Below, in pieces: positions 1 through 64,000 of a stretch of 64,000 nucleotides of DNA (position 1 is the first letter of the stretch; every line of letters begins with the position of its first letter). Both the position numbers and the translations under genes were made by a program. A model generated the notes under the pieces. The model searched no databases, was not told where the DNA came from, and was given only the letters and a program-made list of their open reading frames with translations. The stretch comes from Hanstruepera marina. Lineage in GTDB: Bacteria; Bacteroidota; Bacteroidia; Flavobacteriales; Flavobacteriaceae. Where the stretch lies: positions 868,001-932,000 of the forward strand of contig NZ_JAINVX010000001.1 of assembly GCF_019880635.1 (NCBI RefSeq). Reading direction: 5' to 3'.

Positions 1-194
1 AACGTGGCTGTGCCTTCTCCCCAGCATTCTCCCATATTCGGACAGCTTCCAGATGTGCATATGGTATTAAGCTTGTATTTGTCTACTAAACCACGTAATT
101 CAGTATATTTTTTACCAGTTGGTAGTTTTACGCGCAACCATTTGGGTTTTGGTGCGCGACCTGGTAATATATTAGAGTCTACTTCTGTTTTCAT
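1..194 (-). CDS. lipA: Lipoyl synthase, N-terminal part (runs off the window)
   Basis: The first 64 codons of a minus-strand gene are present, starting at the ATG at 194-192 just inside an in-frame TAA. The segment carries Cys-x4-Cys-x5-Cys (CTSGSC then PNMGEC), the N-terminal cysteine set that in LipA binds the auxiliary 4Fe-4S cluster, the sulfur source for converting octanoyl to lipoyl groups on the E2 and GcvH proteins. The preceding [11 protein letters not shown] stretch also matches LipA. The radical-SAM motif and the rest lie outside the window. Two promoter -7 boxes lie 20-35 bases upstream. gcvP, a component of the lipoate-dependent glycine cleavage system, lies further along in this window. 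The identification is strong despite the truncation. Confidence 0.9.
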
Positions 195-213
195 TCGCTC
201 TTAATTTGCCATG

Positions 214-229
214 CAAAGATACAAAGTTA
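214..229 (-). promoter_or_regulatory. Two adjacent -7 boxes for lipA
   Basis: On the minus strand TAACTTTG (229-222) is followed directly by TATCTTTG (221-214). Both match the Bacteroidota -7 consensus TAnnTTTG. The start codon of lipA lies 19 bases past the second box. No good TTTG -33 element is seen at the best spacing for either box. Two start points or one dominant box are both possible. Confidence 0.5.
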
Positions 230-257
230 AGTTGTAATGTATTGTTAGAAGACCAAT

Positions 258-995
258 TTATGGGATAATCTTGAAGATATGTTTTTTAGCAATTTTAAAT
301 TTATTATCTATGTGTTTTTTACCTTCTCTATATTCTGATCCCCATTCATTAATAATATTTATTTTGCTTAATCTATTTGTATATTTTAAATGTTTACGAT
401 ATAAATATTTTTTGCTTAAATACTTAAAATGGAGAAGTTTGAATTCAATTAAAATATCTTCTGCCCTTTTATCATAGAAATCAGGCAAACAAGTATGGGC
501 GCCATAATCATAATTAATATTTTTAACCTTTTTTGGATTAAAAATTACTGACTTATCAAAACGATAGCTTCTTATGCCGTATTTAACTTGATCTAATAAA
601 GATACGTTATAGTTTTTTGGGAATTTTTTAGAAAACATTTCATAGCCAATAACGCTGCCTATAGCGGGTCTATATTTATCTAATAAGTTTAATTTGCTTT
701 CTAAATCTTCAGCATATAGAAATTCATCCATGTCACAAACTATAACATAATCAGCATCACTATCTTTCCAACAATTATTTTTTAGTTCTGTTTGAGTGTC
801 TTCTCTAAATGAGTTTTCAATTCCAAAATTTTCAATTTTAACATTAGGATATTCATTTTGTACTATTTCAATTGAATTGTCACTACTGTTATTGTTCAAA
901 ATTGTTATTTCAGAACAAAATTTAGAATAGTAATTTAGGGTATGCCTAATCATTAATGATTCATTATAGCATAAAATGAAAGCACTTATTTTCAT
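258..995 (-). CDS. Glycosyltransferase family 2-like protein
   Basis: The 245-residue protein opens with a GT-A type nucleotide-sugar fold: a beta strand ending in CYNE (residues 9-12), a Rossmann-like first half, and DMDEF at 88-92, the likely DxD metal and sugar-nucleotide motif. No membrane segment or signal peptide is seen, so a cytoplasmic enzyme acting on a cell-surface polymer or glycolipid is likely. Donor and acceptor cannot be read from the sequence. The gene starts 9 bases after the sigma factor gene at 1005 and is probably the last gene of that operon. The coding sequence looks even more A+T-rich than its neighbours, which is common for surface glycosyltransferases. The family is confident, the specific role unknown. 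Confidence 0.8.
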   Translation of the reverse strand: MKISAFILCYNESLMIRHTLNYYSKFCSEITILNNNSSDNSIEIVQNEYPNVKIENFGIENSFREDTQTELKNNCWKDSDADYVIVCDMDEFLYAEDLESKLNLLDKYRPAIGSVIGYEMFSKKFPKNYNVSLLDQVKYGIRSYRFDKSVIFNPKKVKNINYDYGAHTCLPDFYDKRAEDILIEFKLLHFKYLSKKYLYRKHLKYTNRLSKINIINEWGSEYREGKKHIDNKFKIAKKHIFKIIP

Positions 996-1004
996 GATAT
1001 ACTA

Positions 1005-1553
1005 TTATTTTTTCTGAATGATTTCCGCCAATAATTTTTTAGCCCGTAATAACTTAACTTTTACATTGGTCATAGGTTCGTCCAGTTGCTCGGCAATCTC
1101 TTTATAACTTAATTCTTGAAAGTACCTTAAGTTAATGACTTCTTGATAGTGTGGCTTGAGTTTTTTTATGTCTCGTAATAGTTTGGCTAGGTTTTGGTCG
1201 GTTATTAGTTTGTCTTCAGGAGAAGGAGAATCATCAACAACATCAAAGTAATCTTCGTCGTCTGTACTGCTTAATTTTTTGGAAAATGTGTTTTTTTCTT
1301 TTCTTACTAAATCAATATGTATATTTTTTGAAATAGTAATTAGCCAAGTTTTAAATTTGTAGTCGCTGTTATAGCTGTCAATTTTATCAAAAGCTTTAGA
1401 AAAGGCTTGTATGGTTATGTCCTCGGCATCGTTTTCATTTCCAATGCGCTTTAATTGAAAGCCGTAAACATCATCCCAAAAGGTTTCAACCAAATAATTA
1501 AAGGCTTTTTGATTGTTTAGCTTGGCTTGTTTTATAGCTTCTTCTATTTCCAA
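1005..1553 (-). CDS. ECF-type RNA polymerase sigma factor
   Basis: This 182-residue protein has sigma region 2 (about residues 10-80, with the DAEDITIQAFSKAF helix) and region 4 (about 120-175, with the helix-turn-helix YKEIAEQLDE followed by NVKVKLLRAKKLL). An acidic linker separates them, and there is no other domain. The only usable start is TTG at 1553, because the next in-frame Met lies in region 4. That start overlaps the last 10 bases of the upstream glycosyltransferase gene, so translation is probably coupled. No anti-sigma gene is adjacent; instead it sits between two glycosyltransferase genes. Its target promoters are unknown. Confidence 0.9.
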   Translation of the reverse strand: MEIEEAIKQAKLNNQKAFNYLVETFWDDVYGFQLKRIGNENDAEDITIQAFSKAFDKIDSYNSDYKFKTWLITISKNIHIDLVRKEKNTFSKKLSSTDDEDYFDVVDDSPSPEDKLITDQNLAKLLRDIKKLKPHYQEVINLRYFQELSYKEIAEQLDEPMTNVKVKLLRAKKLLAEIIQKK

Positions 1554-2656
1554 TGTTTGGGTTTTGAGATAAGATTGGATATAAATATAGACAATTGAAC
1601 TGCAATTAAAAAAAGCTCCAAAAAAGGAACAAAGGGAATAATATCTTGCTCATTAAGTTTTTGGGTTGCTTTAAAATAGGTAATAGTCTGCATTACAAGT
1701 CGTAGAGCTATTAACCCTAAAACTAATTTCCACTGAAATTGAAAAATTAAAAGTAAAAGAGCCAAAGTGACAAACAAGAATTGAGATATGAAATAGAGCC
1801 CGAGTAGAAACTTGTGCGTAGATTTATAGTGACTAGCTGTAGTTATGTGGCGCTTTTTTTGTGTCAACCAAGACGAAAGAGTTTTTTTTGGTAAAGATTC
1901 AGTAAAACTATTATGTTTCAAGCATATGGTTGCGTTATTGAAATTGGCAACTTGGTTGACAAACAAATCATCGTCCCCAGAGCGAATATGCATGTGCTGC
2001 ATAAATCCATTTGCTTCAAAGAATTTTTCTTTTGTGTAAGCTAAATTTCGCCCTACACCCATATAAGGTATTCCAAGATTTGTATAGGAAACATACTGTA
2101 TGGCTGTAAGAACGGTTTCGAATCGAATTAACTTGTTTAGCAGTGAATTTTTAACTTTTCTATAGCCACCATATCCTAAAATTATTGACTTTTTTTTGCT
2201 AAAACAGGTACTCATTTCTGCAATCCAATGCTCTGAAACAGGTTTGCAATCAGCATCTGTAAATAAAAGGTGGTTGTATTTAGCTGCTTTAATACCTAAT
2301 GTTAATGCGTATTTTTTATTGGCCCAAAAGGCTTCATTGTTTTTTACGTTTACAATTTTAATATTGGTGTGTTTCAACGCAAATTCTTCCATGACTTCTA
2401 GTGTGTTATCATACGAAGCATCATTAATCAGGACTATTTGAAAATTAGGATAGTTTTGATTTATTACAGAAGGCAAAAAAGCTTTTAAATTCCCGGCTTC
2501 ATTTTTAGCGCAAATAATAACAGATATTGGTAAGGATTCTATTGCTGTGTTTAACGAAGACGAATCCTTGAATTGCGAAAAAAATATGATGTAATAAATT
2601 ACCTGAATGCAAACTATGGCAATAAATGCATAGAAAACTAATTCAAGAATCAGCAT
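1544..2656 (-). CDS. Membrane-bound family 2 glycosyltransferase
   Basis: A 370-residue protein with an N-terminal membrane helix (about 2-25), a GT-A domain beginning SVIICAKNE (45-53), the motif TDADC (133-137) as the DxD metal site, and two or three C-terminal hydrophobic helices (about 285-360). This is the layout of processive or polyprenyl-linked family 2 transferases that act at the inner membrane. A QxxRW-like signature of true processive synthases is not evident (SWLTQKKRH occupies the region), so chain polymerisation is uncertain. The gene begins 5 bases after the small Cys-rich gene and overlaps the sigma gene by 10 bases, indicating an operon. Confidence 0.85.
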   Translation of the reverse strand: MLILELVFYAFIAIVCIQVIYYIIFFSQFKDSSSLNTAIESLPISVIICAKNEAGNLKAFLPSVINQNYPNFQIVLINDASYDNTLEVMEEFALKHTNIKIVNVKNNEAFWANKKYALTLGIKAAKYNHLLFTDADCKPVSEHWIAEMSTCFSKKKSIILGYGGYRKVKNSLLNKLIRFETVLTAIQYVSYTNLGIPYMGVGRNLAYTKEKFFEANGFMQHMHIRSGDDDLFVNQVANFNNATICLKHNSFTESLPKKTLSSWLTQKKRHITTASHYKSTHKFLLGLYFISQFLFVTLALLLLIFQFQWKLVLGLIALRLVMQTITYFKATQKLNEQDIIPFVPFLELFLIAVQLSIFISNLISKPKHWK

Positions 2657-2661
2657 TAAAA

Positions 2662-2865
2662 TTAAGAATGTTGAGGTTCGTTACAATCTTTAAATTGATC
2701 AGGTGTTTTACCGCAAAAACCACAAGCTTCACCTTCTTGATTTAGCATAGGGTTTTGGCTCGCGCAAGTACCGGCAAATTTACCGTCTTTTTTAGCCCAT
2801 ATTTTTATTGCTATTCCTGCAACGCCTAATCCTAATAAAGCTAATGTAATTAATAGAAGTTTCAT
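2662..2865 (-). CDS. Small membrane protein with a Cys-rich tail
   Basis: A 67-residue protein with one N-terminal hydrophobic helix (about 2-20) and a short polar tail carrying four cysteines (one alone, then ACGFCG, then a last one before the C-terminus). An ATG five codons further upstream (2880) lies inside the -7 promoter box, so the ATG at 2865 is the better start. The helix could be an uncleaved signal anchor with the tail in the periplasm. The cysteine spacing might bind a metal or form disulfides, but I recognise no named family. It is the first gene of the operon with the glycosyltransferase, sigma factor and second glycosyltransferase. Confidence 0.7.
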   Translation of the reverse strand: MKLLLITLALLGLGVAGIAIKIWAKKDGKFAGTCASQNPMLNQEGEACGFCGKTPDQFKDCNEPQHS

Positions 2866-2877
2866 GTATTTTTTTTG

Positions 2878-2908
2878 CAAAGTTAGTGAATTCCATACAC
2901 TTTGGAAA
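2878..2908 (-). promoter_or_regulatory. Promoter of the small protein-GT-sigma-GT operon
   Basis: Minus-strand TAACTTTG (2885-2878) matches TAnnTTTG, with TTTC at 2908-2905 exactly 19 bases upstream as a near-consensus -33 element. A start site around 2871 would put the ATG at 2865 close to the 5' end of the transcript. Confidence 0.65.
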
Positions 2909-2911
2909 TAA

Positions 2912-2945
2912 AAACAGCCTTGCGTTTATGAAAGCAAGGCTGTTT
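2912..2945 (-). terminator. Intrinsic terminator after the anti-sigma gene
   Basis: A perfect 12-base-pair stem (2912-2923 with 2934-2945) with a 10-base loop. On the minus strand it is followed by TTATTTCC after the stem's own T run. It lies 22 bases past the stop of the anti-sigma gene and just upstream of the next promoter, so it insulates the two units. Confidence 0.85.
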
Positions 2946-2967
2946 GTGGTACTTTAAATAATTGTTT

Positions 2968-3765
2968 TTATTTTATGTTGTGAAGCGCTATTTCAGCTAC
3001 AGCATTTTCTTTTGAAGCTTTTGGATTTACACCCTTAGGCTCAATTGTAATGCTTAAAGCTAAAGCATCTTCAGTGTAAGGAATTTCTTTAAGTTGTCTG
3101 TCGGTTTCTTTTAAAATCCCTAAATTTACCATTTTGTCTTCCACTTCTGCCCAAATTTGGTAACATTGGTCTTCTGGTAATTGAGGTAGAGAAACTACAT
3201 CAATCATAGACTTTTTTTCTTTAGGGTTAATATAGGCAACCGTTTTCAGATTTTTAGCTCTACTATTACCGTTAATAATGTATTTCCGTGTTTCAGGATT
3301 ATTAAGCTGTTTAAATTGCTTCATAATATCCGAAAGCATTTTGTTATTATTTTCAATATCACTTCTTAAATCAAAAATTTCATCAACAACAACTTGGTTT
3401 TCATGACTCAATTTTTGATTTTGAACATAAAACAAATAAGATGTGCTAGCAAACAAAAAGGCTGCAACACTAGCCGCAATACTATATTTGTACCAAGTTT
3501 TACGTTTATTGATCTTTGAGATAGATATTACGGGTTTTTCATCAAGTGCGTCTAAAATATTATTTAGAGCATCTTGAGGAGCTTCTTTGGCATTCAGTTT
3601 AGAAACGACTTCCAGGTTGTCTTGCAAAACATCATAAGCTGTTTTAACCGCTGCATTGTTGACAATTAAATTTTCAACCATATCAGTTTCACTTGCAGTG
3701 GTTTCACCTATTAGATACTTTTCTAAAAGGCCAGAATTTAAAAATGTAGTTATTTCTTCATTCAT
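2968..3765 (-). CDS. Anti-sigma factor, RskA-like C-terminal domain
   Basis: A 265-residue protein with a cytoplasmic N-terminal part (about 1-85, including LEKYLIGETTASE, typical of anti-sigma N-domains), one membrane helix (about 92-114), a coiled segment (about 115-150) and a periplasmic C-terminal domain with CYQIWAEVEDKMVNLG, the recognisable core of the RskA/anti-sigma-K family. In this family the N-domain holds the cognate ECF factor inactive and the C-domain senses envelope conditions. No zinc-binding HxxxCxxC is present. It follows the ECF gene at 3774 by 8 bases, so the two are co-transcribed, and it ends at a terminator. The sensed signal is unknown. Confidence 0.85.
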   Translation of the reverse strand: MNEEITTFLNSGLLEKYLIGETTASETDMVENLIVNNAAVKTAYDVLQDNLEVVSKLNAKEAPQDALNNILDALDEKPVISISKINKRKTWYKYSIAASVAAFLFASTSYLFYVQNQKLSHENQVVVDEIFDLRSDIENNNKMLSDIMKQFKQLNNPETRKYIINGNSRAKNLKTVAYINPKEKKSMIDVVSLPQLPEDQCYQIWAEVEDKMVNLGILKETDRQLKEIPYTEDALALSITIEPKGVNPKASKENAVAEIALHNIK

Positions 3766-3773
3766 GACTGTAT

Positions 3774-4307
3774 TTATTGAGGGTCGTAAATCTTTTTTAA
3801 TTCACGTAGTCCTATTTTTAATCTCGATTTTATAGTTCCTAGTGGAATTTCTAATTCATCACTAGCTTCTTGTTGTGTCATGCCTTCAAAAAAGAGGGCT
3901 TGAATCACGATTTGATATTTGTCATCTAACGTGTTTAAATGTTTTTTGATGTCCATGACATCCTGATTTAAACCATCCGATGTTAACTTATATACGTTAG
4001 AATCTTGTATTTGGACTTCCTTCTTTGTTTTATTTGAAGAAGAACGTACTTTGTCTATGGATGTGTTGTATGCAATACGATATAACCAAGTAAATAATTT
4101 AGCTTTATTAGGGTCATATGTTTTTGCCTTTTTCCACACTTTTATAAAGGTTTCCTGTAGTGCATCCTGCGCCATTTCTGGGTCTGTTATAACTTTTGAA
4201 ATTACGCCAAATAGAGCATCTGCATAATTTTCATAGAGTAGTGAAATGGCTCTTTTGTCTCCTTTTTCTAAAAGGGTTACAATTTCAATTTCTATAGGTT
4301 TACTCAA
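3774..4307 (-). CDS. ECF sigma factor paired with an RskA-like anti-sigma
   Basis: A 177-residue ECF factor: region 2 at about 15-85 (MAQDALQETFIKVWKK, then KLFTWLYRIAYN) and region 4 at about 115-170 (GMTQQEASDELEIPLGTIKSRL). The pattern resembles the SigK/RpoE-like group that pairs with RskA-type anti-sigma factors, and such a gene follows directly. The start is TTG at 4307. No ATG lies upstream in frame and N-terminal conservation appears to begin just after, so TTG is accepted with some reserve. Confidence 0.88.
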   Translation of the reverse strand: MSKPIEIEIVTLLEKGDKRAISLLYENYADALFGVISKVITDPEMAQDALQETFIKVWKKAKTYDPNKAKLFTWLYRIAYNTSIDKVRSSSNKTKKEVQIQDSNVYKLTSDGLNQDVMDIKKHLNTLDDKYQIVIQALFFEGMTQQEASDELEIPLGTIKSRLKIGLRELKKIYDPQ

Positions 4308-4363
4308 ACTCGTGTTAATTAGGTTAGTTGTAATAACGTTAAAGTTATATATTTCGTTTAAAA

Positions 4364-5374
4364 CTAAAGAATATTTACTTCTGCTTCAATAGTAATTCCA
4401 AAAATTCGATTAATGGTTGATTGAATTAATTCTGCCAATTTTAGAATATCATGACCTTTTGCATTACCATAATTAACTAAAACTAGTGCCTGTTTTTTAT
4501 GGACTCCGTAATCTCCAAAACGCTTACCTTTAAAACCTGCTTTTTCAATTAACCAACCAGCAGGAACTTTTACTTCATGTTCTGAAACCGCATAGCCCGG
4601 TATATCAGGGAAGTTTATCTGTAATGCTTTGTATTGCTGTATTGAAATTACGGGATTTTTAAAAAAACTTCCGCTGTTACCAATATTTTTTGGATCTGGC
4701 AGTTTACTTTGCCTAATTGAGATTACAGCTTTCGAAACATCATGAATAGTTGGGTTTTCAACATTCATGATCTTTAGTTGTTCCGAAATTGCACCATAAT
4801 CCGTATGTAGCTTGTGCTTATTTTTTGTTAGTTTAAACGTAACTTTGCAAACAACATATTTACCTTTCTGTTTCTTGAAAATAGAATTTCTGTATTCAAA
4901 TAGACAATCGTCATTTTCAAAAGTCTCTAGTTCTAAAGTATTGGTGTTTAAAACTTCACAAGATTCCATAACATCTTTTAATTCTACACCATATGCTCCA
5001 ATGTTTTGAATAGGAGCTGTGCCAACATTGCCAGGAATAAGAGAAAGATTTTCAATTCCACCGTAATTATTTTCAAGACACCATAACACAAAATTATGCC
5101 AATTTTCACCTGCATTAACTTGTACTAATACATGGCTTTCACTTTCAGAAACCACAGAAATGCCTTTGAGATTTAAATGTATTACAAGAGCATCAATGTC
5201 TTTGGTAAGTAGCATGTTGCTCCCGCCACCTAGAAACAAATAATTGCTGAAAGTGTCTTTTTTTAAAACGGTCTTTAAAGAACCGATACTGTTTACGGAA
5301 ATAAAATGTTTGGCCAAACAATCTATGCCAAAAGTATTGTAATTTTTAAGTGATATGTCTTGAAGTACAGTCAC
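4364..5374 (-). CDS. murB: UDP-N-acetylenolpyruvoylglucosamine reductase
   Basis: MurB reduces UDP-GlcNAc-enolpyruvate to UDP-MurNAc with NADPH and FAD in cytoplasmic peptidoglycan precursor synthesis. The 336-residue protein shows the expected marks: NYNTFGID near the N-terminus, the FAD-binding FLGGGSN and a later LSLIPGNVGTAP region, YRNSIFK, the GNSGSFFKNP loop with the catalytic serine, and AGWLIEKAG near the C-terminus. The extra loop and length fit the type I (E. coli-like) enzyme. The start is GTG at 5374, sharing its G with the TAG stop of the aminotransferase gene, so translation is coupled. mpl, which recycles cell-wall peptides onto UDP-MurNAc, lies elsewhere in this window. Confidence 0.95.
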   Translation of the reverse strand: MTVLQDISLKNYNTFGIDCLAKHFISVNSIGSLKTVLKKDTFSNYLFLGGGSNMLLTKDIDALVIHLNLKGISVVSESESHVLVQVNAGENWHNFVLWCLENNYGGIENLSLIPGNVGTAPIQNIGAYGVELKDVMESCEVLNTNTLELETFENDDCLFEYRNSIFKKQKGKYVVCKVTFKLTKNKHKLHTDYGAISEQLKIMNVENPTIHDVSKAVISIRQSKLPDPKNIGNSGSFFKNPVISIQQYKALQINFPDIPGYAVSEHEVKVPAGWLIEKAGFKGKRFGDYGVHKKQALVLVNYGNAKGHDILKLAELIQSTINRIFGITIEAEVNIL

Positions 5375-6564
5375 TAATCTTTATAAACTTTTAAAGCTTC
5401 TTTAATAATATTTACGGCTTTTTTTAGACTGTCTTTGTTTAAAACATATGCAATACGAATTTGGTTTAATCCTACACCAGGTGTTGAATAGAACCCAGCT
5501 GCAGGAGCTACCATAACAGTTTCGTTACCTATATCAAAACTTTCTAATAACCATTGAGCAAAATCATCTGAACTTTTAATAGGTAGTTCTACAATACAGT
5601 AAAAAGCACCTTTTGGTTTGGCTACTTTAACACCTTCAATTTTTTCAAGTTCAGAAATTAATAAATCTCTTCTAGAGACATATTCCGAAATTACTTCGTC
5701 AAAATAACTTTGCGGAGTTTGTAAAGCAGCTTCACTAGCGATTTGAGCTAATGTTGGTGGACTTAAACGCGCTTGGGCAAATTTTAATGCGGTAGCGATA
5801 ACTTCCTCATTTCTAGACACTAGGCATCCAATACGAGCACCACACATGCTATAACGTTTGGAGACAGAATCAATTACAATGGCATGCTCTTTTATATCAT
5901 TTTCTTGAAGAATGGAATAGTGTTCGGCGCCATCATAAGCAAATTCGCGATAAACCTCGTCTGCAATTAAAAACAGATCATGTTTTTTAACAATTTCTGC
6001 TAATTTTCTAATTTCTTCTTTAGAATATAAATATCCTGTAGGATTTCCAGGATTACATATTAAAATGGCTTTGGTGCGTGGTGTAATTAATGATTCAAAC
6101 TCCTCGATAGGCGGCAATGCAAAGTTGTTCTCGATTTTAGAAATCACAGGAACAATACGAACGTCCGAAGCTGTTGAAAAACCATTATAATTGGCATAAA
6201 AAGGCTCTGGAATTATTATTTCATCATCAATATCCATTATGGAACCAAAAGCAAACATTAAAGCCTCACTACCTCCTGTAGTGACAATTATATTGTCTTT
6301 TGTTACATCAATGTCATGGTTTTTATAGTAATTGGCAATTTTTGAGCGGTACTCATCAGAACCTTCGGATCTGGTATAAGCCAAAATATCTAAAGAATTA
6401 ACTTTTACAGCATCTAACGCTAATTCTGGAGTTTTTATATCTGGTTGACCAATATTTAAGTGGTAAACTGTTTTTCCTTGTTTGTAAGCTGCTTCAGCAT
6501 AAGGTACTAACTTTCTAATTGGCGATTGTGGCATTGAAGCCCCTTTTTTCGAAATATCTGGCAT
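5374..6564 (-). CDS. Class I/II pyridoxal-phosphate aminotransferase
   Basis: A 396-residue fold-type I PLP enzyme. Visible features are LNIGQPDIKTP (substrate loop), TTGGSEA (phosphate-contacting loop, 95-101), NPGNPTGYLY (171-180), ADEVYREF (201-208) and SVSKRYSMCGARIG with the Schiff-base lysine K236. This pattern fits aspartate or broad-specificity amino-acid aminotransferases of the AspC/AlaA-like subgroup; exact substrates cannot be fixed by eye. It is the first gene of a two-gene unit with murB, where a role in supplying an amino acid for cell-wall synthesis is only a guess. Confidence 0.88.
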   Translation of the reverse strand: MPDISKKGASMPQSPIRKLVPYAEAAYKQGKTVYHLNIGQPDIKTPELALDAVKVNSLDILAYTRSEGSDEYRSKIANYYKNHDIDVTKDNIIVTTGGSEALMFAFGSIMDIDDEIIIPEPFYANYNGFSTASDVRIVPVISKIENNFALPPIEEFESLITPRTKAILICNPGNPTGYLYSKEEIRKLAEIVKKHDLFLIADEVYREFAYDGAEHYSILQENDIKEHAIVIDSVSKRYSMCGARIGCLVSRNEEVIATALKFAQARLSPPTLAQIASEAALQTPQSYFDEVISEYVSRRDLLISELEKIEGVKVAKPKGAFYCIVELPIKSSDDFAQWLLESFDIGNETVMVAPAAGFYSTPGVGLNQIRIAYVLNKDSLKKAVNIIKEALKVYKD

Positions 6565-6631
6565 GGTCTGAAAAATTTAGTCGCAAAGTTCTGAAATTTT
6601 AATGAAATTAATAGTTAAATACCTCCTGAAT

Positions 6632-6639
6632 TACCTTTG
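6632..6639 (+). promoter_or_regulatory. -7 box for the aspartyl protease gene
   Basis: TACCTTTG matches TAnnTTTG and lies 45 bases before the ATG at 6685. It overlaps the upstream-extended reading frame, supporting the downstream start. No clear -33 element is seen. Confidence 0.5.
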
Positions 6640-6684
6640 TTATTGATAATTTTTGTATATTTTAACTACCTTATAATCAAAGTC

Positions 6685-8028
6685 ATGAAGCGTTTAGCTT
6701 TTGTCATGTTATTTTTTTGTGTGTTTTTGGGTCAGACTGCTGTTGCCCAAACAGGAACTTTTGAGCTTAAAAATCGATCAGGGTCGGATAAAATACAGTT
6801 CCAATTAATTAATAACCTAATTATAATTCCTGTCGAAATTAATGATGTGGAATTGTCGTTTATTTTAGATTCAGGAGTTAGCAAGCCTATTTTGTTTAAT
6901 GCGAGTGAGGGAGATGAAGTGTTAAATGAGAGCAACGTTTCTTCAATTTTTTTAAAAGGTTTGGGTGATGGTCAAATGGTTGAAGCTATAAAGTCTAAAA
7001 GAAACAAGATTAAAATAGGCGACGCCATAAGTTTTAACCATACAATTTTTGCTGCTTTTAATACTGGGCTGGATTATTCGCCCAAATTAGGTATTCCCAT
7101 TCATGGTATTATTGGTTACGATTTATTTAAAGATTTTGTTGTAGAAATAAATTACCATTCAAAATATCTTAAACTCATCAAACATGAGAATTATAAAGAG
7201 CGTATTTGTAAGAAATGCGAGCAGGTAGGTCTAACGTTGCGAAATGGTAAGCCCCATATTAAAGCATCTGTTGCTATTGCCGACCAGCGCATACCTATTC
7301 ATGTTTTATTAGATACTGGAGCAAGCGACGCACTGTGGCTTTTCGAAGATGAGTCGCAGGATATTGTTTCAACCCAAAAATACATAGACGATTTTTTGGG
7401 TTATGGTTTAAGTGGAAGTTTATACGGTAAACGCTCTCGAGTTGAAGCGCTCTCTATTCAACAATTTAAATTAAGTAATTCTCTAGTGGCTTTTCCTGAA
7501 GGATCTTCAATTGAAATTTTAAAACAAAACAATGACAGGAATGGGACTATTGGAGCTGAAATTCTTCGTCGCTTTAATCTAATTTTTAATTATAAGGACC
7601 AAACCTTGATTCTTAAGAAAAACAGCAATTTTAAAAGTGAATTCACCTATAATAAAAGTGGAATCGATTTAGAACAAAGAGGTATTAGGGTTGTAAAAGA
7701 TTACTATTACAACTTAAATAATGGGAGATTAACATTTGCCAAGGATGTTACTGAATTTGTTTCTGTTAGTAATACTGATCAAGATTATAGGTTTGATGTA
7801 AGACCTGCTTTTCAAATAGCGAAATTAAGAGATAATAGTCCAGCCAAAAATGCAGGTATGCTGTTGGGAGATATCATTTTAAAAGTTAATAACAAAGATA
7901 TAAAAGATTATAGTTTACAAGAAGTTATTGAAATGCTTAATGGGAAAAGCGGAAAGCGAATGAAGGTATTGGTTGATAGGAATGGACGCTTATACGAATA
8001 TCAATTCAAACTTATAGACTTAATCTAA
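6685..8028 (+). CDS. Secreted retropepsin-like aspartyl protease with PDZ domain
   Basis: The 447-residue protein has a cleavable signal peptide (about 1-22, ending AVAQ), then two aspartyl-protease-like halves with LDSGVSKP (D62) and LLDTGASDALW (D210), and a C-terminal PDZ domain (about 365-447, with SPAKNAGMLLGDIILKVN). Two halves in one chain resemble a fused retropepsin dimer. The first half has DSG followed by V rather than the usual T or A, so its activity may be reduced. I place the start at 6685 rather than an upstream in-frame codon because the signal peptide begins there and a -7 box precedes it. It probably acts in the periplasm. The substrate is unknown. Confidence 0.85.
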   Translation: MKRLAFVMLFFCVFLGQTAVAQTGTFELKNRSGSDKIQFQLINNLIIIPVEINDVELSFILDSGVSKPILFNASEGDEVLNESNVSSIFLKGLGDGQMVEAIKSKRNKIKIGDAISFNHTIFAAFNTGLDYSPKLGIPIHGIIGYDLFKDFVVEINYHSKYLKLIKHENYKERICKKCEQVGLTLRNGKPHIKASVAIADQRIPIHVLLDTGASDALWLFEDESQDIVSTQKYIDDFLGYGLSGSLYGKRSRVEALSIQQFKLSNSLVAFPEGSSIEILKQNNDRNGTIGAEILRRFNLIFNYKDQTLILKKNSNFKSEFTYNKSGIDLEQRGIRVVKDYYYNLNNGRLTFAKDVTEFVSVSNTDQDYRFDVRPAFQIAKLRDNSPAKNAGMLLGDIILKVNNKDIKDYSLQEVIEMLNGKSGKRMKVLVDRNGRLYEYQFKLIDLI

Positions 8029-8030
8029 AT

Positions 8031-8062
8031 AAAAAACCTTGAGTAAATGCTCAAGGTTTTTT
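8031..8062. terminator. Bidirectional terminator between convergent genes
   Basis: A perfect 13-base-pair stem (8031-8043 with 8050-8062) with a 6-base loop, A-rich on one side and T-rich on the other. It therefore terminates both the protease gene (stop at 8028) and the DUF1573 gene (stop at 8083). Four more flanking bases can also pair. Confidence 0.9.
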
Positions 8063-8082
8063 ATTTAGATTTTATAAAGGTG

Positions 8083-8511
8083 TTATTTTTCCATAACACT
8101 TTTATCTTTTTTCTTTTCGAGAACACTTGTTTTACTAGGGTCAATTACTTCACCTTTAATTTTAAGTGCTACAGTAGGTGTGTCAGCATTAGAAATAACA
8201 GTTATTGTTTTTCTAATAGGGTTAACTCTATTTGTGTCGTATTTTACTTGTATTTCACCTGTTTCACCTGGAGCAATTGGCCCGTCAGGTTTTTTAGGAA
8301 CTGTACAACCGCAACTTGAAGTTACTTTAGAGATAATTAACGGTGCATCACCAGTATTTGTGAATTCAAAAGTTCTTACACCATCAGCACCTTTTTCAAT
8401 TGTTCCATAATCTACCGTAGTTGCTTTAAATTCAATTTTAGCAACTTTATCTTGAGCATTCACTGAAAACCCAATTAAACCGATAAATAATAATGTGATT
8501 AGCTGTTTCAT
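8083..8511 (-). CDS. Secreted DUF1573 protein
   Basis: A 142-residue protein with a signal peptide (about 1-20, ending VNAQ) and one Ig-like DUF1573 domain. Its hallmarks are visible: FEFTNTGDAPLII, then SSCGCTVP with paired cysteines, then an APGETGEI turn. DUF1573 proteins are common exported proteins in Bacteroidota, with no settled biochemical role. The ATG at 8511 is preferred over an in-frame start at 8541 because the signal peptide begins there and the -7 box covers the upstream codons. Confidence 0.88.
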   Translation of the reverse strand: MKQLITLLFIGLIGFSVNAQDKVAKIEFKATTVDYGTIEKGADGVRTFEFTNTGDAPLIISKVTSSCGCTVPKKPDGPIAPGETGEIQVKYDTNRVNPIRKTITVISNADTPTVALKIKGEVIDPSKTSVLEKKKDKSVMEK

Positions 8512-8534
8512 AATATTTCTATTTAAATCGTTTG

Positions 8535-8566
8535 TAAACATACTTACTTTTTATTCATTGTGCAAA
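8535..8566 (-). promoter_or_regulatory. Promoter of the DUF1573 gene
   Basis: Minus-strand TTTG (8566-8563), 20 bases, then TATGTTTA (8542-8535) fits the TTTG/TAnnTTTG pattern with one mismatch. It lies 23 bases before the chosen ATG. Confidence 0.55.
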
Positions 8567-8659
8567 ATTATTAGACGTAATGCATGCATGCAATTATCAT
8601 CTACCCAAATAAAAGTACATAATACATTCATATAATTTTACTGAAAAAAGAAATATAAG

Positions 8660-8667
8660 TACTTTTG
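8660..8667 (+). promoter_or_regulatory. -7 box for valS
   Basis: TACTTTTG matches TAnnTTTG exactly. TTTA lies 19 bases upstream (8637-8640) as a weak -33. The box ends 30 bases before the ATG at 8698 and overlaps the only longer in-frame start (TTG at 8665), which argues against that start. Confidence 0.6.
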
Positions 8668-8697
8668 CATGTTATATTTCAAAAACTATTCCAAAGT

Positions 8698-11334
8698 ATG
8701 CAAATTCCATCAAAATATGATGCCAATCAGGTAGAAGGCAAGTGGTATGATTACTGGATGAAACATAATTATTTTCATTCAAAACCAGATAGAAGAGAAC
8801 CTTATACAATTGTTATTCCGCCACCAAACGTCACAGGAGTTTTGCATATGGGACATATGTTGAATAACACCATTCAAGATGTTTTGATACGACGTGCGCG
8901 CTTACAGGGTAAAAATGCCTGTTGGGTGCCTGGAACCGACCATGCATCCATTGCAACTGAAGCTAAAGTGGTTGCCAAGCTTAAAGAGCAAGGGATTGAC
9001 AAGAACGATTTAACTCGCGAGGAGTTTTTGAAACATGCTTGGGATTGGACGCATGAATACGGGGGAGTAATTTTAGAGCAACTAAAAAAATTAGGTTGTT
9101 CCTGTGATTGGGATCGAACCAAGTTTACGATGGATGACGATATGTCAGAAGCTGTAACTCAAGTATTTGTTGATTTATATAACAAAGGCTTAATTTATCG
9201 TGGCTATCGCATGGTTAACTGGGATCCAGAAGCTAAAACAACACTTTCTGATGAGGAGGTTGAATATGTCGAAAAACAAGGAAAGCTTTACTATGTAAAT
9301 TATAAGGTTGAGGGTAGCGATGACACCTTGACTATTGCTACAACTAGACCAGAAACTATTTTAGGAGATACCGCAATCTGTATCAATCCCAATGATGAAC
9401 GTCATGCCAATTTAAAAGGGAAGAATGCTATTGTACCTATTAATGGTCGTATCATACCCATAATTGAAGATGAGTATGTGGATGTTGAATTTGGTACTGG
9501 CTGTCTAAAAGTAACTCCTGCTCATGACGAAAACGATAAGGTTCTAGGTGATAAGCACAATCTGGAAGTTATTGATATATTTAATGAAGATGCTACTTTA
9601 AACAGTTATGGTTTGCATTATGAGGGCAAAAACCGTTTTATAGTTAGAAAGGAAATTGTAAAAGAATTAGAAGAAAAGGGGCATATTCTCAAAATTGAAG
9701 ATTATACCAATAGGGTAGGCATTTCAGAAAGAACGAAAGCCATTATAGAACCTAGATTATCAGATCAGTGGTTTTTAAAGATGGAAGAATTGGTAAAACC
9801 AGCAATTGAAGCGGTTTTAGGTGATAATCCTGAAATTAAATTGTTCCCCAAAAAGTTTGAGAATACTTATCGCCACTGGATGGAAAATATTCGTGATTGG
9901 AATATTTCACGTCAATTGCGTTGGGGACAGCAAATACCTGCATTTTATCATGGAGAAGGTAAAGAAGATTTTGTGGTTGCCAAAACTATTGAAGAAGCTT
10001 TAGTTTTAGCCAAAGAAATAACTAACAATCAACAATTAACAGTTAATGACTTACGCCAAGATTCAGATGTGGTTGATACATGGTTTTCAGCTTGGTTATG
10101 GCCAATGAATGTATTTGATGGTATCCGAAATCCAGAAAACGAAGAAATAAATTACTATTATCCAACTAATGATTTGGTTACGGGTCCTGATATCCTCTTT
10201 TTCTGGGTAGCACGAATGATTATTGCAGGCTATGAATATAAAGGCGAAAAGCCTTTTGAAAATGTATATTTAACTGGCTTGGTTCGTGACAAGCAGCGTC
10301 GTAAAATGAGTAAATCTCTTGGGAATTCGCCTGATGCTTTGAAGCTTATAGATGATTATGGGGCTGATGGTGTTCGTGTTGGATTATTATTAAGTAGCGC
10401 CGCCGGAAACGACTTGATGTTTGATGAAGCGTTATGTAACCAAGGTAAAGGATTTGCCAATAAAATTTGGAATGCGTTTCGTTTGGTAAAGGGTTGGGAA
10501 GTTATTAATGCTATAGGACAACCAGAATCAAGTAAAGTTGCGTTAGAGTGGTTTGAGGCCAAATTTCAAGAGACCTTAATTGAAATTGAAGACCATTACA
10601 GTAAGTATAGGTTGTCTGACGCTCTTATGGCAACGTATAAGCTAATATGGGATGATTTTGCATCTTGGTTATTGGAGATTGTAAAGCCAGCTTACCAACA
10701 ACCAATAGATGCTAAAACACTAGAGGGTGTTATTGCGAGTTTTGAGGACATTCTAAAAATATTACATCCTTTTATGCCGTTCTTAACTGAAGAAATTTGG
10801 CAATACATGGAAGAAAGACAACCAGAAGAAGCGCTTATTGTGGCGAAATGGCCAAAGAAGAAATCTGTAAATAATGAGTTGATTTCTGGATTTAGCTTTA
10901 TGCAAGAAGTAGTTTCGGGTATTCGTAATATTAGAAAAGAAAAGAATATTTCTTTTAAGGACAGTATTGGTTTCTCCGTTATAAATAATGAAAATGTGCC
11001 TTCCATCTTCGATGAGGTTATTAAAAAACTTGGTAATCTAGAGGCTATTGAATATGTTTCTGAAGCTGTTGATGGAGCATTGACTTTTCGTGTAAAATCA
11101 AATGAGTATTTCATTCCTGCATCCGGAGCAATTAATGTTGATGAAGAAATTAAGAAGTTAAAGGAAGAATTAGATTATACAGAAGGGTTCTTAAAATCTG
11201 TTCAGAAGAAGTTGTCAAACGAGCGTTTTGTTTCTGGTGCACCAGAACAAGTAGTAGCTGGTGAAAAGAAAAAGGAAGCAGATGCTTTAGCAAAAATTGA
11301 AACGCTAAAAGCGAGTTTGGCTAATCTTCAATAA
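8698..11334 (+). CDS. valS: Valyl-tRNA synthetase
   Basis: ValS charges tRNA-Val in the cytoplasm and edits mischarged threonine. The 878-residue class Ia synthetase has [13 protein letters not shown] (HIGH-type motif HMGH at 50-53), [16 protein letters not shown], the connective peptide editing domain with [25 protein letters not shown], and [12 protein letters not shown] (KMSKS at 536-540). The C-terminus (about 810-878) is the positively charged coiled coil typical of ValS. I chose the ATG at 8698 because conserved sequence begins there and the promoter overlaps the longer option. It is followed with a 1-base overlap by a nuclease gene. Confidence 0.97.
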
Positions 11335-12143
11335 TGAGTAAACGTACATTATATTCAATGATTGCCATACTTTTGGTTGTTGGAATATATGGTTATGAAT
11401 ATTATCTCGATAAAAAAGAACAAGAAGCTATTGTTGAGCAAGGTAAACTGCCTAAAAATCCAACAATAGCTTTTTTTCTACCAACAAGTACAACAGGCCA
11501 AATTGTACATCATAAAGGGTATTCGTTAAGTTATAGTGAACCATATGAACAAGCCGAATGGGTCGCTTATGAACTAAAAAAAGAACACTTGTCCAATACT
11601 AATTTTAACAGACCCTATTTTGAAATTGATAAAGCTGTAAAGACAGGAGCAGCTAGTTGGCGGAATTATAAAAATTCAGGTTATGATAGAGGACATTTGT
11701 GTCCTGCTGGCGATAGGCGTTACAGTCAAGAAGCTCATGACGAAACCTTTTTAACCAGTAATATAACTCCCCAAAACCATGAATTCAATTCAGGAATTTG
11801 GAATACACTAGAGCAAAAAGTACGTTATTGGGCCAATCGTTATGATGGCGTTTTTGTGGTGACAGGTGGTGTTTTAAAAGGCGATATGACAACTATTGGT
11901 TCCGAAAATGTGGCTGTCCCCAATCAGTTTTATAAAGTCATTATGGATTACAATACTGGTAATCCAAAAGTTTTAGCTTTCTTAATGCCTCATGAGAATT
12001 CCAATAAGCCGCTTTTTGAGTTTGTAGTTTCAGTAGATGATGTTGAAGCCTTAACGGGCATAGATTTTTTTCCAGAATTGGATGATGCTGTGGAAGATAA
12101 GTTGGAAGCTTCCAGTAGCTATAAATCTTGGCGTTTTAAATAG
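11334..12143 (+). CDS. Membrane-anchored DNA/RNA non-specific endonuclease
   Basis: A 269-residue protein of the beta-beta-alpha-metal nuclease family (NucA/Serratia nuclease/EndoG type). One N-terminal helix (about 8-22) looks like an anchor rather than a cleaved signal. The catalytic motif is DRGHLCPAGD with D118 and H121, and the metal-binding region is SNITPQNHEFNSGIW (N148 and N152). Enzymes of this fold cut DNA and RNA without sequence preference, usually for nutrition or defence outside the cytoplasm. ATG and the valS stop share a base (TAATG). The last 8 bases overlap the convergent glycosyltransferase gene. Confidence 0.88.
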   Translation: MSKRTLYSMIAILLVVGIYGYEYYLDKKEQEAIVEQGKLPKNPTIAFFLPTSTTGQIVHHKGYSLSYSEPYEQAEWVAYELKKEHLSNTNFNRPYFEIDKAVKTGAASWRNYKNSGYDRGHLCPAGDRRYSQEAHDETFLTSNITPQNHEFNSGIWNTLEQKVRYWANRYDGVFVVTGGVLKGDMTTIGSENVAVPNQFYKVIMDYNTGNPKVLAFLMPHENSNKPLFEFVVSVDDVEALTGIDFFPELDDAVEDKLEASSSYKSWRFK

Positions 12144-12984
12144 ATTTACCCATGATACCCTTCCAGCGTAATTTACGTATAAATTGACCTTGTTCCTCTG
12201 TCACTAACTGATCTATATTATTAAGTTTTGCTTTATAATAACCTGCCATATAATCCTTAAAAAGAGACAGACTGCTTTTTTTATAAGCCAACTTTAAAGC
12301 TGAAATTAAGGTAATAACAAATCCGTATCGCATCTTGTACATGGCTTCTCCTTGAAGATATTTAGCAGTCTTATTGTAGCTTTTACCTGTAGGTTTTAAA
12401 TGTTTTATATGAAGAGTTTCATCGGTTAGTATTTTCCAATTGTAAAATTTTGCCAATAACTCATCCACTGTATCCCAGCCCATAGAGGGTTTTAATTTTC
12501 CAATTTGAACAAAACAGTCTTTTCTGTAAGCTTTCAATGCGCCACGAATGTGGTCTTTTCTGGTCAGATTTTCTAGAATCCACTCTCCATTGTTATCAAT
12601 GTAGCAAAAACCAGAGGCCATTCCCAGTTTTGGGTTAGCGTTAAAATGAAAGGCCAATTGTTCCAAGTAATTGTTGGGAAAAATAAGATCAGCATCAAAT
12701 TTGCAAATCACATCATAATTATCATCTAAAGTTTCAAAGCCTTTGTAAAATGCATTGACTATTTTAGAGCCTGGTAAATGTTGGTCAGACGACTCGGTAT
12801 TTAAAAGTGAAATCCAATTATACTTATCTGCAAATGATTGAACTATTTCAGCAGTTTGATCCTTGGAATGGTCATTAACTACAACTACTTGTTTTGGAAG
12901 TAGGCTTTGATTCACCAAAGACTCTAAAGTTAAACCAATATAGGCTTCTTCATTATGTGCTGGTATGACGATGTAGAAATTCAA
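12136..12984 (-). CDS. Family 2 glycosyltransferase
   Basis: A 282-residue GT-A transferase: FYIVIPAHNEEAYIG at the N-terminus, VVVVNDHSKDQT, and KFDADL (about 95-100) as the DxD site. The middle contains GMASGFCYID and RKDCF, typical of polymer or lipid glycosylation enzymes. No strong membrane helix is seen, although 215-235 is moderately hydrophobic. It is the last gene of the KAS III, methyltransferase, glycosyltransferase unit, 22 bases after the methyltransferase. Donor and acceptor are unknown; the context suggests a sugar or similar group added to an acyl-derived molecule, which is inference. Confidence 0.82.
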   Translation of the reverse strand: MNFYIVIPAHNEEAYIGLTLESLVNQSLLPKQVVVVNDHSKDQTAEIVQSFADKYNWISLLNTESSDQHLPGSKIVNAFYKGFETLDDNYDVICKFDADLIFPNNYLEQLAFHFNANPKLGMASGFCYIDNNGEWILENLTRKDHIRGALKAYRKDCFVQIGKLKPSMGWDTVDELLAKFYNWKILTDETLHIKHLKPTGKSYNKTAKYLQGEAMYKMRYGFVITLISALKLAYKKSSLSLFKDYMAGYYKAKLNNIDQLVTEEQGQFIRKLRWKGIMGKSI

Positions 12985-13006
12985 TTTAGAAATCGTTTAT
13001 ACAAAT

Positions 13007-13528
13007 TTACACTCTTTCAGCATAAACAATATAGTATCTTGGAACAAAGCATCTCAAAATAGGTCTTATTCCCAACTTATTGGTTGGGTTAGTCCATTTT
13101 TTTCTGTCAACAATTTTCCATCCTGTCTTTTCGAGCAACCAATCAAATTGCCAATCTTCAAACTCGTGATAATGTCTATCCCACATATCGGTTTTACTTC
13201 TATACGCAGATGAAAACCATAATTTTAATGGAACTGAAGCAACTAGTTTTTTTGCTTTTATGGATTGTAGGACTGTGAAAGGAGATAAAAGGTGTTCAAA
13301 AATTTCAAAAGCGGTCACTACTTCAGCATTAGAGTTTTTAATAGTTGAAGTATCTAAATCCAAATCTTCACCTGAAGTGTTTTCAACAGAATAGCCCAAC
13401 TCTAGCATAATTTGAGTAAAAGGATTTACAACGCCTAAATCTAAAATTTTCGAATCTTTAGAGATATACTTTTGTAAAAATTCTGCAGTATGCTTAAAAC
13501 GTTTGTTGGGAAATGTTTTTTCGTACAT
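13007..13528 (-). CDS. SAM-dependent methyltransferase-like protein
   Basis: A 173-residue protein with a compact class I methyltransferase fold. ILDLGVVNPFT (about 28-38) is the SAM-binding motif I, in a modified form lacking the usual GxG; EDLDLDT follows as an acidic motif II region, and VVTAFEIFEHLLSPF is a motif common in the Methyltransf_11/23 group. A longer frame reaches back into the KAS III gene (to 13582), but its first codons lack a good ATG, so the ATG at 13528 (32 bases after the KAS III stop) is chosen. The altered motif I leaves open loss of SAM binding. Confidence 0.75.
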   Translation of the reverse strand: MYEKTFPNKRFKHTAEFLQKYISKDSKILDLGVVNPFTQIMLELGYSVENTSGEDLDLDTSTIKNSNAEVVTAFEIFEHLLSPFTVLQSIKAKKLVASVPLKLWFSSAYRSKTDMWDRHYHEFEDWQFDWLLEKTGWKIVDRKKWTNPTNKLGIRPILRCFVPRYYIVYAERV

Positions 13529-13559
13529 GTTTATTTTCCGGAAAAGCGACAAGCTGTTT

Positions 13560-14618
13560 TTATTGTTGATACACAACAGCATTAATATTCATGCCTGCAC
13601 CAACACTGGCAAATATAATAATATCTCCTTTATGGATTTCTTGGTTGTCTAGCTTTCCATTTAAAATCATATCATATAATGTGGGAACTGTCGCCACACT
13701 GGAATTGCCTAAGGTGTTAATGGTCATTGGCATAACGCCTTCTGGTATTTCCATATCATAGAGTTGAAAAAAACGCTTTACAATGGCTTCATCCATTTTT
13801 TCGTTGGCCTGATGAATCAATATTTTTTTGACATCTCTTATATCAATACCACTTTTATCTAAACAGGTTTTTAGAGCCATAGGTACATTAGTTATGGCAA
13901 ACTCATAAATTTTACGCCCATACATTTTTATATAACGTCTTTGGTCGTTTATTTCGGGATGGTTGGTTTCACCAAAATAAATAAAATGGGCTTCATCGTA
14001 AGTAAAAGTAGCAGTTTCGTGGGCTATAATACCGCCTTCATCATTAGTTTGTTCAACAATAACAGCACCAGCCCCATCACTGTAGATCATAGAATCCCGA
14101 TCATGTTTGTCAATTACCCGTGATAAGGTTTCTGTTCCCACTACCAAGCAGCGTTTAGCTATGCCAGAGGCTATAAAGGCTTTGGCTTGAATAACACCTT
14201 CAAGCCATCCTGGGCAACCAAAAAGGATGTCGTAGCCAACACATTTTGGATTTCTAATTTTTAATAAATGCTTAATCCTGGAGGCTATGCTAGGAACGGT
14301 GTCACTTTGTTGTGTGTCGTGCTTAACGTCACCGTAATTGTGGGCAACAATAATATAATCAATACTTTCTTTGTCAATGTTGGCGTTTTCAATGGCTTTC
14401 TCGGCTGCAAAGAAGCCAATATCAGAATTCAGTAAATCTTTTTTAATATAACGCCGTTCTTGAATGCCAGTAATAGCCTTAAACTTTTCAACTATAACCT
14501 CATTAGGGCTATTAATTGAAGAACCATCTGCATTTAAGAACTCATGATTGTAAAAGCTTTCGTTTTTTTCAACTTTACTCGGTATATAACTTCCTGTTCC
14601 AGTTATTTTAACGCCCAT
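13560..14618 (-). CDS. 3-oxoacyl-ACP synthase III (KAS III/FabH family)
   Basis: A 352-residue thiolase-fold condensing enzyme. The KAS III triad is complete: C135 in ILFGCPGWLEGV, H269 in ILIHQANEKMDEAI, and N305 in TINTLGNSSVAT. DGAGAVIVE is also typical. FabH starts fatty-acid synthesis by joining acetyl-CoA to malonyl-ACP, but relatives start polyketides, alkylresorcinols or branched lipids. Insertions (for example 25-45 and 205-230) make it longer than the roughly 317 residues of FabH, and the company of a methyltransferase and a glycosyltransferase points to a special product rather than housekeeping FabH. That inference is moderate. Confidence 0.85.
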   Translation of the reverse strand: MGVKITGTGSYIPSKVEKNESFYNHEFLNADGSSINSPNEVIVEKFKAITGIQERRYIKKDLLNSDIGFFAAEKAIENANIDKESIDYIIVAHNYGDVKHDTQQSDTVPSIASRIKHLLKIRNPKCVGYDILFGCPGWLEGVIQAKAFIASGIAKRCLVVGTETLSRVIDKHDRDSMIYSDGAGAVIVEQTNDEGGIIAHETATFTYDEAHFIYFGETNHPEINDQRRYIKMYGRKIYEFAITNVPMALKTCLDKSGIDIRDVKKILIHQANEKMDEAIVKRFFQLYDMEIPEGVMPMTINTLGNSSVATVPTLYDMILNGKLDNQEIHKGDIIIFASVGAGMNINAVVYQQ

Positions 14619-14754
14619 AATTATTGCTATTAATTAGTGTTCCATTTACGAAGCTAGTCATTAAATCGTGAAGTCAAGCATGTTTTTTGATTAATGCATT
14701 TATTTTTATGATATTGGTAAAAAAGTGAATTTTAATTAAAAATTTTTCAAAAAT

Positions 14755-14778
14755 AAAGCCTTCAAATTTGAAGGCTTT
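14755..14778 (-). terminator. Terminator after gcvP
   Basis: A nine-base-pair GC-containing stem (14755-14763 with 14770-14778) around an AAATTT loop whose bases can also pair. On the minus strand it is followed by TATTTTTG. It lies 23 bases after the gcvP stop. Confidence 0.8.
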
Positions 14779-14801
14779 AAATATTTAGTTTTATCTGCTA
14801 A

Positions 14802-17651
14802 TTACGCTTCCATGTATTCTTCAATAGGCGTACATGTACAAATTAAGTTTCGATCTCCATAAGCATCATCAACACGTCTAACAGAAGGCCAAAATTTATT
14901 TTCGCGAACATAATCTAATGGAAAGGCTGCTTTTTCTCTAGAATATGGCATTAACCATTCGTCTGCAGTTATCATATCAAGAGTATGTGGTGCATTTCTT
15001 AAAATGTTATTATCATCATCTTTTGATGTCTCATCAATTTCTTTTTTTATAGAGATCATTGCATCACAAAAACGATCCATTTCAGCTTTGCTTTCGCTTT
15101 CAGTTGGCTCAATCATTAGGGTTCCAGCTACTGGGAATGATACCGTTGGAGCGTGAAAACCATAATCCATTAAACGTTTTGCAATATCGGTAACTTCAAT
15201 ACCATTAGCTTTAAATGCTCTACAATCAACAATCATTTCGTGAGCAGCTCTACCACGTTCTCCAGAATATAAGGTGTCGAATTGTCCTTCTAAACGCTTT
15301 TTGATATAGTTGGCATTTAGAATTGCAATTTTGGTCGCTTCAGTCAAGCCTTTAGCACCTAGCATTTTTATATAAGCATAAGATATTAAGCATACCAAAG
15401 ATGATCCAAAAGGAGCCGCTGAAATTGCAGTTATGGCTTTATCGCCACCTGTTTTTATTATTGGGTTACTAGGTAAAAATGGTGCTAACTGTTTTGCTAC
15501 ACAAATAGGACCAACACCTGGACCACCACCACCATGCGGAATTGCAAAAGTTTTATGCAGGTTTAAGTGGCAAACATCTGCCCCAATGTTTCCAGGATTG
15601 GTTAGGCCAACTTGCGCGTTCATATTGGCACCATCCATATAAACTTGACCACCATTATCATGAATAATTTGTGTGATTTCCTTAATAGCAGCTTCATATA
15701 CACCATGTGTAGATGGATAAGTAACCATTAGGGCCGCTAAATTGTCTTTATGAAGTTCTGCCTTCTCACGTAAATCGTCTACGTCAATATTTCCTTTGTC
15801 TGTTGATTTTGTTACAACTACTTTCATGCCAGCCATAACAGCACTGGCAGGATTAGTGCCATGGGCAGATGATGGTATTAAACATATATTTCTGTGGTGA
15901 TCACCACGTGATTCATGATATGCTTTAATAACCATTAAACCGGCAAATTCACCTTGTGCTCCTGAATTAGGTTGAAGTGAAGTTGCAGTAAAGCCCGTAA
16001 TTACTGTTAATTGATCTTCAAGCTCTTTTAAAACGGTTTGATAGCCTTGTGCTTGCTCAATTGGAACAAAAGGATGTATGGTGCCCCAGTTTGGATAGCT
16101 TAATGGTAACATTTCAGCAGCAGCATTTAACTTCATGGTACAAGATCCCAATGAAATCATTGAATGATTCAATGATAAATCTTTACGTTCCAATTTTTTG
16201 ATGTAACGCATTAATTCCGTTTCAGAATGGTGCGAATTAAATACATCAAGGGTTAAGAAATCGGAAGTACGTTGTAACGTTTGGCTGATATTGTTGTCTT
16301 CAGGTATTGACTGAATTTTAATGGTTTCTTTTTGAGCGGCTTTTGCAAAGATGGCAACAATCAAATTGGCATCTGCCAAATTTGTAGTTTCGTTTATGGC
16401 AATTACAACAGAATCTGAATCAGGATAGTAAAAGTTTACGCCGTTTTCCTCTGCAACGGTCTTGATCTTACTGGCATCAGCTTTAATGTGTAGGGTGTCA
16501 AAATATGATGTGTTTTGCTGTTCGAAACCTAATTGTTTTAGAGTATCTGCAACCGATGCAGTAGTATGGTGAACTTTATTGGCAATAAATTCAAGTCCTT
16601 TAGGTCCGTGGTATACAGCGTACATACTCGCCATAACGGCTAGTAATACTTGAGCGGTACAGATATTTGAAGTTGCTCTGTCACGCTTAATATGTTGTTC
16701 TCGTGTTTGAAGCGCCATACGTAAGGCGCGATTTCCATTCATGTCTTTGGTAACGCCAATAATACGCCCTGGAATATCACGCTTGTAAATTTCTTTGGTA
16801 GCAAAATATGCGGCATGAGGGCCTCCATATCCCATTGGTATTCCAAAACGTTGCGTGGTTCCAACAACCACATCAGCCCCAAATTTTCCAGGTGCTTCTA
16901 GTTTAACCAAACTTAAAATATCTGCTGCAATAGCAACTTTTATATTGCTTTCGTTGGCTTTAGATATGAATGATTTGATATCAGTTATTTGCCCATGCTT
17001 TCCGGGATATTGTAATATAGCTCCGAAAAATTCTGTTGAGAAATCAAAATTTTCTTCACTTCCAACAACCAAATCTATGCCAATTGGATTGGCACGTGTT
17101 TCTAAAAGTGATAAAGTTTGAGGTAAAATGTTTTCTGAAACAAAAAACTTGTTAACGCCAGCTTTCTTTTGATCTCTTTCGCGTACTGCAAATAATAGAC
17201 TCATGGCTTCAGCAGCTGCAGTACTTTCGTCTAGTAACGATGCATTGGCCAGTTCCATTCCGGTTAAATCACTAACCATGGTTTGGAAGTTTAATAACGC
17301 TTCTAAACGCCCTTGAGCTATTTCAGCCTGATAGGGTGTATAGGCCGTGTACCATCCTGGATTTTCTAAAATATTACGCTGTATAACTGCAGGTAATATA
17401 GTTGGGTGATAGCCTAAGCCAATATAAGTTTTATATGTTTTGTTCAGTTTAGATAATTCATGAATATGGGTTAAATATTCCTGTTCGCTCATGGCCTCAC
17501 CTAAATCGAGATCTTTTTTAAGACGAATCTCGTCAGGAATGGTTTCGTAAATTAGTTGGTCAATAGAATCTACACCAATAGTTTCTAACATCTTTTTTTG
17601 GTCCAATTCCTTTGGCCCAATATGACGCAGTGCAAATGCATTTGTATTCAT
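14802..17651 (-). CDS. gcvP: Glycine dehydrogenase (decarboxylating), P-protein
   Basis: GcvP decarboxylates glycine with PLP and passes the aminomethyl group to lipoylated GcvH. The 949-residue protein is the full-length fused form (alpha and beta halves in one chain): an N-terminal half with YTPYQAEIAQGRLEAL and SLLDESTAAAEAM, and a C-terminal half with LGSCTMKLNAAAEM, SAHGTNPASA and NLHKTFAIPHGGGGPG, where K700 forms the PLP Schiff base. The ATG at 17651 (MNTNAFALRHIGP) is the natural start; the longer frame to 17696 crosses the promoter. It is monocistronic, bounded by a promoter and a terminator. gcvT and gcvH are not in the window. Confidence 0.96.
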   Translation of the reverse strand: MNTNAFALRHIGPKELDQKKMLETIGVDSIDQLIYETIPDEIRLKKDLDLGEAMSEQEYLTHIHELSKLNKTYKTYIGLGYHPTILPAVIQRNILENPGWYTAYTPYQAEIAQGRLEALLNFQTMVSDLTGMELANASLLDESTAAAEAMSLLFAVRERDQKKAGVNKFFVSENILPQTLSLLETRANPIGIDLVVGSEENFDFSTEFFGAILQYPGKHGQITDIKSFISKANESNIKVAIAADILSLVKLEAPGKFGADVVVGTTQRFGIPMGYGGPHAAYFATKEIYKRDIPGRIIGVTKDMNGNRALRMALQTREQHIKRDRATSNICTAQVLLAVMASMYAVYHGPKGLEFIANKVHHTTASVADTLKQLGFEQQNTSYFDTLHIKADASKIKTVAEENGVNFYYPDSDSVVIAINETTNLADANLIVAIFAKAAQKETIKIQSIPEDNNISQTLQRTSDFLTLDVFNSHHSETELMRYIKKLERKDLSLNHSMISLGSCTMKLNAAAEMLPLSYPNWGTIHPFVPIEQAQGYQTVLKELEDQLTVITGFTATSLQPNSGAQGEFAGLMVIKAYHESRGDHHRNICLIPSSAHGTNPASAVMAGMKVVVTKSTDKGNIDVDDLREKAELHKDNLAALMVTYPSTHGVYEAAIKEITQIIHDNGGQVYMDGANMNAQVGLTNPGNIGADVCHLNLHKTFAIPHGGGGPGVGPICVAKQLAPFLPSNPIIKTGGDKAITAISAAPFGSSLVCLISYAYIKMLGAKGLTEATKIAILNANYIKKRLEGQFDTLYSGERGRAAHEMIVDCRAFKANGIEVTDIAKRLMDYGFHAPTVSFPVAGTLMIEPTESESKAEMDRFCDAMISIKKEIDETSKDDDNNILRNAPHTLDMITADEWLMPYSREKAAFPLDYVRENKFWPSVRRVDDAYGDRNLICTCTPIEEYMEA

Positions 17652-17675
17652 GAATAATTGTGTTGAATTGAAGTG

Positions 17676-17683
17676 CAAAATTA
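17676..17683 (-). promoter_or_regulatory. -7 box for gcvP
   Basis: Minus-strand TAATTTTG matches TAnnTTTG, 24 bases upstream of the gcvP ATG. No convincing -33 element was found. A six-base inverted repeat lies at 17696-17711, in the expected upstream zone. Confidence 0.5.
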
Positions 17684-17757
17684 CGGAATAATTCACGTTA
17701 AAATGTTAACGAAAATGAAAGTTTTTAACCAATTAAAGTGTTTATTAACACTTTGCG

Positions 17758-17765
17758 TATTTTTG
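17758..17765 (+). promoter_or_regulatory. -7 box close to the UbiA-like gene start
   Basis: TATTTTTG matches TAnnTTTG and ends only 4 bases before the ATG at 17770. If used, the transcript would begin at or near the start codon. No -33 element is clear. Confidence 0.4.
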
Positions 17766-17769
17766 TTTT

Positions 17770-18603
17770 ATGCGTATTTTAAAGATTGTTTTTGATTTTT
17801 ACCTTAACAGTAGTATTCATGTGGCTTTAGCTGTGTATGCTTTAACATGGGTAACCTTAAATAATTTTGAAATAGCCTATGACGAGAATATCTTGTATTT
17901 TAATTTTTATGCAACCATAACAGGTTATAATTTTGTAAAATATTTTGGTCTCGCAAAGTTTCATCATCGTAGTTTGGCAAGTTGGTTGAAAGCAATACAG
18001 ATATTTTCATTTATTTGTTTTTTGGCGCTTGGGTATTATGCTTTTAAACTCGAAATAAAAACTTTGCTTTGGATTGGCGGTTTTGGTTTAGTAACATTTC
18101 TTTATGCCATTCCCTTTTTGCCTAAACACTTATTTCTGGATCAACAACAAAATTTAAGAAGTATTAGCGGTTTGAAAATTTACGTTATAGCCCTTGTATG
18201 GTCTGGGGTTACTGTTTTGCTTCCCTTATTGAATAATGATTTTAGTTTTAATTACGATGTTGTAATAACTTTTTTGCAACGATTTCTATTTGTAATTGCG
18301 CTAATGTTACCTTTTGAGATTAGAGATATGAAATATGACAGTTTGAAGCTGTCTACAATACCACAACAAATAGGTATTACTAAAACAAAAATTATAGGCT
18401 TATTGGTTTTGATGGTGTTCTTTTTGCTGGAATATTTAAGGGATGATATCACATACCAGAAAATTCTTGTGCAATTAATAGTTACTGTTGTAACCTTATT
18501 GTCTATTCTTCTGGCATTTAAAAATCAGGGGAAATATTATAGTGCTTTTTGGGTGGAAGGGATACCAATTTTCTGGTTAGTTCTTTTAACCCTGTTTAGT
18601 TAG
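17770..18603 (+). CDS. UbiA-like integral membrane protein
   Basis: A 277-residue protein with about eight membrane helices and no signal peptide. The region FEIRDMKYDSLKLSTIPQQIG strongly resembles the second aspartate-rich motif of UbiA prenyltransferases (DxRDxxxD, then a threonine or leucine-rich stretch before the next helix). At the place of the first motif (NxxxD) it has YNFVKYFG, so the aspartate is missing. It could be a divergent prenyltransferase, or a relative that has lost activity. The ATG at 17770 is the only reasonable start. Its last 18 bases overlap the convergent small gene at 18586. Confidence 0.65.
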   Translation: MRILKIVFDFYLNSSIHVALAVYALTWVTLNNFEIAYDENILYFNFYATITGYNFVKYFGLAKFHHRSLASWLKAIQIFSFICFLALGYYAFKLEIKTLLWIGGFGLVTFLYAIPFLPKHLFLDQQQNLRSISGLKIYVIALVWSGVTVLLPLLNNDFSFNYDVVITFLQRFLFVIALMLPFEIRDMKYDSLKLSTIPQQIGITKTKIIGLLVLMVFFLLEYLRDDITYQKILVQLIVTVVTLLSILLAFKNQGKYYSAFWVEGIPIFWLVLLTLFS

Positions 18604-18843
18604 TTCCTTCTCGAATACCTTTTTTAAAACCTCACGTTCATTATTTTGCAGACAATCTACTTTAGATTTTTTAACCATTGAGGTTAATTGCTTATTTTTC
18701 TTAACATAAGCACGTGTGAATTTACACCAAGTATACCTAATATTTAATTCAATTTTTTCCCACAATGTAGCTTCATTGTATTGAGATTTGTCACAAATGT
18801 GTTTTGCCTCTTCGCAAGAAATAAATAAAAAACCTTTTTTCAT
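18586..18843 (-). CDS. Small Cys/His protein, probable sigma-factor partner
   Basis: An 85-residue soluble protein encoded 3 bases after an ECF sigma gene, in the usual place of an anti-sigma factor. Near the N-terminus it has Cys-x4-His-x-Cys (C10, H15, C17), with further cysteines at C40 and C64. This resembles, but is not identical to, the HxxxCxxC of zinc-binding anti-sigma domains. The sequence after it is helical and basic, and no membrane segment is seen. A redox- or metal-sensitive soluble anti-sigma role is inferred from position and cysteines only. The last 18 bases overlap the tail of the convergent UbiA-like gene. Confidence 0.7.
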   Translation of the reverse strand: MKKGFLFISCEEAKHICDKSQYNEATLWEKIELNIRYTWCKFTRAYVKKNKQLTSMVKKSKVDCLQNNEREVLKKVFEKELTKQG

Positions 18844-18846
18844 CTT

Positions 18847-19401
18847 TTAATTAAACCAGTTTTTTTCCATGCATTCTGCCATAGTAGTACGTGCTCTATG
18901 AATTATTACCCACAAGTTAGACGCAGTGATGTCCAATTCATTACAAATTGTTTCTGTTTCTAATCCTTGTATGGTTTTCATTTTAAAGACTTGAGCTTGT
19001 TTGTTTGGTAATTTATCCAAACAAGCATAGATGGCTTCTCCCAATTCATCGTTTACTAAAGAGTCTTCAGCCGTTTTGTCAAAAGGATCGGCTACGCGTT
19101 CTTCAAGCCAACTACCTTCCTCCTCATCACTATTATAGTCCATGCGAACCTCGGCTTTTCCTTTTTTGGAATTAATTTTCCGATAATAGTCAATAATTTT
19201 TCTTTTTAAAATAGAAATAAGCCATGTACGTTCACTAGCTTCGCCTTTAAAGTTTTTCATGGACTTTAAACTGGCTACAAAGGTATCCTGAACCAAGTCT
19301 TTGGCCATCTCCCTATCATTTACACGCGAAATAGTGTAATTGAACAGGTAATCAGAATAGCGGTCAATCCATTTTTCAGGTTCAATTGTGTGTTTTGGCA
19401 T
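18847..19401 (-). CDS. ECF RNA polymerase sigma factor
   Basis: A 184-residue ECF factor with region 2 at about 15-85 (DREMAKDLVQDTFVASLKSM, then ASERTWLISILKRKIIDYYRK) and region 4 at about 120-175 (LDKLPNKQAQVFKMKTIQGLETETICNELDI, then a recognition helix ending in IIHRAR). The linker between is long and very acidic (DEEEGSWLEE). It is co-transcribed with the 85-residue Cys/His gene. Its regulon is unknown. Confidence 0.9.
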   Translation of the reverse strand: MPKHTIEPEKWIDRYSDYLFNYTISRVNDREMAKDLVQDTFVASLKSMKNFKGEASERTWLISILKRKIIDYYRKINSKKGKAEVRMDYNSDEEEGSWLEERVADPFDKTAEDSLVNDELGEAIYACLDKLPNKQAQVFKMKTIQGLETETICNELDITASNLWVIIHRARTTMAECMEKNWFN

Positions 19402-19424
19402 ACTTGTTAACTAGCAATTTTTAC

Positions 19425-19432
19425 CAAAAATA
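19425..19432 (-). promoter_or_regulatory. -7 box for the ECF sigma gene at 18847
   Basis: Minus-strand TATTTTTG matches TAnnTTTG, 23 bases before the ATG. A TTG at 19456-19454 lies about 21 bases upstream as a weak -33. Confidence 0.5.
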
Positions 19433-19481
19433 AGAGAAAAAATTTATTTTGATCAATATTGTTTGCAAATGAATTTCCAAA

Positions 19482-19910
19482 TTAATTCCTATCTATACTG
19501 ATATTTACATTAATATCATCAGATTCGATGTCTTCATCATATTTTAGAATAAAGCGATCTACTTTATCTTCGTTTAACATACAGTTATCAATAGTTTTAG
19601 TGTCTAAAAGGCGTCTGATGAGCATCTTTTTTGTAAAAAGGATTGACTTTGAAGTGAAAGATTTTTTCTGGCTTAAAAAGGTCACTCTCATATAGCTCTC
19701 ACCATCTCTTTTGTCATCAAGATACTTCATGAAAACAATTTCGTCACCTTCCAAATCGTAGAAAGATATATTTAATGGGTCGCCATCTGTTGTTAAACAT
19801 TTTTCATCATCTATATAAATGACTCCTTTTTTTATTTTAATTTTTTGGGCTTGAGTTATATTAACAAAGGTTATGGTTATTAATATGGTAATTATGTGTT
19901 TTAGTTTCAT
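19482..19910 (-). CDS. Secreted protein of unknown function
   Basis: A 142-residue protein with a clear signal peptide (about 1-21, ending TQAQ). The mature part is short, charged and beta-rich by appearance, with a single cysteine pair separated by about 70 residues (ECLTTDGD and NCMLNED in spirit) that might form a disulfide, and an acidic C-terminus. I recognise no family. It follows the M3 peptidase gene by 13 bases and is probably transcribed with it. Confidence 0.7.
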   Translation of the reverse strand: MKLKHIITILITITFVNITQAQKIKIKKGVIYIDDEKCLTTDGDPLNISFYDLEGDEIVFMKYLDDKRDGESYMRVTFLSQKKSFTSKSILFTKKMLIRRLLDTKTIDNCMLNEDKVDRFILKYDEDIESDDINVNISIDRN

Positions 19911-19923
19911 TTTTCTTAATGTG

Positions 19924-21957
19924 TTATTTTTTGATTAAACCAGCTCGTTTCAATAAAGCTTCTGGTTGTGGTTTTTTTCCGCGAAAGCGTTTGTATAATA
20001 CCATAGGGTCATCGGTTCCGCCTTGCGAGAGAATGTTATTTTTAAATTTATTGGCAACCTCACGACTAAAAATACCAGACTCCTTAAAAAACTCAAAAGC
20101 ATCAGCATCCAATACTTCAGCCCATTTATAACTATAGTATCCTGAACTGTAACCGCCCTGAAAAATGTGTGAGAATGAGGTGCTCATACAGTTTTCTGCA
20201 ACATCTGGATATAAACGTGTGTTTTCAAAGGCCTCTTGTTCATGGACTTTAACATTTGTTATCTGGCTCGGATCTTGACCATGCCAACTCATATCCAGTA
20301 ACCCAAAACTTAATTGACGTAAGGTTTGCATGCCTTCATGAAACGTAGCAGATGCTTTTATTTTATTAATTAATTCCATAGGAATAACTTCACCAGTTTC
20401 ATAATGTGTTGCAAACAGCTCTAAAGCTTCTTTCTCGTAACACCAGTTTTCCAATACTTGACTAGGCAACTCTACAAAATCCCAAAACACACTCGTTCCG
20501 GATAAACTTGGATATGTTGTGTTGGCAAGCATTCCATGAAGGGCGTGACCGAATTCGTGGAATAATGTAGTAACTTCATTAAAGGTTAATAACGACGGTT
20601 TGGTTTTGGTTGGTTTAGTAAAATTACAAACAATGGAAATATGCGGTCTACTATTCTCACCGTTTTTAATGTATTGTGGTTTATAAACCGTCATCCAAGC
20701 GCCATTACGTTTTCCGGCTCTTGGGAAAAAGTCGGCATAGAATATTGAAACTAAATTGTTGCTTTCATCAGTCACTTTATAGGTCAGCACATCGTCATGA
20801 TATTTATCGATATCGCTAATTTCTTCAAACTGTAAACCGTATAATTTTTTTGCAACCATAAAGGCGCCATTGATAACATTATCCAGTTTGAAATAAGGCT
20901 TTAGTTTTTCGTCATCTAAATCGAATAGCTTTTGTTTTAATTTTTCAGAATAATAACCACCATCCCATTTCTGTAGTTGCTCAATACCATCTAGTTTTTT
21001 GGCAAAATCACTTAATGTTTTAAATTCACGTTCGGCAGCTGGTTTAGCCTTTTCTAATAAATCGTTTAAAAAGGTGTTTACAGTTTCAGGGTTTTTTGCC
21101 ATACGCTCTTCTAAAATAAAATGCGCATGGGTCTTGTAGCCTAAAAGATTAGCACGTTCATGACGTAGTTTGGCAATTTGTAAAACGTTGTCTTGATTGT
21201 CCTGTTCATTGTTTTGAAATGCTTTTGCTCCAAAAGCTACAGCCAGTTTTTTACGCAATTCGCGATTATCAGCATAGGTCATAAATGGAATGTAACTCGG
21301 ATAATCTAAAGTAATTAGCCAACCCTCTTTGCCTTTGCTTTCAGCCAATTGTTGAGCGGCTTCATTGGCGCCATCAGGTAATCCAGAAAGCTCATCTTCA
21401 TTAATAATATGTAATTCGAAGTTGTTGGCTTCGGCCAACACGTTTTCGCCAAATTTCAGTTTTAGTTTGCTTAACTCTTTGTCAATTTCACGCAATTGCT
21501 GCTTTTTGTCTTCTGGCAAGTTGGCGCCATTTCGTGAAAAGCTCTTATATTTTTTGTCTAGAAGGGTTTGTTGCTCGGTAGTGAGATTTAGGTTGTCTTT
21601 TTCGTCATAAATAACCTTTACGCGTTTGAATAAATCTTCATTTAAAGTAATATCGTTGCTAAACTCTGAAAGTAAAGGAGACACTTCTTGTGCTATTTTT
21701 TGTATGGTATCGTTTGTTTCGGCTGAATTCAAATTGAAAAAGATACTTGAAATTCTGTCTAACTGTTCCCCAGAAAAATCTAAAGCCTCAATAGTGTTTT
21801 CAAAAGTTGGTTTATCAGTATTTGATATTATGGCATTAATTTCTGCCTTGGCATCTTCAATTCCTTTTTTAATGGCAGGGAGGAAATGTTCGTTTTCAAT
21901 TTTTGAAAAAGGAGCTGTATTATACTTTGTATCGAAAGGTTTGTTTAGAATGTTCAT
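19924..21957 (-). CDS. M3 family metallopeptidase (oligopeptidase A/dipeptidyl carboxypeptidase type)
   Basis: A 677-residue zinc peptidase. The zinc site HEFGH (H467, E468, H471) and the third ligand E496 in VFWDFVELPSQ are present, as are GYSSGYYSYKWAEVLDADAF and the C-terminal GGTDDPMVLYKRFRGKKP typical of M3A enzymes. No signal peptide is seen, so it is probably cytoplasmic and degrades oligopeptides, including cleaved signal peptides. The family includes PrlC (OpdA) and Dcp, which I cannot separate by eye; the C-terminal region leans to Dcp-like enzymes. The gene is followed by a small secreted-protein gene. Confidence 0.92.
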   Translation of the reverse strand: MNILNKPFDTKYNTAPFSKIENEHFLPAIKKGIEDAKAEINAIISNTDKPTFENTIEALDFSGEQLDRISSIFFNLNSAETNDTIQKIAQEVSPLLSEFSNDITLNEDLFKRVKVIYDEKDNLNLTTEQQTLLDKKYKSFSRNGANLPEDKKQQLREIDKELSKLKLKFGENVLAEANNFELHIINEDELSGLPDGANEAAQQLAESKGKEGWLITLDYPSYIPFMTYADNRELRKKLAVAFGAKAFQNNEQDNQDNVLQIAKLRHERANLLGYKTHAHFILEERMAKNPETVNTFLNDLLEKAKPAAEREFKTLSDFAKKLDGIEQLQKWDGGYYSEKLKQKLFDLDDEKLKPYFKLDNVINGAFMVAKKLYGLQFEEISDIDKYHDDVLTYKVTDESNNLVSIFYADFFPRAGKRNGAWMTVYKPQYIKNGENSRPHISIVCNFTKPTKTKPSLLTFNEVTTLFHEFGHALHGMLANTTYPSLSGTSVFWDFVELPSQVLENWCYEKEALELFATHYETGEVIPMELINKIKASATFHEGMQTLRQLSFGLLDMSWHGQDPSQITNVKVHEQEAFENTRLYPDVAENCMSTSFSHIFQGGYSSGYYSYKWAEVLDADAFEFFKESGIFSREVANKFKNNILSQGGTDDPMVLYKRFRGKKPQPEALLKRAGLIKK

Positions 21958-22131
21958 TTTTAATTGTTTATAAAATCCAACGTGATACTTTTCTTACTAA
22001 TCATTTGATTTTATGATTATTAACTTAATTTTAAGAGGATTAAATGTTGCAAATATGAGATTTAATACTACTTTTGTGGCAGATTTTTCATGAGAGTTAA
22101 AACTCTTAAAAATTTATTGATTAATAGCGTT

Positions 22132-22159
22132 AAAAACCTCGGTAACTACCGAGGTTTTT
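22132..22159 (-). terminator. Terminator after purE
   Basis: A perfect 12-base-pair stem (22132-22143 with 22148-22159) and an AACT loop. Runs of A and T on each side make it usable on the minus strand just 3 bases past the purE stop. Confidence 0.88.
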
Positions 22160-22162
22160 TTG

Positions 22163-22642
22163 TTATAAATTCTTGGAAGATTCTATGACTTTAGCTTTAA
22201 GGCCTTCCTTATATTCAATAATAGCATTTAGCACATCACTATTTGAACTTCCAATAATTTGAGCAGCTAAAATACCCGCATTTTTGGCACCATTAAGTGC
22301 TACTGTTGCAACTGGAACACCACCTGGCATTTGTAAAATTGATAAAACAGAATCCCAACCATCAATAGAGTTGCTGCTTTTTACTGGAACACCAATAACA
22401 GGTAGTGGTGATAAAGAAGCAATCATACCAGGAAGGTGGGCTGCACCACCAGCTCCAGCAATTATAACTGAAAATCCTCGTGTATGTGCATGCTTTCCAT
22501 AATCGAATAATTTTTCAGGCGTTCTGTGTGCCGAAACAATATCGACCTCAACATCAATATTCAATTCCTTTAAAATATCAATAGCGTCTTGCATAACAGG
22601 CAAATCGCTTTTGCTTCCCATGATAACTCCAACTTTACTCAT
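22163..22642 (-). CDS. purE: N5-carboxyaminoimidazole ribonucleotide mutase
   Basis: Class I PurE converts N5-CAIR, made by PurK, to CAIR in purine synthesis. The 159-residue protein shows the family marks: MGSKSDLPVM near the N-terminus, SAHRTPEKLFDY, GAGGAAHLPGMIAS and PVIGVPV. The gene begins 2 bases after the purK stop, so the two consecutive enzymes are co-expressed. A terminator follows at once. Confidence 0.97.
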   Translation of the reverse strand: MSKVGVIMGSKSDLPVMQDAIDILKELNIDVEVDIVSAHRTPEKLFDYGKHAHTRGFSVIIAGAGGAAHLPGMIASLSPLPVIGVPVKSSNSIDGWDSVLSILQMPGGVPVATVALNGAKNAGILAAQIIGSSNSDVLNAIIEYKEGLKAKVIESSKNL

Positions 22643-22644
22643 AA

Positions 22645-23799
22645 TTATTCGCTTATAACTTTAATGGTTTTTTTAACTTTTTCGGCAATTTGCCTAGCTT
22701 CGTTAATATTTTCGTGAACAATGGTTACATGCCCCATTTTACGAAAAGGACGTGTTTGTTTTTTTCCATAAATATGAGGCGTTACACCTTCCATATTCAT
22801 GATGTCTTCAATATGTTCATACTTTACATTGCCTGTATAACCTTCAGCTCCCACTAAATTAACCATAATTCCACCAACTTTACTATCGGTTTTTCCTAAT
22901 GGTAAATTAAGTATGGCCCTAATGTGTTGCTCAAATTGAGACGTATAACTGGCTTCAATAGTTTGATGCCCAGAATTGTGAGGTCTAGGAGCTACTTCAT
23001 TAACCAAGATGTCATCGTCTTGTGTTTGAAACATTTCAACAGCCAAAAGTCCAACATGGTTAAAGGCTTTAGAAGTTTGTAACGCAATTTTTTGTGCTTT
23101 TTGAGCTACAGAAGCATCAATTCGGGCAGGGCAAATAACATACTCAACTTGATTAGCTTCTGGATGAAATTCCATTTCAACAACAGGGTATGTTTTTACA
23201 CTGCCATCAACATTTCTAGCTACAATTACTGATAATTCGTTTTTAAACGGTATCATCTTTTCTGCAATACACTCCACATTTGGTAAGTTCTCTAAACCTG
23301 CTAATGAACGAACAACTTTAACACCATTGCCATCGTAACCAAATTGCGCACTTTTCCATACAAAAGGGAATTCTAAACCACCATTGTTAATTGCATCTTC
23401 AATTTCTGAAGTGTAGGCAAAACGTGTAAAATCTGCGGTTGGTATCTCATGGTCACGATAAAACAATTTCTGTTTAGCCTTATTTTGAATGGTGCGTAAT
23501 GTTTTTGAGTTTGGAAACACTTTTATGCCTTGTTTTTCTAATGTTTCTAAAGCGTCTGTATTAACGTTTTCAATTTCAAAAGTCAATACATCAACATCTT
23601 TTCCAAAACTAACAACGGTCTCATAATCCATTAAATCGCCCACATGAAAATCGTTTGAAGCAATCTTACATGGCGCTTCCGGACTTGGGTCTAAAACTTT
23701 AGTGAAAATATCGAACTTACGTGTTTCGGTAAGCATCATTTTTCCTAGTTGGCCACCACCTAGTATACCCAATTTAAATTCAGAAGAGAAAAAATTCAT
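22645..23799 (-). CDS. purK: 5-(carboxyamino)imidazole ribonucleotide synthase
   Basis: PurK uses ATP and bicarbonate to carboxylate AIR to N5-CAIR, the substrate for PurE. The 384-residue ATP-grasp enzyme shows LGILGGGQLGKMM, FPFVWKSAQFGYDGNGV (ATP-grasp lysine region), CIAEKMIPFKNELSVIV and VNEVAPRPHNSGH (metal-binding loop). The longer frame to 23874 crosses a promoter box, so the ATG at 23799 is the start. Confidence 0.96.
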   Translation of the reverse strand: MNFFSSEFKLGILGGGQLGKMMLTETRKFDIFTKVLDPSPEAPCKIASNDFHVGDLMDYETVVSFGKDVDVLTFEIENVNTDALETLEKQGIKVFPNSKTLRTIQNKAKQKLFYRDHEIPTADFTRFAYTSEIEDAINNGGLEFPFVWKSAQFGYDGNGVKVVRSLAGLENLPNVECIAEKMIPFKNELSVIVARNVDGSVKTYPVVEMEFHPEANQVEYVICPARIDASVAQKAQKIALQTSKAFNHVGLLAVEMFQTQDDDILVNEVAPRPHNSGHQTIEASYTSQFEQHIRAILNLPLGKTDSKVGGIMVNLVGAEGYTGNVKYEHIEDIMNMEGVTPHIYGKKQTRPFRKMGHVTIVHENINEARQIAEKVKKTIKVISE

Positions 23800-23858
23800 A
23801 TTAATTTTCCACAACAGTGGAAGTTTGTTTTTTAATGAAACAATACTTTGATTTTGCA

Positions 23859-23866
23859 CAAAAGTA
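23859..23866 (-). promoter_or_regulatory. -7 box for purKE
   Basis: Minus-strand TACTTTTG matches TAnnTTTG and lies 59 bases before the purK ATG. TTTG at 23886-23883 is a possible -33 with a short 16-base spacer. The long leader has no recognisable riboswitch. Confidence 0.5.
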
Positions 23867-23940
23867 CAAATCAAAACCCTCTCAAAAAACTAAATGCTAA
23901 ACAATCTAAATGAGAATTCGCAAATCCTTAATCAAATGAT

Positions 23941-23948
23941 TATCTTTG
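23941..23948 (+). promoter_or_regulatory. -7 box for the hpt-adk fusion gene
   Basis: TATCTTTG matches TAnnTTTG, 21 bases before the GTG start at 23970. No strong -33 element is seen. Confidence 0.55.
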
Positions 23949-23969
23949 CGTTTCTAAAATAATAAGCAA

Positions 23970-25079
23970 GTGATTAAACTCCACGATTTATACTTCAAGC
24001 CCTTTATATCTGAACAAGACATCCAAAAAGCTGTTTCCAAGATGGTCGATGTCATTGCTAGCGATTTAGGGGATGAAGTTCCAGTATTTATTGGAATTTT
24101 AAATGGGTCGTTTATGTTTGTTAGCGATTTTGTAAAAAAGTATCCAAAGCCTTGTGAGGTAACGTTTATCAAATTGGCTTCTTATGAAGGTGTGAAATCT
24201 ACCGAAGATATTCAACGCTTGATTGGATTGACCCAAGATTTAACAGGACGTACAGTTGTTATTTTAGAAGATATCATTGATTCTGGTAATACCTTGCATG
24301 AAGTGCATCGTATTTTTAAAAATGAAAAGGTTAAGCAATTACTTATTGCAACTTTGTTTTACAAGCCAGAAGCTTATAAAAAAGACTTTAAACTACATTA
24401 TGTAGGTATTGAAATTCCTAACAAATTTATAGTGGGTTATGGGCTTGACTATGATGGATTGGGAAGAGACTTACCTGAAATATATCAATTAAAAACAACG
24501 CAACACATGACAAATATCGTGCTATTTGGCCCTCCAGGAGCAGGAAAAGGAACACAAGCAAATTTTTTAAAGGAAAAGTACAATTTAGAACACATTTCTA
24601 CAGGCGATGTCTTTCGTTTTAATATCAAAAACGAAACGGCTTTAGGTATGTTAGCTAAATCGTATATGGATAAAGGCGAACTGGTTCCAGATCAGGTAAC
24701 CATTGATATGCTAAATGCTGAAGTTGAAAAGAATGCCGATGCCAAAGGTTTTATTTTCGATGGCTTTCCAAGGACCAATGCACAAGCAGAAGCATTAGAC
24801 CAATTAATGGACAGTAAGGATTCTCAAATAAATGCCATGATAGCATTGGAGGTTGATGATGAAATTTTGGTTGAACGTCTTTTGGAGCGTGGAAAGAGTA
24901 GTGGTCGTGCTGATGATGCAGACGAATCCATTATTAGAAACCGTATTACAGAGTACTACAAAAAAACAGCAATTTTAAAAGATTATTATGCTGGACAAGA
25001 TAAGTATTATGGTGTTGATGGTGTAGGTAGCATTGAAGATATTACGATTAGGTTGAGTGACGTAATTGATAAGCTGTAA
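23970..25079 (+). CDS. Fused hypoxanthine phosphoribosyltransferase-adenylate kinase
   Basis: One continuous 369-codon frame joins two purine enzymes. Residues 1-178 are a hypoxanthine phosphoribosyltransferase (PRPP loop VVILEDIIDSGNT; substrate hood GLDYDGLGRDLPE), which salvages hypoxanthine or guanine to IMP or GMP. Residues 180-369 are adenylate kinase (P-loop FGPPGAGKGT; STGDVFR; DGFPRTNAQA; a short LID without zinc cysteines), which equilibrates AMP, ADP and ATP. No stop separates them: the linker is LKTTQH, and the second domain begins with an in-frame ATG at 24507, a possible internal start. The first start is GTG at 23970, since an in-frame stop lies five codons upstream and no ATG intervenes. 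Confidence 0.92.
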   Translation: MIKLHDLYFKPFISEQDIQKAVSKMVDVIASDLGDEVPVFIGILNGSFMFVSDFVKKYPKPCEVTFIKLASYEGVKSTEDIQRLIGLTQDLTGRTVVILEDIIDSGNTLHEVHRIFKNEKVKQLLIATLFYKPEAYKKDFKLHYVGIEIPNKFIVGYGLDYDGLGRDLPEIYQLKTTQHMTNIVLFGPPGAGKGTQANFLKEKYNLEHISTGDVFRFNIKNETALGMLAKSYMDKGELVPDQVTIDMLNAEVEKNADAKGFIFDGFPRTNAQAEALDQLMDSKDSQINAMIALEVDDEILVERLLERGKSSGRADDADESIIRNRITEYYKKTAILKDYYAGQDKYYGVDGVGSIEDITIRLSDVIDKL

Positions 25080-25080
25080 T

Positions 25081-25106
25081 TGTCATTCCTGCGTAAGCAA
25101 GAATCT
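25081..25106. repeat. Dispersed intergenic repeat, copy 1
   Basis: A 26-base unit directly after the fusion gene stop begins TGTCATTCCTGCG and ends GAATCT. It matches positions 36905-36930 at 22 of 26 bases. It is the short GTCATTCC...GGAATC type of repeat often seen in Flavobacteria intergenic regions (recollection). Confidence 0.65.
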
Positions 25107-25132
25107 CATGAATTTTAATTAATTTAAAACGG

Positions 25133-25150
25133 TTTCCGCTTTAGCGGAAA
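25133..25150. promoter_or_regulatory. Hairpin directly before the obg start
   Basis: An 8-base-pair perfect inverted repeat (25133-25140 with 25143-25150, sequence TTTCCGCT/AGCGGAAA) ends at the base before the first of two in-frame ATGs (25151 and 25157). The 2-base gap is too tight for a loop, so the closing pairs would open. In mRNA it could cover the ribosome landing area; it may also just be a repeat. Confidence 0.45.
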
Positions 25151-25156
25151 ATGAAT

Positions 25157-26155
25157 ATGACTGAAGGTAACTTTGTTGATTATGTAAAATTGTATGTGTC
25201 CTCTGGAAATGGAGGTAAGGGCTCTGCTCACTTACACCGTGAAAAATATATTGAAAAAGGTGGGCCAGATGGTGGTGACGGTGGTCGTGGAGGCCATGTG
25301 ATTATTCGTGGAAATCAAAACCTATGGACACTGTATACCTATAAATTTAAACGTCATTTTAGAGCTGGACATGGTGAACATGGTAGTAAACAGCGTAGTA
25401 CTGGGGCTGATGGCGAGGATGTTTATATGGATGTGCCCTTGGGAACTGTTGTACGAGACAAAGAAACAAATGACATTTTATTCGAAATAACCGATCATGG
25501 TGAAGAAAAGATAATCGCCGAAGGTGGTATGGGTGGTCGTGGTAACTGGCATTTTAAAAGTTCTACCAACCAAACGCCTCGTTATGCGCAACCTGGAATT
25601 CCAGGTCAAGAACGCGATATTATTTTAGAATTAAAAGTATTGGCCGATGTTGGTTTGGTAGGATTCCCAAATGCTGGAAAATCTACATTATTATCTGTAA
25701 TTACTGCTGCCAAACCCAAAATAGCAGATTACGAGTTCACAACCTTAAAACCTAATTTGGGAATTGTAGAATATCGTGACCATCAAACCTTTGTAATGGC
25801 AGATATTCCGGGAATTATTGAAGGAGCAGCAGAAGGACGTGGTTTAGGGCATTATTTTTTACGTCATATAGAACGTAATTCGGTATTGCTGTTTTTAATT
25901 CCTGCAGATGACGATGATATTAAGAAGCAGTATGATATTCTATTGGATGAACTAAAGCGATATAATCCCGAAATGTTGGATAAAGAGCGTATTATAGCCA
26001 TTTCAAAAAGCGATATGCTTGATGATGAATTAAAGGCTGAACTGCAAGAAGAATTGGATAACAATTTACCAATAGATTATTTATTTATATCTTCCGTAGC
26101 TCAAAAAGGTTTACTGGAGTTAAAAGACAAGCTCTGGGCCATGTTACAAGACTAA
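25157..26155 (+). CDS. obg: GTPase Obg
   Basis: Obg is an essential GTPase of late 50S ribosome assembly and stress signalling. The 332-residue protein has the glycine-rich Obg domain (about 1-157, with [12 protein letters not shown]), then the G domain: GFPNAGKS (G1, 169-176), the switch ending [26 protein letters not shown] (G3), and ISKSD (G4; serine replaces the usual asparagine of NKxD). No long C-terminal extension is present. I prefer the second ATG (25157, MTEGNFVD) over the first (25151) because the Obg domain conventionally begins there. The two starts differ by two residues. Confidence 0.95.
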
Positions 26156-26167
26156 ACTATTCTCTAT

Positions 26168-26875
26168 ATGAGGCAGTATATCAAGCGTATTGTTGAATTT
26201 AATGATAATAGAGCCAGCAAAATCTTTGCTATTTTTATACAATGCTTGATACTTCTCTCTATAGTTACTTTTTCAGTTGAAACCATTCCGAATTTAAAAC
26301 CCGAAACAAAAACTATTTTATATAGTATTGAGGTGTTTTGTGTGGTAGTTTTTACTATTGAATACCTGTTACGAATTTATGTGGCAGATAGTAAACCTCG
26401 ATTTATATTTAGTTTTTTTGGAATAATCGATCTTTTAGCCATTTTACCTTTTTATTTGTCTTTTGGAATAGATCTACGCTCCTTAAGGGCTTTAAGATTT
26501 TTGAGATTATTTAGAATTTTAAAATTAGTCCGATATAATAGGGCTATGATCCACTTTACGACCGCTATTAAATCGGCAAAAGAAGAGATTTTACTGTTTT
26601 TATTTATCACATTAATTCTCATATACTTCTCATCGGTTGGTATATATTATTTTGAAAACGAAGCCCAACCCGAACATTTTTCTTCAATTTTTGATAGTCT
26701 ATGGTGGGCAATTGTAACGCTTACAACTGTAGGTTATGGAGATGTGTATCCTATTACTGTTGGCGGAAAAGTGTTTACATTTTTTATTCTGCTTATTGGT
26801 TTAGGAATTGTAGCTATTCCAACAGGGATTATTTCTTCAGCGTTAACCAAATCGGTTGATAAAAAAGACGCTTAA
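26168..26875 (+). CDS. Voltage-gated-type potassium channel
   Basis: A 235-residue six-helix ion channel. The S4 segment has a basic residue at every third position (R104, R107, R110, R113, R116, K119, R122), the voltage-sensor pattern. The pore loop carries the K+ selectivity filter TTVGYGD (186-192), followed by S6. Length and layout match bacterial Kv-type channels such as KvAP. There is no cytoplasmic RCK or cyclic-nucleotide domain. The gene begins 12 bases after obg and may be co-transcribed. Confidence 0.93.
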   Translation: MRQYIKRIVEFNDNRASKIFAIFIQCLILLSIVTFSVETIPNLKPETKTILYSIEVFCVVVFTIEYLLRIYVADSKPRFIFSFFGIIDLLAILPFYLSFGIDLRSLRALRFLRLFRILKLVRYNRAMIHFTTAIKSAKEEILLFLFITLILIYFSSVGIYYFENEAQPEHFSSIFDSLWWAIVTLTTVGYGDVYPITVGGKVFTFFILLIGLGIVAIPTGIISSALTKSVDKKDA

Positions 26876-26897
26876 TTTTATTATCTTTAAAATAAAA

Positions 26898-27410
26898 ATG
26901 AAAAAGTTAGCCTTAATTATATGTCTCTTATTATTTGTTTCTTGTGGTGTAACGGTTAATTATGATTATCAAAAAGGAACAGACTTCACCAAATATAAAA
27001 CCTACCATTATTTTGATAATATGGAAACAGGTTTGAGTCAATTAGATAATAAACGTTTTTTTAGAGTCTTAAACGCAGCCCTTGAAGCGAAGGGATTTAC
27101 TATGTCTAATGATCCTGATTTTTTAATTGATATTGCAAGTTCTTATCGCCAAGACACACAATCCAGTACTTCTGTAGGCTTTGGTGTTGGAACAGGAGGA
27201 GGAGGTGTTTCTGTAGGTGTTCCTGTAGGTGATGGTAACCTTTCTAGACAAATTATTTTTGATTTTGTCGATGCGAAAACCGAACAATTGGTTTGGCAGG
27301 CAGCAAGTAACGAACCGTATATGCCTGAAAATACACCAGAAGCTCGAGAAGCCCAATTTAAAGTAGTTATTGACAAAGTGCTTCAAGGATTCCCACCAAA
27401 AGCTAAATAG
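26898..27410 (+). CDS. DUF4136 lipoprotein
   Basis: A 170-residue lipoprotein: signal sequence with lipobox LLFVSC (C16), then the DUF4136 domain (about 18-165), which starts VNYDYQKGTDFTKYKTYHY, the usual opening of this family. A glycine/valine-rich patch lies near residue 95 (VGTGGGGVSVGVPVG). Such proteins are small envelope lipoproteins with no firm function. The start at 26898 is chosen because the signal peptide begins there; a longer frame reaches back into the channel gene. Confidence 0.85.
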   Translation: MKKLALIICLLLFVSCGVTVNYDYQKGTDFTKYKTYHYFDNMETGLSQLDNKRFFRVLNAALEAKGFTMSNDPDFLIDIASSYRQDTQSSTSVGFGVGTGGGGVSVGVPVGDGNLSRQIIFDFVDAKTEQLVWQAASNEPYMPENTPEAREAQFKVVIDKVLQGFPPKAK

Positions 27411-27492
27411 TCTTTTTTAAGTTAAGTAGCTGTTAATTATCTTCTTATAATGCTTTTGTTTCACTTTATTTGATAAACTAAAAATCAAAAAA

Positions 27493-28053
27493 ATGAAAAC
27501 ACTCGCCAAATTATTGGTCGTTCTTATCATGACTGTTTCGGTTAAAGCACAGAACACTGTTGGACCAATGAAAGACTATTCACCTCAAGTAGGGACTTTA
27601 GTATCCATGCTTAATGACATGAAGAACCGTGTAGAACGTACAGTTAAAGATTTATCGGTAGAAGAATTGGATTACTTAATGGATGATAAAGCCAATAGAA
27701 TTGGTTCTTTGATCATGCATTTGGCAGCTACCGAAGCTTTTTATCAAGTCTATACTTTTGAAGGTAGGGAATTTAATAAAGAGGAAGAGAAAAAATGGGG
27801 AGCAGCCATGAGTTTAGGTGACGAAGCTCGTGAGAAATACCAAGGTCATGATGTGCAATATTATTTGGATGCATACACCGAGGTGAGGAATAAGACCATG
27901 CAGTTGATGAAAGAAAAAGATGATGCTTGGTTGGCGAAATTAAATGCAAGTGGTAATATGAATAACCATTGGGGCTGGTATCACGTTATGGAACATCAAT
28001 CCAGTCATTTAGGACAGATATTGTTACTTAAAAAACGATTGCCAAATAATTAA
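27493..28053 (+). CDS. Secreted DinB-like four-helix protein
   Basis: A 186-residue protein with a signal peptide (about 1-20, ending VKAQ) and a DinB/YfiT-type four-helix bundle. Conserved metal-ligand histidines are visible in LIMHLAATEAFYQ and in HVMEHQSSHLGQI near the C-terminus. DinB-fold proteins usually are cytoplasmic thiol or metal enzymes; an exported version is a variation on the theme. It shares a terminator with the convergent giant gene. The activity is unknown. Confidence 0.82.
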   Translation: MKTLAKLLVVLIMTVSVKAQNTVGPMKDYSPQVGTLVSMLNDMKNRVERTVKDLSVEELDYLMDDKANRIGSLIMHLAATEAFYQVYTFEGREFNKEEEKKWGAAMSLGDEAREKYQGHDVQYYLDAYTEVRNKTMQLMKEKDDAWLAKLNASGNMNNHWGWYHVMEHQSSHLGQILLLKKRLPNN

Positions 28054-28082
28054 AAAAAAGTGGCTAGAAAGCCGCTTTTTTT
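28053..28082. terminator. Shared terminator between convergent genes
   Basis: The stem is an A run plus GTGGC (28053-28064) pairing with GCCGC plus a T run (28071-28082), with one G-U pair and a TAGAAA loop. It touches the stop codons of both neighbours (28053 and 28081), so it can end both transcripts. Confidence 0.8.
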
Positions 28083-31000
28083 AATCTACCTTTATTCTGA
28101 CACCTTCACTATGGCTGCTAAATTCTGGTGCATACATACTTTGAATCGTCGTAATACCATTGCTCATATTACCAGCATTATTAACTCTTAGGTCATACTC
28201 GAATACGTAAACGCCTTTTGGTAAATAGTCAAAAAAGAAATTGGTACTAGCATCTTCAGTGCTCTCATAGTAGCCCAATCCATCTTGCCATTTGTATTTT
28301 GATAATACGTTTACGGGTTCTAAACCTGATGCACGCATATCCTTCATATGAATAAATTCCATATCATGATTACTTCGGAGTTCAATACGAACGCGAACCA
28401 AATCACCAACTTTTAATAAGGTTTCTGAAGTGATTTCGGTGATTTCTTCACCTGTGTCGGTATTGATTTTTTTGAACAGTTTTTTCTTAAGTTTCAATGG
28501 TGTTTCTGCTGAAGTAATGTTATCCAAATCTTCAAAGTACTGCCAGTACAAAGCTCCCCAAGCTATACCATCGCCTTTTTTGGTTAAGGTTACTTCTGCC
28601 ATGTCAGGCTTTATTTCTTGGGTGTTCCAAGCTGTTTTATAATAGCCTGTTCCAGCTTCTACCTTGACGTTTTCTAATTTTGATGGTTCTATTTTTTCAC
28701 CACCAACCAGCACATCAACAGTTTCTGAGACACTCAACCAATCACTGCCTTGAAGCAACAAGGCATAAACGGCTTCGGTAGTGGCTTTGGTAGTTTCCCA
28801 TTTATTAGTCTGTTTATTTTTTAATAACCAAATTTTAAGATTATCAATTGTTTCTAGATTCTTCGTTTCACTCTGAATGACAGAACCCACTTCAGAAAAG
28901 GCTTCAATCAGTAAGGCTTGGGTTTCTATTGGTGCTTGATACCAATACCATGAAGCGGTATTCTCTTTCCAGTACATACCCAATTCCTCATTGGTAATGC
29001 TATTTTCTTTTAAAGACTTTAATATTTTTCCAGCTGTATCATCATCTTCCATTCGATGAGTAATCAATGCCATAAGACCTTTGGAATATAATGAACGACT
29101 CAACCAATACTTCTGAATTTGAGATAAGTAGTAAGCCGAAACCTCCTGAACCTTTTTAGACTGCTTTACCTCTGGGAAAAAGCTACGCATGTATAAATAA
29201 TTGAGTTGCCTATGACTTAAATGGTCTTTACTTAAATCAACGTCCTTATTGTATTTAGTAAGGTCTTTATATTCTTCTACAAATTCTGAATCAAGATAAT
29301 GTATGGCATTGTTGATCATTGATGCTTCACTATCATTTTGAACGACATTTAAATGTTTCAAGTGCCCAAAACCTGTGATGATGTGCTGGGTAATAAATCG
29401 GTTGGGACGTCCACCATGGAACCAAGGCCAAGCACCATTACTCATTTGATTTTGTTCCAGTTTTCTTAAGGCGTTTTGCAACTCGTTGTTCATTTTATTG
29501 AGATCAAACAACAAGGCAATACGCTTTTTTTGTTCGGTTTCACTTTGGGCATCACGTAACCAAGGCGTTTCTTGAATGAGGATATTTTTTAATTCTTCAT
29601 TCTTTTCTAAATTGGATAATAGCGCATCGGTATTTCGCCATTGGTTGAAGACCTCTTGAATACGCAGGTTGCTATTGGCAATATGACTCGCCAATGCATT
29701 GGCATAATAACGGCTAAAAGTTTGCTCATTGCATTCGTAAGGATATTCCATAAGGTAAGGCAACGCCTGAACAGCATACCAAGCGGGATTGGAAGTCATT
29801 TCCAACGTTAGTTTATGGTACTTGAGTGTTGTTGAGGTATTTGTTTTTAGTTTATCTAGCGTAAAAGTTCTGGTTTCATTACTCTTTATCCACATGGGTA
29901 AGGTTTCAGTCACCAACATCCTGTTGGATAAAACAGGCATAGCATTCTGTTCACCATCACTAAAATCACCTGCTTTAGCAACCACTTTGTATTGCACAGC
30001 ATCCACCGAATCTGGAATGGATAAACTCCAGGACACTTGGGTGTTGCCTTTGGCATCTACTGTGAAGGTCTCGACTACGCTCGACCTGACAATTTTGTCG
30101 GTTATCTCTTCACCTGAAACGGCATCAAACAATTGCAGCTGTGCTTGACCGGAAAGGTCACTATCCGAGAGGTTTGCAATTTTGGTACTAATAACAATTT
30201 TATCACCATGACGTAAAAAACGTGGTGTATTTGGAATAACCATCAATTCCTTTTGGGTAACAGTCTCCAAACTGATTACCGCACTTTCTAAAGTTTTGGT
30301 GTGTGCCAGTAATTGTAATTTCCACTGTGTTAGGGCTTCTGGAGTAGTAAAACTAAAACTCACATTACCTTCGGTGTCGGTTTGTAACTGTGGAAAGAAA
30401 AAGGCAGTTTCTTGTAGGTTTTTGCGGATGTTAACTTTGCTAAAGTCAATTTTCTTGGTAGTAACTACTATGACTCCATTTGCTCCTTGAGACCCATAAA
30501 GAGCGGCACCATTAGCCCCTTTTAAAACATTTACACTTTCAATTAATTCTGGTGATAATTCATCTAATTCTTCTTGAGAAACGATTTTTCCATCAATTAC
30601 TATTAAGAGTTTATTATTTTCCGGCAAGGATCTATTACCACGAAGAATTATTTTATTGGCTTTAAAATAATATTCAGGATTTTCAATATCTTCAGCAGTT
30701 GTAAAACGGTCTTGATGTTCAAAACTGACACTGTCTTTCTCTCTTTTGATTCCATAAGCTGTTACAACAACTTCTTTTAAATGGTCTTCAGATTCTTCAA
30801 CAACCAAACCTGAAACTCTTCCAGATAAAGAGTTTACTAAATAATGGTCTTGCCAAAAATAAAACCCAAACCAATTCAGTTGGTCATACGCTTGGTGCGG
30901 ATAGCTGATGTAAGCACGGTTTAAATTTTGAATTCTAAAGTTTCTGGTGCCAAAACTATAACCTGCGTTTCTATGGTTGTAACTATTATAAGATGCTCTG

Positions 31001-34000
31001 TAGATTGGGTTAAAATTCCAATCATGTGTTTTAAATTGGTCTAAAGACGCATCATACATACTCGCCAAGAGTTCGGCAGAGACTTTTTCGCCTTTAGGAC
31101 CTTTTATTTTAAAACTCCAAGTTTCCTCTTGTCCAGGTTGTAATTTATCTCTGAATGTGGTGGTTTCAATCTCTATATCGGTTTTCTGGTAAGGCACATT
31201 AATGTATTCCATACCTGATTGAAAACCATTGGCAAAGGAAAAACTGTAATGCACAGCAAAACCGCCTAAATCGTCTTTAGTAACCGGAATCTCAATGGTT
31301 TTCTTGTTATTGTTAAGCTCAAACACATAAGTGTTTATGGTCTTGTGGTCTTTTTCTACATCCAGTGTTACGGTTACGTTTTGTGCCGCAGAACCTACAG
31401 TAAGCAATACCGTTTCATTGGCCTGATAATTTGGTTTATTGGTGGTAATACTAAATAGTTGCTTATCGGCAAGGGTTTTATCTTGGTCACTATAGAGTGT
31501 GGTTTTGGTTTCAGCTTTCACATCTTGACCAAAGGCATCCTGACTTTCCAAAACAATCACATATTGACCAGATTGCCATTTTTTGATGTTACCTAAAGCT
31601 ATAGTTTTGGATGTTTCCGTATCAAAACGCTTTTCAAAAACCAGTTCGCCTTTTTCCCAATTATTTGGGTTGTGTTCATCTTGATACGCATCGTGTGGAA
31701 ATTTAGATTTAAACTCTGCTTCCGGAAGCATCGGGTAGTCTGGTGCTTGCCAAGGTCTTGCTCGCAGCACATAGTCAGGTGCTTTCAACTTATACATTTT
31801 AATGGTTCCTTTGGCAGGTACAAACTCACCGTTGAGGTTTTGGGTCGTGATTTCCAGTTTGTGCTCCTTGTTGGTTTTATTCAAAAGATTGTTAACCGAA
31901 ATAGATGCCGTCATAGCATGATAGCCAACATTGACTAGAGTGGTGGCACTTCGGGTTTCGCCATTGATATCTGTTACATCAGCCGTGACTTCATAATTAA
32001 AAATGGGTTGTGAGTCTTTGTCAACACTCAAATCAGGAATGGCTTTAAATGTGATTTCAAATTCGCCTTTTTCATTGGTGGTGGTTTCACCATGAGTGAT
32101 TTCTTGTGGCTCACTGTTAAAAGCTGGTCGATACCAATAATACCAACTAGGATAACGCACTTTTCGGTGGACGCGATACACTACCTTGGCATCAGTTATG
32201 TTACTGCCAGCATAGGCAAGCGCATTTCCGTTTAGGGTAATGGAATCATTAATTTTAAAGGTCTCGGTTATGGGTTTGAACGTGGTTTCAAACTTGGGAC
32301 GTTTGTATTCTTCTACAGAGATATAGACATTGGTATTAGAAAGTGTATGGGTTTTTCCCAATAGCTGTATTCTAAATTGGCCCGTTAAGCCACTACTCGG
32401 CAATATGAACTCACCCGAAACCGAACCAAAAGCATTGGTTCGTAAATCCAAACGATGCACTTCCTGTCCGTTCACATCATATAAAATCACATAGGTATCT
32501 TCATTAGGCAATACTTCCGATTTACCATCTTCGGTTCTTATGGCAATACCCTTAAAATGGACTGTTTGACCTGGTCTGTAAATACTTCGGTCTGTAAACA
32601 GAAACCCTTTGTAACTTATTGGATCGGGTTTTGGTGTTTGTGAACGGTTTATGTAGTAATCACCAAAATAGGCCTTGTCATCAGGTGTCTGGGCTTCAAT
32701 TTTTACTTGTGTCCATCGCTCGCCAGACTTTTCTATTTCTATAGTTCCTCTAGTATTGGAGGTCAGTTTTTTTTGTTTGGTGCCACTATTGTAGTTTTTT
32801 TGATAGGTGATTTTAACGTCAACACCCTCAATCGGCTTGCCATTATTTCGGTCAATAAACTGATAGCTTTGTTTGTGGTTCTCGCTTTTATCAACCAAAG
32901 CAATATTGGTCACCTGAATGGTTTGCGCCGCAAAAATGTCGCTATTAGGAACTTTGGCAACCATCAAGTAACGACCGTTCGCCAATAGCGGAATAAGGAC
33001 TTCAGTACTGTGTTGCTGATAGTCTTTAACATCGCGTAAATTGGATTCCCAAGATTGGGTAAGATTCAAAGTTCTAAAAAACTCAATTTGATCTTCTGTT
33101 CGGTATGTTTTATTAAAGATTTCAAACTGCTTTTCGGTTAGCATATAGGCACTGAAGTCTAATGCATTAATATTTTTATAGCGAACCAACAAACGCGATT
33201 CCTGTTGGATAGGTATGTAGCTTTCTATCTGTAGTTGCAAGCTAGGTTGCAGAATCTGTTGTTTGAGTGCCTCGCATTTTTCAGCAGCAACACTTTTTGG
33301 AAACGCAAAAATGACCGATTGGCAAATGTCATAGGCTTCCTTAATTTTCCATTGATGGGTTTCGTCGGTTTTAGGTTGATATTGACTGCCTTGTTGAAAC
33401 CATAGTTGCGCTATTTCAAAACTGTACAAACCTGATACAGGTTGTGAACCGTAAAAATTACGTGATGCTTTAAGCGTTTGTAATAACACGTCTTCCTTAT
33501 TGCTGAATGTGGCATGTTGCGATACAAACTGAAGTCGATTGATATCTACATCCACCAAGGCTTCAGGGGAAGAATTCTTTAAATGAAATTGGATGAGGTC
33601 CTGATAGATTTTTAAGGCCTGCAACTGCAATGAGGTAGAATCTTTTGAAGATAACTTCAAGCGAGAAAAGGCGTTAGCATCACTCAAATAATCCAGATTG
33701 TCAATTTCAAATTTATAAGCAGGTTTGGTGATGCTGTTTTCATCGGTTTTGAAGAATTCTAGGGCGTTGTGAGCCAGTAAATCAAATAAGCTAGGACGAA
33801 ATTGCTTGGAATTCTTTTGCTCGTTTATGATGACGGCATAATCTTCAAGCTTTGTTTGTTGCAAGATAAGTCCGTTTTGCAAAGAATTTTGATAGTGCAA
33901 TTGGATTTCAGCAAAAAGGGTTTCTAAATCCCAGGTTCTAAAATCGGTTTCATCAACTTTTTCAGAAGTATTGGTTCGGTTATAGAATTTCCATCTATTC

Positions 34001-34353
34001 TGTTGAAAATACTGCCAATACATAGTGGCTAGCATATTCTCTAAAACGTTTTGCGTAGGAGCCTGACTATTTGCTATTTGAGCTTTAAAGTCGTTTATGA
34101 TAGTCAACTGCGCATCTTCTTCCAGAATTAAGGCATACTTACTTTTAAATAATAATGATTTGATGTATTGCGGTTCGTTCTGTTCGGTCTTGGCTTGTTG
34201 CGAAATTTGTTCAACCAGCTCTAAAGCCGATTTAGGTAAACCTTCAGACTCCAGTTTGTCCACCTGTTTCCATAGTTTATCATAAGAAGGGTTTTGTGCT
34301 TGCGAAAAATGCATTGAACAAACAATCATTAAAATTGCAGTAAGCTGTTTCAT
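28081..34353 (-). CDS. Giant alpha-2-macroglobulin family protein with TonB plug-like insert
   Basis: A 2090-residue exported protein of the bacterial alpha-2-macroglobulin group. Layout: signal peptide ending SQAQ; a helical N-terminal region (about 30-380); macroglobulin repeats including MG2 (TDRSIYRPGQTVHFKG, about 580); a bait/MG region; a plug-like segment of the SusC/TonB-receptor type (about 1180-1305: EVVVTAYGIKR, IILRGNRSL, IESVNVLKGANGAALYG); the A2M domain from about 1310 (FFFPQLQTD...PEALTQWKL); the thioester site CNEQ (C1541); and the alpha-helical toroid to the C-terminus. Relatives trap attacking proteases by the thioester. No lipobox is present. The ATG at 34353 is chosen over ATGs at 34359 and 34362 because it begins the signal peptide. 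Confidence 0.9.
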   Translation of the reverse strand: MKQLTAILMIVCSMHFSQAQNPSYDKLWKQVDKLESEGLPKSALELVEQISQQAKTEQNEPQYIKSLLFKSKYALILEEDAQLTIINDFKAQIANSQAPTQNVLENMLATMYWQYFQQNRWKFYNRTNTSEKVDETDFRTWDLETLFAEIQLHYQNSLQNGLILQQTKLEDYAVIINEQKNSKQFRPSLFDLLAHNALEFFKTDENSITKPAYKFEIDNLDYLSDANAFSRLKLSSKDSTSLQLQALKIYQDLIQFHLKNSSPEALVDVDINRLQFVSQHATFSNKEDVLLQTLKASRNFYGSQPVSGLYSFEIAQLWFQQGSQYQPKTDETHQWKIKEAYDICQSVIFAFPKSVAAEKCEALKQQILQPSLQLQIESYIPIQQESRLLVRYKNINALDFSAYMLTEKQFEIFNKTYRTEDQIEFFRTLNLTQSWESNLRDVKDYQQHSTEVLIPLLANGRYLMVAKVPNSDIFAAQTIQVTNIALVDKSENHKQSYQFIDRNNGKPIEGVDVKITYQKNYNSGTKQKKLTSNTRGTIEIEKSGERWTQVKIEAQTPDDKAYFGDYYINRSQTPKPDPISYKGFLFTDRSIYRPGQTVHFKGIAIRTEDGKSEVLPNEDTYVILYDVNGQEVHRLDLRTNAFGSVSGEFILPSSGLTGQFRIQLLGKTHTLSNTNVYISVEEYKRPKFETTFKPITETFKINDSITLNGNALAYAGSNITDAKVVYRVHRKVRYPSWYYWYRPAFNSEPQEITHGETTTNEKGEFEITFKAIPDLSVDKDSQPIFNYEVTADVTDINGETRSATTLVNVGYHAMTASISVNNLLNKTNKEHKLEITTQNLNGEFVPAKGTIKMYKLKAPDYVLRARPWQAPDYPMLPEAEFKSKFPHDAYQDEHNPNNWEKGELVFEKRFDTETSKTIALGNIKKWQSGQYVIVLESQDAFGQDVKAETKTTLYSDQDKTLADKQLFSITTNKPNYQANETVLLTVGSAAQNVTVTLDVEKDHKTINTYVFELNNNKKTIEIPVTKDDLGGFAVHYSFSFANGFQSGMEYINVPYQKTDIEIETTTFRDKLQPGQEETWSFKIKGPKGEKVSAELLASMYDASLDQFKTHDWNFNPIYRASYNSYNHRNAGYSFGTRNFRIQNLNRAYISYPHQAYDQLNWFGFYFWQDHYLVNSLSGRVSGLVVEESEDHLKEVVVTAYGIKREKDSVSFEHQDRFTTAEDIENPEYYFKANKIILRGNRSLPENNKLLIVIDGKIVSQEELDELSPELIESVNVLKGANGAALYGSQGANGVIVVTTKKIDFSKVNIRKNLQETAFFFPQLQTDTEGNVSFSFTTPEALTQWKLQLLAHTKTLESAVISLETVTQKELMVIPNTPRFLRHGDKIVISTKIANLSDSDLSGQAQLQLFDAVSGEEITDKIVRSSVVETFTVDAKGNTQVSWSLSIPDSVDAVQYKVVAKAGDFSDGEQNAMPVLSNRMLVTETLPMWIKSNETRTFTLDKLKTNTSTTLKYHKLTLEMTSNPAWYAVQALPYLMEYPYECNEQTFSRYYANALASHIANSNLRIQEVFNQWRNTDALLSNLEKNEELKNILIQETPWLRDAQSETEQKKRIALLFDLNKMNNELQNALRKLEQNQMSNGAWPWFHGGRPNRFITQHIITGFGHLKHLNVVQNDSEASMINNAIHYLDSEFVEEYKDLTKYNKDVDLSKDHLSHRQLNYLYMRSFFPEVKQSKKVQEVSAYYLSQIQKYWLSRSLYSKGLMALITHRMEDDDTAGKILKSLKENSITNEELGMYWKENTASWYWYQAPIETQALLIEAFSEVGSVIQSETKNLETIDNLKIWLLKNKQTNKWETTKATTEAVYALLLQGSDWLSVSETVDVLVGGEKIEPSKLENVKVEAGTGYYKTAWNTQEIKPDMAEVTLTKKGDGIAWGALYWQYFEDLDNITSAETPLKLKKKLFKKINTDTGEEITEITSETLLKVGDLVRVRIELRSNHDMEFIHMKDMRASGLEPVNVLSKYKWQDGLGYYESTEDASTNFFFDYLPKGVYVFEYDLRVNNAGNMSNGITTIQSMYAPEFSSHSEGVRIKVD
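30066..30087. repeat. Palindromic repeat inside the A2M coding region
   Basis: AGGTC (30066-30070) and GACCT (30083-30087) flank TCGACTACGCTCGA. The unit resembles the short intergenic palindromes with TCGA...TCGA cores of Flavobacteria, and a related unit occurs at 37088-37108. Here it is in frame and adds residues VRSSVVE to the protein. Confidence 0.5.
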
Positions 34354-34368
34354 AGTCATCATTTTGTA

Positions 34369-34399
34369 CAAGGGTACATTCAAAAGTTGTTCCAAAAAA
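34369..34399 (-). promoter_or_regulatory. Likely promoter of the A2M gene
   Basis: Minus-strand TACCCTTG (34376-34369) is one mismatch from TAnnTTTG, with TTTT 19 bases upstream at 34399-34396. It would start transcription just before the chosen ATG at 34353. Confidence 0.4.
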
Positions 34400-34466
34400 A
34401 CGCGAATACGGTATTTTAGGTTTTGGTTGAGGGAAGGTAGCTATTTTTTGAGTGAGATAGAAAGGT

Positions 34467-34474
34467 TATCTTTG
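34467..34474 (+). promoter_or_regulatory. -7 box for the TPR gene
   Basis: TATCTTTG matches TAnnTTTG, 22 bases before the ATG. A T-rich run containing TTTG (34447-34450) lies upstream. Confidence 0.5.
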
Positions 34475-34496
34475 TAAAACCGACATTTTTAATGTT

Positions 34497-35450
34497 ATGC
34501 GAAAGATTTGTTTCCTATTACTAATTCCTTTCACCTTGTATTCGCAAAATGTTGAGCAAGAGATAGAGTTCTTACTTGATAAAAAAAAATATGAGCAGGC
34601 AGAGGTGATTATGGAAGACCACCTCTTGGAAAACCCAAGCGACCCAAAAAGCATCGAGTTATTGGGTGATGCCTATGCTTATCAAGGTAAATGGGATAAA
34701 GCTATTGAGCAATATGAAAAGCTGGTAGATTTAAGTCCTGATAACGCTGAATTTCACTATAAATATGGTGGAGCCATGGGTATGAAAGCTTTGGAAGTTA
34801 ATAAAGTTACTGCTTTGTTTATGATTGATGATGTGGAAGACGCTTTTTTAAAGGCAATAGAATTAGATAAAAACCATATCAATGCACGTTGGGCTTTGGT
34901 GGAGTATTATGTGCAATTACCGGGAATAATTGGTGGAAGCGTCAGTAAATCATTGCAATACGCCAATGAGTTGGAAGCTATTTCAAAGGTAGATGGTTAT
35001 TTGGCCAAAGGTTATATTCATGAGTATGATGATGAACCTGAATTGGCTGAGACCTATTATAAAAAGGCTATAGAAAAAGGAGGATCCTTGACCTGTTATG
35101 AAAAGCTGACTGCTTTTTACGAAAAGCAAGACCAACCAGATCAAGCCATTCAAAACATTGAAGCGTCACAAAAAAAACACCAGAGGAATGCCTTGCATTA
35201 TCAAATAGGAAAGGTTGCTGCTGAATATAACGTGCAATTACATAAAGGTGAAGCCTGTTTACAGCTTTACCTAAAGAACCATACAGCTGAAGATGGTGTG
35301 CCCAAAGCTTGGGCTCATTTCCGATTAGCGCAGATTTACAAGCATCAGTATAAAAAAGATTTGGCGCTCAATCACATTAATCAAGCCATTTCTGAACTGC
35401 CAAAGATTGACGTTTTTAGGAAAGAAAAAAGCCAAATTTTAAAATTGTAA
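34497..35450 (+). CDS. Secreted tetratricopeptide-repeat protein
   Basis: A 317-residue protein with a signal peptide (about 1-17, ending YSQ) and a chain of TPR-like helical hairpins (for example LLGDAYAYQGKWDKAIEQYEK at about 55-75, then repeats around 110, 165, 205 and 280). TPR arrays bind other proteins. Its envelope partner is unknown. It is divergent from the A2M gene, with 143 bases between the starts; a shared function is possible but not shown. Confidence 0.82.
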   Translation: MRKICFLLLIPFTLYSQNVEQEIEFLLDKKKYEQAEVIMEDHLLENPSDPKSIELLGDAYAYQGKWDKAIEQYEKLVDLSPDNAEFHYKYGGAMGMKALEVNKVTALFMIDDVEDAFLKAIELDKNHINARWALVEYYVQLPGIIGGSVSKSLQYANELEAISKVDGYLAKGYIHEYDDEPELAETYYKKAIEKGGSLTCYEKLTAFYEKQDQPDQAIQNIEASQKKHQRNALHYQIGKVAAEYNVQLHKGEACLQLYLKNHTAEDGVPKAWAHFRLAQIYKHQYKKDLALNHINQAISELPKIDVFRKEKSQILKL

Positions 35451-35500
35451 TTAGTAGAAAAACTTTGAACAACCAACTTCTCACTTCCAATAGCAATCCT

Positions 35501-35508
35501 TATATTTG
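35501..35508 (+). promoter_or_regulatory. -7 box for mpl
   Basis: TATATTTG matches TAnnTTTG and lies 19 bases before the mpl ATG. No good -33 element is seen. Confidence 0.5.
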
Positions 35509-35527
35509 ATTTCTACAAAATTAGACC

Positions 35528-36883
35528 ATGAATGTACATTTTATAGCTATAGGTGGTGCTGCTATGCACAATTTGGCCATTGCATTGCATAACAAAGGAT
35601 ATCACGTAACCGGAAGCGATGATACTATTTTTGATCCTTCAAAATCTCGTTTGCAAGCCAAAGGCTTGTTGCCTGAACAATTTGGGTGGTTTCCTGAAAA
35701 AATCAATGATAGTTTAGATGCCATCGTATTGGGGATGCACGCCAAAGCGGATAATCCAGAATTATTGAAAGCCCAGGAGTTGGGTCTTAAAATTTATAGC
35801 TATCCCGAATTTTTGTACGAACAATCCAAAGACAAAACGCGAGTCGTTATTGGAGGTAGCCATGGAAAGACCACTATTACATCCATGATTTTACATGTGA
35901 TGCATTATCACGATCGGGATGTGGATTATATGGTTGGCGCTCAATTGGAAGGCTTTGATGTGATGGTAAAACTTACCGAAGAGAACGATTTTATGGTTTT
36001 GGAAGGTGATGAGTATTTAAGCTCACCTATTGATAGACGACCAAAATTTCATTTGTACAAACCCAATATTGCCTTGTTGAGTGGCATTGCTTGGGATCAT
36101 ATTAATGTGTTTCCAACTTATGAGAATTATGTGGAACAGTTTAGCATTTTTGTAGATAGTATTGTACGTGGAGGCAGTATCACTTACAATGCCGAAGATC
36201 CGGAAGTGGCTAGAGTCGTGGAGGCCTCTGAAAACACCATTCGCAAATTACCCTATTATACACCCGAATACATGGTTGAAAATGGTGAAACCCTATTGGA
36301 AACACCTGAAGGACCTTTACCAATTGAGGTTTTTGGTAAACACAATCTGAACAATCTGGCAGGAGCCAAATGGATTTGCCAACATATAGGCATAGACGAA
36401 GACGATTTTTATGAAGCCATTGCCACTTTTAAAGGCGCCAGCAAACGTCTGGAAAAAATTGCCGAAAGCGAAACCAGCGTGGCTTATAAAGATTTTGCCC
36501 ATTCCCCAAGTAAGGTAGCTGCAACTACCAAAGCATTAAAAGAACAGTTTCCCAACAGGACTTTAGTAGCCTGTTTGGAATTACATACTTACAGTAGCTT
36601 GAATGCCGAATTTTTAAAGGAATATAAAGGAGCTTTGGGTGCTGCAGATGTAGCTGTGGTTTTCTATTCGCCTCACGCTGTCGAAATTAAAAAACTGGAA
36701 GAGGTTACCCACCAACAAATAGCCAATGCTTTTGAGCGCGACGACCTCATTATTTATACCAACCCAGACGATTTTAAAAACTATCTGTTTTCCCAAGACT
36801 TTAACAATAAAGCCTTATTGCTTATGAGTTCGGGGAATTATGGTGGTTTGGATTTTGATGAGGTAAAAAGTTTGATTGACTAG
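35528..36883 (+). CDS. mpl: UDP-N-acetylmuramate:L-alanyl-gamma-D-glutamyl-meso-diaminopimelate ligase
   Basis: Mpl re-uses murein tripeptide (Ala-Glu-DAP) by joining it to UDP-MurNAc. The 451-residue Mur ligase has an N-terminal Rossmann domain with FIAIGGAAMHNLA, the ATP P-loop GSHGKTT (110-116), LEGDEYLSSPIDRRPKFHLY, which is diagnostic for Mpl against MurC, and KDFAHSPSKVAATTKAL. Compared with MurC, the sequence FGKHNLNNLAGA and the overall length fit Mpl. murB in this window is from the same precursor pathway. After the stop lie about 300 bases of repeats. Confidence 0.93.
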   Translation: MNVHFIAIGGAAMHNLAIALHNKGYHVTGSDDTIFDPSKSRLQAKGLLPEQFGWFPEKINDSLDAIVLGMHAKADNPELLKAQELGLKIYSYPEFLYEQSKDKTRVVIGGSHGKTTITSMILHVMHYHDRDVDYMVGAQLEGFDVMVKLTEENDFMVLEGDEYLSSPIDRRPKFHLYKPNIALLSGIAWDHINVFPTYENYVEQFSIFVDSIVRGGSITYNAEDPEVARVVEASENTIRKLPYYTPEYMVENGETLLETPEGPLPIEVFGKHNLNNLAGAKWICQHIGIDEDDFYEAIATFKGASKRLEKIAESETSVAYKDFAHSPSKVAATTKALKEQFPNRTLVACLELHTYSSLNAEFLKEYKGALGAADVAVVFYSPHAVEIKKLEEVTHQQIANAFERDDLIIYTNPDDFKNYLFSQDFNNKALLLMSSGNYGGLDFDEVKSLID

Positions 36884-36904
36884 TCTTGCTATTATGAAAA
36901 AACC

Positions 36905-36994
36905 TGTCATTCCAGCGCAGGCAGGAATCTATTGTAATAACAAGTGACGTGATACGGTAATCTTTTTAGATTCCGCATCAAGTGCGGAATGACA
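36905..36994. repeat. Dispersed repeat, inverted pair (copy 2)
   Basis: TGTCATTCC (36905-36913) and its exact reverse complement GGAATGACA (36986-36994) enclose about 72 bases. The first 26 bases match 25081-25106 at 22 positions. The inner part also has TTCCGCA...TGCGGAA pairing near its right end, so a folded RNA or DNA hairpin is possible. Confidence 0.65.
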
Positions 36995-37087
36995 AATCAG
37001 TTGTCATTACGGGACAGAGCGTTTAAAAACAGTTTGGTAATCTATATGTTTGAGTCTATCGAGTAAGAGATTGCTTCACTTTAGCTT

Positions 37088-37120
37088 GTCTTGAGCGACA
37101 GTCGAAAGGTTCGCAATGAC
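37088..37120. repeat. Repeat unit with TCGA-type core
   Basis: The sequence TCTTGAGCGACAGTCGAAAGG followed by TTCGCAATGACG looks like a variant of the palindrome found inside the A2M gene (reverse complement core GAGCG..AGTCGA), followed by a partial GTCATTGCGAA-type unit. The relation to known repeat families is from memory. Confidence 0.45.
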
Positions 37121-37183
37121 GTCGTTAAGAGGAGGCACGACCAAATAATCTGTTTTTTTATCTATCATCAAGTTAATTTTTTA

Positions 37184-37764
37184 CTATTCAAAATTATCTT
37201 TTACTACTTTGGTTTTTGATAATAAGTCGTGAATTCCATTTTTCATAAACAAGAATGAAAGTCGGTCAAATGGAATAAGTCGGCAAAAGGTCCGGGTGAC
37301 TATATCTCCATTAGTTGGTTTTTCTCCGTTCATTTTCACAACGGTTGTTTTGGTTACATATTTTCCAACAGTTTTTTGAAATTTGGTTTCCATTATCGCA
37401 TAGTACCCAATAAAAGTTCCAAAAATTATTAAATATCCTATGAGCATTTGAATGTCATTATTTGCATTCAAGGGATAAGTTAGAATTCCTGCAATTAGTA
37501 TCCAAATAATAAAGTCAATTATAAAATTCACAAATCGAATACCTGGACCAGCTATATTGGAGTCAACTTTTTCTTTCTGTTCTTTTTCTGCTACTGCCTT
37601 TCTCGAATTGTTTCAAATTCAGATGTATCAATGTTTCGTTTTTCAACTTCTGCATCTGCTGCCTCGATTGCAGTGGGATTATATCTTGCCCTTTCAATGG
37701 TTACAATCTTAATTAATTCTTCATTTGTCCTTTCAGACATCACTTTCGCAAATTCGTTTTCCAT
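37184..37764 (-). pseudogene. RDD family membrane protein, disrupted by a single-base frameshift
   Basis: The gene starts at the ATG at 37764 (MENEFAKVMSERTNEELIKI) and reads 57 codons to a TAG at 37593-37591. In the next frame the protein continues without a stop (KAVAEKEQKEKVDSN, IAGPGIRFVNFI) into 115 residues of an RDD domain with membrane helices, FQKTVGKYVTKTTVV and TFCRLIPFDRLSFL. Adding one A to the AAA run near 37601-37603 restores one frame of about 193 residues (IREKAVAEKE at the junction). Either a real null mutation or a sequencing slip in a short A run is possible. The function of RDD proteins is mostly unknown, with transport suggested for some. Confidence 0.85.
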
Positions 37765-37825
37765 TAGTTTATTTTTATTGAATTTTTGGTTAATATCATT
37801 TCGTCCTAATTAGCAACGAAGCTTT

Positions 37826-38200
37826 TTATCTATTAAATAAATATGAATAAACAACTACTGAAACAAACCCTAAAATAACTATCAACCAAGAAGCAATTTT
37901 AAAACGGAAATTATCCCACTTCGAATCTTTGATTAAATTATAAATAGTGGCATACTTTTTCTCATAAAAAAAGTAATAAAATAGCAATAACAAAAACCCA
38001 ACAAATAGGATAATAACAGAAATTTTAGCGAGTTTCACATCCAATAAAGCAAAAGTAAAGAGTAAAATAGATGTAAACAACATACTTAAAGAGCAGGCAA
38101 CAATTCCATAAGCGGTTAAATGCGGAATGTCATTCGAATAATTTCCATCTTTATAATATGCATTATAAACGTGAAAGAATAAAATATTTAAAATCTTCAT
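37826..38200 (-). CDS. Small integral membrane protein of unknown function
   Basis: A 124-residue protein with three hydrophobic helices (about 28-52, 58-76, 104-122) and a short charged loop between the second and third. No known motif is seen. The start at 38200 is an ATG. It is A+T-rich, like its accessory neighbourhood (the broken RDD gene is 61 bases downstream). Real coding potential is likely but not proven. Confidence 0.6.
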   Translation of the reverse strand: MKILNILFFHVYNAYYKDGNYSNDIPHLTAYGIVACSLSMLFTSILLFTFALLDVKLAKISVIILFVGFLLLLFYYFFYEKKYATIYNLIKDSKWDNFRFKIASWLIVILGFVSVVVYSYLFNR

Positions 38201-38311
38201 ATGTTTTTATAACAGCAAATTTGCTGGAGCATTATTGGTAACAATTTGTGGTCATTAAATAATTTATATCCACCGATAACGAAGTTCGATTATTTTATTT
38301 AAAAAGTCAAA

Positions 38312-38905
38312 TCAAAACACCCTATCCAAAAAGGCTTTGATGCTTTCTTGGTTTTTTTGAATGAGTTCGGTTTTGGCATTTTGGGTGTCAGTCGTTTTCT
38401 TATCTTGTGAGAGTTTAAATTTACCTTCCCAATCCGTAATAGTTATTTCAAACATCTTGATATAGTCTAAATTCGCTTCCATTCTTGGATTATTTGCATC
38501 CAATACATACTTATGGTCTGGCGCTTCCAAAAACTCGGTCATCGTGATTAATGACCGCTTAAGTGCCTCTTTACTTTCAATAGCTTTTACAGTACCTTTT
38601 ACATGTACTTTAATGTAATTCCAAGTAGGTAATTGAGTAGTTGTATAAACCGATGGAGAAATGTAACATTGCGGTCCTGAAAAAATAAGGTTCACACTAT
38701 TGTTGTCTTTCAACAAGGGCGTCTGCGGATTGTAAATATCAATGTGTCCAATAAGTTTTCCTTCATCGTTTAATATCAATGGTAAATGGGTAATGAGCGG
38801 TTCTTGGTCTTTTACAGATATTACCGTAGCCAAAGGATAGGTTTTTATAACCTCTATTAAATGTTCGCGATTATGGTCTTGATGGTGTGGTGGTGGATAG
38901 GTCAT
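38312..38905 (-). CDS. FMN-binding PaiB-like protein
   Basis: A 197-residue protein of the PaiB family (FMN-binding split-barrel fold; the Bacillus member is called a negative regulator of sporulation and protease genes). The N-terminus MTYPPPHHQDHNREHL, with LPLILNDEGKLIGHI, NLIFSGPQCYISPSVY and LPTWNYIKVHVKG, is typical. Despite the family name there is no helix-turn-helix, and a flavin-binding or reductase role is as likely as regulation. Its start shares 4 bases with the upstream DUF1569 stop (TAATG), so they are coupled. Confidence 0.88.
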   Translation of the reverse strand: MTYPPPHHQDHNREHLIEVIKTYPLATVISVKDQEPLITHLPLILNDEGKLIGHIDIYNPQTPLLKDNNSVNLIFSGPQCYISPSVYTTTQLPTWNYIKVHVKGTVKAIESKEALKRSLITMTEFLEAPDHKYVLDANNPRMEANLDYIKMFEITITDWEGKFKLSQDKKTTDTQNAKTELIQKNQESIKAFLDRVF

Positions 38906-39354
38906 TATACTCCAAATTGATTTAAATGATGGTCTAAATGCTTGTATTGCATCTTACCCCATTGATCCTGTGTAAAATACCCAAACATAGGATGTGGTGG
39001 CCATTCAGTTTGATCTTTTTTAGTATGAAATTTTTCGATTTCTTCTAACAAATCTGTTTTTTCATTACGAAAATTTTTGTCGTTTGACACCACAAATTCT
39101 TTTGTTGTAGGTAAGCTTTGTTTCCACGCTTTATCATCATATAAAGAGGATTTAAACATAGAGAATAATAGGCGTTTAAATACATTTGGTTTTTCCAAAG
39201 CCAGTTCGCCTAGGGCAACTTGTAATGGAAACTTACAATGAGCTAACATTTGTGAGGCATTCATTTTTCCCCATTTTGGATTTTGGTTTTCTTGTAGTAA
39301 TTCTATTCTGGCTCTTATTTCAGAAACAGTATCTTCAGAAAATAATGATTTCAT
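38905..39354 (-). CDS. DUF1569 (DinB-like) protein
   Basis: A 149-residue four-helix protein. KMNASQMLAHCKFPL and the C-terminal KHLDHHLNQF give histidines in the DinB-fold ligand positions. No signal peptide is present. It is translated together with the PaiB-like gene, with which it overlaps by one base. Function unknown; DinB-like proteins often use metal and thiols. Confidence 0.8.
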   Translation of the reverse strand: MKSLFSEDTVSEIRARIELLQENQNPKWGKMNASQMLAHCKFPLQVALGELALEKPNVFKRLLFSMFKSSLYDDKAWKQSLPTTKEFVVSNDKNFRNEKTDLLEEIEKFHTKKDQTEWPPHPMFGYFTQDQWGKMQYKHLDHHLNQFGV

Positions 39355-39386
39355 TTTTTTATTTATAAGGTTAAGTAATCCAAAAA

Positions 39387-39417
39387 TTGCTTCTGAAAGT
39401 TACAATATTTATATTTA
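39387..39417 (+). promoter_or_regulatory. Promoter adjoining the radC start
   Basis: TTG at 39387-39389, 20 bases, then TATATTTA (39410-39417), close to TAnnTTTG. The ATG at 39422 is only 4 bases further, so the mRNA would be leaderless or nearly so. Confidence 0.4.
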
Positions 39418-39421
39418 CTAA

Positions 39422-40120
39422 ATGACTGAAAAACACGCTTCATTTTCTATAAAAAATTGGTCACAAGATGACCAACCACGAGAGAAACTCCGCGACAAGG
39501 GAAAAGCGGCATTAAGTGATGCCGAGTTGGTGGCCATTTTAATAGGTTCGGGCAGTCGGAATGAAAGCGCAGTTGATTTGTGCAAGCGTATTTTAGTTTC
39601 GGTTGATAACAATTTGAATGAGCTGGGCAAGTTATCTTTAAAACAGTTGATGGCTTTTAAAGGCATAGGCGAGGCAAAGGCGATTACTATTGCAGCAGCT
39701 ATGGAGTTGGGCAGAAGACGAAGAGGAGAAGAAGCCTTGGAGAAAAAGAAAATAACCTCTAGCATTTCGGTATTTGAATTGATGCAACCCATTATAGGAG
39801 AGCTCCCACATGAAGAATTCTGGATTATTTATTTGAACAACTCCAACAAGGTCATTCAAAAACAGCAATTGAGTAAAGGTGGTATTACAGGAACTTTAGT
39901 TGATGTGCGATTGGTTCTAAAAATGGCTTTAGAATTGGGTGCAACAGGCATTATTTTGGTTCATAATCATCCATCGGGAACCTTAAAGCCTAGTGAAGCT
40001 GACAAACAGATTACTCAAAAATTGAAACGAGCTGGAGAAAGTTTAGATATTAAAGTTTTAGATCATATTATTGTAACCGAAGAAGCATATTTTAGTTTTG
40101 CAGACGAAACTCTAATTTAA
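39422..40120 (+). CDS. radC: RadC family JAB-domain protein
   Basis: A 232-residue RadC. Helix-hairpin-helix motifs (about 70-95, FKGIGEAKAITI) precede a JAB1/MPN metalloprotease-like domain with the zinc motif HNHPSG plus a later Asp (H181, H183, S185, D194) and a glutamate upstream (E131). RadC was named for DNA repair, but that role is disputed. A metal hydrolase activity is plausible. It begins a run of four plus-strand genes ending near 42910, each overlapping or close to the next. Confidence 0.93.
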   Translation: MTEKHASFSIKNWSQDDQPREKLRDKGKAALSDAELVAILIGSGSRNESAVDLCKRILVSVDNNLNELGKLSLKQLMAFKGIGEAKAITIAAAMELGRRRRGEEALEKKKITSSISVFELMQPIIGELPHEEFWIIYLNNSNKVIQKQQLSKGGITGTLVDVRLVLKMALELGATGIILVHNHPSGTLKPSEADKQITQKLKRAGESLDIKVLDHIIVTEEAYFSFADETLI

Positions 40121-41421
40121 TGGTACTTGTATATACGCACAAAATTACACCTCGATTAAAATATGCCTTTAAACATATTTTCACCCGTATTTTAGATGTT
40201 CCAGTGGCATTTACTACTACTATAGAGGAGTTTATTGCTCACGATTCAGTTAAAATATCCTATGCAAAACAACCGTTAGGGAATGAGATTTTTATAAGAA
40301 GTCATGATTTACTTTTTGAGCAAGGCTTGTCAGATTTAGATATACACGTGCAAGATTGGGACGATACTAAATGTTTTTTTACAACGAGTGAAAGAAGTAG
40401 TGTGCCTTTTGACATTTTTGCAGCGACATTTTATTTGTTAAGTCGGTATGAAGAGTATCTACCTCATGTTAAAGATGAATATGGTAGGTTTATGGCTGAA
40501 GAAAGTTTAGCCTACAAAAATAATTTTTTAAATCAGCCTGTAGTTGATATCTGGGCTTATAAGTTTAAAACAATTGTACAAGCTCAATTTCCTGAGTTTA
40601 AATTCCCGAATAGAAACTATAAGATTAAACCAATAATAGATGTGCCATCACCTTATAGTTTCAAATTAAAGGGCATTTTAAGAACCATTGGTGGGAGTTT
40701 AAAAGATTTGTCTAGCTTTAAATTTAAACGTATGTACACCCGATTTTTGGTAATCATAGGCTTAAAGCATGACCCTGATGACACGTTTAAGTATATTTTA
40801 AATAGGCAAAAACAATCTAAATACAAGTTTTTGTTTTTCTTTTTAATAGGGGACTATTCTACTTACGACAAAGGTGTAAATGCTCAAAAGAAACAGTTTG
40901 TATCGTTGATTAAGCATGTAGCCGATTATTGTAATGTAGGTTTAAAAATGTCTTTTTTTGCTTTAGAAGATCCATTAGTGTTAAAGGAGGAAAAGAATAG
41001 AATAGAAAGTATTTTAAATACGACCTTAACTGCGTCAAGGCAGTCGTTTTCTAAATTAAATTTACCTAATTCATACAGAAATTTAGTTGAGTTAGAGATA
41101 TTGGAAGATTATACTATGGGTTATGTAAACCACATGGGTTTTAGAGCGGGAACATGTACCCCTTTTTTGTTTTACGATCTCGATTTTGAAATACAAACTC
41201 CATTAATGATACATTCATATCATGTAATGGATTATACATTGCTTAAAACCCAATCATTATTGGACAAGAAGAAGGTGTTAAACGAAATAATACGAGAAGT
41301 CAAATTGGTAAATGGTGAGTTTATTCCAGTTTTTCACAATTATACATTTAGTGATATTGATAGGTGGAAAGGGTTTAAAGAATTGTTTAATTTAATATTG
41401 GAGTCAGCAAATGAAGCTTAA
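40120..41421 (+). CDS. Polysaccharide deacetylase-like protein (DUF7033 type), ligands altered
   Basis: A 433-residue protein with the layout of flavobacterial DUF7033/NodB-like deacetylases: an N-terminal region (about 1-150) with PFDIFAATFYLLSRYEEY, a middle with the first NodB block and a C-terminal FRAGTCTPFLFYDLDFEIQTPL. The key positions differ from what I recall of the family: IDVPSPYSF instead of a D-x-D block, VGLKMSF where a metal histidine would be (GLHPSY), and HNYTFSD for HNESLSD. It may be an inactive relative or have a changed activity. Start and the radC stop share one base. Confidence 0.75.
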   Translation: MVLVYTHKITPRLKYAFKHIFTRILDVPVAFTTTIEEFIAHDSVKISYAKQPLGNEIFIRSHDLLFEQGLSDLDIHVQDWDDTKCFFTTSERSSVPFDIFAATFYLLSRYEEYLPHVKDEYGRFMAEESLAYKNNFLNQPVVDIWAYKFKTIVQAQFPEFKFPNRNYKIKPIIDVPSPYSFKLKGILRTIGGSLKDLSSFKFKRMYTRFLVIIGLKHDPDDTFKYILNRQKQSKYKFLFFFLIGDYSTYDKGVNAQKKQFVSLIKHVADYCNVGLKMSFFALEDPLVLKEEKNRIESILNTTLTASRQSFSKLNLPNSYRNLVELEILEDYTMGYVNHMGFRAGTCTPFLFYDLDFEIQTPLMIHSYHVMDYTLLKTQSLLDKKKVLNEIIREVKLVNGEFIPVFHNYTFSDIDRWKGFKELFNLILESANEA

Positions 41422-42100
41422 AGGCATAACCGACGTTTTTTTTGATTTAGACCACACACTCTGGGATTTTGATAAGAATTCTGCGCTAACATTCGAAAAG
41501 ATATTTGATATTCACAATGTAGGAGTTGTTTTAGATGATTTTTTAACAGTTTATGAACCTATTAATTTGAATTACTGGAAGCTCTATCGCGAAGAAAAAA
41601 TAGACAAAGCTGCCTTAAGATACGGTCGGCTTAAGAATACCTTTGATGCTATTGACTATTATGTAGAAGATAGATTAATTAATCGTTTATCAGAAGATTA
41701 TATAACACATTTACCATCAAACAATTATTTGTTTGATGGCACAATTGAAATATTAAACTATTTAAAACCAAAATATAGGCTTCATATAATCACTAATGGA
41801 TTTCACGAAGTACAGCATGGAAAATTACAAAATTCGAATATTGATATTTTTTTTGAAACCGTAACAAATTCAGAAATGGTTGGTGTAAAGAAACCAAACC
41901 CCATTATTTTTGAGCAAGCTTTAAACTTGGCTAACACAACTGTAAACTCTAGTGTTATGGTTGGAGATAACTGGGAAGCTGATATACAAGGAGCTATAAA
42001 TATTGGTTTGGATGCTATTTGTTTTAATGTTCATGGCACAAAGCTTGATAAGAATATAAAACAGATTCCAAATTTACTAGATTTGAAATTGTATTTGTAA
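41411..42100 (+). CDS. yjjG: YjjG-type HAD nucleotide phosphatase
   Basis: A 229-residue haloacid dehalogenase phosphatase. Motif I is FFDLDHTLWDF with D12, D14 and T16. The cap begins SALTFEKIF, motif II is ITNGF, the lysine is in GVKKPNPIIF, and motif IV is MVGDNWEADIQGA. YjjG dephosphorylates noncanonical pyrimidine nucleotides such as dUMP analogues, a house-cleaning role. It overlaps the upstream deacetylase-like gene by 11 bases. Confidence 0.9.
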   Translation: MKLKGITDVFFDLDHTLWDFDKNSALTFEKIFDIHNVGVVLDDFLTVYEPINLNYWKLYREEKIDKAALRYGRLKNTFDAIDYYVEDRLINRLSEDYITHLPSNNYLFDGTIEILNYLKPKYRLHIITNGFHEVQHGKLQNSNIDIFFETVTNSEMVGVKKPNPIIFEQALNLANTTVNSSVMVGDNWEADIQGAINIGLDAICFNVHGTKLDKNIKQIPNLLDLKLYL

Positions 42101-42133
42101 ATCAAGATGTATCTTTATAAAAATTTAATACAC

Positions 42134-42910
42134 ATGTTAAAAAGAATAGTACTGTTGATTGTTGTAACTACTTTGGGAAATGTTTTTGCACAACAGAATG
42201 TAAATAATTACAAGTATGTAATCGTACCAGACACTTACGATTTTCAGCACAATCCGGATGAATATCAATTAAATTCTCTTTCACAATTTTTATTCAATAA
42301 ATATGGATTTACGGCCATAATGCAGGGAGACGAATTTCCTGAAGATTTACAAAAAAACGGCTGTTTAGCTCTTCGTGCAGATGTGGTAAAAGACAAAGGT
42401 ATGTTCTTAACTAAATTACATGTGGTATTGAAGAATTGTAAAGATCAAATTGTTTTTGAAGGACTTAATGGAGAGAGTAGGGAAAAGAAGTATAAAGTTG
42501 CGTATAACAAAGCTTTGAGAGAAGCATTTTTGTATGTCAAAGAATTGAATTACAAGTACGAACCTTTAGAGCCCAATAGTCAAGAAAACCATGATGTTTC
42601 TGAAGTAAAGCCTGTAAAACCTATAGAGGTTACTGCAGAAACTACTGTACAAAAAACCGAAGTAACCGCACCTATAAAGAAGGTAGAAACTGACAGTTCA
42701 GAAGTTTTATATGCACAACCAATAAATAATGGGTATCAGTTGGTTGACAGTACACCAAAAGTTGTTTACATCTTAATTTTTTCAGGCAAAAAAGATTTTT
42801 TTATGGTAAAGGATAGGAATGCTACAGTCTATAAACTAAATGACAATTGGGTTATCGCCGAGACTATTGGTGAGGACCTACAAGTTAAAACGCTTAATAT
42901 TAAATTTTAG
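42134..42910 (+). CDS. Secreted protein of unknown function
   Basis: A 258-residue protein with a signal peptide (about 1-20, ending VFAQ). The first domain (about 25-150) includes PDTYDFQHNPDEYQLNSL and FLFNKYGFTA and looks like a compact alpha/beta envelope domain. A Glu/Lys/Pro-rich linker follows (about 155-195, EVKPVKPIEV), then a C-terminal beta segment. No named family is recognised. The start at 42134 begins the signal peptide; an earlier in-frame ATG at 42107 would add nine residues. The last 4 bases overlap the convergent rarA gene. Confidence 0.72.
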   Translation: MLKRIVLLIVVTTLGNVFAQQNVNNYKYVIVPDTYDFQHNPDEYQLNSLSQFLFNKYGFTAIMQGDEFPEDLQKNGCLALRADVVKDKGMFLTKLHVVLKNCKDQIVFEGLNGESREKKYKVAYNKALREAFLYVKELNYKYEPLEPNSQENHDVSEVKPVKPIEVTAETTVQKTEVTAPIKKVETDSSEVLYAQPINNGYQLVDSTPKVVYILIFSGKKDFFMVKDRNATVYKLNDNWVIAETIGEDLQVKTLNIKF

Positions 42911-44184
42911 TAATCGTATTTATCTTTCCAGCGTTTTTTTAAAAACTCCCTTTGGTTTTGCTCTCTAGAATTATTTCCTGGGTTGTAAAGTTGTGTGTTT
43001 TTAATCTCTTCGGGTAAAAATTCCTGCTTGGCAAAGTTGTCTTCGTAGTTGTGGGCATATTTATAATTATCACCATAACCTAATTCTTTCATAAGTTTAG
43101 TTGGTGCATTTCGTATTTCTAGAGGTACACTTAAATCGCCAGTTTCTTTTACTAACAGTTGGGCTTTATTTATAGCTTGATAGGATGCATTACTTTTTGG
43201 AGAGCAGGCTAAATATGTGGCACATTGACTCAAAATTATACGTGATTCAGGATTACCAATTGTAGAAACGGCTTGGAAGGTATTGTTAGCAATTACTAAT
43301 GCCGTTGGGTTTGCATTGCCAATATCCTCACTGGCTAAAATTAACAATCGTCTAGCAATAAACTTAACATCTTCACCGCCTTCTACCATTCTAGCCAACC
43401 AATAAACAGCTGCATTAGGGTCACTACCTCTAATAGACTTTATAAATGCAGAAATAATATCGTAATGTTGTTCCCCAGTTTTGTCATAGCGTACCGTATT
43501 GTTTTGGACGTTTTGCAAAACCATGTCATTAGTAATCGTTATTTCGGCTTCAGATTGACTATTAACCAATAATTCAAATATATTGAGCAATTTTCTGGCA
43601 TCCCCTCCAGAAAGACGAAATAAAGCATCTGTTTCTTTGAGTTTTACATTTTTTTGGGATATGATACTGTCTTTTTCAATAGCACGTCTTAAAAGTGCTT
43701 CTAAATCGCTTTTATTAAAGGCGTTTAGAATATAGACCTGACAACGTGATAAAAGTGCAGGAATAACTTCAAAACTGGGATTCTCTGTTGTAGCTCCAAT
43801 AAGTGTTACCCAACCTTTTTCAACAGCCTGCAATAAGGAGTCTTGTTGCGATTTACTAAACCTATGTATTTCGTCAATAAACAATATGGGATTTTTAGTA
43901 GTAAAAAGACCTCCCGATTTTTTTGCCTTTTCTATAACTTCTCGAACATCCTTAACCCCAGAATTTATTGCACTCAAAGTATAAAATGGACGTTCTGCCT
44001 CATTCGCTATTATATTAGCTAACGTTGTTTTCCCAATACCTGGAGGGCCCCAAAGTATCATGGATGGAATGATGCCTTGTTTTATATGTCTAGTTAAGCT
44101 ACCATTAGATCCAACTAAATGGGCTTGACTAATATAATGTTCAAGAGCCTGTGGCCTTAATCGTTCTGCTAAAGGTTCATTCAT
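42907..44184 (-). CDS. rarA: Replication-associated recombination protein A
   Basis: RarA (MgsA) is a clamp-loader-like AAA+ ATPase at stalled replication forks. The 425-residue protein has Walker A GPPGIGKTT (46-54), Walker B LFIDEIHRF (D104, E105), sensor region GATTENPSFEV, LLSRCQVYIL, and the RarA C-terminal domain (MVEGGEDVKFIARRLLILASEDIG, then QAINKAQ), which mediates tetramer formation. It stands alone on the minus strand between two convergent or divergent plus-strand units. Confidence 0.95.
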   Translation of the reverse strand: MNEPLAERLRPQALEHYISQAHLVGSNGSLTRHIKQGIIPSMILWGPPGIGKTTLANIIANEAERPFYTLSAINSGVKDVREVIEKAKKSGGLFTTKNPILFIDEIHRFSKSQQDSLLQAVEKGWVTLIGATTENPSFEVIPALLSRCQVYILNAFNKSDLEALLRRAIEKDSIISQKNVKLKETDALFRLSGGDARKLLNIFELLVNSQSEAEITITNDMVLQNVQNNTVRYDKTGEQHYDIISAFIKSIRGSDPNAAVYWLARMVEGGEDVKFIARRLLILASEDIGNANPTALVIANNTFQAVSTIGNPESRIILSQCATYLACSPKSNASYQAINKAQLLVKETGDLSVPLEIRNAPTKLMKELGYGDNYKYAHNYEDNFAKQEFLPEEIKNTQLYNPGNNSREQNQREFLKKRWKDKYDY

Positions 44185-44281
44185 ATAGTAAAATTAAACA
44201 ATTAGATACATAGAGAATTACAAAGACATGAAATTTTTAGTTTTAATCTAGTTAGCATGACAATTTATCACATATAAGAAT

Positions 44282-44311
44282 TTTGGAAACAATATTGTTA
44301 ATGTATATTTA
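44282..44311 (+). promoter_or_regulatory. Promoter adjoining the rhomboid start
   Basis: TTTG at 44282-44285, 18 bases, then TATATTTA (44304-44311). The ATG at 44315 follows after 3 bases, giving a leaderless or near-leaderless transcript if used. Confidence 0.45.
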
Positions 44312-44314
44312 ATT

Positions 44315-45049
44315 ATGGAAAACCAAGAACATTTTAAGTTTTCTAATGGTGTAATAGTTTACCCATTGTCATTTGTTATGCTTGTATGGTTGGTATTCTG
44401 GTTTGAAATCCGTTTTCGTTTCGATTTTACAAATTTTGGGGTTTACCCTTTACGCTTAACAGGTTTAAGAGGCATAGTGTTTAGTCCTTTTATTCACTCA
44501 AGTATACAGCATTTGTATCATAATACAATTCCATTATTTGTGCTTTCGGCAAGTTTATTTTATTTCTACAGAAGTATAGCTTGGAAAGTTCTTATCTATG
44601 GAATTTTATTGTCAGGTTTTTTAACTTGGTTAATTGGTAGACCAGCATATCATATTGGTGCTAGTGGTTTAATTTATGTTTTGGTTAGTTTTTTATTTTT
44701 TAAAGGAATACTGGCCAAGCATTACAGGTTAATAGCATTATCCTTATTAGTCGTTTTCCTTTATGGAAGTATGGTATGGTATGTGCTTCCAATAAAGGAA
44801 GGAATGTCTTGGGAAGGTCATTTGTCAGGCTTAGTTGTAGGATTAGCTTTTGCTATTATTTACAGGAGTAATATTCCAAAGCCTACAAAGTATAAGTGGG
44901 AAGAACCTGATTATGATGAGGAAAATGATGAATTCTTAAAACATTTTGATGAAAATGGAAACTTTATTGAATCTAACACTTTAGAGTCCGATGATAGTGA
45001 TGAGGTCCCGAGAACAATAAACTATATTTATAAGGAAAATAAAGACTAA
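44315..45049 (+). CDS. Rhomboid intramembrane serine protease
   Basis: A 244-residue protein with about six membrane helices. The catalytic serine lies in GASG (S117) and the catalytic histidine is H169 in WEGHLSG, the diad of GlpG-type rhomboids. HSSIQHLYHN provides the conserved early histidines/asparagine of the fold. The C-terminal tail (about 190-244) is a soluble, acidic extension. Substrates are unknown. The last 4 bases overlap the convergent rlmB gene. Confidence 0.92.
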   Translation: MENQEHFKFSNGVIVYPLSFVMLVWLVFWFEIRFRFDFTNFGVYPLRLTGLRGIVFSPFIHSSIQHLYHNTIPLFVLSASLFYFYRSIAWKVLIYGILLSGFLTWLIGRPAYHIGASGLIYVLVSFLFFKGILAKHYRLIALSLLVVFLYGSMVWYVLPIKEGMSWEGHLSGLVVGLAFAIIYRSNIPKPTKYKWEEPDYDEENDEFLKHFDENGNFIESNTLESDDSDEVPRTINYIYKENKD

Positions 45050-45780
45050 AGGCGTTGTCTTACCGCTTCATATAGAAATGCTCCACAAGCAACAGAAACA
45101 TTAAGTGATTCAATTTCTCCCAAAAGGGGTAATTTAGCTTTAGCATCTACTAATTTTAAGACTGAAGGGTTTATGCCACGACCCTCCGAACCCATAATAA
45201 TGGCACTAGGTAATTTAAAATCTATATCATAGAGTAAATCAGAAGTTTTTTCAGTTGCGGCAACAACTTGTATCCCAGAAGCTTGTAATAAAAACATAGC
45301 ATCTTTTATATGGTCAACGCGACATATCGGGATTTTAAAAACAGCCCCAGCACTTGTCTTAATAGCATCACCGTTTACTGGTGCACTTCCTTTTTTTTGT
45401 ATAATAATTCCATGTACTCCCGTACACTCGGCCGTACGAATAATAGCTCCAAAATTGCGAACATCACTCAATTGATCCAAAAGCAAGAAAAAAGGCGTTT
45501 TGCCTAGTTCATAAGTAGAATTAATTAATTCTTCCAAATCATAGTAGGAGATAGGTGATATTTGAGCTACAACACCTTGATGATTATTGTTGGTCAACCT
45601 GTTAAGTTTTTCAACTGGGACATATGAAGAATTAATTTTTTTAGATTTAATTAGTGACTCTAAAACTTGAGATAATTCACCTTTAAGCCCTTTTTGAATA
45701 AAAATCTTTTCAATGGTTTCGTTAGCTTGAATAGCTTCAATTACTGCACGTAAACCGTATATTTGAGTTTGTTTTGACAT
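45046..45780 (-). CDS. rlmB: 23S rRNA (guanosine-2'-O)-methyltransferase RlmB-like
   Basis: A 244-residue SPOUT (TrmH/RlmB) methyltransferase: an N-terminal substrate-binding domain (about 1-80, with IYGLRAVIEAI), then the knotted domain with LDQLSDVRNFGAIIRTAECTG, IIMGSEGRGI and SLNVSVACGAFLYEA, the three SPOUT motifs. RlmB methylates G2251 (E. coli numbering) in the ribosomal P loop. The ATG at 45780 is chosen; the extended frame starts with a non-ATG codon. Confidence 0.93.
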   Translation of the reverse strand: MSKQTQIYGLRAVIEAIQANETIEKIFIQKGLKGELSQVLESLIKSKKINSSYVPVEKLNRLTNNNHQGVVAQISPISYYDLEELINSTYELGKTPFFLLLDQLSDVRNFGAIIRTAECTGVHGIIIQKKGSAPVNGDAIKTSAGAVFKIPICRVDHIKDAMFLLQASGIQVVAATEKTSDLLYDIDFKLPSAIIMGSEGRGINPSVLKLVDAKAKLPLLGEIESLNVSVACGAFLYEAVRQRL

Positions 45781-45797
45781 GATATGCAAATGTATAA

Positions 45798-45826
45798 AAA
45801 AACCACCTCGATAAGAGGTGGTTTTT
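45798..45826 (-). terminator. Terminator of the SusC/SusD operon
   Basis: A 12-base-pair stem (45798-45809 with 45815-45826) with loop GATAA and T-rich flanks, 20 bases past the stop of the last lipoprotein gene and just before rlmB. Confidence 0.88.
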
Positions 45827-45846
45827 AATTTTATAATATTGGATTT

Positions 45847-46746
45847 TTAGATACCTTCTTCAGCAACTAAATTACCATTTACATCATAAATAGAATATAA
45901 GCCATTAACTACTTCTATCCAACCGATAGCCATTGCACCACCACTTCCGTTAGCAGAATCTTCACTATCAGTCATGTATAAGTCACCTAAATCCATATCA
46001 GCCATAACAACTCCAACTTTACCAATTGTAAGTCTTAATGGAACTGGAAGACCTGGAGTTACACCATGAGTATCCCATAAATCAACAACGATTACGTGAG
46101 TACCATCAGCTAATTCAGATGTCCATAAATTGCTTGGATTTACTGGCTCGATTAAATATTCAGGACAATCACCTGTAAATGCATAAGCACCAAATGAGTC
46201 TAAATATACATCAAAGTCCATGTCACATAAATGCTCATCAGCATCACCATCCCAAGCTAACTCTAAACCACAATTAACAGTGCTTGAGTTAGTAATGTTT
46301 ACAGTGAAATCTATATGACCACCAGCTACAGTTGAATTACCTTGCTGACCTTGCGTCATTCTAAATTTTAATGTTTCAGGAGCTTCAGGATATAAATCTA
46401 ATAGAGCAGTAATTGAAAATTCAACAGAACTTGCAGTTCCTGGGACAGTAACTTGCCATCCTTCAGGACCAATCTCAAACTCATCTAAATGAGCAGCATC
46501 TGTATCAAAATCATCTGCACTACCAGATAATAAATCTAATTTAAAATCTGAAGCGGCTGCTTGAGCTTTAGATAGATTGATTGTAAAAGTTGCAGTTTCT
46601 CCTTCAGCAATAGATGCAGAAGTCATATCTAAAGTTGCAACAGGTTTATTTTGAGCAGGATAATCTTGATCATCATCCATACAGCTAGTAAAACCTAGTA
46701 ATACTGCAAAACCTAGAGCAAACTTATAATTTAAAATATTTTTCAT
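45847..46746 (-). CDS. SusD-linked lipoprotein with a Calx-beta-like N-terminal domain
   Basis: A 299-residue lipoprotein, acylated at C22 (LLGFTSC) and followed by MDDDQD, the acidic run that directs Bacteroidota lipoproteins to the outside. Residues about 35-145 look like a Calx-beta-type domain (IAEGETATFTINLSKA). The C-terminal half has two or more cysteines and aspartate-rich strands (WDGDADEHLCDMDFDVY) that could bind calcium. It is the last of four genes after susC. It probably helps bind the nutrient the pair imports. Confidence 0.72.
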   Translation of the reverse strand: MKNILNYKFALGFAVLLGFTSCMDDDQDYPAQNKPVATLDMTSASIAEGETATFTINLSKAQAAASDFKLDLLSGSADDFDTDAAHLDEFEIGPEGWQVTVPGTASSVEFSITALLDLYPEAPETLKFRMTQGQQGNSTVAGGHIDFTVNITNSSTVNCGLELAWDGDADEHLCDMDFDVYLDSFGAYAFTGDCPEYLIEPVNPSNLWTSELADGTHVIVVDLWDTHGVTPGLPVPLRLTIGKVGVVMADMDLGDLYMTDSEDSANGSGGAMAIGWIEVVNGLYSIYDVNGNLVAEEGI

Positions 46747-46771
46747 ATTGTTTAATTAATTCGTTAATAAA

Positions 46772-47626
46772 TTATTGTCTTACAAAGTCAGCCATGTATG
46801 ATCTGTTACCAGCACTGAATGTAATCCAGTATTCCATGTTGAAATCTAAAGTCGTTTGATCAACAGCACCATCAGGACCTGTTAGATTTGTACCATAAAC
46901 CTCATTTGAATAATAACCTTGCGCTAGGCCTTGTAAAGGAACAAATACCTCTCCACAGATATCTTCAAAGTTTAAAGATGAATCTGGTGCAGAACCGATA
47001 CCATTGGTACCCCATAACCCTGTACTCTCTGTTTCAAAGTAATTTGGGCCTACTAATGTAATTGCTTCAGGACGTACTGTTTGTGCTCCATCATCTCTTG
47101 TAGTTGTAAGAGTATAGTTACCTTCAAGTTGAGAACTACAACCTACAAAAGTAATACGCAATAAGTTTAACTCATTAATTGTTCCAATATTTGCGGCATT
47201 CCCTTCAACACTAGTAAGTTCTAAAACTAATTCTGTAGGAACATTTGGATCTAATCCACCAGTATTTAAAAGGATATTGAATAAACCGAAATCTTGACCA
47301 GCTGGAATTACTAATTGACCAGTGTTTTCAAGAAAATCAAATTCTTGACCTTCAGTAGCTGTAGATTCTGGGCTAATAATATAGTTAATTACCAAATCAG
47401 AATTTGAAGGAGTTCCATCTTGACCACCCACTAAATTTACTGGGTAAGAACGCTCGATAGCACCTATGTCTTCGAACCAACTTTCATTTGCTACATTTTG
47501 ATTGAAACCTACCACATAAGGTGTGTTTCCAGCAGCATCTAACTTCGCATCTTCATCATCAACAAGGCACGATACGCTCAATAATGATGAGATGAAAATA
47601 ACCGATAATAATTTAATTTTTTTCAT
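46772..47626 (-). CDS. SusD-linked lipoprotein of unknown fold
   Basis: A 284-residue lipoprotein with lipobox LLSVSC and the export run LVDDED after the cysteine. Residues about 35-140 resemble a DUF1735-type/Calx-beta-like module (NLVGGQDGTPS and ESTATEGQEFDF). The C-terminus has a second beta-rich domain (EGNYTLTTTRDD). It follows the SusD gene by 19 bases. The ATG at 47626 begins the signal peptide; the earlier one at 47635 adds three residues. Ligand unknown. Confidence 0.7.
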   Translation of the reverse strand: MKKIKLLSVIFISSLLSVSCLVDDEDAKLDAAGNTPYVVGFNQNVANESWFEDIGAIERSYPVNLVGGQDGTPSNSDLVINYIISPESTATEGQEFDFLENTGQLVIPAGQDFGLFNILLNTGGLDPNVPTELVLELTSVEGNAANIGTINELNLLRITFVGCSSQLEGNYTLTTTRDDGAQTVRPEAITLVGPNYFETESTGLWGTNGIGSAPDSSLNFEDICGEVFVPLQGLAQGYYSNEVYGTNLTGPDGAVDQTTLDFNMEYWITFSAGNRSYMADFVRQ

Positions 47627-47645
47627 AATACACATTTTTTTTTAA

Positions 47646-49136
47646 TTAATTGTTATCCCAGAAAATATGAGTATTGAAAGCGTCTGAAGACGTTTGTGCT
47701 GGTACATTACCACCATTACCAATATATTCTGAAGAAGGATATAATAATCTATTAGGTTTTGATGACTGTTGAGCTGTTTGAGCTAAAGGTACCATTGGGT
47801 AACCTGTTCTAGTCATCTCTATCCAAGATTCTATTGCATTAATTCCATTAGTAGCAATCCATTTTTGCGTCATAATGGCTTCAAGTTTGTTTGTAGATGC
47901 ATCCCATCCTATTTCAGGAACAATATTACTAGCCGCTACATAGGCAGAACCATCTAGACCATAGTGAGCGAATGAAGCCATAATACCTGCTTCAAAAAAT
48001 GCTTTTGCATTACCTGAAATATAACCTCTTTCTGCAGCTTCAGCTTGTAAGAAGAAGCTTTCTGCAGCTAACATTACATAGGCATCTTGAGTATCATCAA
48101 CCAATAAACCTGTTCCTAAAGCAGAAATTTCATCTGGAATAGCAGGATCATTACTATCAATACCTTGATCAACACCTACAACAGCACCTCCAATTGGCTC
48201 ATATATGTAATCAATTCTTGGGTCATAAACACCAGTTAAGGTGCCATCTAAAAATTCTTGAGCATATAAAGAACATCTAATGAAACGATTAGTAGTTGTT
48301 GGGTTTCCTTCAACATCATAGCCATAAGTAGCATAGAAAGGATTTTGACGTCCTGAATCATTAGCAAAACCTGGGTTTAAAGTTGCAGAAGATGTAATAA
48401 AATCTTGATCTAATGAATTGAATTGACTATTTAGATAAGTAGCAGTTTCTCCATCTGTTTCAGCCAAAGTAGCTTGACGCATTAAAATACGTAACTTAAG
48501 CGTGTTTGCAAATCTAACCCAATCACTCATTGAACCACCATAAATAATATCTTCAGCACCTACTGGAATAGTAGCTACAGTATTATTATTAATTAAATCG
48601 ACAGCATCATTAATTTCATCAATTAAGCTTCTGTATATTGCTTGGTCATCATCATAAGCTGGAGCAGGATTTAACCCACCTTGAAATGCTTGAGTATAAG
48701 GACAGTCACCATAGATATCTACAATATATTGCATGTAGAATGATTTCATGATTTTAGCAATTGCCTTATGATTTTCATAATTTTCAAATGGGCTATCAAT
48801 AATGGCTTGATAGTTTGCACTTCTTAAATATAATTGATCCCAAATCGTGTTGTAGAACGTACTTGTGATAATTAATTGATATTCTTCATTGAATCCACCA
48901 GTAAACGAATTTACGTTTGCAGACCAATTGTTCATGAATACGTTTCCTAAACGATTCATTGTTCCTCCTTGAATTGAATTTGTTCTGGACATTGCTGCAG
49001 GTAAAATTAAATCTGGAGTTACCTGTTCATTTGTTGGACTATCTTGAGGATCATTCACATCCAAATAATCTGAACATGAAGTAGCAACAAAGCCTACTAA
49101 AACAGCAATTGTTAATAATTTAAATATATTTTTCAT
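47646..49136 (-). CDS. SusD/RagB-family outer-membrane lipoprotein
   Basis: A 496-residue lipoprotein: signal with lipobox FVATSC followed by SDYLDVND, the usual SusD opening. The body has the TPR-like helices of the SusD-like_2 group (MNRLGNVFMNNWSAN, GDCPYTQAFQGGLNPAPAYDDDQAIY, DWVRFANTLKLRILMR, and the C-terminal TQKWIATNGINAIESWIEMTRTG). SusD lids a SusC barrel at the surface and captures its nutrient. The gene follows susC by 12 bases. Cargo unknown. Confidence 0.92.
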   Translation of the reverse strand: MKNIFKLLTIAVLVGFVATSCSDYLDVNDPQDSPTNEQVTPDLILPAAMSRTNSIQGGTMNRLGNVFMNNWSANVNSFTGGFNEEYQLIITSTFYNTIWDQLYLRSANYQAIIDSPFENYENHKAIAKIMKSFYMQYIVDIYGDCPYTQAFQGGLNPAPAYDDDQAIYRSLIDEINDAVDLINNNTVATIPVGAEDIIYGGSMSDWVRFANTLKLRILMRQATLAETDGETATYLNSQFNSLDQDFITSSATLNPGFANDSGRQNPFYATYGYDVEGNPTTTNRFIRCSLYAQEFLDGTLTGVYDPRIDYIYEPIGGAVVGVDQGIDSNDPAIPDEISALGTGLLVDDTQDAYVMLAAESFFLQAEAAERGYISGNAKAFFEAGIMASFAHYGLDGSAYVAASNIVPEIGWDASTNKLEAIMTQKWIATNGINAIESWIEMTRTGYPMVPLAQTAQQSSKPNRLLYPSSEYIGNGGNVPAQTSSDAFNTHIFWDNN

Positions 49137-49148
49137 TTTCTATTTTTT

Positions 49149-52100
49149 TTAAAATGTTATGTTAAGGTTGAAACCAAGCGATCTAGTAGTAGGATATTGG
49201 TTGATAGCCGCAAGACCTTGACCATTTCCTGTAGTATTAGATGTTTCAGGATCGTTATAACTTCTATTTTCTTTAGGTAAAACTGTAAATGGATTTCTAG
49301 CATTTACACCTACTATAATATTACTTATAGCAGTCTTCTCTAACATTTTTGTAGGAAGTGTATAAGATAATGAAAGTTCTCTGACTTTAAATGCAGTTGC
49401 ATCTAAAACAAAGTTTTCAGTTACAGTATAGTAATCATTAGAATAATAGTTCAATAATGAAGAGTAACTAGTTCCACCTGTAATGATACCAGTGTTAGCT
49501 TCGTAAACACCTGGAGATGTTTCGATAGCAGAATTAGGATAAATGAATCCACCATTACGTCCATGTTCCGCTGATTCTATTAAGTGACCAGACCATGATA
49601 ACCATGATTTGGCACCAGACCAGAATTGGTGACCAGTTCTATAATCCATAGTAGCACCTAATCTAATACCTTTGTAAGTGAAAGATGTGTTTAAACCAAG
49701 AATGTAATCTGGATTAGACTTACCTAAAACTTGTAAATCTGATGTTACTCGTGGAGTACCAGTAGTAGGATCAATTAACACACGACCTTGAGGGTCTCTT
49801 TCATAGGCAGCACCTTTGATGATTGGGAATTCTTCACCAACAATTGCAAAAATACCAACTGGATTTGCATTGTTAGGGAATGCTTGAATAGCCAATTCAT
49901 CTACTTCACCGTTAATAGACTTAACAATAGTTTCGTTTGTAGCATATGAAAGTCTCATATCCCAACGGAAACCTCTTGGGTCAGCAGACCAAAATGGTTT
50001 AACACCTAAATCAATTTCATAACCTTTAGTTTCAGTTTCACCAATGTTTACAGTATTGTTACTGATACCTGATGCAAAAGAAGTTGAAGAGTTATTAATT
50101 TGGTTAGAACCATCTTGAATATAGTAAGATGCATCTAATGTAATTCTATCATTAAGGAATCCTAAGTTTAAGTTAAACTCTAAAGACTCTAAAAACTCTG
50201 GCTCTAAAAATGGATCTGTAATACCTGTTGGCTGTACAAACGCATTTAGAGTACCATAAGGATAACCAGGAGCTGAAGCGTAAGTTGGAACAATAGCGCT
50301 AGCACCAATTGAACCATCATTACCTACACGTACCCAACTCGCAGCAACTTTCATGAAGTTTAAGACATCACCACCAAAATTATCAAATGCCTTTGTCGGA
50401 ATAAATGATACACCAACAGAAGGGTAGAAGAATGAATTGTTAGAAGGATCTAAAACAGAAGTCCAGTCATTTCTAGCAGTAATATTTAAGAATAAGAAAT
50501 CATCATATCCAAAGTCAGCTTGTCCAAAAACAGCTGTTCTTCTGATACGACTTCTTGAATTACTAACAGTCGGTGTACCTGTAACATTACTAATGTTGTA
50601 GAAACCAGGTACTGTTAAATTAATACCACTGTTTGCAACTTGGGCAAATCTTTGATCACGTAAGTTGTGACCTAAAGTAACATTCATGTTGATTTTTTCA
50701 GTTAAATCGTAATTGAATGTTAAAAATAAATCACCATAATAACTCATAAAGTTACTAGAATAATCACCGTAAGCTGATTGAGTAGTATAATCACCACCAC
50801 CAACATTTAAAGTGTCTACAACTCCATTTACATAGTTGAAACCTGAACGACCTGTAGTATTAATGTTACCAGTATAACGTACATTAATATGCTCGTTAAA
50901 CTCATAGCCAAGGTTTAAAATACCAATTAAACGGTCAGTTCTATCTTCTCTTCTCTCATTATCTCTAATCCAATATGGACTACGGTAATAAGATGTCCAG
51001 TGTGTTGCATTATTAGGATCTGAAAACTCCTCTACTGGAATATTAGTAGCTGTTTGCAATAATTCAGTATATAATGTACCAGTAGATTGCTCTGTTTTAT
51101 TATTTAAGTAAGAAATGTTACCTTCTAAAGACCACTTACCAACTTTCTTACCTCCTTTGAAGTTGAAAGTACTACTATTAGACTCATCACCTTGAATCAC
51201 AAATTCCTTATCAATCTTGTTAGCAGACAAATAAACATATCCATCTTCTAAACTACCAGCTGATAGAGATAATGTATTTTGGTAAGTTGTTCCTGTTTGA
51301 AAGAACTCCTTGATGTTATCATCAATAGGACTATATGGGAAATAACGGTAAGTACCATCTTCTAAAGGAAGACCAACAGGTACTAATTGACCATCAAATT
51401 CTGGACCCCAACCACCATTTTCATATGATGTATGAACTCCATTCCATCCTTGTCCATAACGAGTTTGTCTTTGTGGGATGTATGCTATGTCTTCAAAAGA
51501 TGCAGCAGAATTAAACTGAATAGTCATTTTTTCAGACTGGTTACCTTTTTTAGTTGTTACAATTAAGGCACCGTTAGCACCAGCAGAACCATATAACGCA
51601 GCACCATTCGCACCTTTAATAACGTTAACCGATTCAATTAAGTTTGGATCGATGCTTGAAAGTACACTTCCGTTAGAAATAACACCATCAATAACTACTA
51701 ATGCTTGGTTGTTTTGTGTTAAAGATCTACTACCACGTAACTGAATACGAGTAGATTGGTTTACACCACTATTAGTAGTGTTAATTTGTAAACCAGATAC
51801 TTTACCAGATAAACCTTGTACCAAATCAGGGTTTTGAGCTTGAACAAGTTCTTCACTCTTTACAACTTGGTTTGCTGTAGTTAATTCATCTTGCTTTCTC
51901 TTAATACCTAAAGCTGTAATAACAACCTCATCAAGTGCATCGGCATCAACCGTCATTGCAAAGCTAATGTTGTTTGCTGCACCAACTGTCATTTCTTGAG
52001 TAGTGTAGCCTAAAAAGGAATAAGATAATACATCTCCAGTATTCGCACCAATAGTATAATTACCATCAAAATCGGTTTGAGTACCAGTAGTTGTACCTTT

Positions 52101-52238
52101 TACAATAATATTAACTCCGGGAAGCGGCAATCCGTTTTCATCGGATATAGTTCCTGAAATTGTTTTTTCTTGCGCAAACGTAAGTTGCACAACAAACGCT
52201 AGGAATAGCGTTAAAATTCCACTAAACTTTGTTTTCAT
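49149..52238 (-). CDS. SusC/RagA-family TonB-dependent receptor
   Basis: A 1029-residue outer-membrane transporter: signal peptide (about 1-22, ending TFAQ); carboxypeptidase D-like regulatory domain (about 24-105, GTISDENGLPLPGVNIIVKG); plug domain (about 105-235, LDEVVITALGIKRKQ, QLRGSRSLTQNN, IESVNVIKGANGAALYG); then the 22-strand barrel to the terminal NLNITF. SusC imports the nutrient presented by SusD, energised by TonB. It is the first of four genes (SusD and two lipoproteins). No glycoside hydrolase or peptidase gene is in the operon, so substrate cannot be guessed. Its plug matches the insert in the A2M protein of this window. Confidence 0.95.
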   Translation of the reverse strand: MKTKFSGILTLFLAFVVQLTFAQEKTISGTISDENGLPLPGVNIIVKGTTTGTQTDFDGNYTIGANTGDVLSYSFLGYTTQEMTVGAANNISFAMTVDADALDEVVITALGIKRKQDELTTANQVVKSEELVQAQNPDLVQGLSGKVSGLQINTTNSGVNQSTRIQLRGSRSLTQNNQALVVIDGVISNGSVLSSIDPNLIESVNVIKGANGAALYGSAGANGALIVTTKKGNQSEKMTIQFNSAASFEDIAYIPQRQTRYGQGWNGVHTSYENGGWGPEFDGQLVPVGLPLEDGTYRYFPYSPIDDNIKEFFQTGTTYQNTLSLSAGSLEDGYVYLSANKIDKEFVIQGDESNSSTFNFKGGKKVGKWSLEGNISYLNNKTEQSTGTLYTELLQTATNIPVEEFSDPNNATHWTSYYRSPYWIRDNERREDRTDRLIGILNLGYEFNEHINVRYTGNINTTGRSGFNYVNGVVDTLNVGGGDYTTQSAYGDYSSNFMSYYGDLFLTFNYDLTEKINMNVTLGHNLRDQRFAQVANSGINLTVPGFYNISNVTGTPTVSNSRSRIRRTAVFGQADFGYDDFLFLNITARNDWTSVLDPSNNSFFYPSVGVSFIPTKAFDNFGGDVLNFMKVAASWVRVGNDGSIGASAIVPTYASAPGYPYGTLNAFVQPTGITDPFLEPEFLESLEFNLNLGFLNDRITLDASYYIQDGSNQINNSSTSFASGISNNTVNIGETETKGYEIDLGVKPFWSADPRGFRWDMRLSYATNETIVKSINGEVDELAIQAFPNNANPVGIFAIVGEEFPIIKGAAYERDPQGRVLIDPTTGTPRVTSDLQVLGKSNPDYILGLNTSFTYKGIRLGATMDYRTGHQFWSGAKSWLSWSGHLIESAEHGRNGGFIYPNSAIETSPGVYEANTGIITGGTSYSSLLNYYSNDYYTVTENFVLDATAFKVRELSLSYTLPTKMLEKTAISNIIVGVNARNPFTVLPKENRSYNDPETSNTTGNGQGLAAINQYPTTRSLGFNLNITF

Positions 52239-52266
52239 TTTATATTTTATTTGAATTAGTCTACGC

Positions 52267-52298
52267 CAAAAATCATAATAAAAAGTTAATTAAACAAT
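52267..52298 (-). promoter_or_regulatory. Possible promoter of the SusC operon
   Basis: Minus-strand GATTTTTG (52274-52267) is one base off TAnnTTTG, with ATTG at 52298-52295, 20 bases upstream. It lies about 28 bases before the susC ATG. Confidence 0.4.
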
Positions 52299-52358
52299 AA
52301 TTAAGGGTTAAAATTTTAATTTTTTTTTCAAAAAACCGCTTTTAATGTACTGTAATTC

Positions 52359-54056
52359 TTAAAAAATTGCCGATAAACTTATATGAATTTGAGAATTTGA
52401 TAGTTTGAAATTTTGATTTTCAGACTTTCCGTTTGCATAATTAAACTTTAACAATCCTGCATTGGTAAGAATGCCAAAGCCAAAACCCAAACTATATAGC
52501 TTTTCTTTTTGATTTATGATGTCATTTTCAAAATAGGCGACATCTATTATGGAATGAAGATAGAAATTAGAACTCAATAAGTATCTGTATTCTGTATTAA
52601 GTAAAGCATAAAAGGTGGCGTTTAAACTGTTTTCATTAAAACCACGAATGGAATTTATACCACCAAAACGTACTAATTCATTTTCTAGATAATCATCAGA
52701 AAATAAACTTATGTTCTTTAGCCTAACAAAAATACTGTTTCTTTTGTTAAGGTTGAAAATCTTTAATGCTTCCAATGAATATTCAAATTGATTAGTTGAG
52801 GAGCTTTCAAGTTTTCTACGTCCAGTCCCTAACTCTACATCAATTAATGCATTGTTGCGAAATAGTCTACTTTGGTTTTGTCGGAGTATAAACTCATACC
52901 TTACATTGTAAAATGTGGTTTTGTAATCTTGGATTAAGGGGTCGCTGTTTTCTTGATTTAAAAGATCGCTTGACTGTATGGCTTTTAAGCCTAAGGCTAT
53001 TCTGTTCTTAGGGTTAATTTGATAGTACGATTTCAACCTTTGGTAAGAAGTAGTGAAAGAGGAGTCTTTCCTGAAAATGTTTAATTCACCTTCAATCCCA
53101 ATTGGAGTTTGAAATAGGTAGGGTAAAAAAAGCTTAACATCAAAGGTCCTTAAGTCATTTTCGTCGCTCTTGTATTTTAGCGTAAATGATTCTCCAAGAT
53201 TCAAATTGTTGACAAGTTGCAAATCTAAATAACCATTAAATTCAAGTTTGTTAGTGTTTTCATTTGTTCCAAATCCAAGAAACCCATCAAAAGCATTGCT
53301 TTTGTTTTTCTCAATATATAAATAGAGTATGGTCGAATCTTTTGAAAATAGTATTTCAGGTTCTTTTAACTGGTTGGCAAAAGGCAGTTCATTAAGTTGC
53401 TGAGTTTTATTTTTAATTTCTGTTAAATTCAAAACATCACTGGTTTTAATTTTTAGGTAATGTTTTAAATAAGATTTTGGAAACTTATCGTAACCGCGAA
53501 CTATAATTTTATCTATCGTTCGAGATTCAGCAGTATTGGCTATTGCCAAGTTAGCCTCTAAACTGCTGTCACTGGTTTTTATTATGTTGTCAAGTTTTAA
53601 TTCGGCAAAAGGGAGTCCTTTTTCAGATATTTTTAGATTAATAAATTCAAGAGCATTTTCAATGTTACTGAAATCCAATATGAATGCCTCTTCTGTTACG
53701 TTTTCCGAAACCTGATTCAGTATTGCTTTTGTAACCAGACTTTCATCATAATATACTTTGATGAAATTAAATCTTTTATTTAATTCCATTGTGGCAGAAA
53801 ATAAAGAGTCGTTAACTTTGGATATCGAGCCCTTATGGCTTTCAATATAGCCTAATGTATTAATGGTGCGATAAAGCGTGTCGAGTTCTTTTTCTATTGA
53901 TGAAAAATCACGATGCATTTTAGTGTACCCAATGGAATCTATCTTGGCTGTTTCAAGGCTGTCTATTCCAGTAACTATTAACTGGAGATTTTGGCATAAC
54001 GCTATTGAAGAAAAACCTATATATATAATAAGGAGTAGTAGAAAAGTTTTTCGCAC
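52359..54056 (-). CDS. Omp85 (BamA/TamA)-type outer-membrane protein
   Basis: A 565-residue protein with a signal peptide (about 1-22, ending LCQ), POTRA-like periplasmic modules (about 90-250, with SRTIDKIIVRGYDKFPKSYLKHYLKIKTSD) and a C-terminal barrel (about 255-565). RFGGINSIRGFNENS is the Omp85 signature loop region (the conserved RGF). TamA-like length and two or three POTRA-like modules suggest a role in inserting or secreting other proteins; BamA itself is longer. The start is GTG at 54056, since an in-frame stop lies just upstream. It is divergent from the ribosomal operon. Confidence 0.85.
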   Translation of the reverse strand: MRKTFLLLLIIYIGFSSIALCQNLQLIVTGIDSLETAKIDSIGYTKMHRDFSSIEKELDTLYRTINTLGYIESHKGSISKVNDSLFSATMELNKRFNFIKVYYDESLVTKAILNQVSENVTEEAFILDFSNIENALEFINLKISEKGLPFAELKLDNIIKTSDSSLEANLAIANTAESRTIDKIIVRGYDKFPKSYLKHYLKIKTSDVLNLTEIKNKTQQLNELPFANQLKEPEILFSKDSTILYLYIEKNKSNAFDGFLGFGTNENTNKLEFNGYLDLQLVNNLNLGESFTLKYKSDENDLRTFDVKLFLPYLFQTPIGIEGELNIFRKDSSFTTSYQRLKSYYQINPKNRIALGLKAIQSSDLLNQENSDPLIQDYKTTFYNVRYEFILRQNQSRLFRNNALIDVELGTGRRKLESSSTNQFEYSLEALKIFNLNKRNSIFVRLKNISLFSDDYLENELVRFGGINSIRGFNENSLNATFYALLNTEYRYLLSSNFYLHSIIDVAYFENDIINQKEKLYSLGFGFGILTNAGLLKFNYANGKSENQNFKLSNSQIHISLSAIF

Positions 54057-54159
54057 GTTTTAATTAAGGTTTTGAATTGTAAAATTAACGTAAAAACTAT
54101 AGTTAAAATATAATGTGTTAGAGTATTTTTATTTTATACTGAAAATTAATCTATTAACA

Positions 54160-54190
54160 TTTGAAAAATTCAAATTAATTTCTACCTTTG
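54160..54190 (+). promoter_or_regulatory. Strong promoter of the str-S10 operon
   Basis: TTTG (54160-54163), exactly 19 bases, then TACCTTTG (54183-54190): a perfect Bacteroidota promoter, as expected for a ribosomal operon. A small CCTC/GAGG hairpin lies in the leader at about 54194-54208. Confidence 0.85.
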
Positions 54191-54233
54191 CAGCCCTCAA
54201 AAGTGAGGTTAAACAAAATTTATATAGAAATAT

Positions 54234-54608
54234 ATGCCAACAATTTCACAATTAGTACGAAAAGGAAGAGCCAAAATAACCAAGAAGAGTAAATCGGCTG
54301 CTTTAGATTCGTGTCCACAAAGACGTGGGGTTTGTACGCGTGTTTACACAACTACACCTAAGAAACCAAACTCGGCAATGCGTAAAGTTGCAAGGGTAAG
54401 GTTAACTAATGGTAAGGAAGTGAATGCTTACATCCCAGGAGAAGGTCACAACTTACAAGAGCACTCGATAGTATTGGTTAGAGGTGGAAGGGTAAAAGAT
54501 TTGCCAGGAGTTAGATATCACATTGTTCGTGGTGCTTTAGACACAGCAGGTGTTGCAGGTAGAACACAACGTAGATCTAAATATGGTGCAAAACGCCCTA
54601 AAAAGTAA
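54234..54608 (+). CDS. rpsL: 30S ribosomal protein S12
   Basis: S12 lies at the decoding centre of the 30S subunit. The 124-residue protein is full length, with [19 protein letters not shown] and [21 protein letters not shown]. The streptomycin-contact residues K43 and K88 are both lysine, so no classic resistance change is present, and D89, the methylthiolation site in other bacteria, is conserved. First gene of the operon, 43 bases after the promoter -7 box. Confidence 0.98.
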
Positions 54609-54631
54609 TTAAAGAACTTTAAGAAGAAGAC

Positions 54632-55108
54632 ATGAGAAAAAGACAAGCGAAAAAAAGACCGCTTTTACCAGATCCACGTTTTAACGATCAGTTAGTAACA
54701 CGTTTCGTTAACATGATGATGTGGGATGGTAAAAAGTCAGTAGCTTTTAAAGTATTTTATGATGCGATTGACATTGTAGAAGAAAAGAAAACTGACGACG
54801 AAAAAACAGCTTTAGAAACTTGGAAGGATGCGTTATCAAATGTGATGCCACACGTGGAAGTGCGTAGTCGTCGTGTAGGTGGTGCAACATTCCAAATTCC
54901 AATGCAAATTCGTCCAGACCGTAAAGTTTCAACTGCAATGAAATGGCTAATTGGCTATTCACGTAAAAGAAACGAAAAATCTATGGCTCAAAAACTTGCT
55001 GCTGAAATTTTAGCTGCTGCTAAAGAAGAAGGTGCAGCTGTTAAGAAGCGTGTAGACACACACAAGATGGCAGAAGCAAACAAAGCATTCTCACACTTTA
55101 GATTTTAA
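54632..55108 (+). CDS. rpsG: 30S ribosomal protein S7
   Basis: S7 nucleates assembly of the 30S head and contacts the E site. The 158-residue protein opens MRKRQAKKR and shows [34 protein letters not shown] and [14 protein letters not shown], the family core. It begins 23 bases after rpsL and ends 6 bases before fusA. In E. coli S7 represses its own operon; whether this holds here cannot be seen. Confidence 0.98.
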
Positions 55109-55114
55109 TTTACG

Positions 55115-57244
55115 ATGGCACAAAGAGATTTAAAATATACAAGAAATATAGGTATTGCTGCACATATTGATGCAGGTAAAACAACAACTACAGAGCGTAT
55201 TCTTTTTTACACGGGTGTTTCTCATAAAATAGGTGAAGTGCACGATGGTGCTGCAACTATGGATTGGATGGAGCAAGAGCAGGAAAGAGGTATTACAATT
55301 ACTTCAGCTGCTACAACCTGTACTTGGAACTTTCCGTTAGAAAATGGTCAGCCTACTGATGAAACTAAAGGTTATCACTTTAATATTATCGATACTCCTG
55401 GTCACGTTGATTTTACGGTTGAAGTAAACCGTTCATTACGTGTTCTAGATGGTTTGGTATTCTTGTTTAGTGCAGTTGATGGTGTTGAGCCGCAATCTGA
55501 AACTAACTGGAGATTGGCTGATAACTATAAAGTACCAAGAATTGGTTTCGTTAATAAAATGGACCGTCAAGGGTCAAACTTTTTAGCAGTTTGCCAACAA
55601 GTAAAAGATATGTTGAAATCAAACGCAGTGCCAATTGTTTTAAACATTGGTGATGAGATTGACTTTAAAGGTATTGTTGATTTAGTAAAAAACAGAGCAA
55701 TCGTTTGGCATGATGAGACTCAAGGGGCAACTTTTGATGTTATTGAAATTCCAGACGAATTAAAAGAGGAAGCGAGAAAGTATAGAGCTTTACTTATTGA
55801 AGAAGTAGCTACTTACGATGAGAACTTATTAGAAAAGTTCATGGAAGACGAAGATTCTATTACTGAAGAGGAAGTGCATGCTGCGCTTCGTGCTGCTGTA
55901 ATGGATATGGCTATTATTCCAATGATTTGTGGTTCTTCATTTAAAAATAAAGGGGTACAGTTCTTATTAGATGCTGTATGTCGTTATTTGCCTTCTCCAA
56001 CAGATAGAGATAATATTGTAGGTACAAATCCTGATACTGGTGCTGACGAAGTTCGTAAGCCAGATGTAAAAGATCCGTTCTCTGCATTGGCATTTAAAAT
56101 TGCTACCGATCCTTTCGTAGGTCGTTTAGCATTCTTCCGTGCATATTCAGGTCGTTTAGATGCTGGTTCTTATATTTTGAACAACCGTTCAGGCAAGAAA
56201 GAGCGTATCTCTCGTATCTATCAAATGCACTCTAATAAGCAAAATGCTATTGATTTTATTGAAGCTGGAGATATTGGTGCTGCTGTAGGATTTAAGGATA
56301 TTAAAACAGGTGATACATTATCTGATGAGAAAGCACCTATCGTTTTAGAATCTATGGATTTCCCAGATCCTGTAATTGGTATCGCAGTTGAACCTAAAAC
56401 AAAAGCTGATGTTGATAAACTAGGTATGGCTTTAGGTAAATTGGCAGAAGAAGATCCAACATTTACAGTTAGAACAGACGAGGCTTCAGGACAGACAATT
56501 ATCTCTGGAATGGGTGAGCTTCATTTAGATATTATTGTTGACCGTCTTAAGCGTGAGTTTAAGGTTGAAGTAAATCAAGGTCAACCGCAAGTAGAGTACA
56601 AAGAAGCTATTACACAACGTGCAGAACACAGAGAGGTTTACAAAAAGCAATCTGGTGGACGTGGTAAATTTGCTGATATTGTATTTACTATAGAACCAGC
56701 TGAAGAAGGTAAAGAAGGTTTAGAATTTGTTTCAGAAATTAAAGGTGGTAATGTTCCTAAAGAATTTATACCTTCAATTGAAAAAGGATTCACAATGGCT
56801 ATGCAAAACGGACCTTTGGCAGGATACGAAGTTGATGCTATGAAAGTAACATTAACGGATGGTTCTTACCATGACGTGGATTCGGATCAATTATCATTTG
56901 AATTGGCAGCAAAACTTGGATTTAAGAATGCTGCAAAAGCTGCAAAAGCTGTAATTATGGAGCCTATGATGAAACTTGAGGTTATTACACCTGAAGAAAA
57001 CATGGGTGATATTGTAGGAGATTTAAACCGTCGTAGAGGACAAGTAAGTGATATGGGTGACAGAGCTGGTGCTAAAACAGTAAAAGCTATTGTTCCATTA
57101 TCTGAAATGTTTGGATATGTTACAACATTAAGAACATTGTCTTCTGGACGTGCAACATCAACAATGGAATTTTCACACTATGCTGAAACTCCTTCTAACA
57201 TATCTGAAGAAGTAATAAAGGCGGCTAAAGGCGTTGAAGCTTAA
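55115..57244 (+). CDS. fusA: Translation elongation factor G
   Basis: EF-G drives ribosomal translocation and splitting. The 709-residue GTPase has G1 AHIDAGKTT (16-24), the switch [13 protein letters not shown]3 DTPGHVDF, G4 NKMDRQ, and the C-terminal domains with [18 protein letters not shown] and [20 protein letters not shown]. In E. coli tufA follows; here rpsJ follows 12 bases later, so EF-Tu is encoded elsewhere. Confidence 0.98.
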
Positions 57245-57256
57245 ATCTAAAGAAAA

Positions 57257-57562
57257 ATGAGTCAGAAAATTAGAATAAAATTAAAGTCTTACGATCACAA
57301 TTTAGTAGATAAGTCTGCTGACAAGATTGTAAAAACAGTAAAAAGTACAGGTGCTGTTGTAACAGGTCCAATTCCGTTACCAACTCACAAGAAAATTTTC
57401 ACTGTATTACGTTCACCTCACGTAAACAAGAAGTCAAGAGAACAATTTCAATTAAGCTCTTATAAGAGATTATTAGATATTTACTCGTCTTCTTCAAAGA
57501 CTATCGATGCTTTAATGAAACTTGAATTGCCAAGTGGTGTTGAAGTAGAGATCAAGGTGTAA
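57257..57562 (+). CDS. rpsJ: 30S ribosomal protein S10
   Basis: S10 is a 30S head protein that also works as NusE in transcription antitermination. The 101-residue protein has the loop [20 protein letters not shown] typical of S10. Here it is directly joined to the str genes and separated from the rest of the S10 operon by a 129-base spacer with two hairpins. Confidence 0.98.
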
Positions 57563-57580
57563 GTAAGGCGCAGAAACATG

Positions 57581-57600
57581 TCCTTAACGATGGTTAGGGA
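57581..57600 (+). promoter_or_regulatory. Hairpin A in the rpsJ-rplC spacer
   Basis: TCCTTAAC (57581-57588) pairs with GTTAGGGA (57593-57600), with one G-U pair and loop GATG. It could be the first arm of a structured leader for rplC. Confidence 0.45.
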
Positions 57601-57620
57601 AAAACGGAAAAAATACAATT

Positions 57621-57648
57621 CAAGGCTGAAACGTATTTTTCAGCCTTG
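57621..57648 (+). promoter_or_regulatory. Hairpin B in the rpsJ-rplC spacer (attenuator-like)
   Basis: A perfect 11-base-pair stem (57621-57631 with 57638-57648), loop CGTATT, followed by AGTTTTAATAAA. The T run is short, so termination would be partial. The position suggests an attenuator or protein-binding site between S10 and L3. Confidence 0.65.
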
Positions 57649-57691
57649 AGTTTTAATAAATAGAATAGTAACAATTAATAATTAATTAAAT

Positions 57692-58309
57692 ATGTCTGGG
57701 TTAATAGGAAAAAAAATCGGTATGACCAGCATTTTCGATGAGAATGGAAAAAACATTCCATGTACAGTAATCGAAGCTGGCCCATGTATCGTTACCCAAG
57801 TCAGAACTGAAGAAGTTGACGGTTATAATGCTGTACAACTTGGTTTCGATGACGCGACAGAAAAAAGTGCTACCAAAGCTGATTTAGGTCATGCTAAGAA
57901 AGCAGGAACTTCTGTAAAACGCAAAGTTGTTGAGTTTAAAGGTTTTGAGGAGGAGTACAAGTTAGGTGATGCAATTACAGTTGAGCACTTTGCTGAAGGA
58001 GAGTTCGTTGATGTTTCAGGAACTTCGAAAGGTAAAGGCTTTCAAGGGGTTGTTAAACGTCACGGTTTTGGTGGTGTAGGTCAAGCTACCCACGGTCAAC
58101 ATAACCGTTTAAGAGCGCCAGGTTCTATTGGTGCCGCTTCTTATCCTGCAAGAGTATTCAAAGGAATGCGCATGGCTGGAAGAATGGGAGGTGAAACAGT
58201 TAAAGTTCAAAATTTAAGAGTTTTAAAAGTAGTTGCTGAAAAGAATCTGCTTGTTGTTAAAGGATGTGTTCCTGGACACAAAAACGCTTATGTAATTATT
58301 AGAAAGTAA
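57692..58309 (+). CDS. rplC: 50S ribosomal protein L3
   Basis: L3 binds 23S rRNA near the peptidyl transferase centre. The 205-residue protein shows [34 protein letters not shown] and [15 protein letters not shown], the finger loop with the site methylated on glutamine in E. coli. It starts after the hairpin spacer and is translationally coupled to rplD (TAATG). Confidence 0.98.
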
Positions 58310-58938
58310 TGAAAGTAGCAGTTGTAGATATTAACGGTAAAGACACAGGCAGAAAGGTTGAACTTTCTAAAGATGTGTTTGCTATTGAGCCTAATAATCA
58401 TGCGGTTTATTTGGATGTTAAACAATATTTAGCAAATCAAAGACAAGGGACTCATAAAGCAAAAGAGCGTGCTGAAATAGCTGGAAGTACGCGTAAGATC
58501 AAAAAACAAAAGGGAACAGGTACTGCTAGAGCAGGTAGTATTAAGTCTGGTGTTTTTAAAGGTGGTGGGCGTATGTTTGGTCCAAGACCTAGAAACTATG
58601 GTTTTAAGTTAAATAAAAACGTGAAGCGTTTGGCTCGTAAATCAGCTTTAACAATGAAAGCTAACGAGAAGTCAATTGTTGTATTGGAAGACTTTAATTT
58701 CGATACTCCAAAGACCAAAAACTTCACTGCAGTTTTGAAGGCTTTAGACCTAGAAAACAAAAAATCTCTCTTTGTGTTGGGTGCGTCAAATAATAATGTA
58801 TATTTGTCGTCACGCAATTTGAAAGGCTCTGAAGTTGTAACTAATTCAGAATTAAGTACTTATAAAATACTTAATGCAAATCAAGTTGTGCTTTTAGAGA
58901 GTTCTTTAGAAGGAATTGAAACGAATTTAAGTAAATAA
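58309..58938 (+). CDS. rplD: 50S ribosomal protein L4
   Basis: L4 lines the peptide exit tunnel; in E. coli it also represses the S10 operon. The 209-residue protein has [25 protein letters not shown], the long tunnel loop. The site that E. coli L4 binds is in the leader; here a candidate is the spacer hairpin before rplC. Confidence 0.98.
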
Positions 58939-58945
58939 GAAACAG

Positions 58946-59236
58946 ATGAATATCTTAATTAAACCCATAATCACGGAAAAAGCGACTGCAGATAGCGAGT
59001 TAAGAAACTGCTATACATTCGCTGTGAATACAAAGGCGAACAAGGTAGAAATCAAAAAAGCGGTGGAAGCTGCTTATGGCGTTTCTGTTGAAAAAGTTCG
59101 TACTATAAATGTCCGTCCAGATAGAAGTACCAAGTACACAAAAACTGGTATTCAACATGGTAAAACAAATGCTGTTAAAAAAGCAATTGTACAACTGGCG
59201 GAAGGTGAAATGATTGATTTATACAGTAACATGTAA
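58946..59236 (+). CDS. rplW: 50S ribosomal protein L23
   Basis: L23 lies at the tunnel exit and is the docking site for trigger factor and SRP. The 96-residue protein opens ILIKPIITEKATADSE and ends with the short C-terminal part. NKVEIKKAVEAAYGVSVEKVRTINV is typical. Spacing of 7 and 10 bases from its neighbours. Confidence 0.98.
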   Translation: MNILIKPIITEKATADSELRNCYTFAVNTKANKVEIKKAVEAAYGVSVEKVRTINVRPDRSTKYTKTGIQHGKTNAVKKAIVQLAEGEMIDLYSNM

Positions 59237-59246
59237 TTAAAGACAA

Positions 59247-60074
59247 ATGTCAGTAAGAAAATTAAAACCAATCACACCAGGGCAGCGTTTTAGAGTAGTA
59301 AATGGGTATGACGCCATAACTACTGATAAGCCGGAGAAAAGTTTATTAGCTCCGAAAAAAAGGTCTGGTGGTAGAAACAGTCGCGGAAAAATGACCATGC
59401 GCTACATAGGTGGTGGTCATAAGAAAAGGTATCGTATTATCGATTTTAAACGTAACAAAACTGGAATTCCAGCGGAAGTTAAGTCTATCGAATACGATCC
59501 AAACAGAACAGCGTTTATTGCGTTGTTGAACTATCAAGATGGTGAGAAAAGATACATCATTGCCCAAAATGGCTTACAAGTAGGTCAAACTATTGTTTCA
59601 GGAAATGAGAATATCGCTCCTGAAATTGGTAATGCAATGCCGTTATCTAAAATTCCTTTAGGAACAATTATTTCTTGTGTAGAATTACGTCCTGGTCAAG
59701 GAGCTGTCATGGCTCGTAGTGCAGGTACATTTGCACAGTTAATGGCGCGTGAAGGTAAATTTGCAACCATTAAGTTGCCATCTGGTGAAACACGTTTAAT
59801 ATTAGCTGATTGTATGGCTACTATAGGTGTTGTGTCTAATTCAGACCATCAATTACTTGTATCAGGTAAAGCTGGTAGAACAAGATGGTTAGGAAGAAGA
59901 CCACGTACAAGACCAGTTGTTATGAACCCTGTTGATCACCCAATGGGTGGTGGTGAAGGTAAGTCTTCTGGTGGACACCCACGTTCTAGAAATGGTATAC
60001 CTGCTAAAGGTTATAGAACCCGTTCTAAAACAAAAGCGAGTAATAAATATATTGTAGAACGTAGAAAGAAATAA
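59247..60074 (+). CDS. rplB: 50S ribosomal protein L2
   Basis: L2 binds 23S rRNA near the peptidyl transferase centre. The 275-residue protein shows [26 protein letters not shown] and [21 protein letters not shown], where the conserved histidine of L2 lies. C-terminal [10 protein letters not shown] is complete. Confidence 0.98.
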
Positions 60075-60080
60075 TAAGTC

Positions 60081-60359
60081 ATGTCAAGATCATTAAAAAA
60101 AGGACCTTACGTTCATTATAAATTAGAGAAGAAAGTAGCTGCTAACGTAGAAGCTAACAAAAAAACGGTTATCAAAACATGGTCAAGAGCCTCTATGATA
60201 ACGCCAGATTTTGTTGGTCAAACTATTGCAGTACATAACGGACGCCAATTTGTTCCAGTTTACGTAACTGAAAACATGGTAGGACATAAGTTAGGAGAAT
60301 TTTCACCTACAAGATCTTTTAGAGGTCACGCAGGTGCTAAAAATAAAGGTAAAAAGTAG
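60081..60359 (+). CDS. rpsS: 30S ribosomal protein S19
   Basis: S19 is in the 30S head and contacts the A-site tRNA. The 92-residue protein has [39 protein letters not shown] and [16 protein letters not shown], which match the family closely. Six bases separate it from each neighbour. Confidence 0.98.
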
Positions 60360-60365
60360 TAAGCT

Positions 60366-60773
60366 ATGGGAAGTCGTAAAAAACAAATGGCAGACGCTAT
60401 TAAGGAAGGAAAAAAGCAAGTTGCTTTTGCAAAACTTAATAACTGTCCTACGTCACCGAGAAAAATGCGTTTAGTAGCCGATTTAGTAAGAGGTGAAAGC
60501 GTAGAAAAAGCGCTTAATATTTTAAAATTTAGCCAAAAAGAAGCGTCTAATCGTTTAGAGAAATTGTTATTGTCTGCAATTGCAAACTGGCAAGCTAAAA
60601 ACGAAGATGCTAGCATTGAAGAGGCTGAATTATTTGTTAAGGAGATTAGAGTTGATGGCGGAACAATGTTAAAAAGATTGCGTCCAGCACCTCAAGGTCG
60701 TGCACATAGAATTAGAAAACGTTCAAACCATGTAACATTAGTGGTTGGAGCTAACAATAACACACAAGCTTAA
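60366..60773 (+). CDS. rplV: 50S ribosomal protein L22
   Basis: L22 lines the exit tunnel opposite L4. The 135-residue protein has [19 protein letters not shown] at its N-terminal part, and the tunnel loop region [24 protein letters not shown]. The macrolide-related loop shows no obvious deletion. Confidence 0.97.
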
Positions 60774-60781
60774 ATAGAGAT

Positions 60782-61498
60782 ATGGGACAAAAAACAAATC
60801 CAATCGGAAATCGTTTAGGAATTATCAGAGGATGGGAATCTAACTGGTACGGAGGAAATGATTATGGCGATAAACTTGCCGAAGACGATAAGATCAGAAA
60901 GTACGTTCACGCACGTCTATCTAAAGCTAGTGTTTCTAGAGTAATTATAGAAAGAACTTTAAAACTTGTAACCGTTACTATCACAACGGCTCGTCCTGGT
61001 ATCATTATTGGTAAAGGCGGTCAAGAGGTAGACAAGTTAAAAGAAGAACTTAAGAAAATTACCGGAAAAGAAGTTCAGATCAACATTTTTGAAATCAAAA
61101 GACCTGAACTAGATGCATTTTTAGTAGCATCAAGTATTGCTCGTCAAATAGAAAACAGAATTTCTTACCGTCGTGCAATAAAAATGGCTATCGCTGCTAC
61201 AATGCGCATGAATGCTGAAGGAATTAAAATCCAAATCAGTGGTCGTTTAAATGGTGCCGAAATGGCACGTAGCGAGCACTACAAAGAAGGACGTATTCCT
61301 TTATCAACGTTTAGAGCCGATATTGATTATGCTTTAGTTGAGGCACATACTACTTACGGTAGATTAGGTGTTAAAGTATGGATCATGAAAGGTGAAGTAT
61401 ATGGTAAAAGAGAACTTTCTCCGCTTGTTGGTTTATCTAAAAAGCAAGGAAAAGGTGGACGTGGTGGAAGAGATAACAAATCACGTCGTAGAAAGTAA
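60782..61498 (+). CDS. rpsC: 30S ribosomal protein S3
   Basis: S3 forms part of the mRNA entry channel. The 238-residue protein has the KH domain with [22 protein letters not shown] and the C-terminal domain with [24 protein letters not shown]. The C-terminal tail is Gly/Arg-rich ([16 protein letters not shown]). Confidence 0.98.
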
Positions 61499-61518
61499 TT
61501 TTTTAAAGAAAAGAAAGC

Positions 61519-61938
61519 ATGTTACAGCCTAAAAGAACAAAATTTCGTAAGCAACAAAAGGGTCGCATGAAAGGTAATGCCGGAAGAGGGCATCGTTTAT
61601 CAAGTGGAACCTTTGGTATAAAGTCGTTAGACTCAAGTTTTATTACAGCACGTCAGATTGAAGCTGCGCGTATTGCTGCTACTCGTTACATGAAAAGGGA
61701 AGGATCTATCTGGATTAAAATATTTCCAGACAAGCCTATTACAAAGAAACCTCTTGAAGTACGTATGGGTAAAGGTAAAGGTGCCGTTGAATATTGGGCA
61801 GCTGTTGTTAAGCCAGGCCGTATACTTTTTGAAGTAGGTGGTGTACCGTTAGATGTTGCTAAAGAAGCATTACGTTTAGCTGCGCAAAAGTTGCCAGTTA
61901 AAACTAAATTTATAATTGCTAGAGATTACGAAGCATAA
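61519..61938 (+). CDS. rplP: 50S ribosomal protein L16
   Basis: L16 contacts A-site tRNA. The 139-residue protein has [37 protein letters not shown], and [26 protein letters not shown]. It follows rpsC by 20 bases, the largest gap in this part of the operon. Confidence 0.98.
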
Positions 61939-61950
61939 TTTATTTATACG

Positions 61951-62142
61951 ATGAAACAATCAGAAGTAAAAGAATTATCAGTAGCTGAGTTACAAGAGAA
62001 ACTTGGTGAGACAAAAAAGAGTTATTCAGAAATGAAATTGGCTCATGCAATTTCTCCTCTAGAGAATCCAATTCAGTTACGTTCAGTAAGAAGAACTATA
62101 GCTAGAATTGCGACAGAATTAACAAAAAGAGAATTACAATAA
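61951..62142 (+). CDS. rpmC: 50S ribosomal protein L29
   Basis: L29 is a small two-helix protein at the tunnel exit. The 63-residue protein starts MKQSEVKELSVAELQEKLG and contains NPIQLRSVRRTIARIATELTKRE, the conserved second helix. Confidence 0.97.
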   Translation: MKQSEVKELSVAELQEKLGETKKSYSEMKLAHAISPLENPIQLRSVRRTIARIATELTKRELQ

Positions 62143-62154
62143 TTCTGCAGAAAG

Positions 62155-62412
62155 ATGGAAACAAGAAATTTAAGAAAAGAACGTATAGGAATTGTTACTA
62201 GTAATAAAATGCAGAAATCTATTGTAGTTTCTGAAGTTAAGAAAGTAAAACACCCTATGTATGGAAAGTTCGTGTTAAAGACAAAGAAATATGTTGCGCA
62301 CGACGAGACAAACGATTGTAACATTGGAGATACTGTAAAGATCATGGAAACAAGACCTATGAGTAAATCTAAATGTTGGAGATTAGTTGAAATAATTGAA
62401 AGAGCGAAGTAA
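62155..62412 (+). CDS. rpsQ: 30S ribosomal protein S17
   Basis: S17 is a primary 16S rRNA binder with an OB fold. The 85-residue protein has [40 protein letters not shown] and the C-terminal [14 protein letters not shown]. Two bases separate it from rplN. Confidence 0.97.
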
Positions 62413-62414
62413 TT

Positions 62415-62783
62415 ATGGTACAGACTGAATCAAGATTAAAAGTAGCTGATAACACCGGAGCGAAAGAAGTTTTAACTATTCGCGTATTAGGTGGTACAAA
62501 AAGAAGATACGCTTCTGTAGGAGACAAAATTGTTGTTTCTGTTAAAGATGCAACTCCTAATGGAAACATTAAAAAAGGAGCTGTTTCTACTGCAGTAGTT
62601 GTACGTACTAGAAAAGAAGTAAGAAGACCAGACGGATCTTATATCCGTTTTGATGATAATGCATGTGTGTTATTAAACCCAACGGGTGAAATGAGAGGCA
62701 CACGTGTTTTTGGTCCTGTTGCTAGAGAACTTCGTGATAAACAATTCATGAAAATTGTATCATTAGCACCTGAAGTGCTTTAA
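62415..62783 (+). CDS. rplN: 50S ribosomal protein L14
   Basis: L14 lies at the subunit interface and binds the silencing factor RsfS. The 122-residue protein has [39 protein letters not shown] and [20 protein letters not shown], all standard. It is the first gene of what in E. coli would be the spc operon; no break is seen here. Confidence 0.98.
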
Positions 62784-62794
62784 TGAAAAATAAA

Positions 62795-63106
62795 ATGACA
62801 AAGCTTAAAATTAAATCAGGAGATACTGTAAAAGTAATAGCTGGAGATCATAAAGGATCTGAAGGTAAAGTACTTCAAGTATTAATAGATAAGAACAAGG
62901 CGATTGTTGAGGGTGTAAACTTGGTGAAAAAACACATGAAACCAAGTGCGCAAAGTCCTCAAGGAGGAATCGTGGAAAAAGAAGCGGCTATTCATATTTC
63001 TAACTTATCGTTATTGACATCAAATGGTGAAGAGACACGAGTTGGATACAGAATGGAAGGCGATAAAAAAGTGAGATTTTCCAAAAAATCAAATGAAGTA
63101 ATATAG
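62795..63106 (+). CDS. rplX: 50S ribosomal protein L24
   Basis: L24 starts 50S assembly. The 103-residue protein has the KOW motif ([20 protein letters not shown]) and [29 protein letters not shown]. An earlier in-frame ATG at 62783, coupled to the rplN stop as TAATG, would add MKNK; the ATG at 62795 gives the family's usual length and start, but either could be used. Confidence 0.95.
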
Positions 63107-63108
63107 TT

Positions 63109-63660
63109 ATGGCATATTCACCGAGACTTAAAGAAGAGTATAAAAGCAGAGTAATTGCAGCTCTTACAGACGAATTTGGTTATAGTAATGTTATGCAAGT
63201 GCCAAAACTTCAAAAGATAGTTTTATCTAAAGGAGTTGGTGCAGCAGTTGCAGACAAAAAGTTAATTGATCACGCCGTTGAAGAATTAACAACTATAACA
63301 GGACAAAAAGCTATAGCAACAATGTCTAAAAAAGACGTTGCATCATTCAAATTACGTAAAGGTATGCCAATTGGAGCAAAAGTTACGTTAAGAGGAGAAA
63401 GAATGTACGAATTTTTAGACCGTTTAATTACATCAGCCTTACCACGTGTAAGAGATTTTAATGGAATTAAAGCTACAGGATTTGACGGAAGAGGTAATTA
63501 CAATTTAGGTATAACCGAGCAAATTATATTCCCAGAGATTGATATCGATAAGGTAAACAAGATTTCTGGTATGGATATTACATTTGTAACTTCTGCAGAA
63601 ACTGATAAAGAAGCAAAATCATTATTAACCGAATTAGGATTACCTTTTCAAAAGAATTAA
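63109..63660 (+). CDS. rplE: 50S ribosomal protein L5
   Basis: L5 holds 5S rRNA and contacts P-site tRNA. The 183-residue protein has [42 protein letters not shown] and [19 protein letters not shown], the family's key regions. Confidence 0.98.
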
Positions 63661-63663
63661 GAT

Positions 63664-63933
63664 ATGGCTAAAGAATCAATGAAAGCCCGTGAGGTAAAAA
63701 GAGCAAAAACGGTAGCAAAGTATGCTGAAAAACGCAAAGCTTTAAAAGAAGCTGGCGATTATGAAGCATTACAAAAATTACCAAAAAATGCTTCTCCTGT
63801 ACGTATGCACAACCGTTGCAAATTAACAGGAAGACCAAAAGGTTATATGAGAACATTTGGTATTTCTCGTGTATTGTTCAGAGAAATGGCTAACCAAGGA
63901 TTAATCCCTGGTGTTAAAAAAGCAAGTTGGTAA
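63664..63933 (+). CDS. rpsN: 30S ribosomal protein S14, zinc-free type
   Basis: S14 is in the 30S head. The 89-residue protein has the long form; the region [29 protein letters not shown] has one cysteine only, so the zinc ribbon CxxC pair of the short form is absent. The remaining 67 bases of the window contain no start I can support; rpsH is expected just beyond. Confidence 0.97.
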
Positions 63934-64000
63934 AAAATTATTAATTGGTTTCAGGTTTAATTCCGATAGTCGTAATTAAAAACCGTTACCGCAAATTTAT

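Follow-up and report, generated by a model that had tools for sequence, protein, structure and literature searches.

How did a small membrane-protein gene of Hanstruepera marina come to be divided between two reading frames, and how did it reach the place where it now lies? The gene takes up 581 bp of the window (the whole 64,000-nt stretch of contig NZ_JAINVX010000001.1 that was analysed). On the minus strand, the ATG at 37764 opens a frame reading MENEFAKVMSERTNEELI... that runs into a TAG at 37593-37591 after 57 codons. The adjoining minus-strand frame begins KAVAEKEQKEKVDSNIAGPGIRFV... and continues for 138 residues to a TAG ending at 37184; from 37600 to 37184 it matches the RDD family PF06271 at 49.6 bits, against a Pfam gathering cut-off of 24.1. 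In a three-way DNA alignment, the window copy has one single-base gap, within the AAAGG at 37601-37597 (minus strand), and this is the only lesion in the gene; the alignment assigns the loss to the run as a whole rather than to any one of its bases. A sequence-only reading of the window had anticipated this layout: a minus-strand reading from that ATG to that TAG, which sequence and translation bear out; a shift of frame near 37601-37603 into the RDD domain, where both the gap and the PF06271 match fall; and a single missing base, with a joined length of about 193 residues, in agreement with the 55 and 138 residues of the two parts.

In the assembly, then, the window gene consists of a leader of about 60 residues and an RDD domain, and its frame is broken by one base. 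The sole start listed in the RDD frame is a GTG at 37531 (115 aa), two codons past the arginine of GIRFV (37537-37535), and the RDD gene of the window does not form one open frame that includes the arginine. As sequenced, it would yield a leader peptide and, at best, a poorly started RDD fragment lacking that arginine, and it has probably no function. The features discussed here are collected in Table 1.

Table 1 Features of the RDD gene and its surroundings (window coordinates)
Feature	Position	Strand	Evidence or remark
5' fragment, conserved leader (MENEF...RERQ)	37591..37764	-	57-codon ORF; leader present in intact homologues
3' fragment, RDD membrane domain	37184..37600	-	138 codons; PF06271, 49.6 bits
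Frame break site	37596..37602	-	Within GAAAGG; one base fewer than in homologues
DNA preceding the ATG	37765..37825	-	Contains CGTTGCTAATTA; no recognisable attC-like site
Neighbouring 124-aa ORF, by eye for a membrane protein	37826..38200	-	No Pfam family above cut-off
Variable insertion spot between convergent Mur-ligase and FMN_bind_2 genes	36884..38311	.	Genus comparison
Left flank, Mur ligase family gene	35528..36883	+	5/5 genomes of the genus
Right flank, FMN_bind_2 gene	38312..38905	-	5/5 genomes of the genus

The state of the gene elsewhere was examined in three sets of genomes. A DNA search of 60 relatives with the 581-base query returned, besides the window genome itself, only two matches, one of 79% identity over query bases 1-580 (G025) and one of 76% over bases 1-568 (G023). 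These two genomes belong to two other genera and encode uninterrupted proteins of 200 and 193 aa, respectively, both beginning MENEF. The frame break is thus more than a chance apposition of two ORFs, since relatives in two other genera encode the leader and the RDD domain without interruption. Of the 397 genomes of the family that were sampled, 18 contain a homologue that matches from residue 1 to at least residue 197 of 200; an internal TAA was flagged in two such end-to-end homologues (G184 and G061). Finally, a scan of species genomes gave 32 loci, in records of Flavobacteriaceae genera, of "Flavobacteriaceae bacterium" and, once, of "Bacteroidia bacterium". The sequence-only reading had named leaderless homologues, starting at the RDD part, as the finding that would speak against it. 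There were none: all 32 loci match the full-length query from residue 1, one of them in two pieces (L113) and two only in part (L114, residues 1-53; L115, residues 1-26), and the end-to-end comparison that it called for shows leader and RDD domain encoded as a single open frame at 28 of the 32. The four remaining loci comprise a stop after 134 residues (L095), a frameshifted and decayed copy (L113), a copy cut after 53 residues (L114) and one that ends at the end of its contig (L115). Decay of this gene is therefore recurrent, by nonsense mutation in L095, by frameshift with decay in L113 and by truncation in L114.

The fragments in the window have kept their conserved residues. Scored on the columns that 90% or more of the 28 intact copies conserve, the fragments together depart at 3 of 67 positions, compared with 17 of 63 in the decayed L113; intact copies, each scored against the others, show 0-20 departures with a median of 2.5. 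This retention implies that the break is either recent or a sequencing artefact. More distant homologues, all below 60% identity, were found on 64 plasmid records, 47 of them from Acinetobacter. A leader-like stretch (37% identity) also opens a different protein of 240 aa (L075:1130-1852, in G268), suggesting that the leader may be a stand-alone domain.

If the break is an artefact, the cell would carry an unbroken gene, and sequencing or assembly would have dropped a base from a short run. The presence of a single lesion in 581 bp, the retention of conserved residues at the level of intact copies (3/67) and the mostly intact state of the homologues (28/32) would all fit such an error. Against it, homopolymer errors typically affect runs longer than the three A found here, the assembly consists of 13 contigs at 99.99% completeness, and other members of the family, L095, L113 and L114, are broken as well. 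We regard an error as possible but somewhat doubtful; it bears on the frame break only and is compatible with the cassette origin discussed below. Alternatively, the two frames could be joined in translation by programmed -1 frameshifting, for which the clean two-frame layout and the retention of conserved residues in both frames might be cited. By eye, however, the overlap CGA GAA AGG contains no slippery heptamer of the form X XXY YYZ, and because 28 of 32 homologues are encoded in a single frame, a shift is not a feature of the family. Programmed frameshifting was rejected on these two grounds, and we give it almost no credence.

Judged solely by its RDD relatives, the intact protein may be a small membrane protein of ion transport or regulation. 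The window gene shares with RDD family proteins a PF06271 domain above the Pfam cut-off. Members of this family include an RDD protein of Halobacillus andaensis described as a Na+(Li+,K+)/H+ antiporter (PMC5996927) and SppI of Bacillus subtilis, an RDD relative described as an inhibitor of SppA (PMC7568657). Unlike these two, the window family has an N-terminal leader, for which no Pfam family was found at E <= 0.1; its members are often cassette-borne, as described next, and the copy in the window is frame-broken.

The flanks of the relatives bear on how the gene came to its place. In many of them the 5' boundary is exact and usually reads ..CG^TTGGCATTAAT.., and on the 3' side TAAAATACTAATGCCAAC is followed by an attC-like imperfect palindrome of 130-150 bp. 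These elements were first found by nhmmer from three copied seeds; 51 were aligned, and a covariance model, R1, was built from them. The RNAalifold consensus has only 10 pairs, five of which show two-sided changes, so R1 is mainly a sequence model. No Rfam family matched at its gathering score in eight loci. With the proviso that the 51 training elements are in part those counted here beside genes, and below in genomes and at the insertion spot, an R1 element (E <= 0.01) lies directly beside the gene at 17 of the 32 loci, and on both sides at seven. The other 15 loci have none at this threshold, so the gene is not confined to recognisable cassettes. The cassettes of several relatives sit within arrays of other one-gene cassettes, and Winogradskyella sediminis (L098) has the gene as its first cassette at an attI-like site, directly behind a recombinase of 401 aa. 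The RDD gene family is thus cassette-borne in many Flavobacteriaceae genomes.

For the window copy, both its relatives and its surroundings were compared. Its six closest DNA relatives among 34 loci (L085, L087, L098, L059, L106 and L084) each have at least one adjacent attC-like element. By eye, AAACTAATGG in the DNA just before its ATG recurs at the 5' ends of relatives borne on cassettes, and ATATTAACCAA recurs in one relative (L086). Its flanking Mur-ligase and FMN_bind_2 genes adjoin in all five genomes of the genus, and what lies between them in the window has no counterpart in the corresponding spot (L055-L058) of any of the four congeners. In two of these, G003 and G004, the spot holds a related ORF common to both (36% identity over 214 residues). 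In two, G002 and G004, it holds an attC-like element (nhmmer E of 4e-6 and 8e-6; R1 scores of 89.9 and 100.3 bits, both elements being among the R1 training set). R1 detects no such element in the spot of G001, of G003 or of the window genome (G000), nor anywhere inside the window, where the best match has an E of 0.45. Unmatched DNA in the window, together with elements in G002 and G004 between conserved flanks, marks the spot as an insertion place. None of the four congeners has a close homologue of the gene; their weak RDD matches (30% identity in G002, E of 1.4e-6 in G001 and 9.1e-8 in G003) are probably general RDD paralogues. With no attC in the window, the argument for the window copy's own cassette origin comes from its relatives and from two congeners, and on that basis we consider it likely that this copy, too, arrived as a cassette.

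Two further features of the window were noted in passing. The DNA at 36940-37130, just past the position expected for a cassette attC, has the look of a dispersed repeat (GTCATTGCGAACC..., GTCATTCCGCACTTGATGCGGAATC). An ORF of 2104 aa at 28081-34395 on the minus strand, alpha-2-macroglobulin-like by eye, embeds a stretch resembling a TonB plug (DGKIVSQEELDEL...GANGVIVVTTKK), again by eye.

Elements of this type are numerous in the genus. At E <= 0.1 there are at least 49 R1 matches in the window genome and at least 22-46 in the four congeners, whole-genome counts being lower bounds because few candidates, here 150, were scored per genome. Palindromes of the attC type also occur scattered singly in genomes. 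Outside the window, the window genome carries arrays on four contigs, C5 (L126), C7 (L128), C8 (L129) and C9 (L127). Those at G000:C5:1-12154 and G000:C9:1-13060 each follow a tyrosine recombinase (375 and 402 aa), and their elements are on the strand of the recombinase. Judged by eye, some cassettes of these G000 arrays encode small membrane proteins; one ORF resembles an acetyltransferase and two resemble DNA methyltransferases.

Three properties of the arrays were tested. The pairing of cassette ends was scored on 114 elements, made up of 85 of the 109 array matches and 29 of the 51 aligned elements; weak matches, most matches cut by contig ends and the loci L138, L142, L143 and L145 were left out, and only consecutive elements less than 3 kb apart with recognisable ends were paired. 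Over 90 such pairs, drawn from 18 loci, 7.03 of 9 bases at a cassette's start agreed with the reverse complement of that cassette's end, as against a mean of 3.36 (sd 0.16) and a maximum of 3.93 in 2000 shuffles of the cassette ends. Among the same 114 elements, no locus has both strands.

Linkage to a recombinase was examined at 40 recombinase places, one per genome, that had taken no part in the building of R1. They were chosen among about 150 listed partial matches to IntI as the top-scoring ones below ten already used, and are therefore not a random sample. R1 elements lie near the recombinase at 27 of the 40, and at 25 of the 28 where the contig continues for 2 kb or more downstream; 87 of the 89 elements are downstream of the recombinase and on its strand. 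Control stretches of similar length around general RDD paralogues contained R1 elements in 1 of 20 cases. Of the 13 places free of elements, ten have less than 1.1 kb of contig downstream, and three (L173, L177 and L184) are free of them despite more than 3.7 kb.

The third property is an attI-like site. The window genome (L126) and G001 (L130) have a recombinase in common, after which 43 bases are identical through CAATTGTTAG; past this sequence the two diverge. Over 49 sites, the 75 bases behind the recombinase have a palindrome score of 5.8, compared with 2.7 (sd 1.8) after shuffling, and the palindromes usually, though not always, precede G^TT. The recombination core of attC is GTTRRRY / RYYYAAC; the element ends carry AAC and G^TT, mostly as TTR, but with the next bases specific to the cassette and often not RRY. 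In the three elements that were folded, the bottom strand was the more stable each time, as in attC (z of -2.9 to -4.3, against -1.8 to -3.9 for the top strand). What is found, then, are tandem cassettes in one orientation divided by imperfect palindromes of the attC type, as expected of an integron, and the end pairing, the recombinase linkage and the attI-like site together support a cassette system.

The recombinase, in contrast, is not the one that defines an integron. In Pfam, all six recombinases that were scanned have a phage-integrase catalytic domain and a SAM-like domain. The best NCBIfam model for all six is NF040815 (recomb_XerA_Arch), above its cut-off in three and just below it in three; this model is named 'site-specific tyrosine recombinase/integron integrase', and its output has no tie to attC-like arrays. 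The IntI model TIGR02249 matches all six below its cut-off, in two stretches, and in an alignment with IntI4 (2a3v), chain residues 180-246 are passed over opposite just 24 residues of the query. Across 51 of 52 recombinases in which it could be measured, the spacing from KG.K.R to HxLRH is 65-72 residues, as against 106 in true IntI (five found by motif among 20 loci). The IntI-specific insertion before box II, a mark of integrons, is thus missing from these recombinases. Most of them (47 of 52) are 360-437 aa long, and in the six scanned about 90-110 residues precede the SAM-like domain. As they lack the IntI insertion, the case for their role as cassette integrases comes from linkage and not from activity. 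On that evidence, it is quite probable that the neighbouring recombinase moves the cassettes.

Comparison with known systems places the platform near integrons and outside them. Like the integrons of IntI, it has an attI-like site next to the recombinase, one-gene cassettes arrayed in tandem and in a single orientation, foldable attC-like sites and a G^TT boundary; unlike them, its recombinase has no IntI insertion, and its attC-like sites differ from those at true IntI loci (1/20 with an R1 element). As in Treponema-type integrons, where intI is described as transcribed toward attI (PMC3607928), the recombinase points toward the array and in the direction of the cassettes (87/89 elements). 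It differs from these, too, in lacking the IntI insertion and in belonging to a different phylum. Integron recombination is held to need the IntI-specific insertion (PMC8138268), and archaeal IntIs are said to retain the IntI-specific domain (PMC9668308). Bacteroidota (PMC8618304), or Bacteroidetes/Chlorobi (PMC2426708), are listed among the integron-bearing phyla; taxon-specific attC models were built in PMC8352920, in the main text of which the string "Bacteroid-" is absent. Because the insertion that defines IntI was tested for and is missing, we treat the platform as integron-like in its working but do not count it among the IntI integrons.

On the whole, we hold with fairly good confidence that the window contains a broken two-part gene, probably once a cassette of this integron-like platform. 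The steps by which this could have come about can be outlined as follows. The recombinase would recognise a short palindromic attI-like site just past its own stop codon, as well as the folded attC-like sites of circular cassettes, and would cut between G and TT so that cassettes are inserted in one orientation. Cassettes would also land elsewhere, for example between convergent genes. The window gene would have come in as one of these cassettes, settled between the Mur-ligase and FMN_bind_2 genes, and then lost its attC; the frame break would have come last, whether real or apparent through a sequencing error.

Two other explanations of the palindromes were considered. They might be repeats of the REP or MITE kind that accumulate between genes, with the recombinase a coincidental neighbour, and the elements scattered singly in genomes would agree with this. 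Against this, the elements scored for end pairing keep to one strand within each of 18 loci, cassette ends pair with their own partner and not with others, the boundary is usually G^TT, and elements accompany the recombinase at 25 of 28 places against 1 of 20 controls. The end pairing, the strand and the linkage led us to reject this reading, which we judge very improbable. The arrays might instead be ordinary integrons served in trans by a true IntI from other Bacteroidota. A supply of the enzyme exists, since 84 of 296 Bacteroidota genomes, none of them from Flavobacteriaceae, pass the IntI cut-off (TIGR02249), and one true IntI locus has an R1 element beside it. Yet none of the 397 genomes of the family passes that cut-off, the attI-like sites lie behind the XerA-like gene, and an R1 element is nearby at only 1 of 20 true IntI loci, as against 25 of 28 loci of the XerA-like recombinase. 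True IntI as the driver was rejected on the first and last of these counts, and we consider its action in trans unlikely, if less so than the coincidental repeats.

The distribution of the elements in the phylum was also compared with that of IntI. With 10 candidates scored per genome, R1 elements occur at E <= 1e-5 in at least 72 of 296 Bacteroidota genomes and in at least 19 of 30 genomes of the family. Outside the family, true IntI is present in 20 of 53 R1-positive and 64 of 213 R1-negative genomes (R1-positives being those among the matches listed, and the two surveys being assumed to cover the same 296 genomes), so R1 elements do not track IntI. The IntI locus with an element beside it (L228:3843-3964, in G482) belongs to another Bacteroidota family, and its element is of the Flavobacteriaceae type; it is possibly a cassette crossing between two systems.

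Taken alone, the frame break is an ordinary matter of a pseudogene or of sequencing. The platform from which the gene appears to have come would mean more. The evidence inclines us to the view that Flavobacteriaceae carry a second kind of integron, in which a XerA-like integrase without the IntI insertion (never had, or lost) takes up one-gene cassettes at a palindromic attI that follows the integrase gene and has scattered cassettes, including the RDD gene, over the chromosomes. Among the papers listed by full-text searches of the open-access literature, none describes cassette arrays or a non-IntI integron in Flavobacteriaceae. The arrays may account for breaks in assemblies, as at 10 of the 40 recombinase places the contig ends within 1.1 kb on the array side. 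If the recombinase works as proposed, folded attC sites could be recombined in a second way, and among these Bacteroidota many small orphan genes would become recognisable as mobile cassettes.
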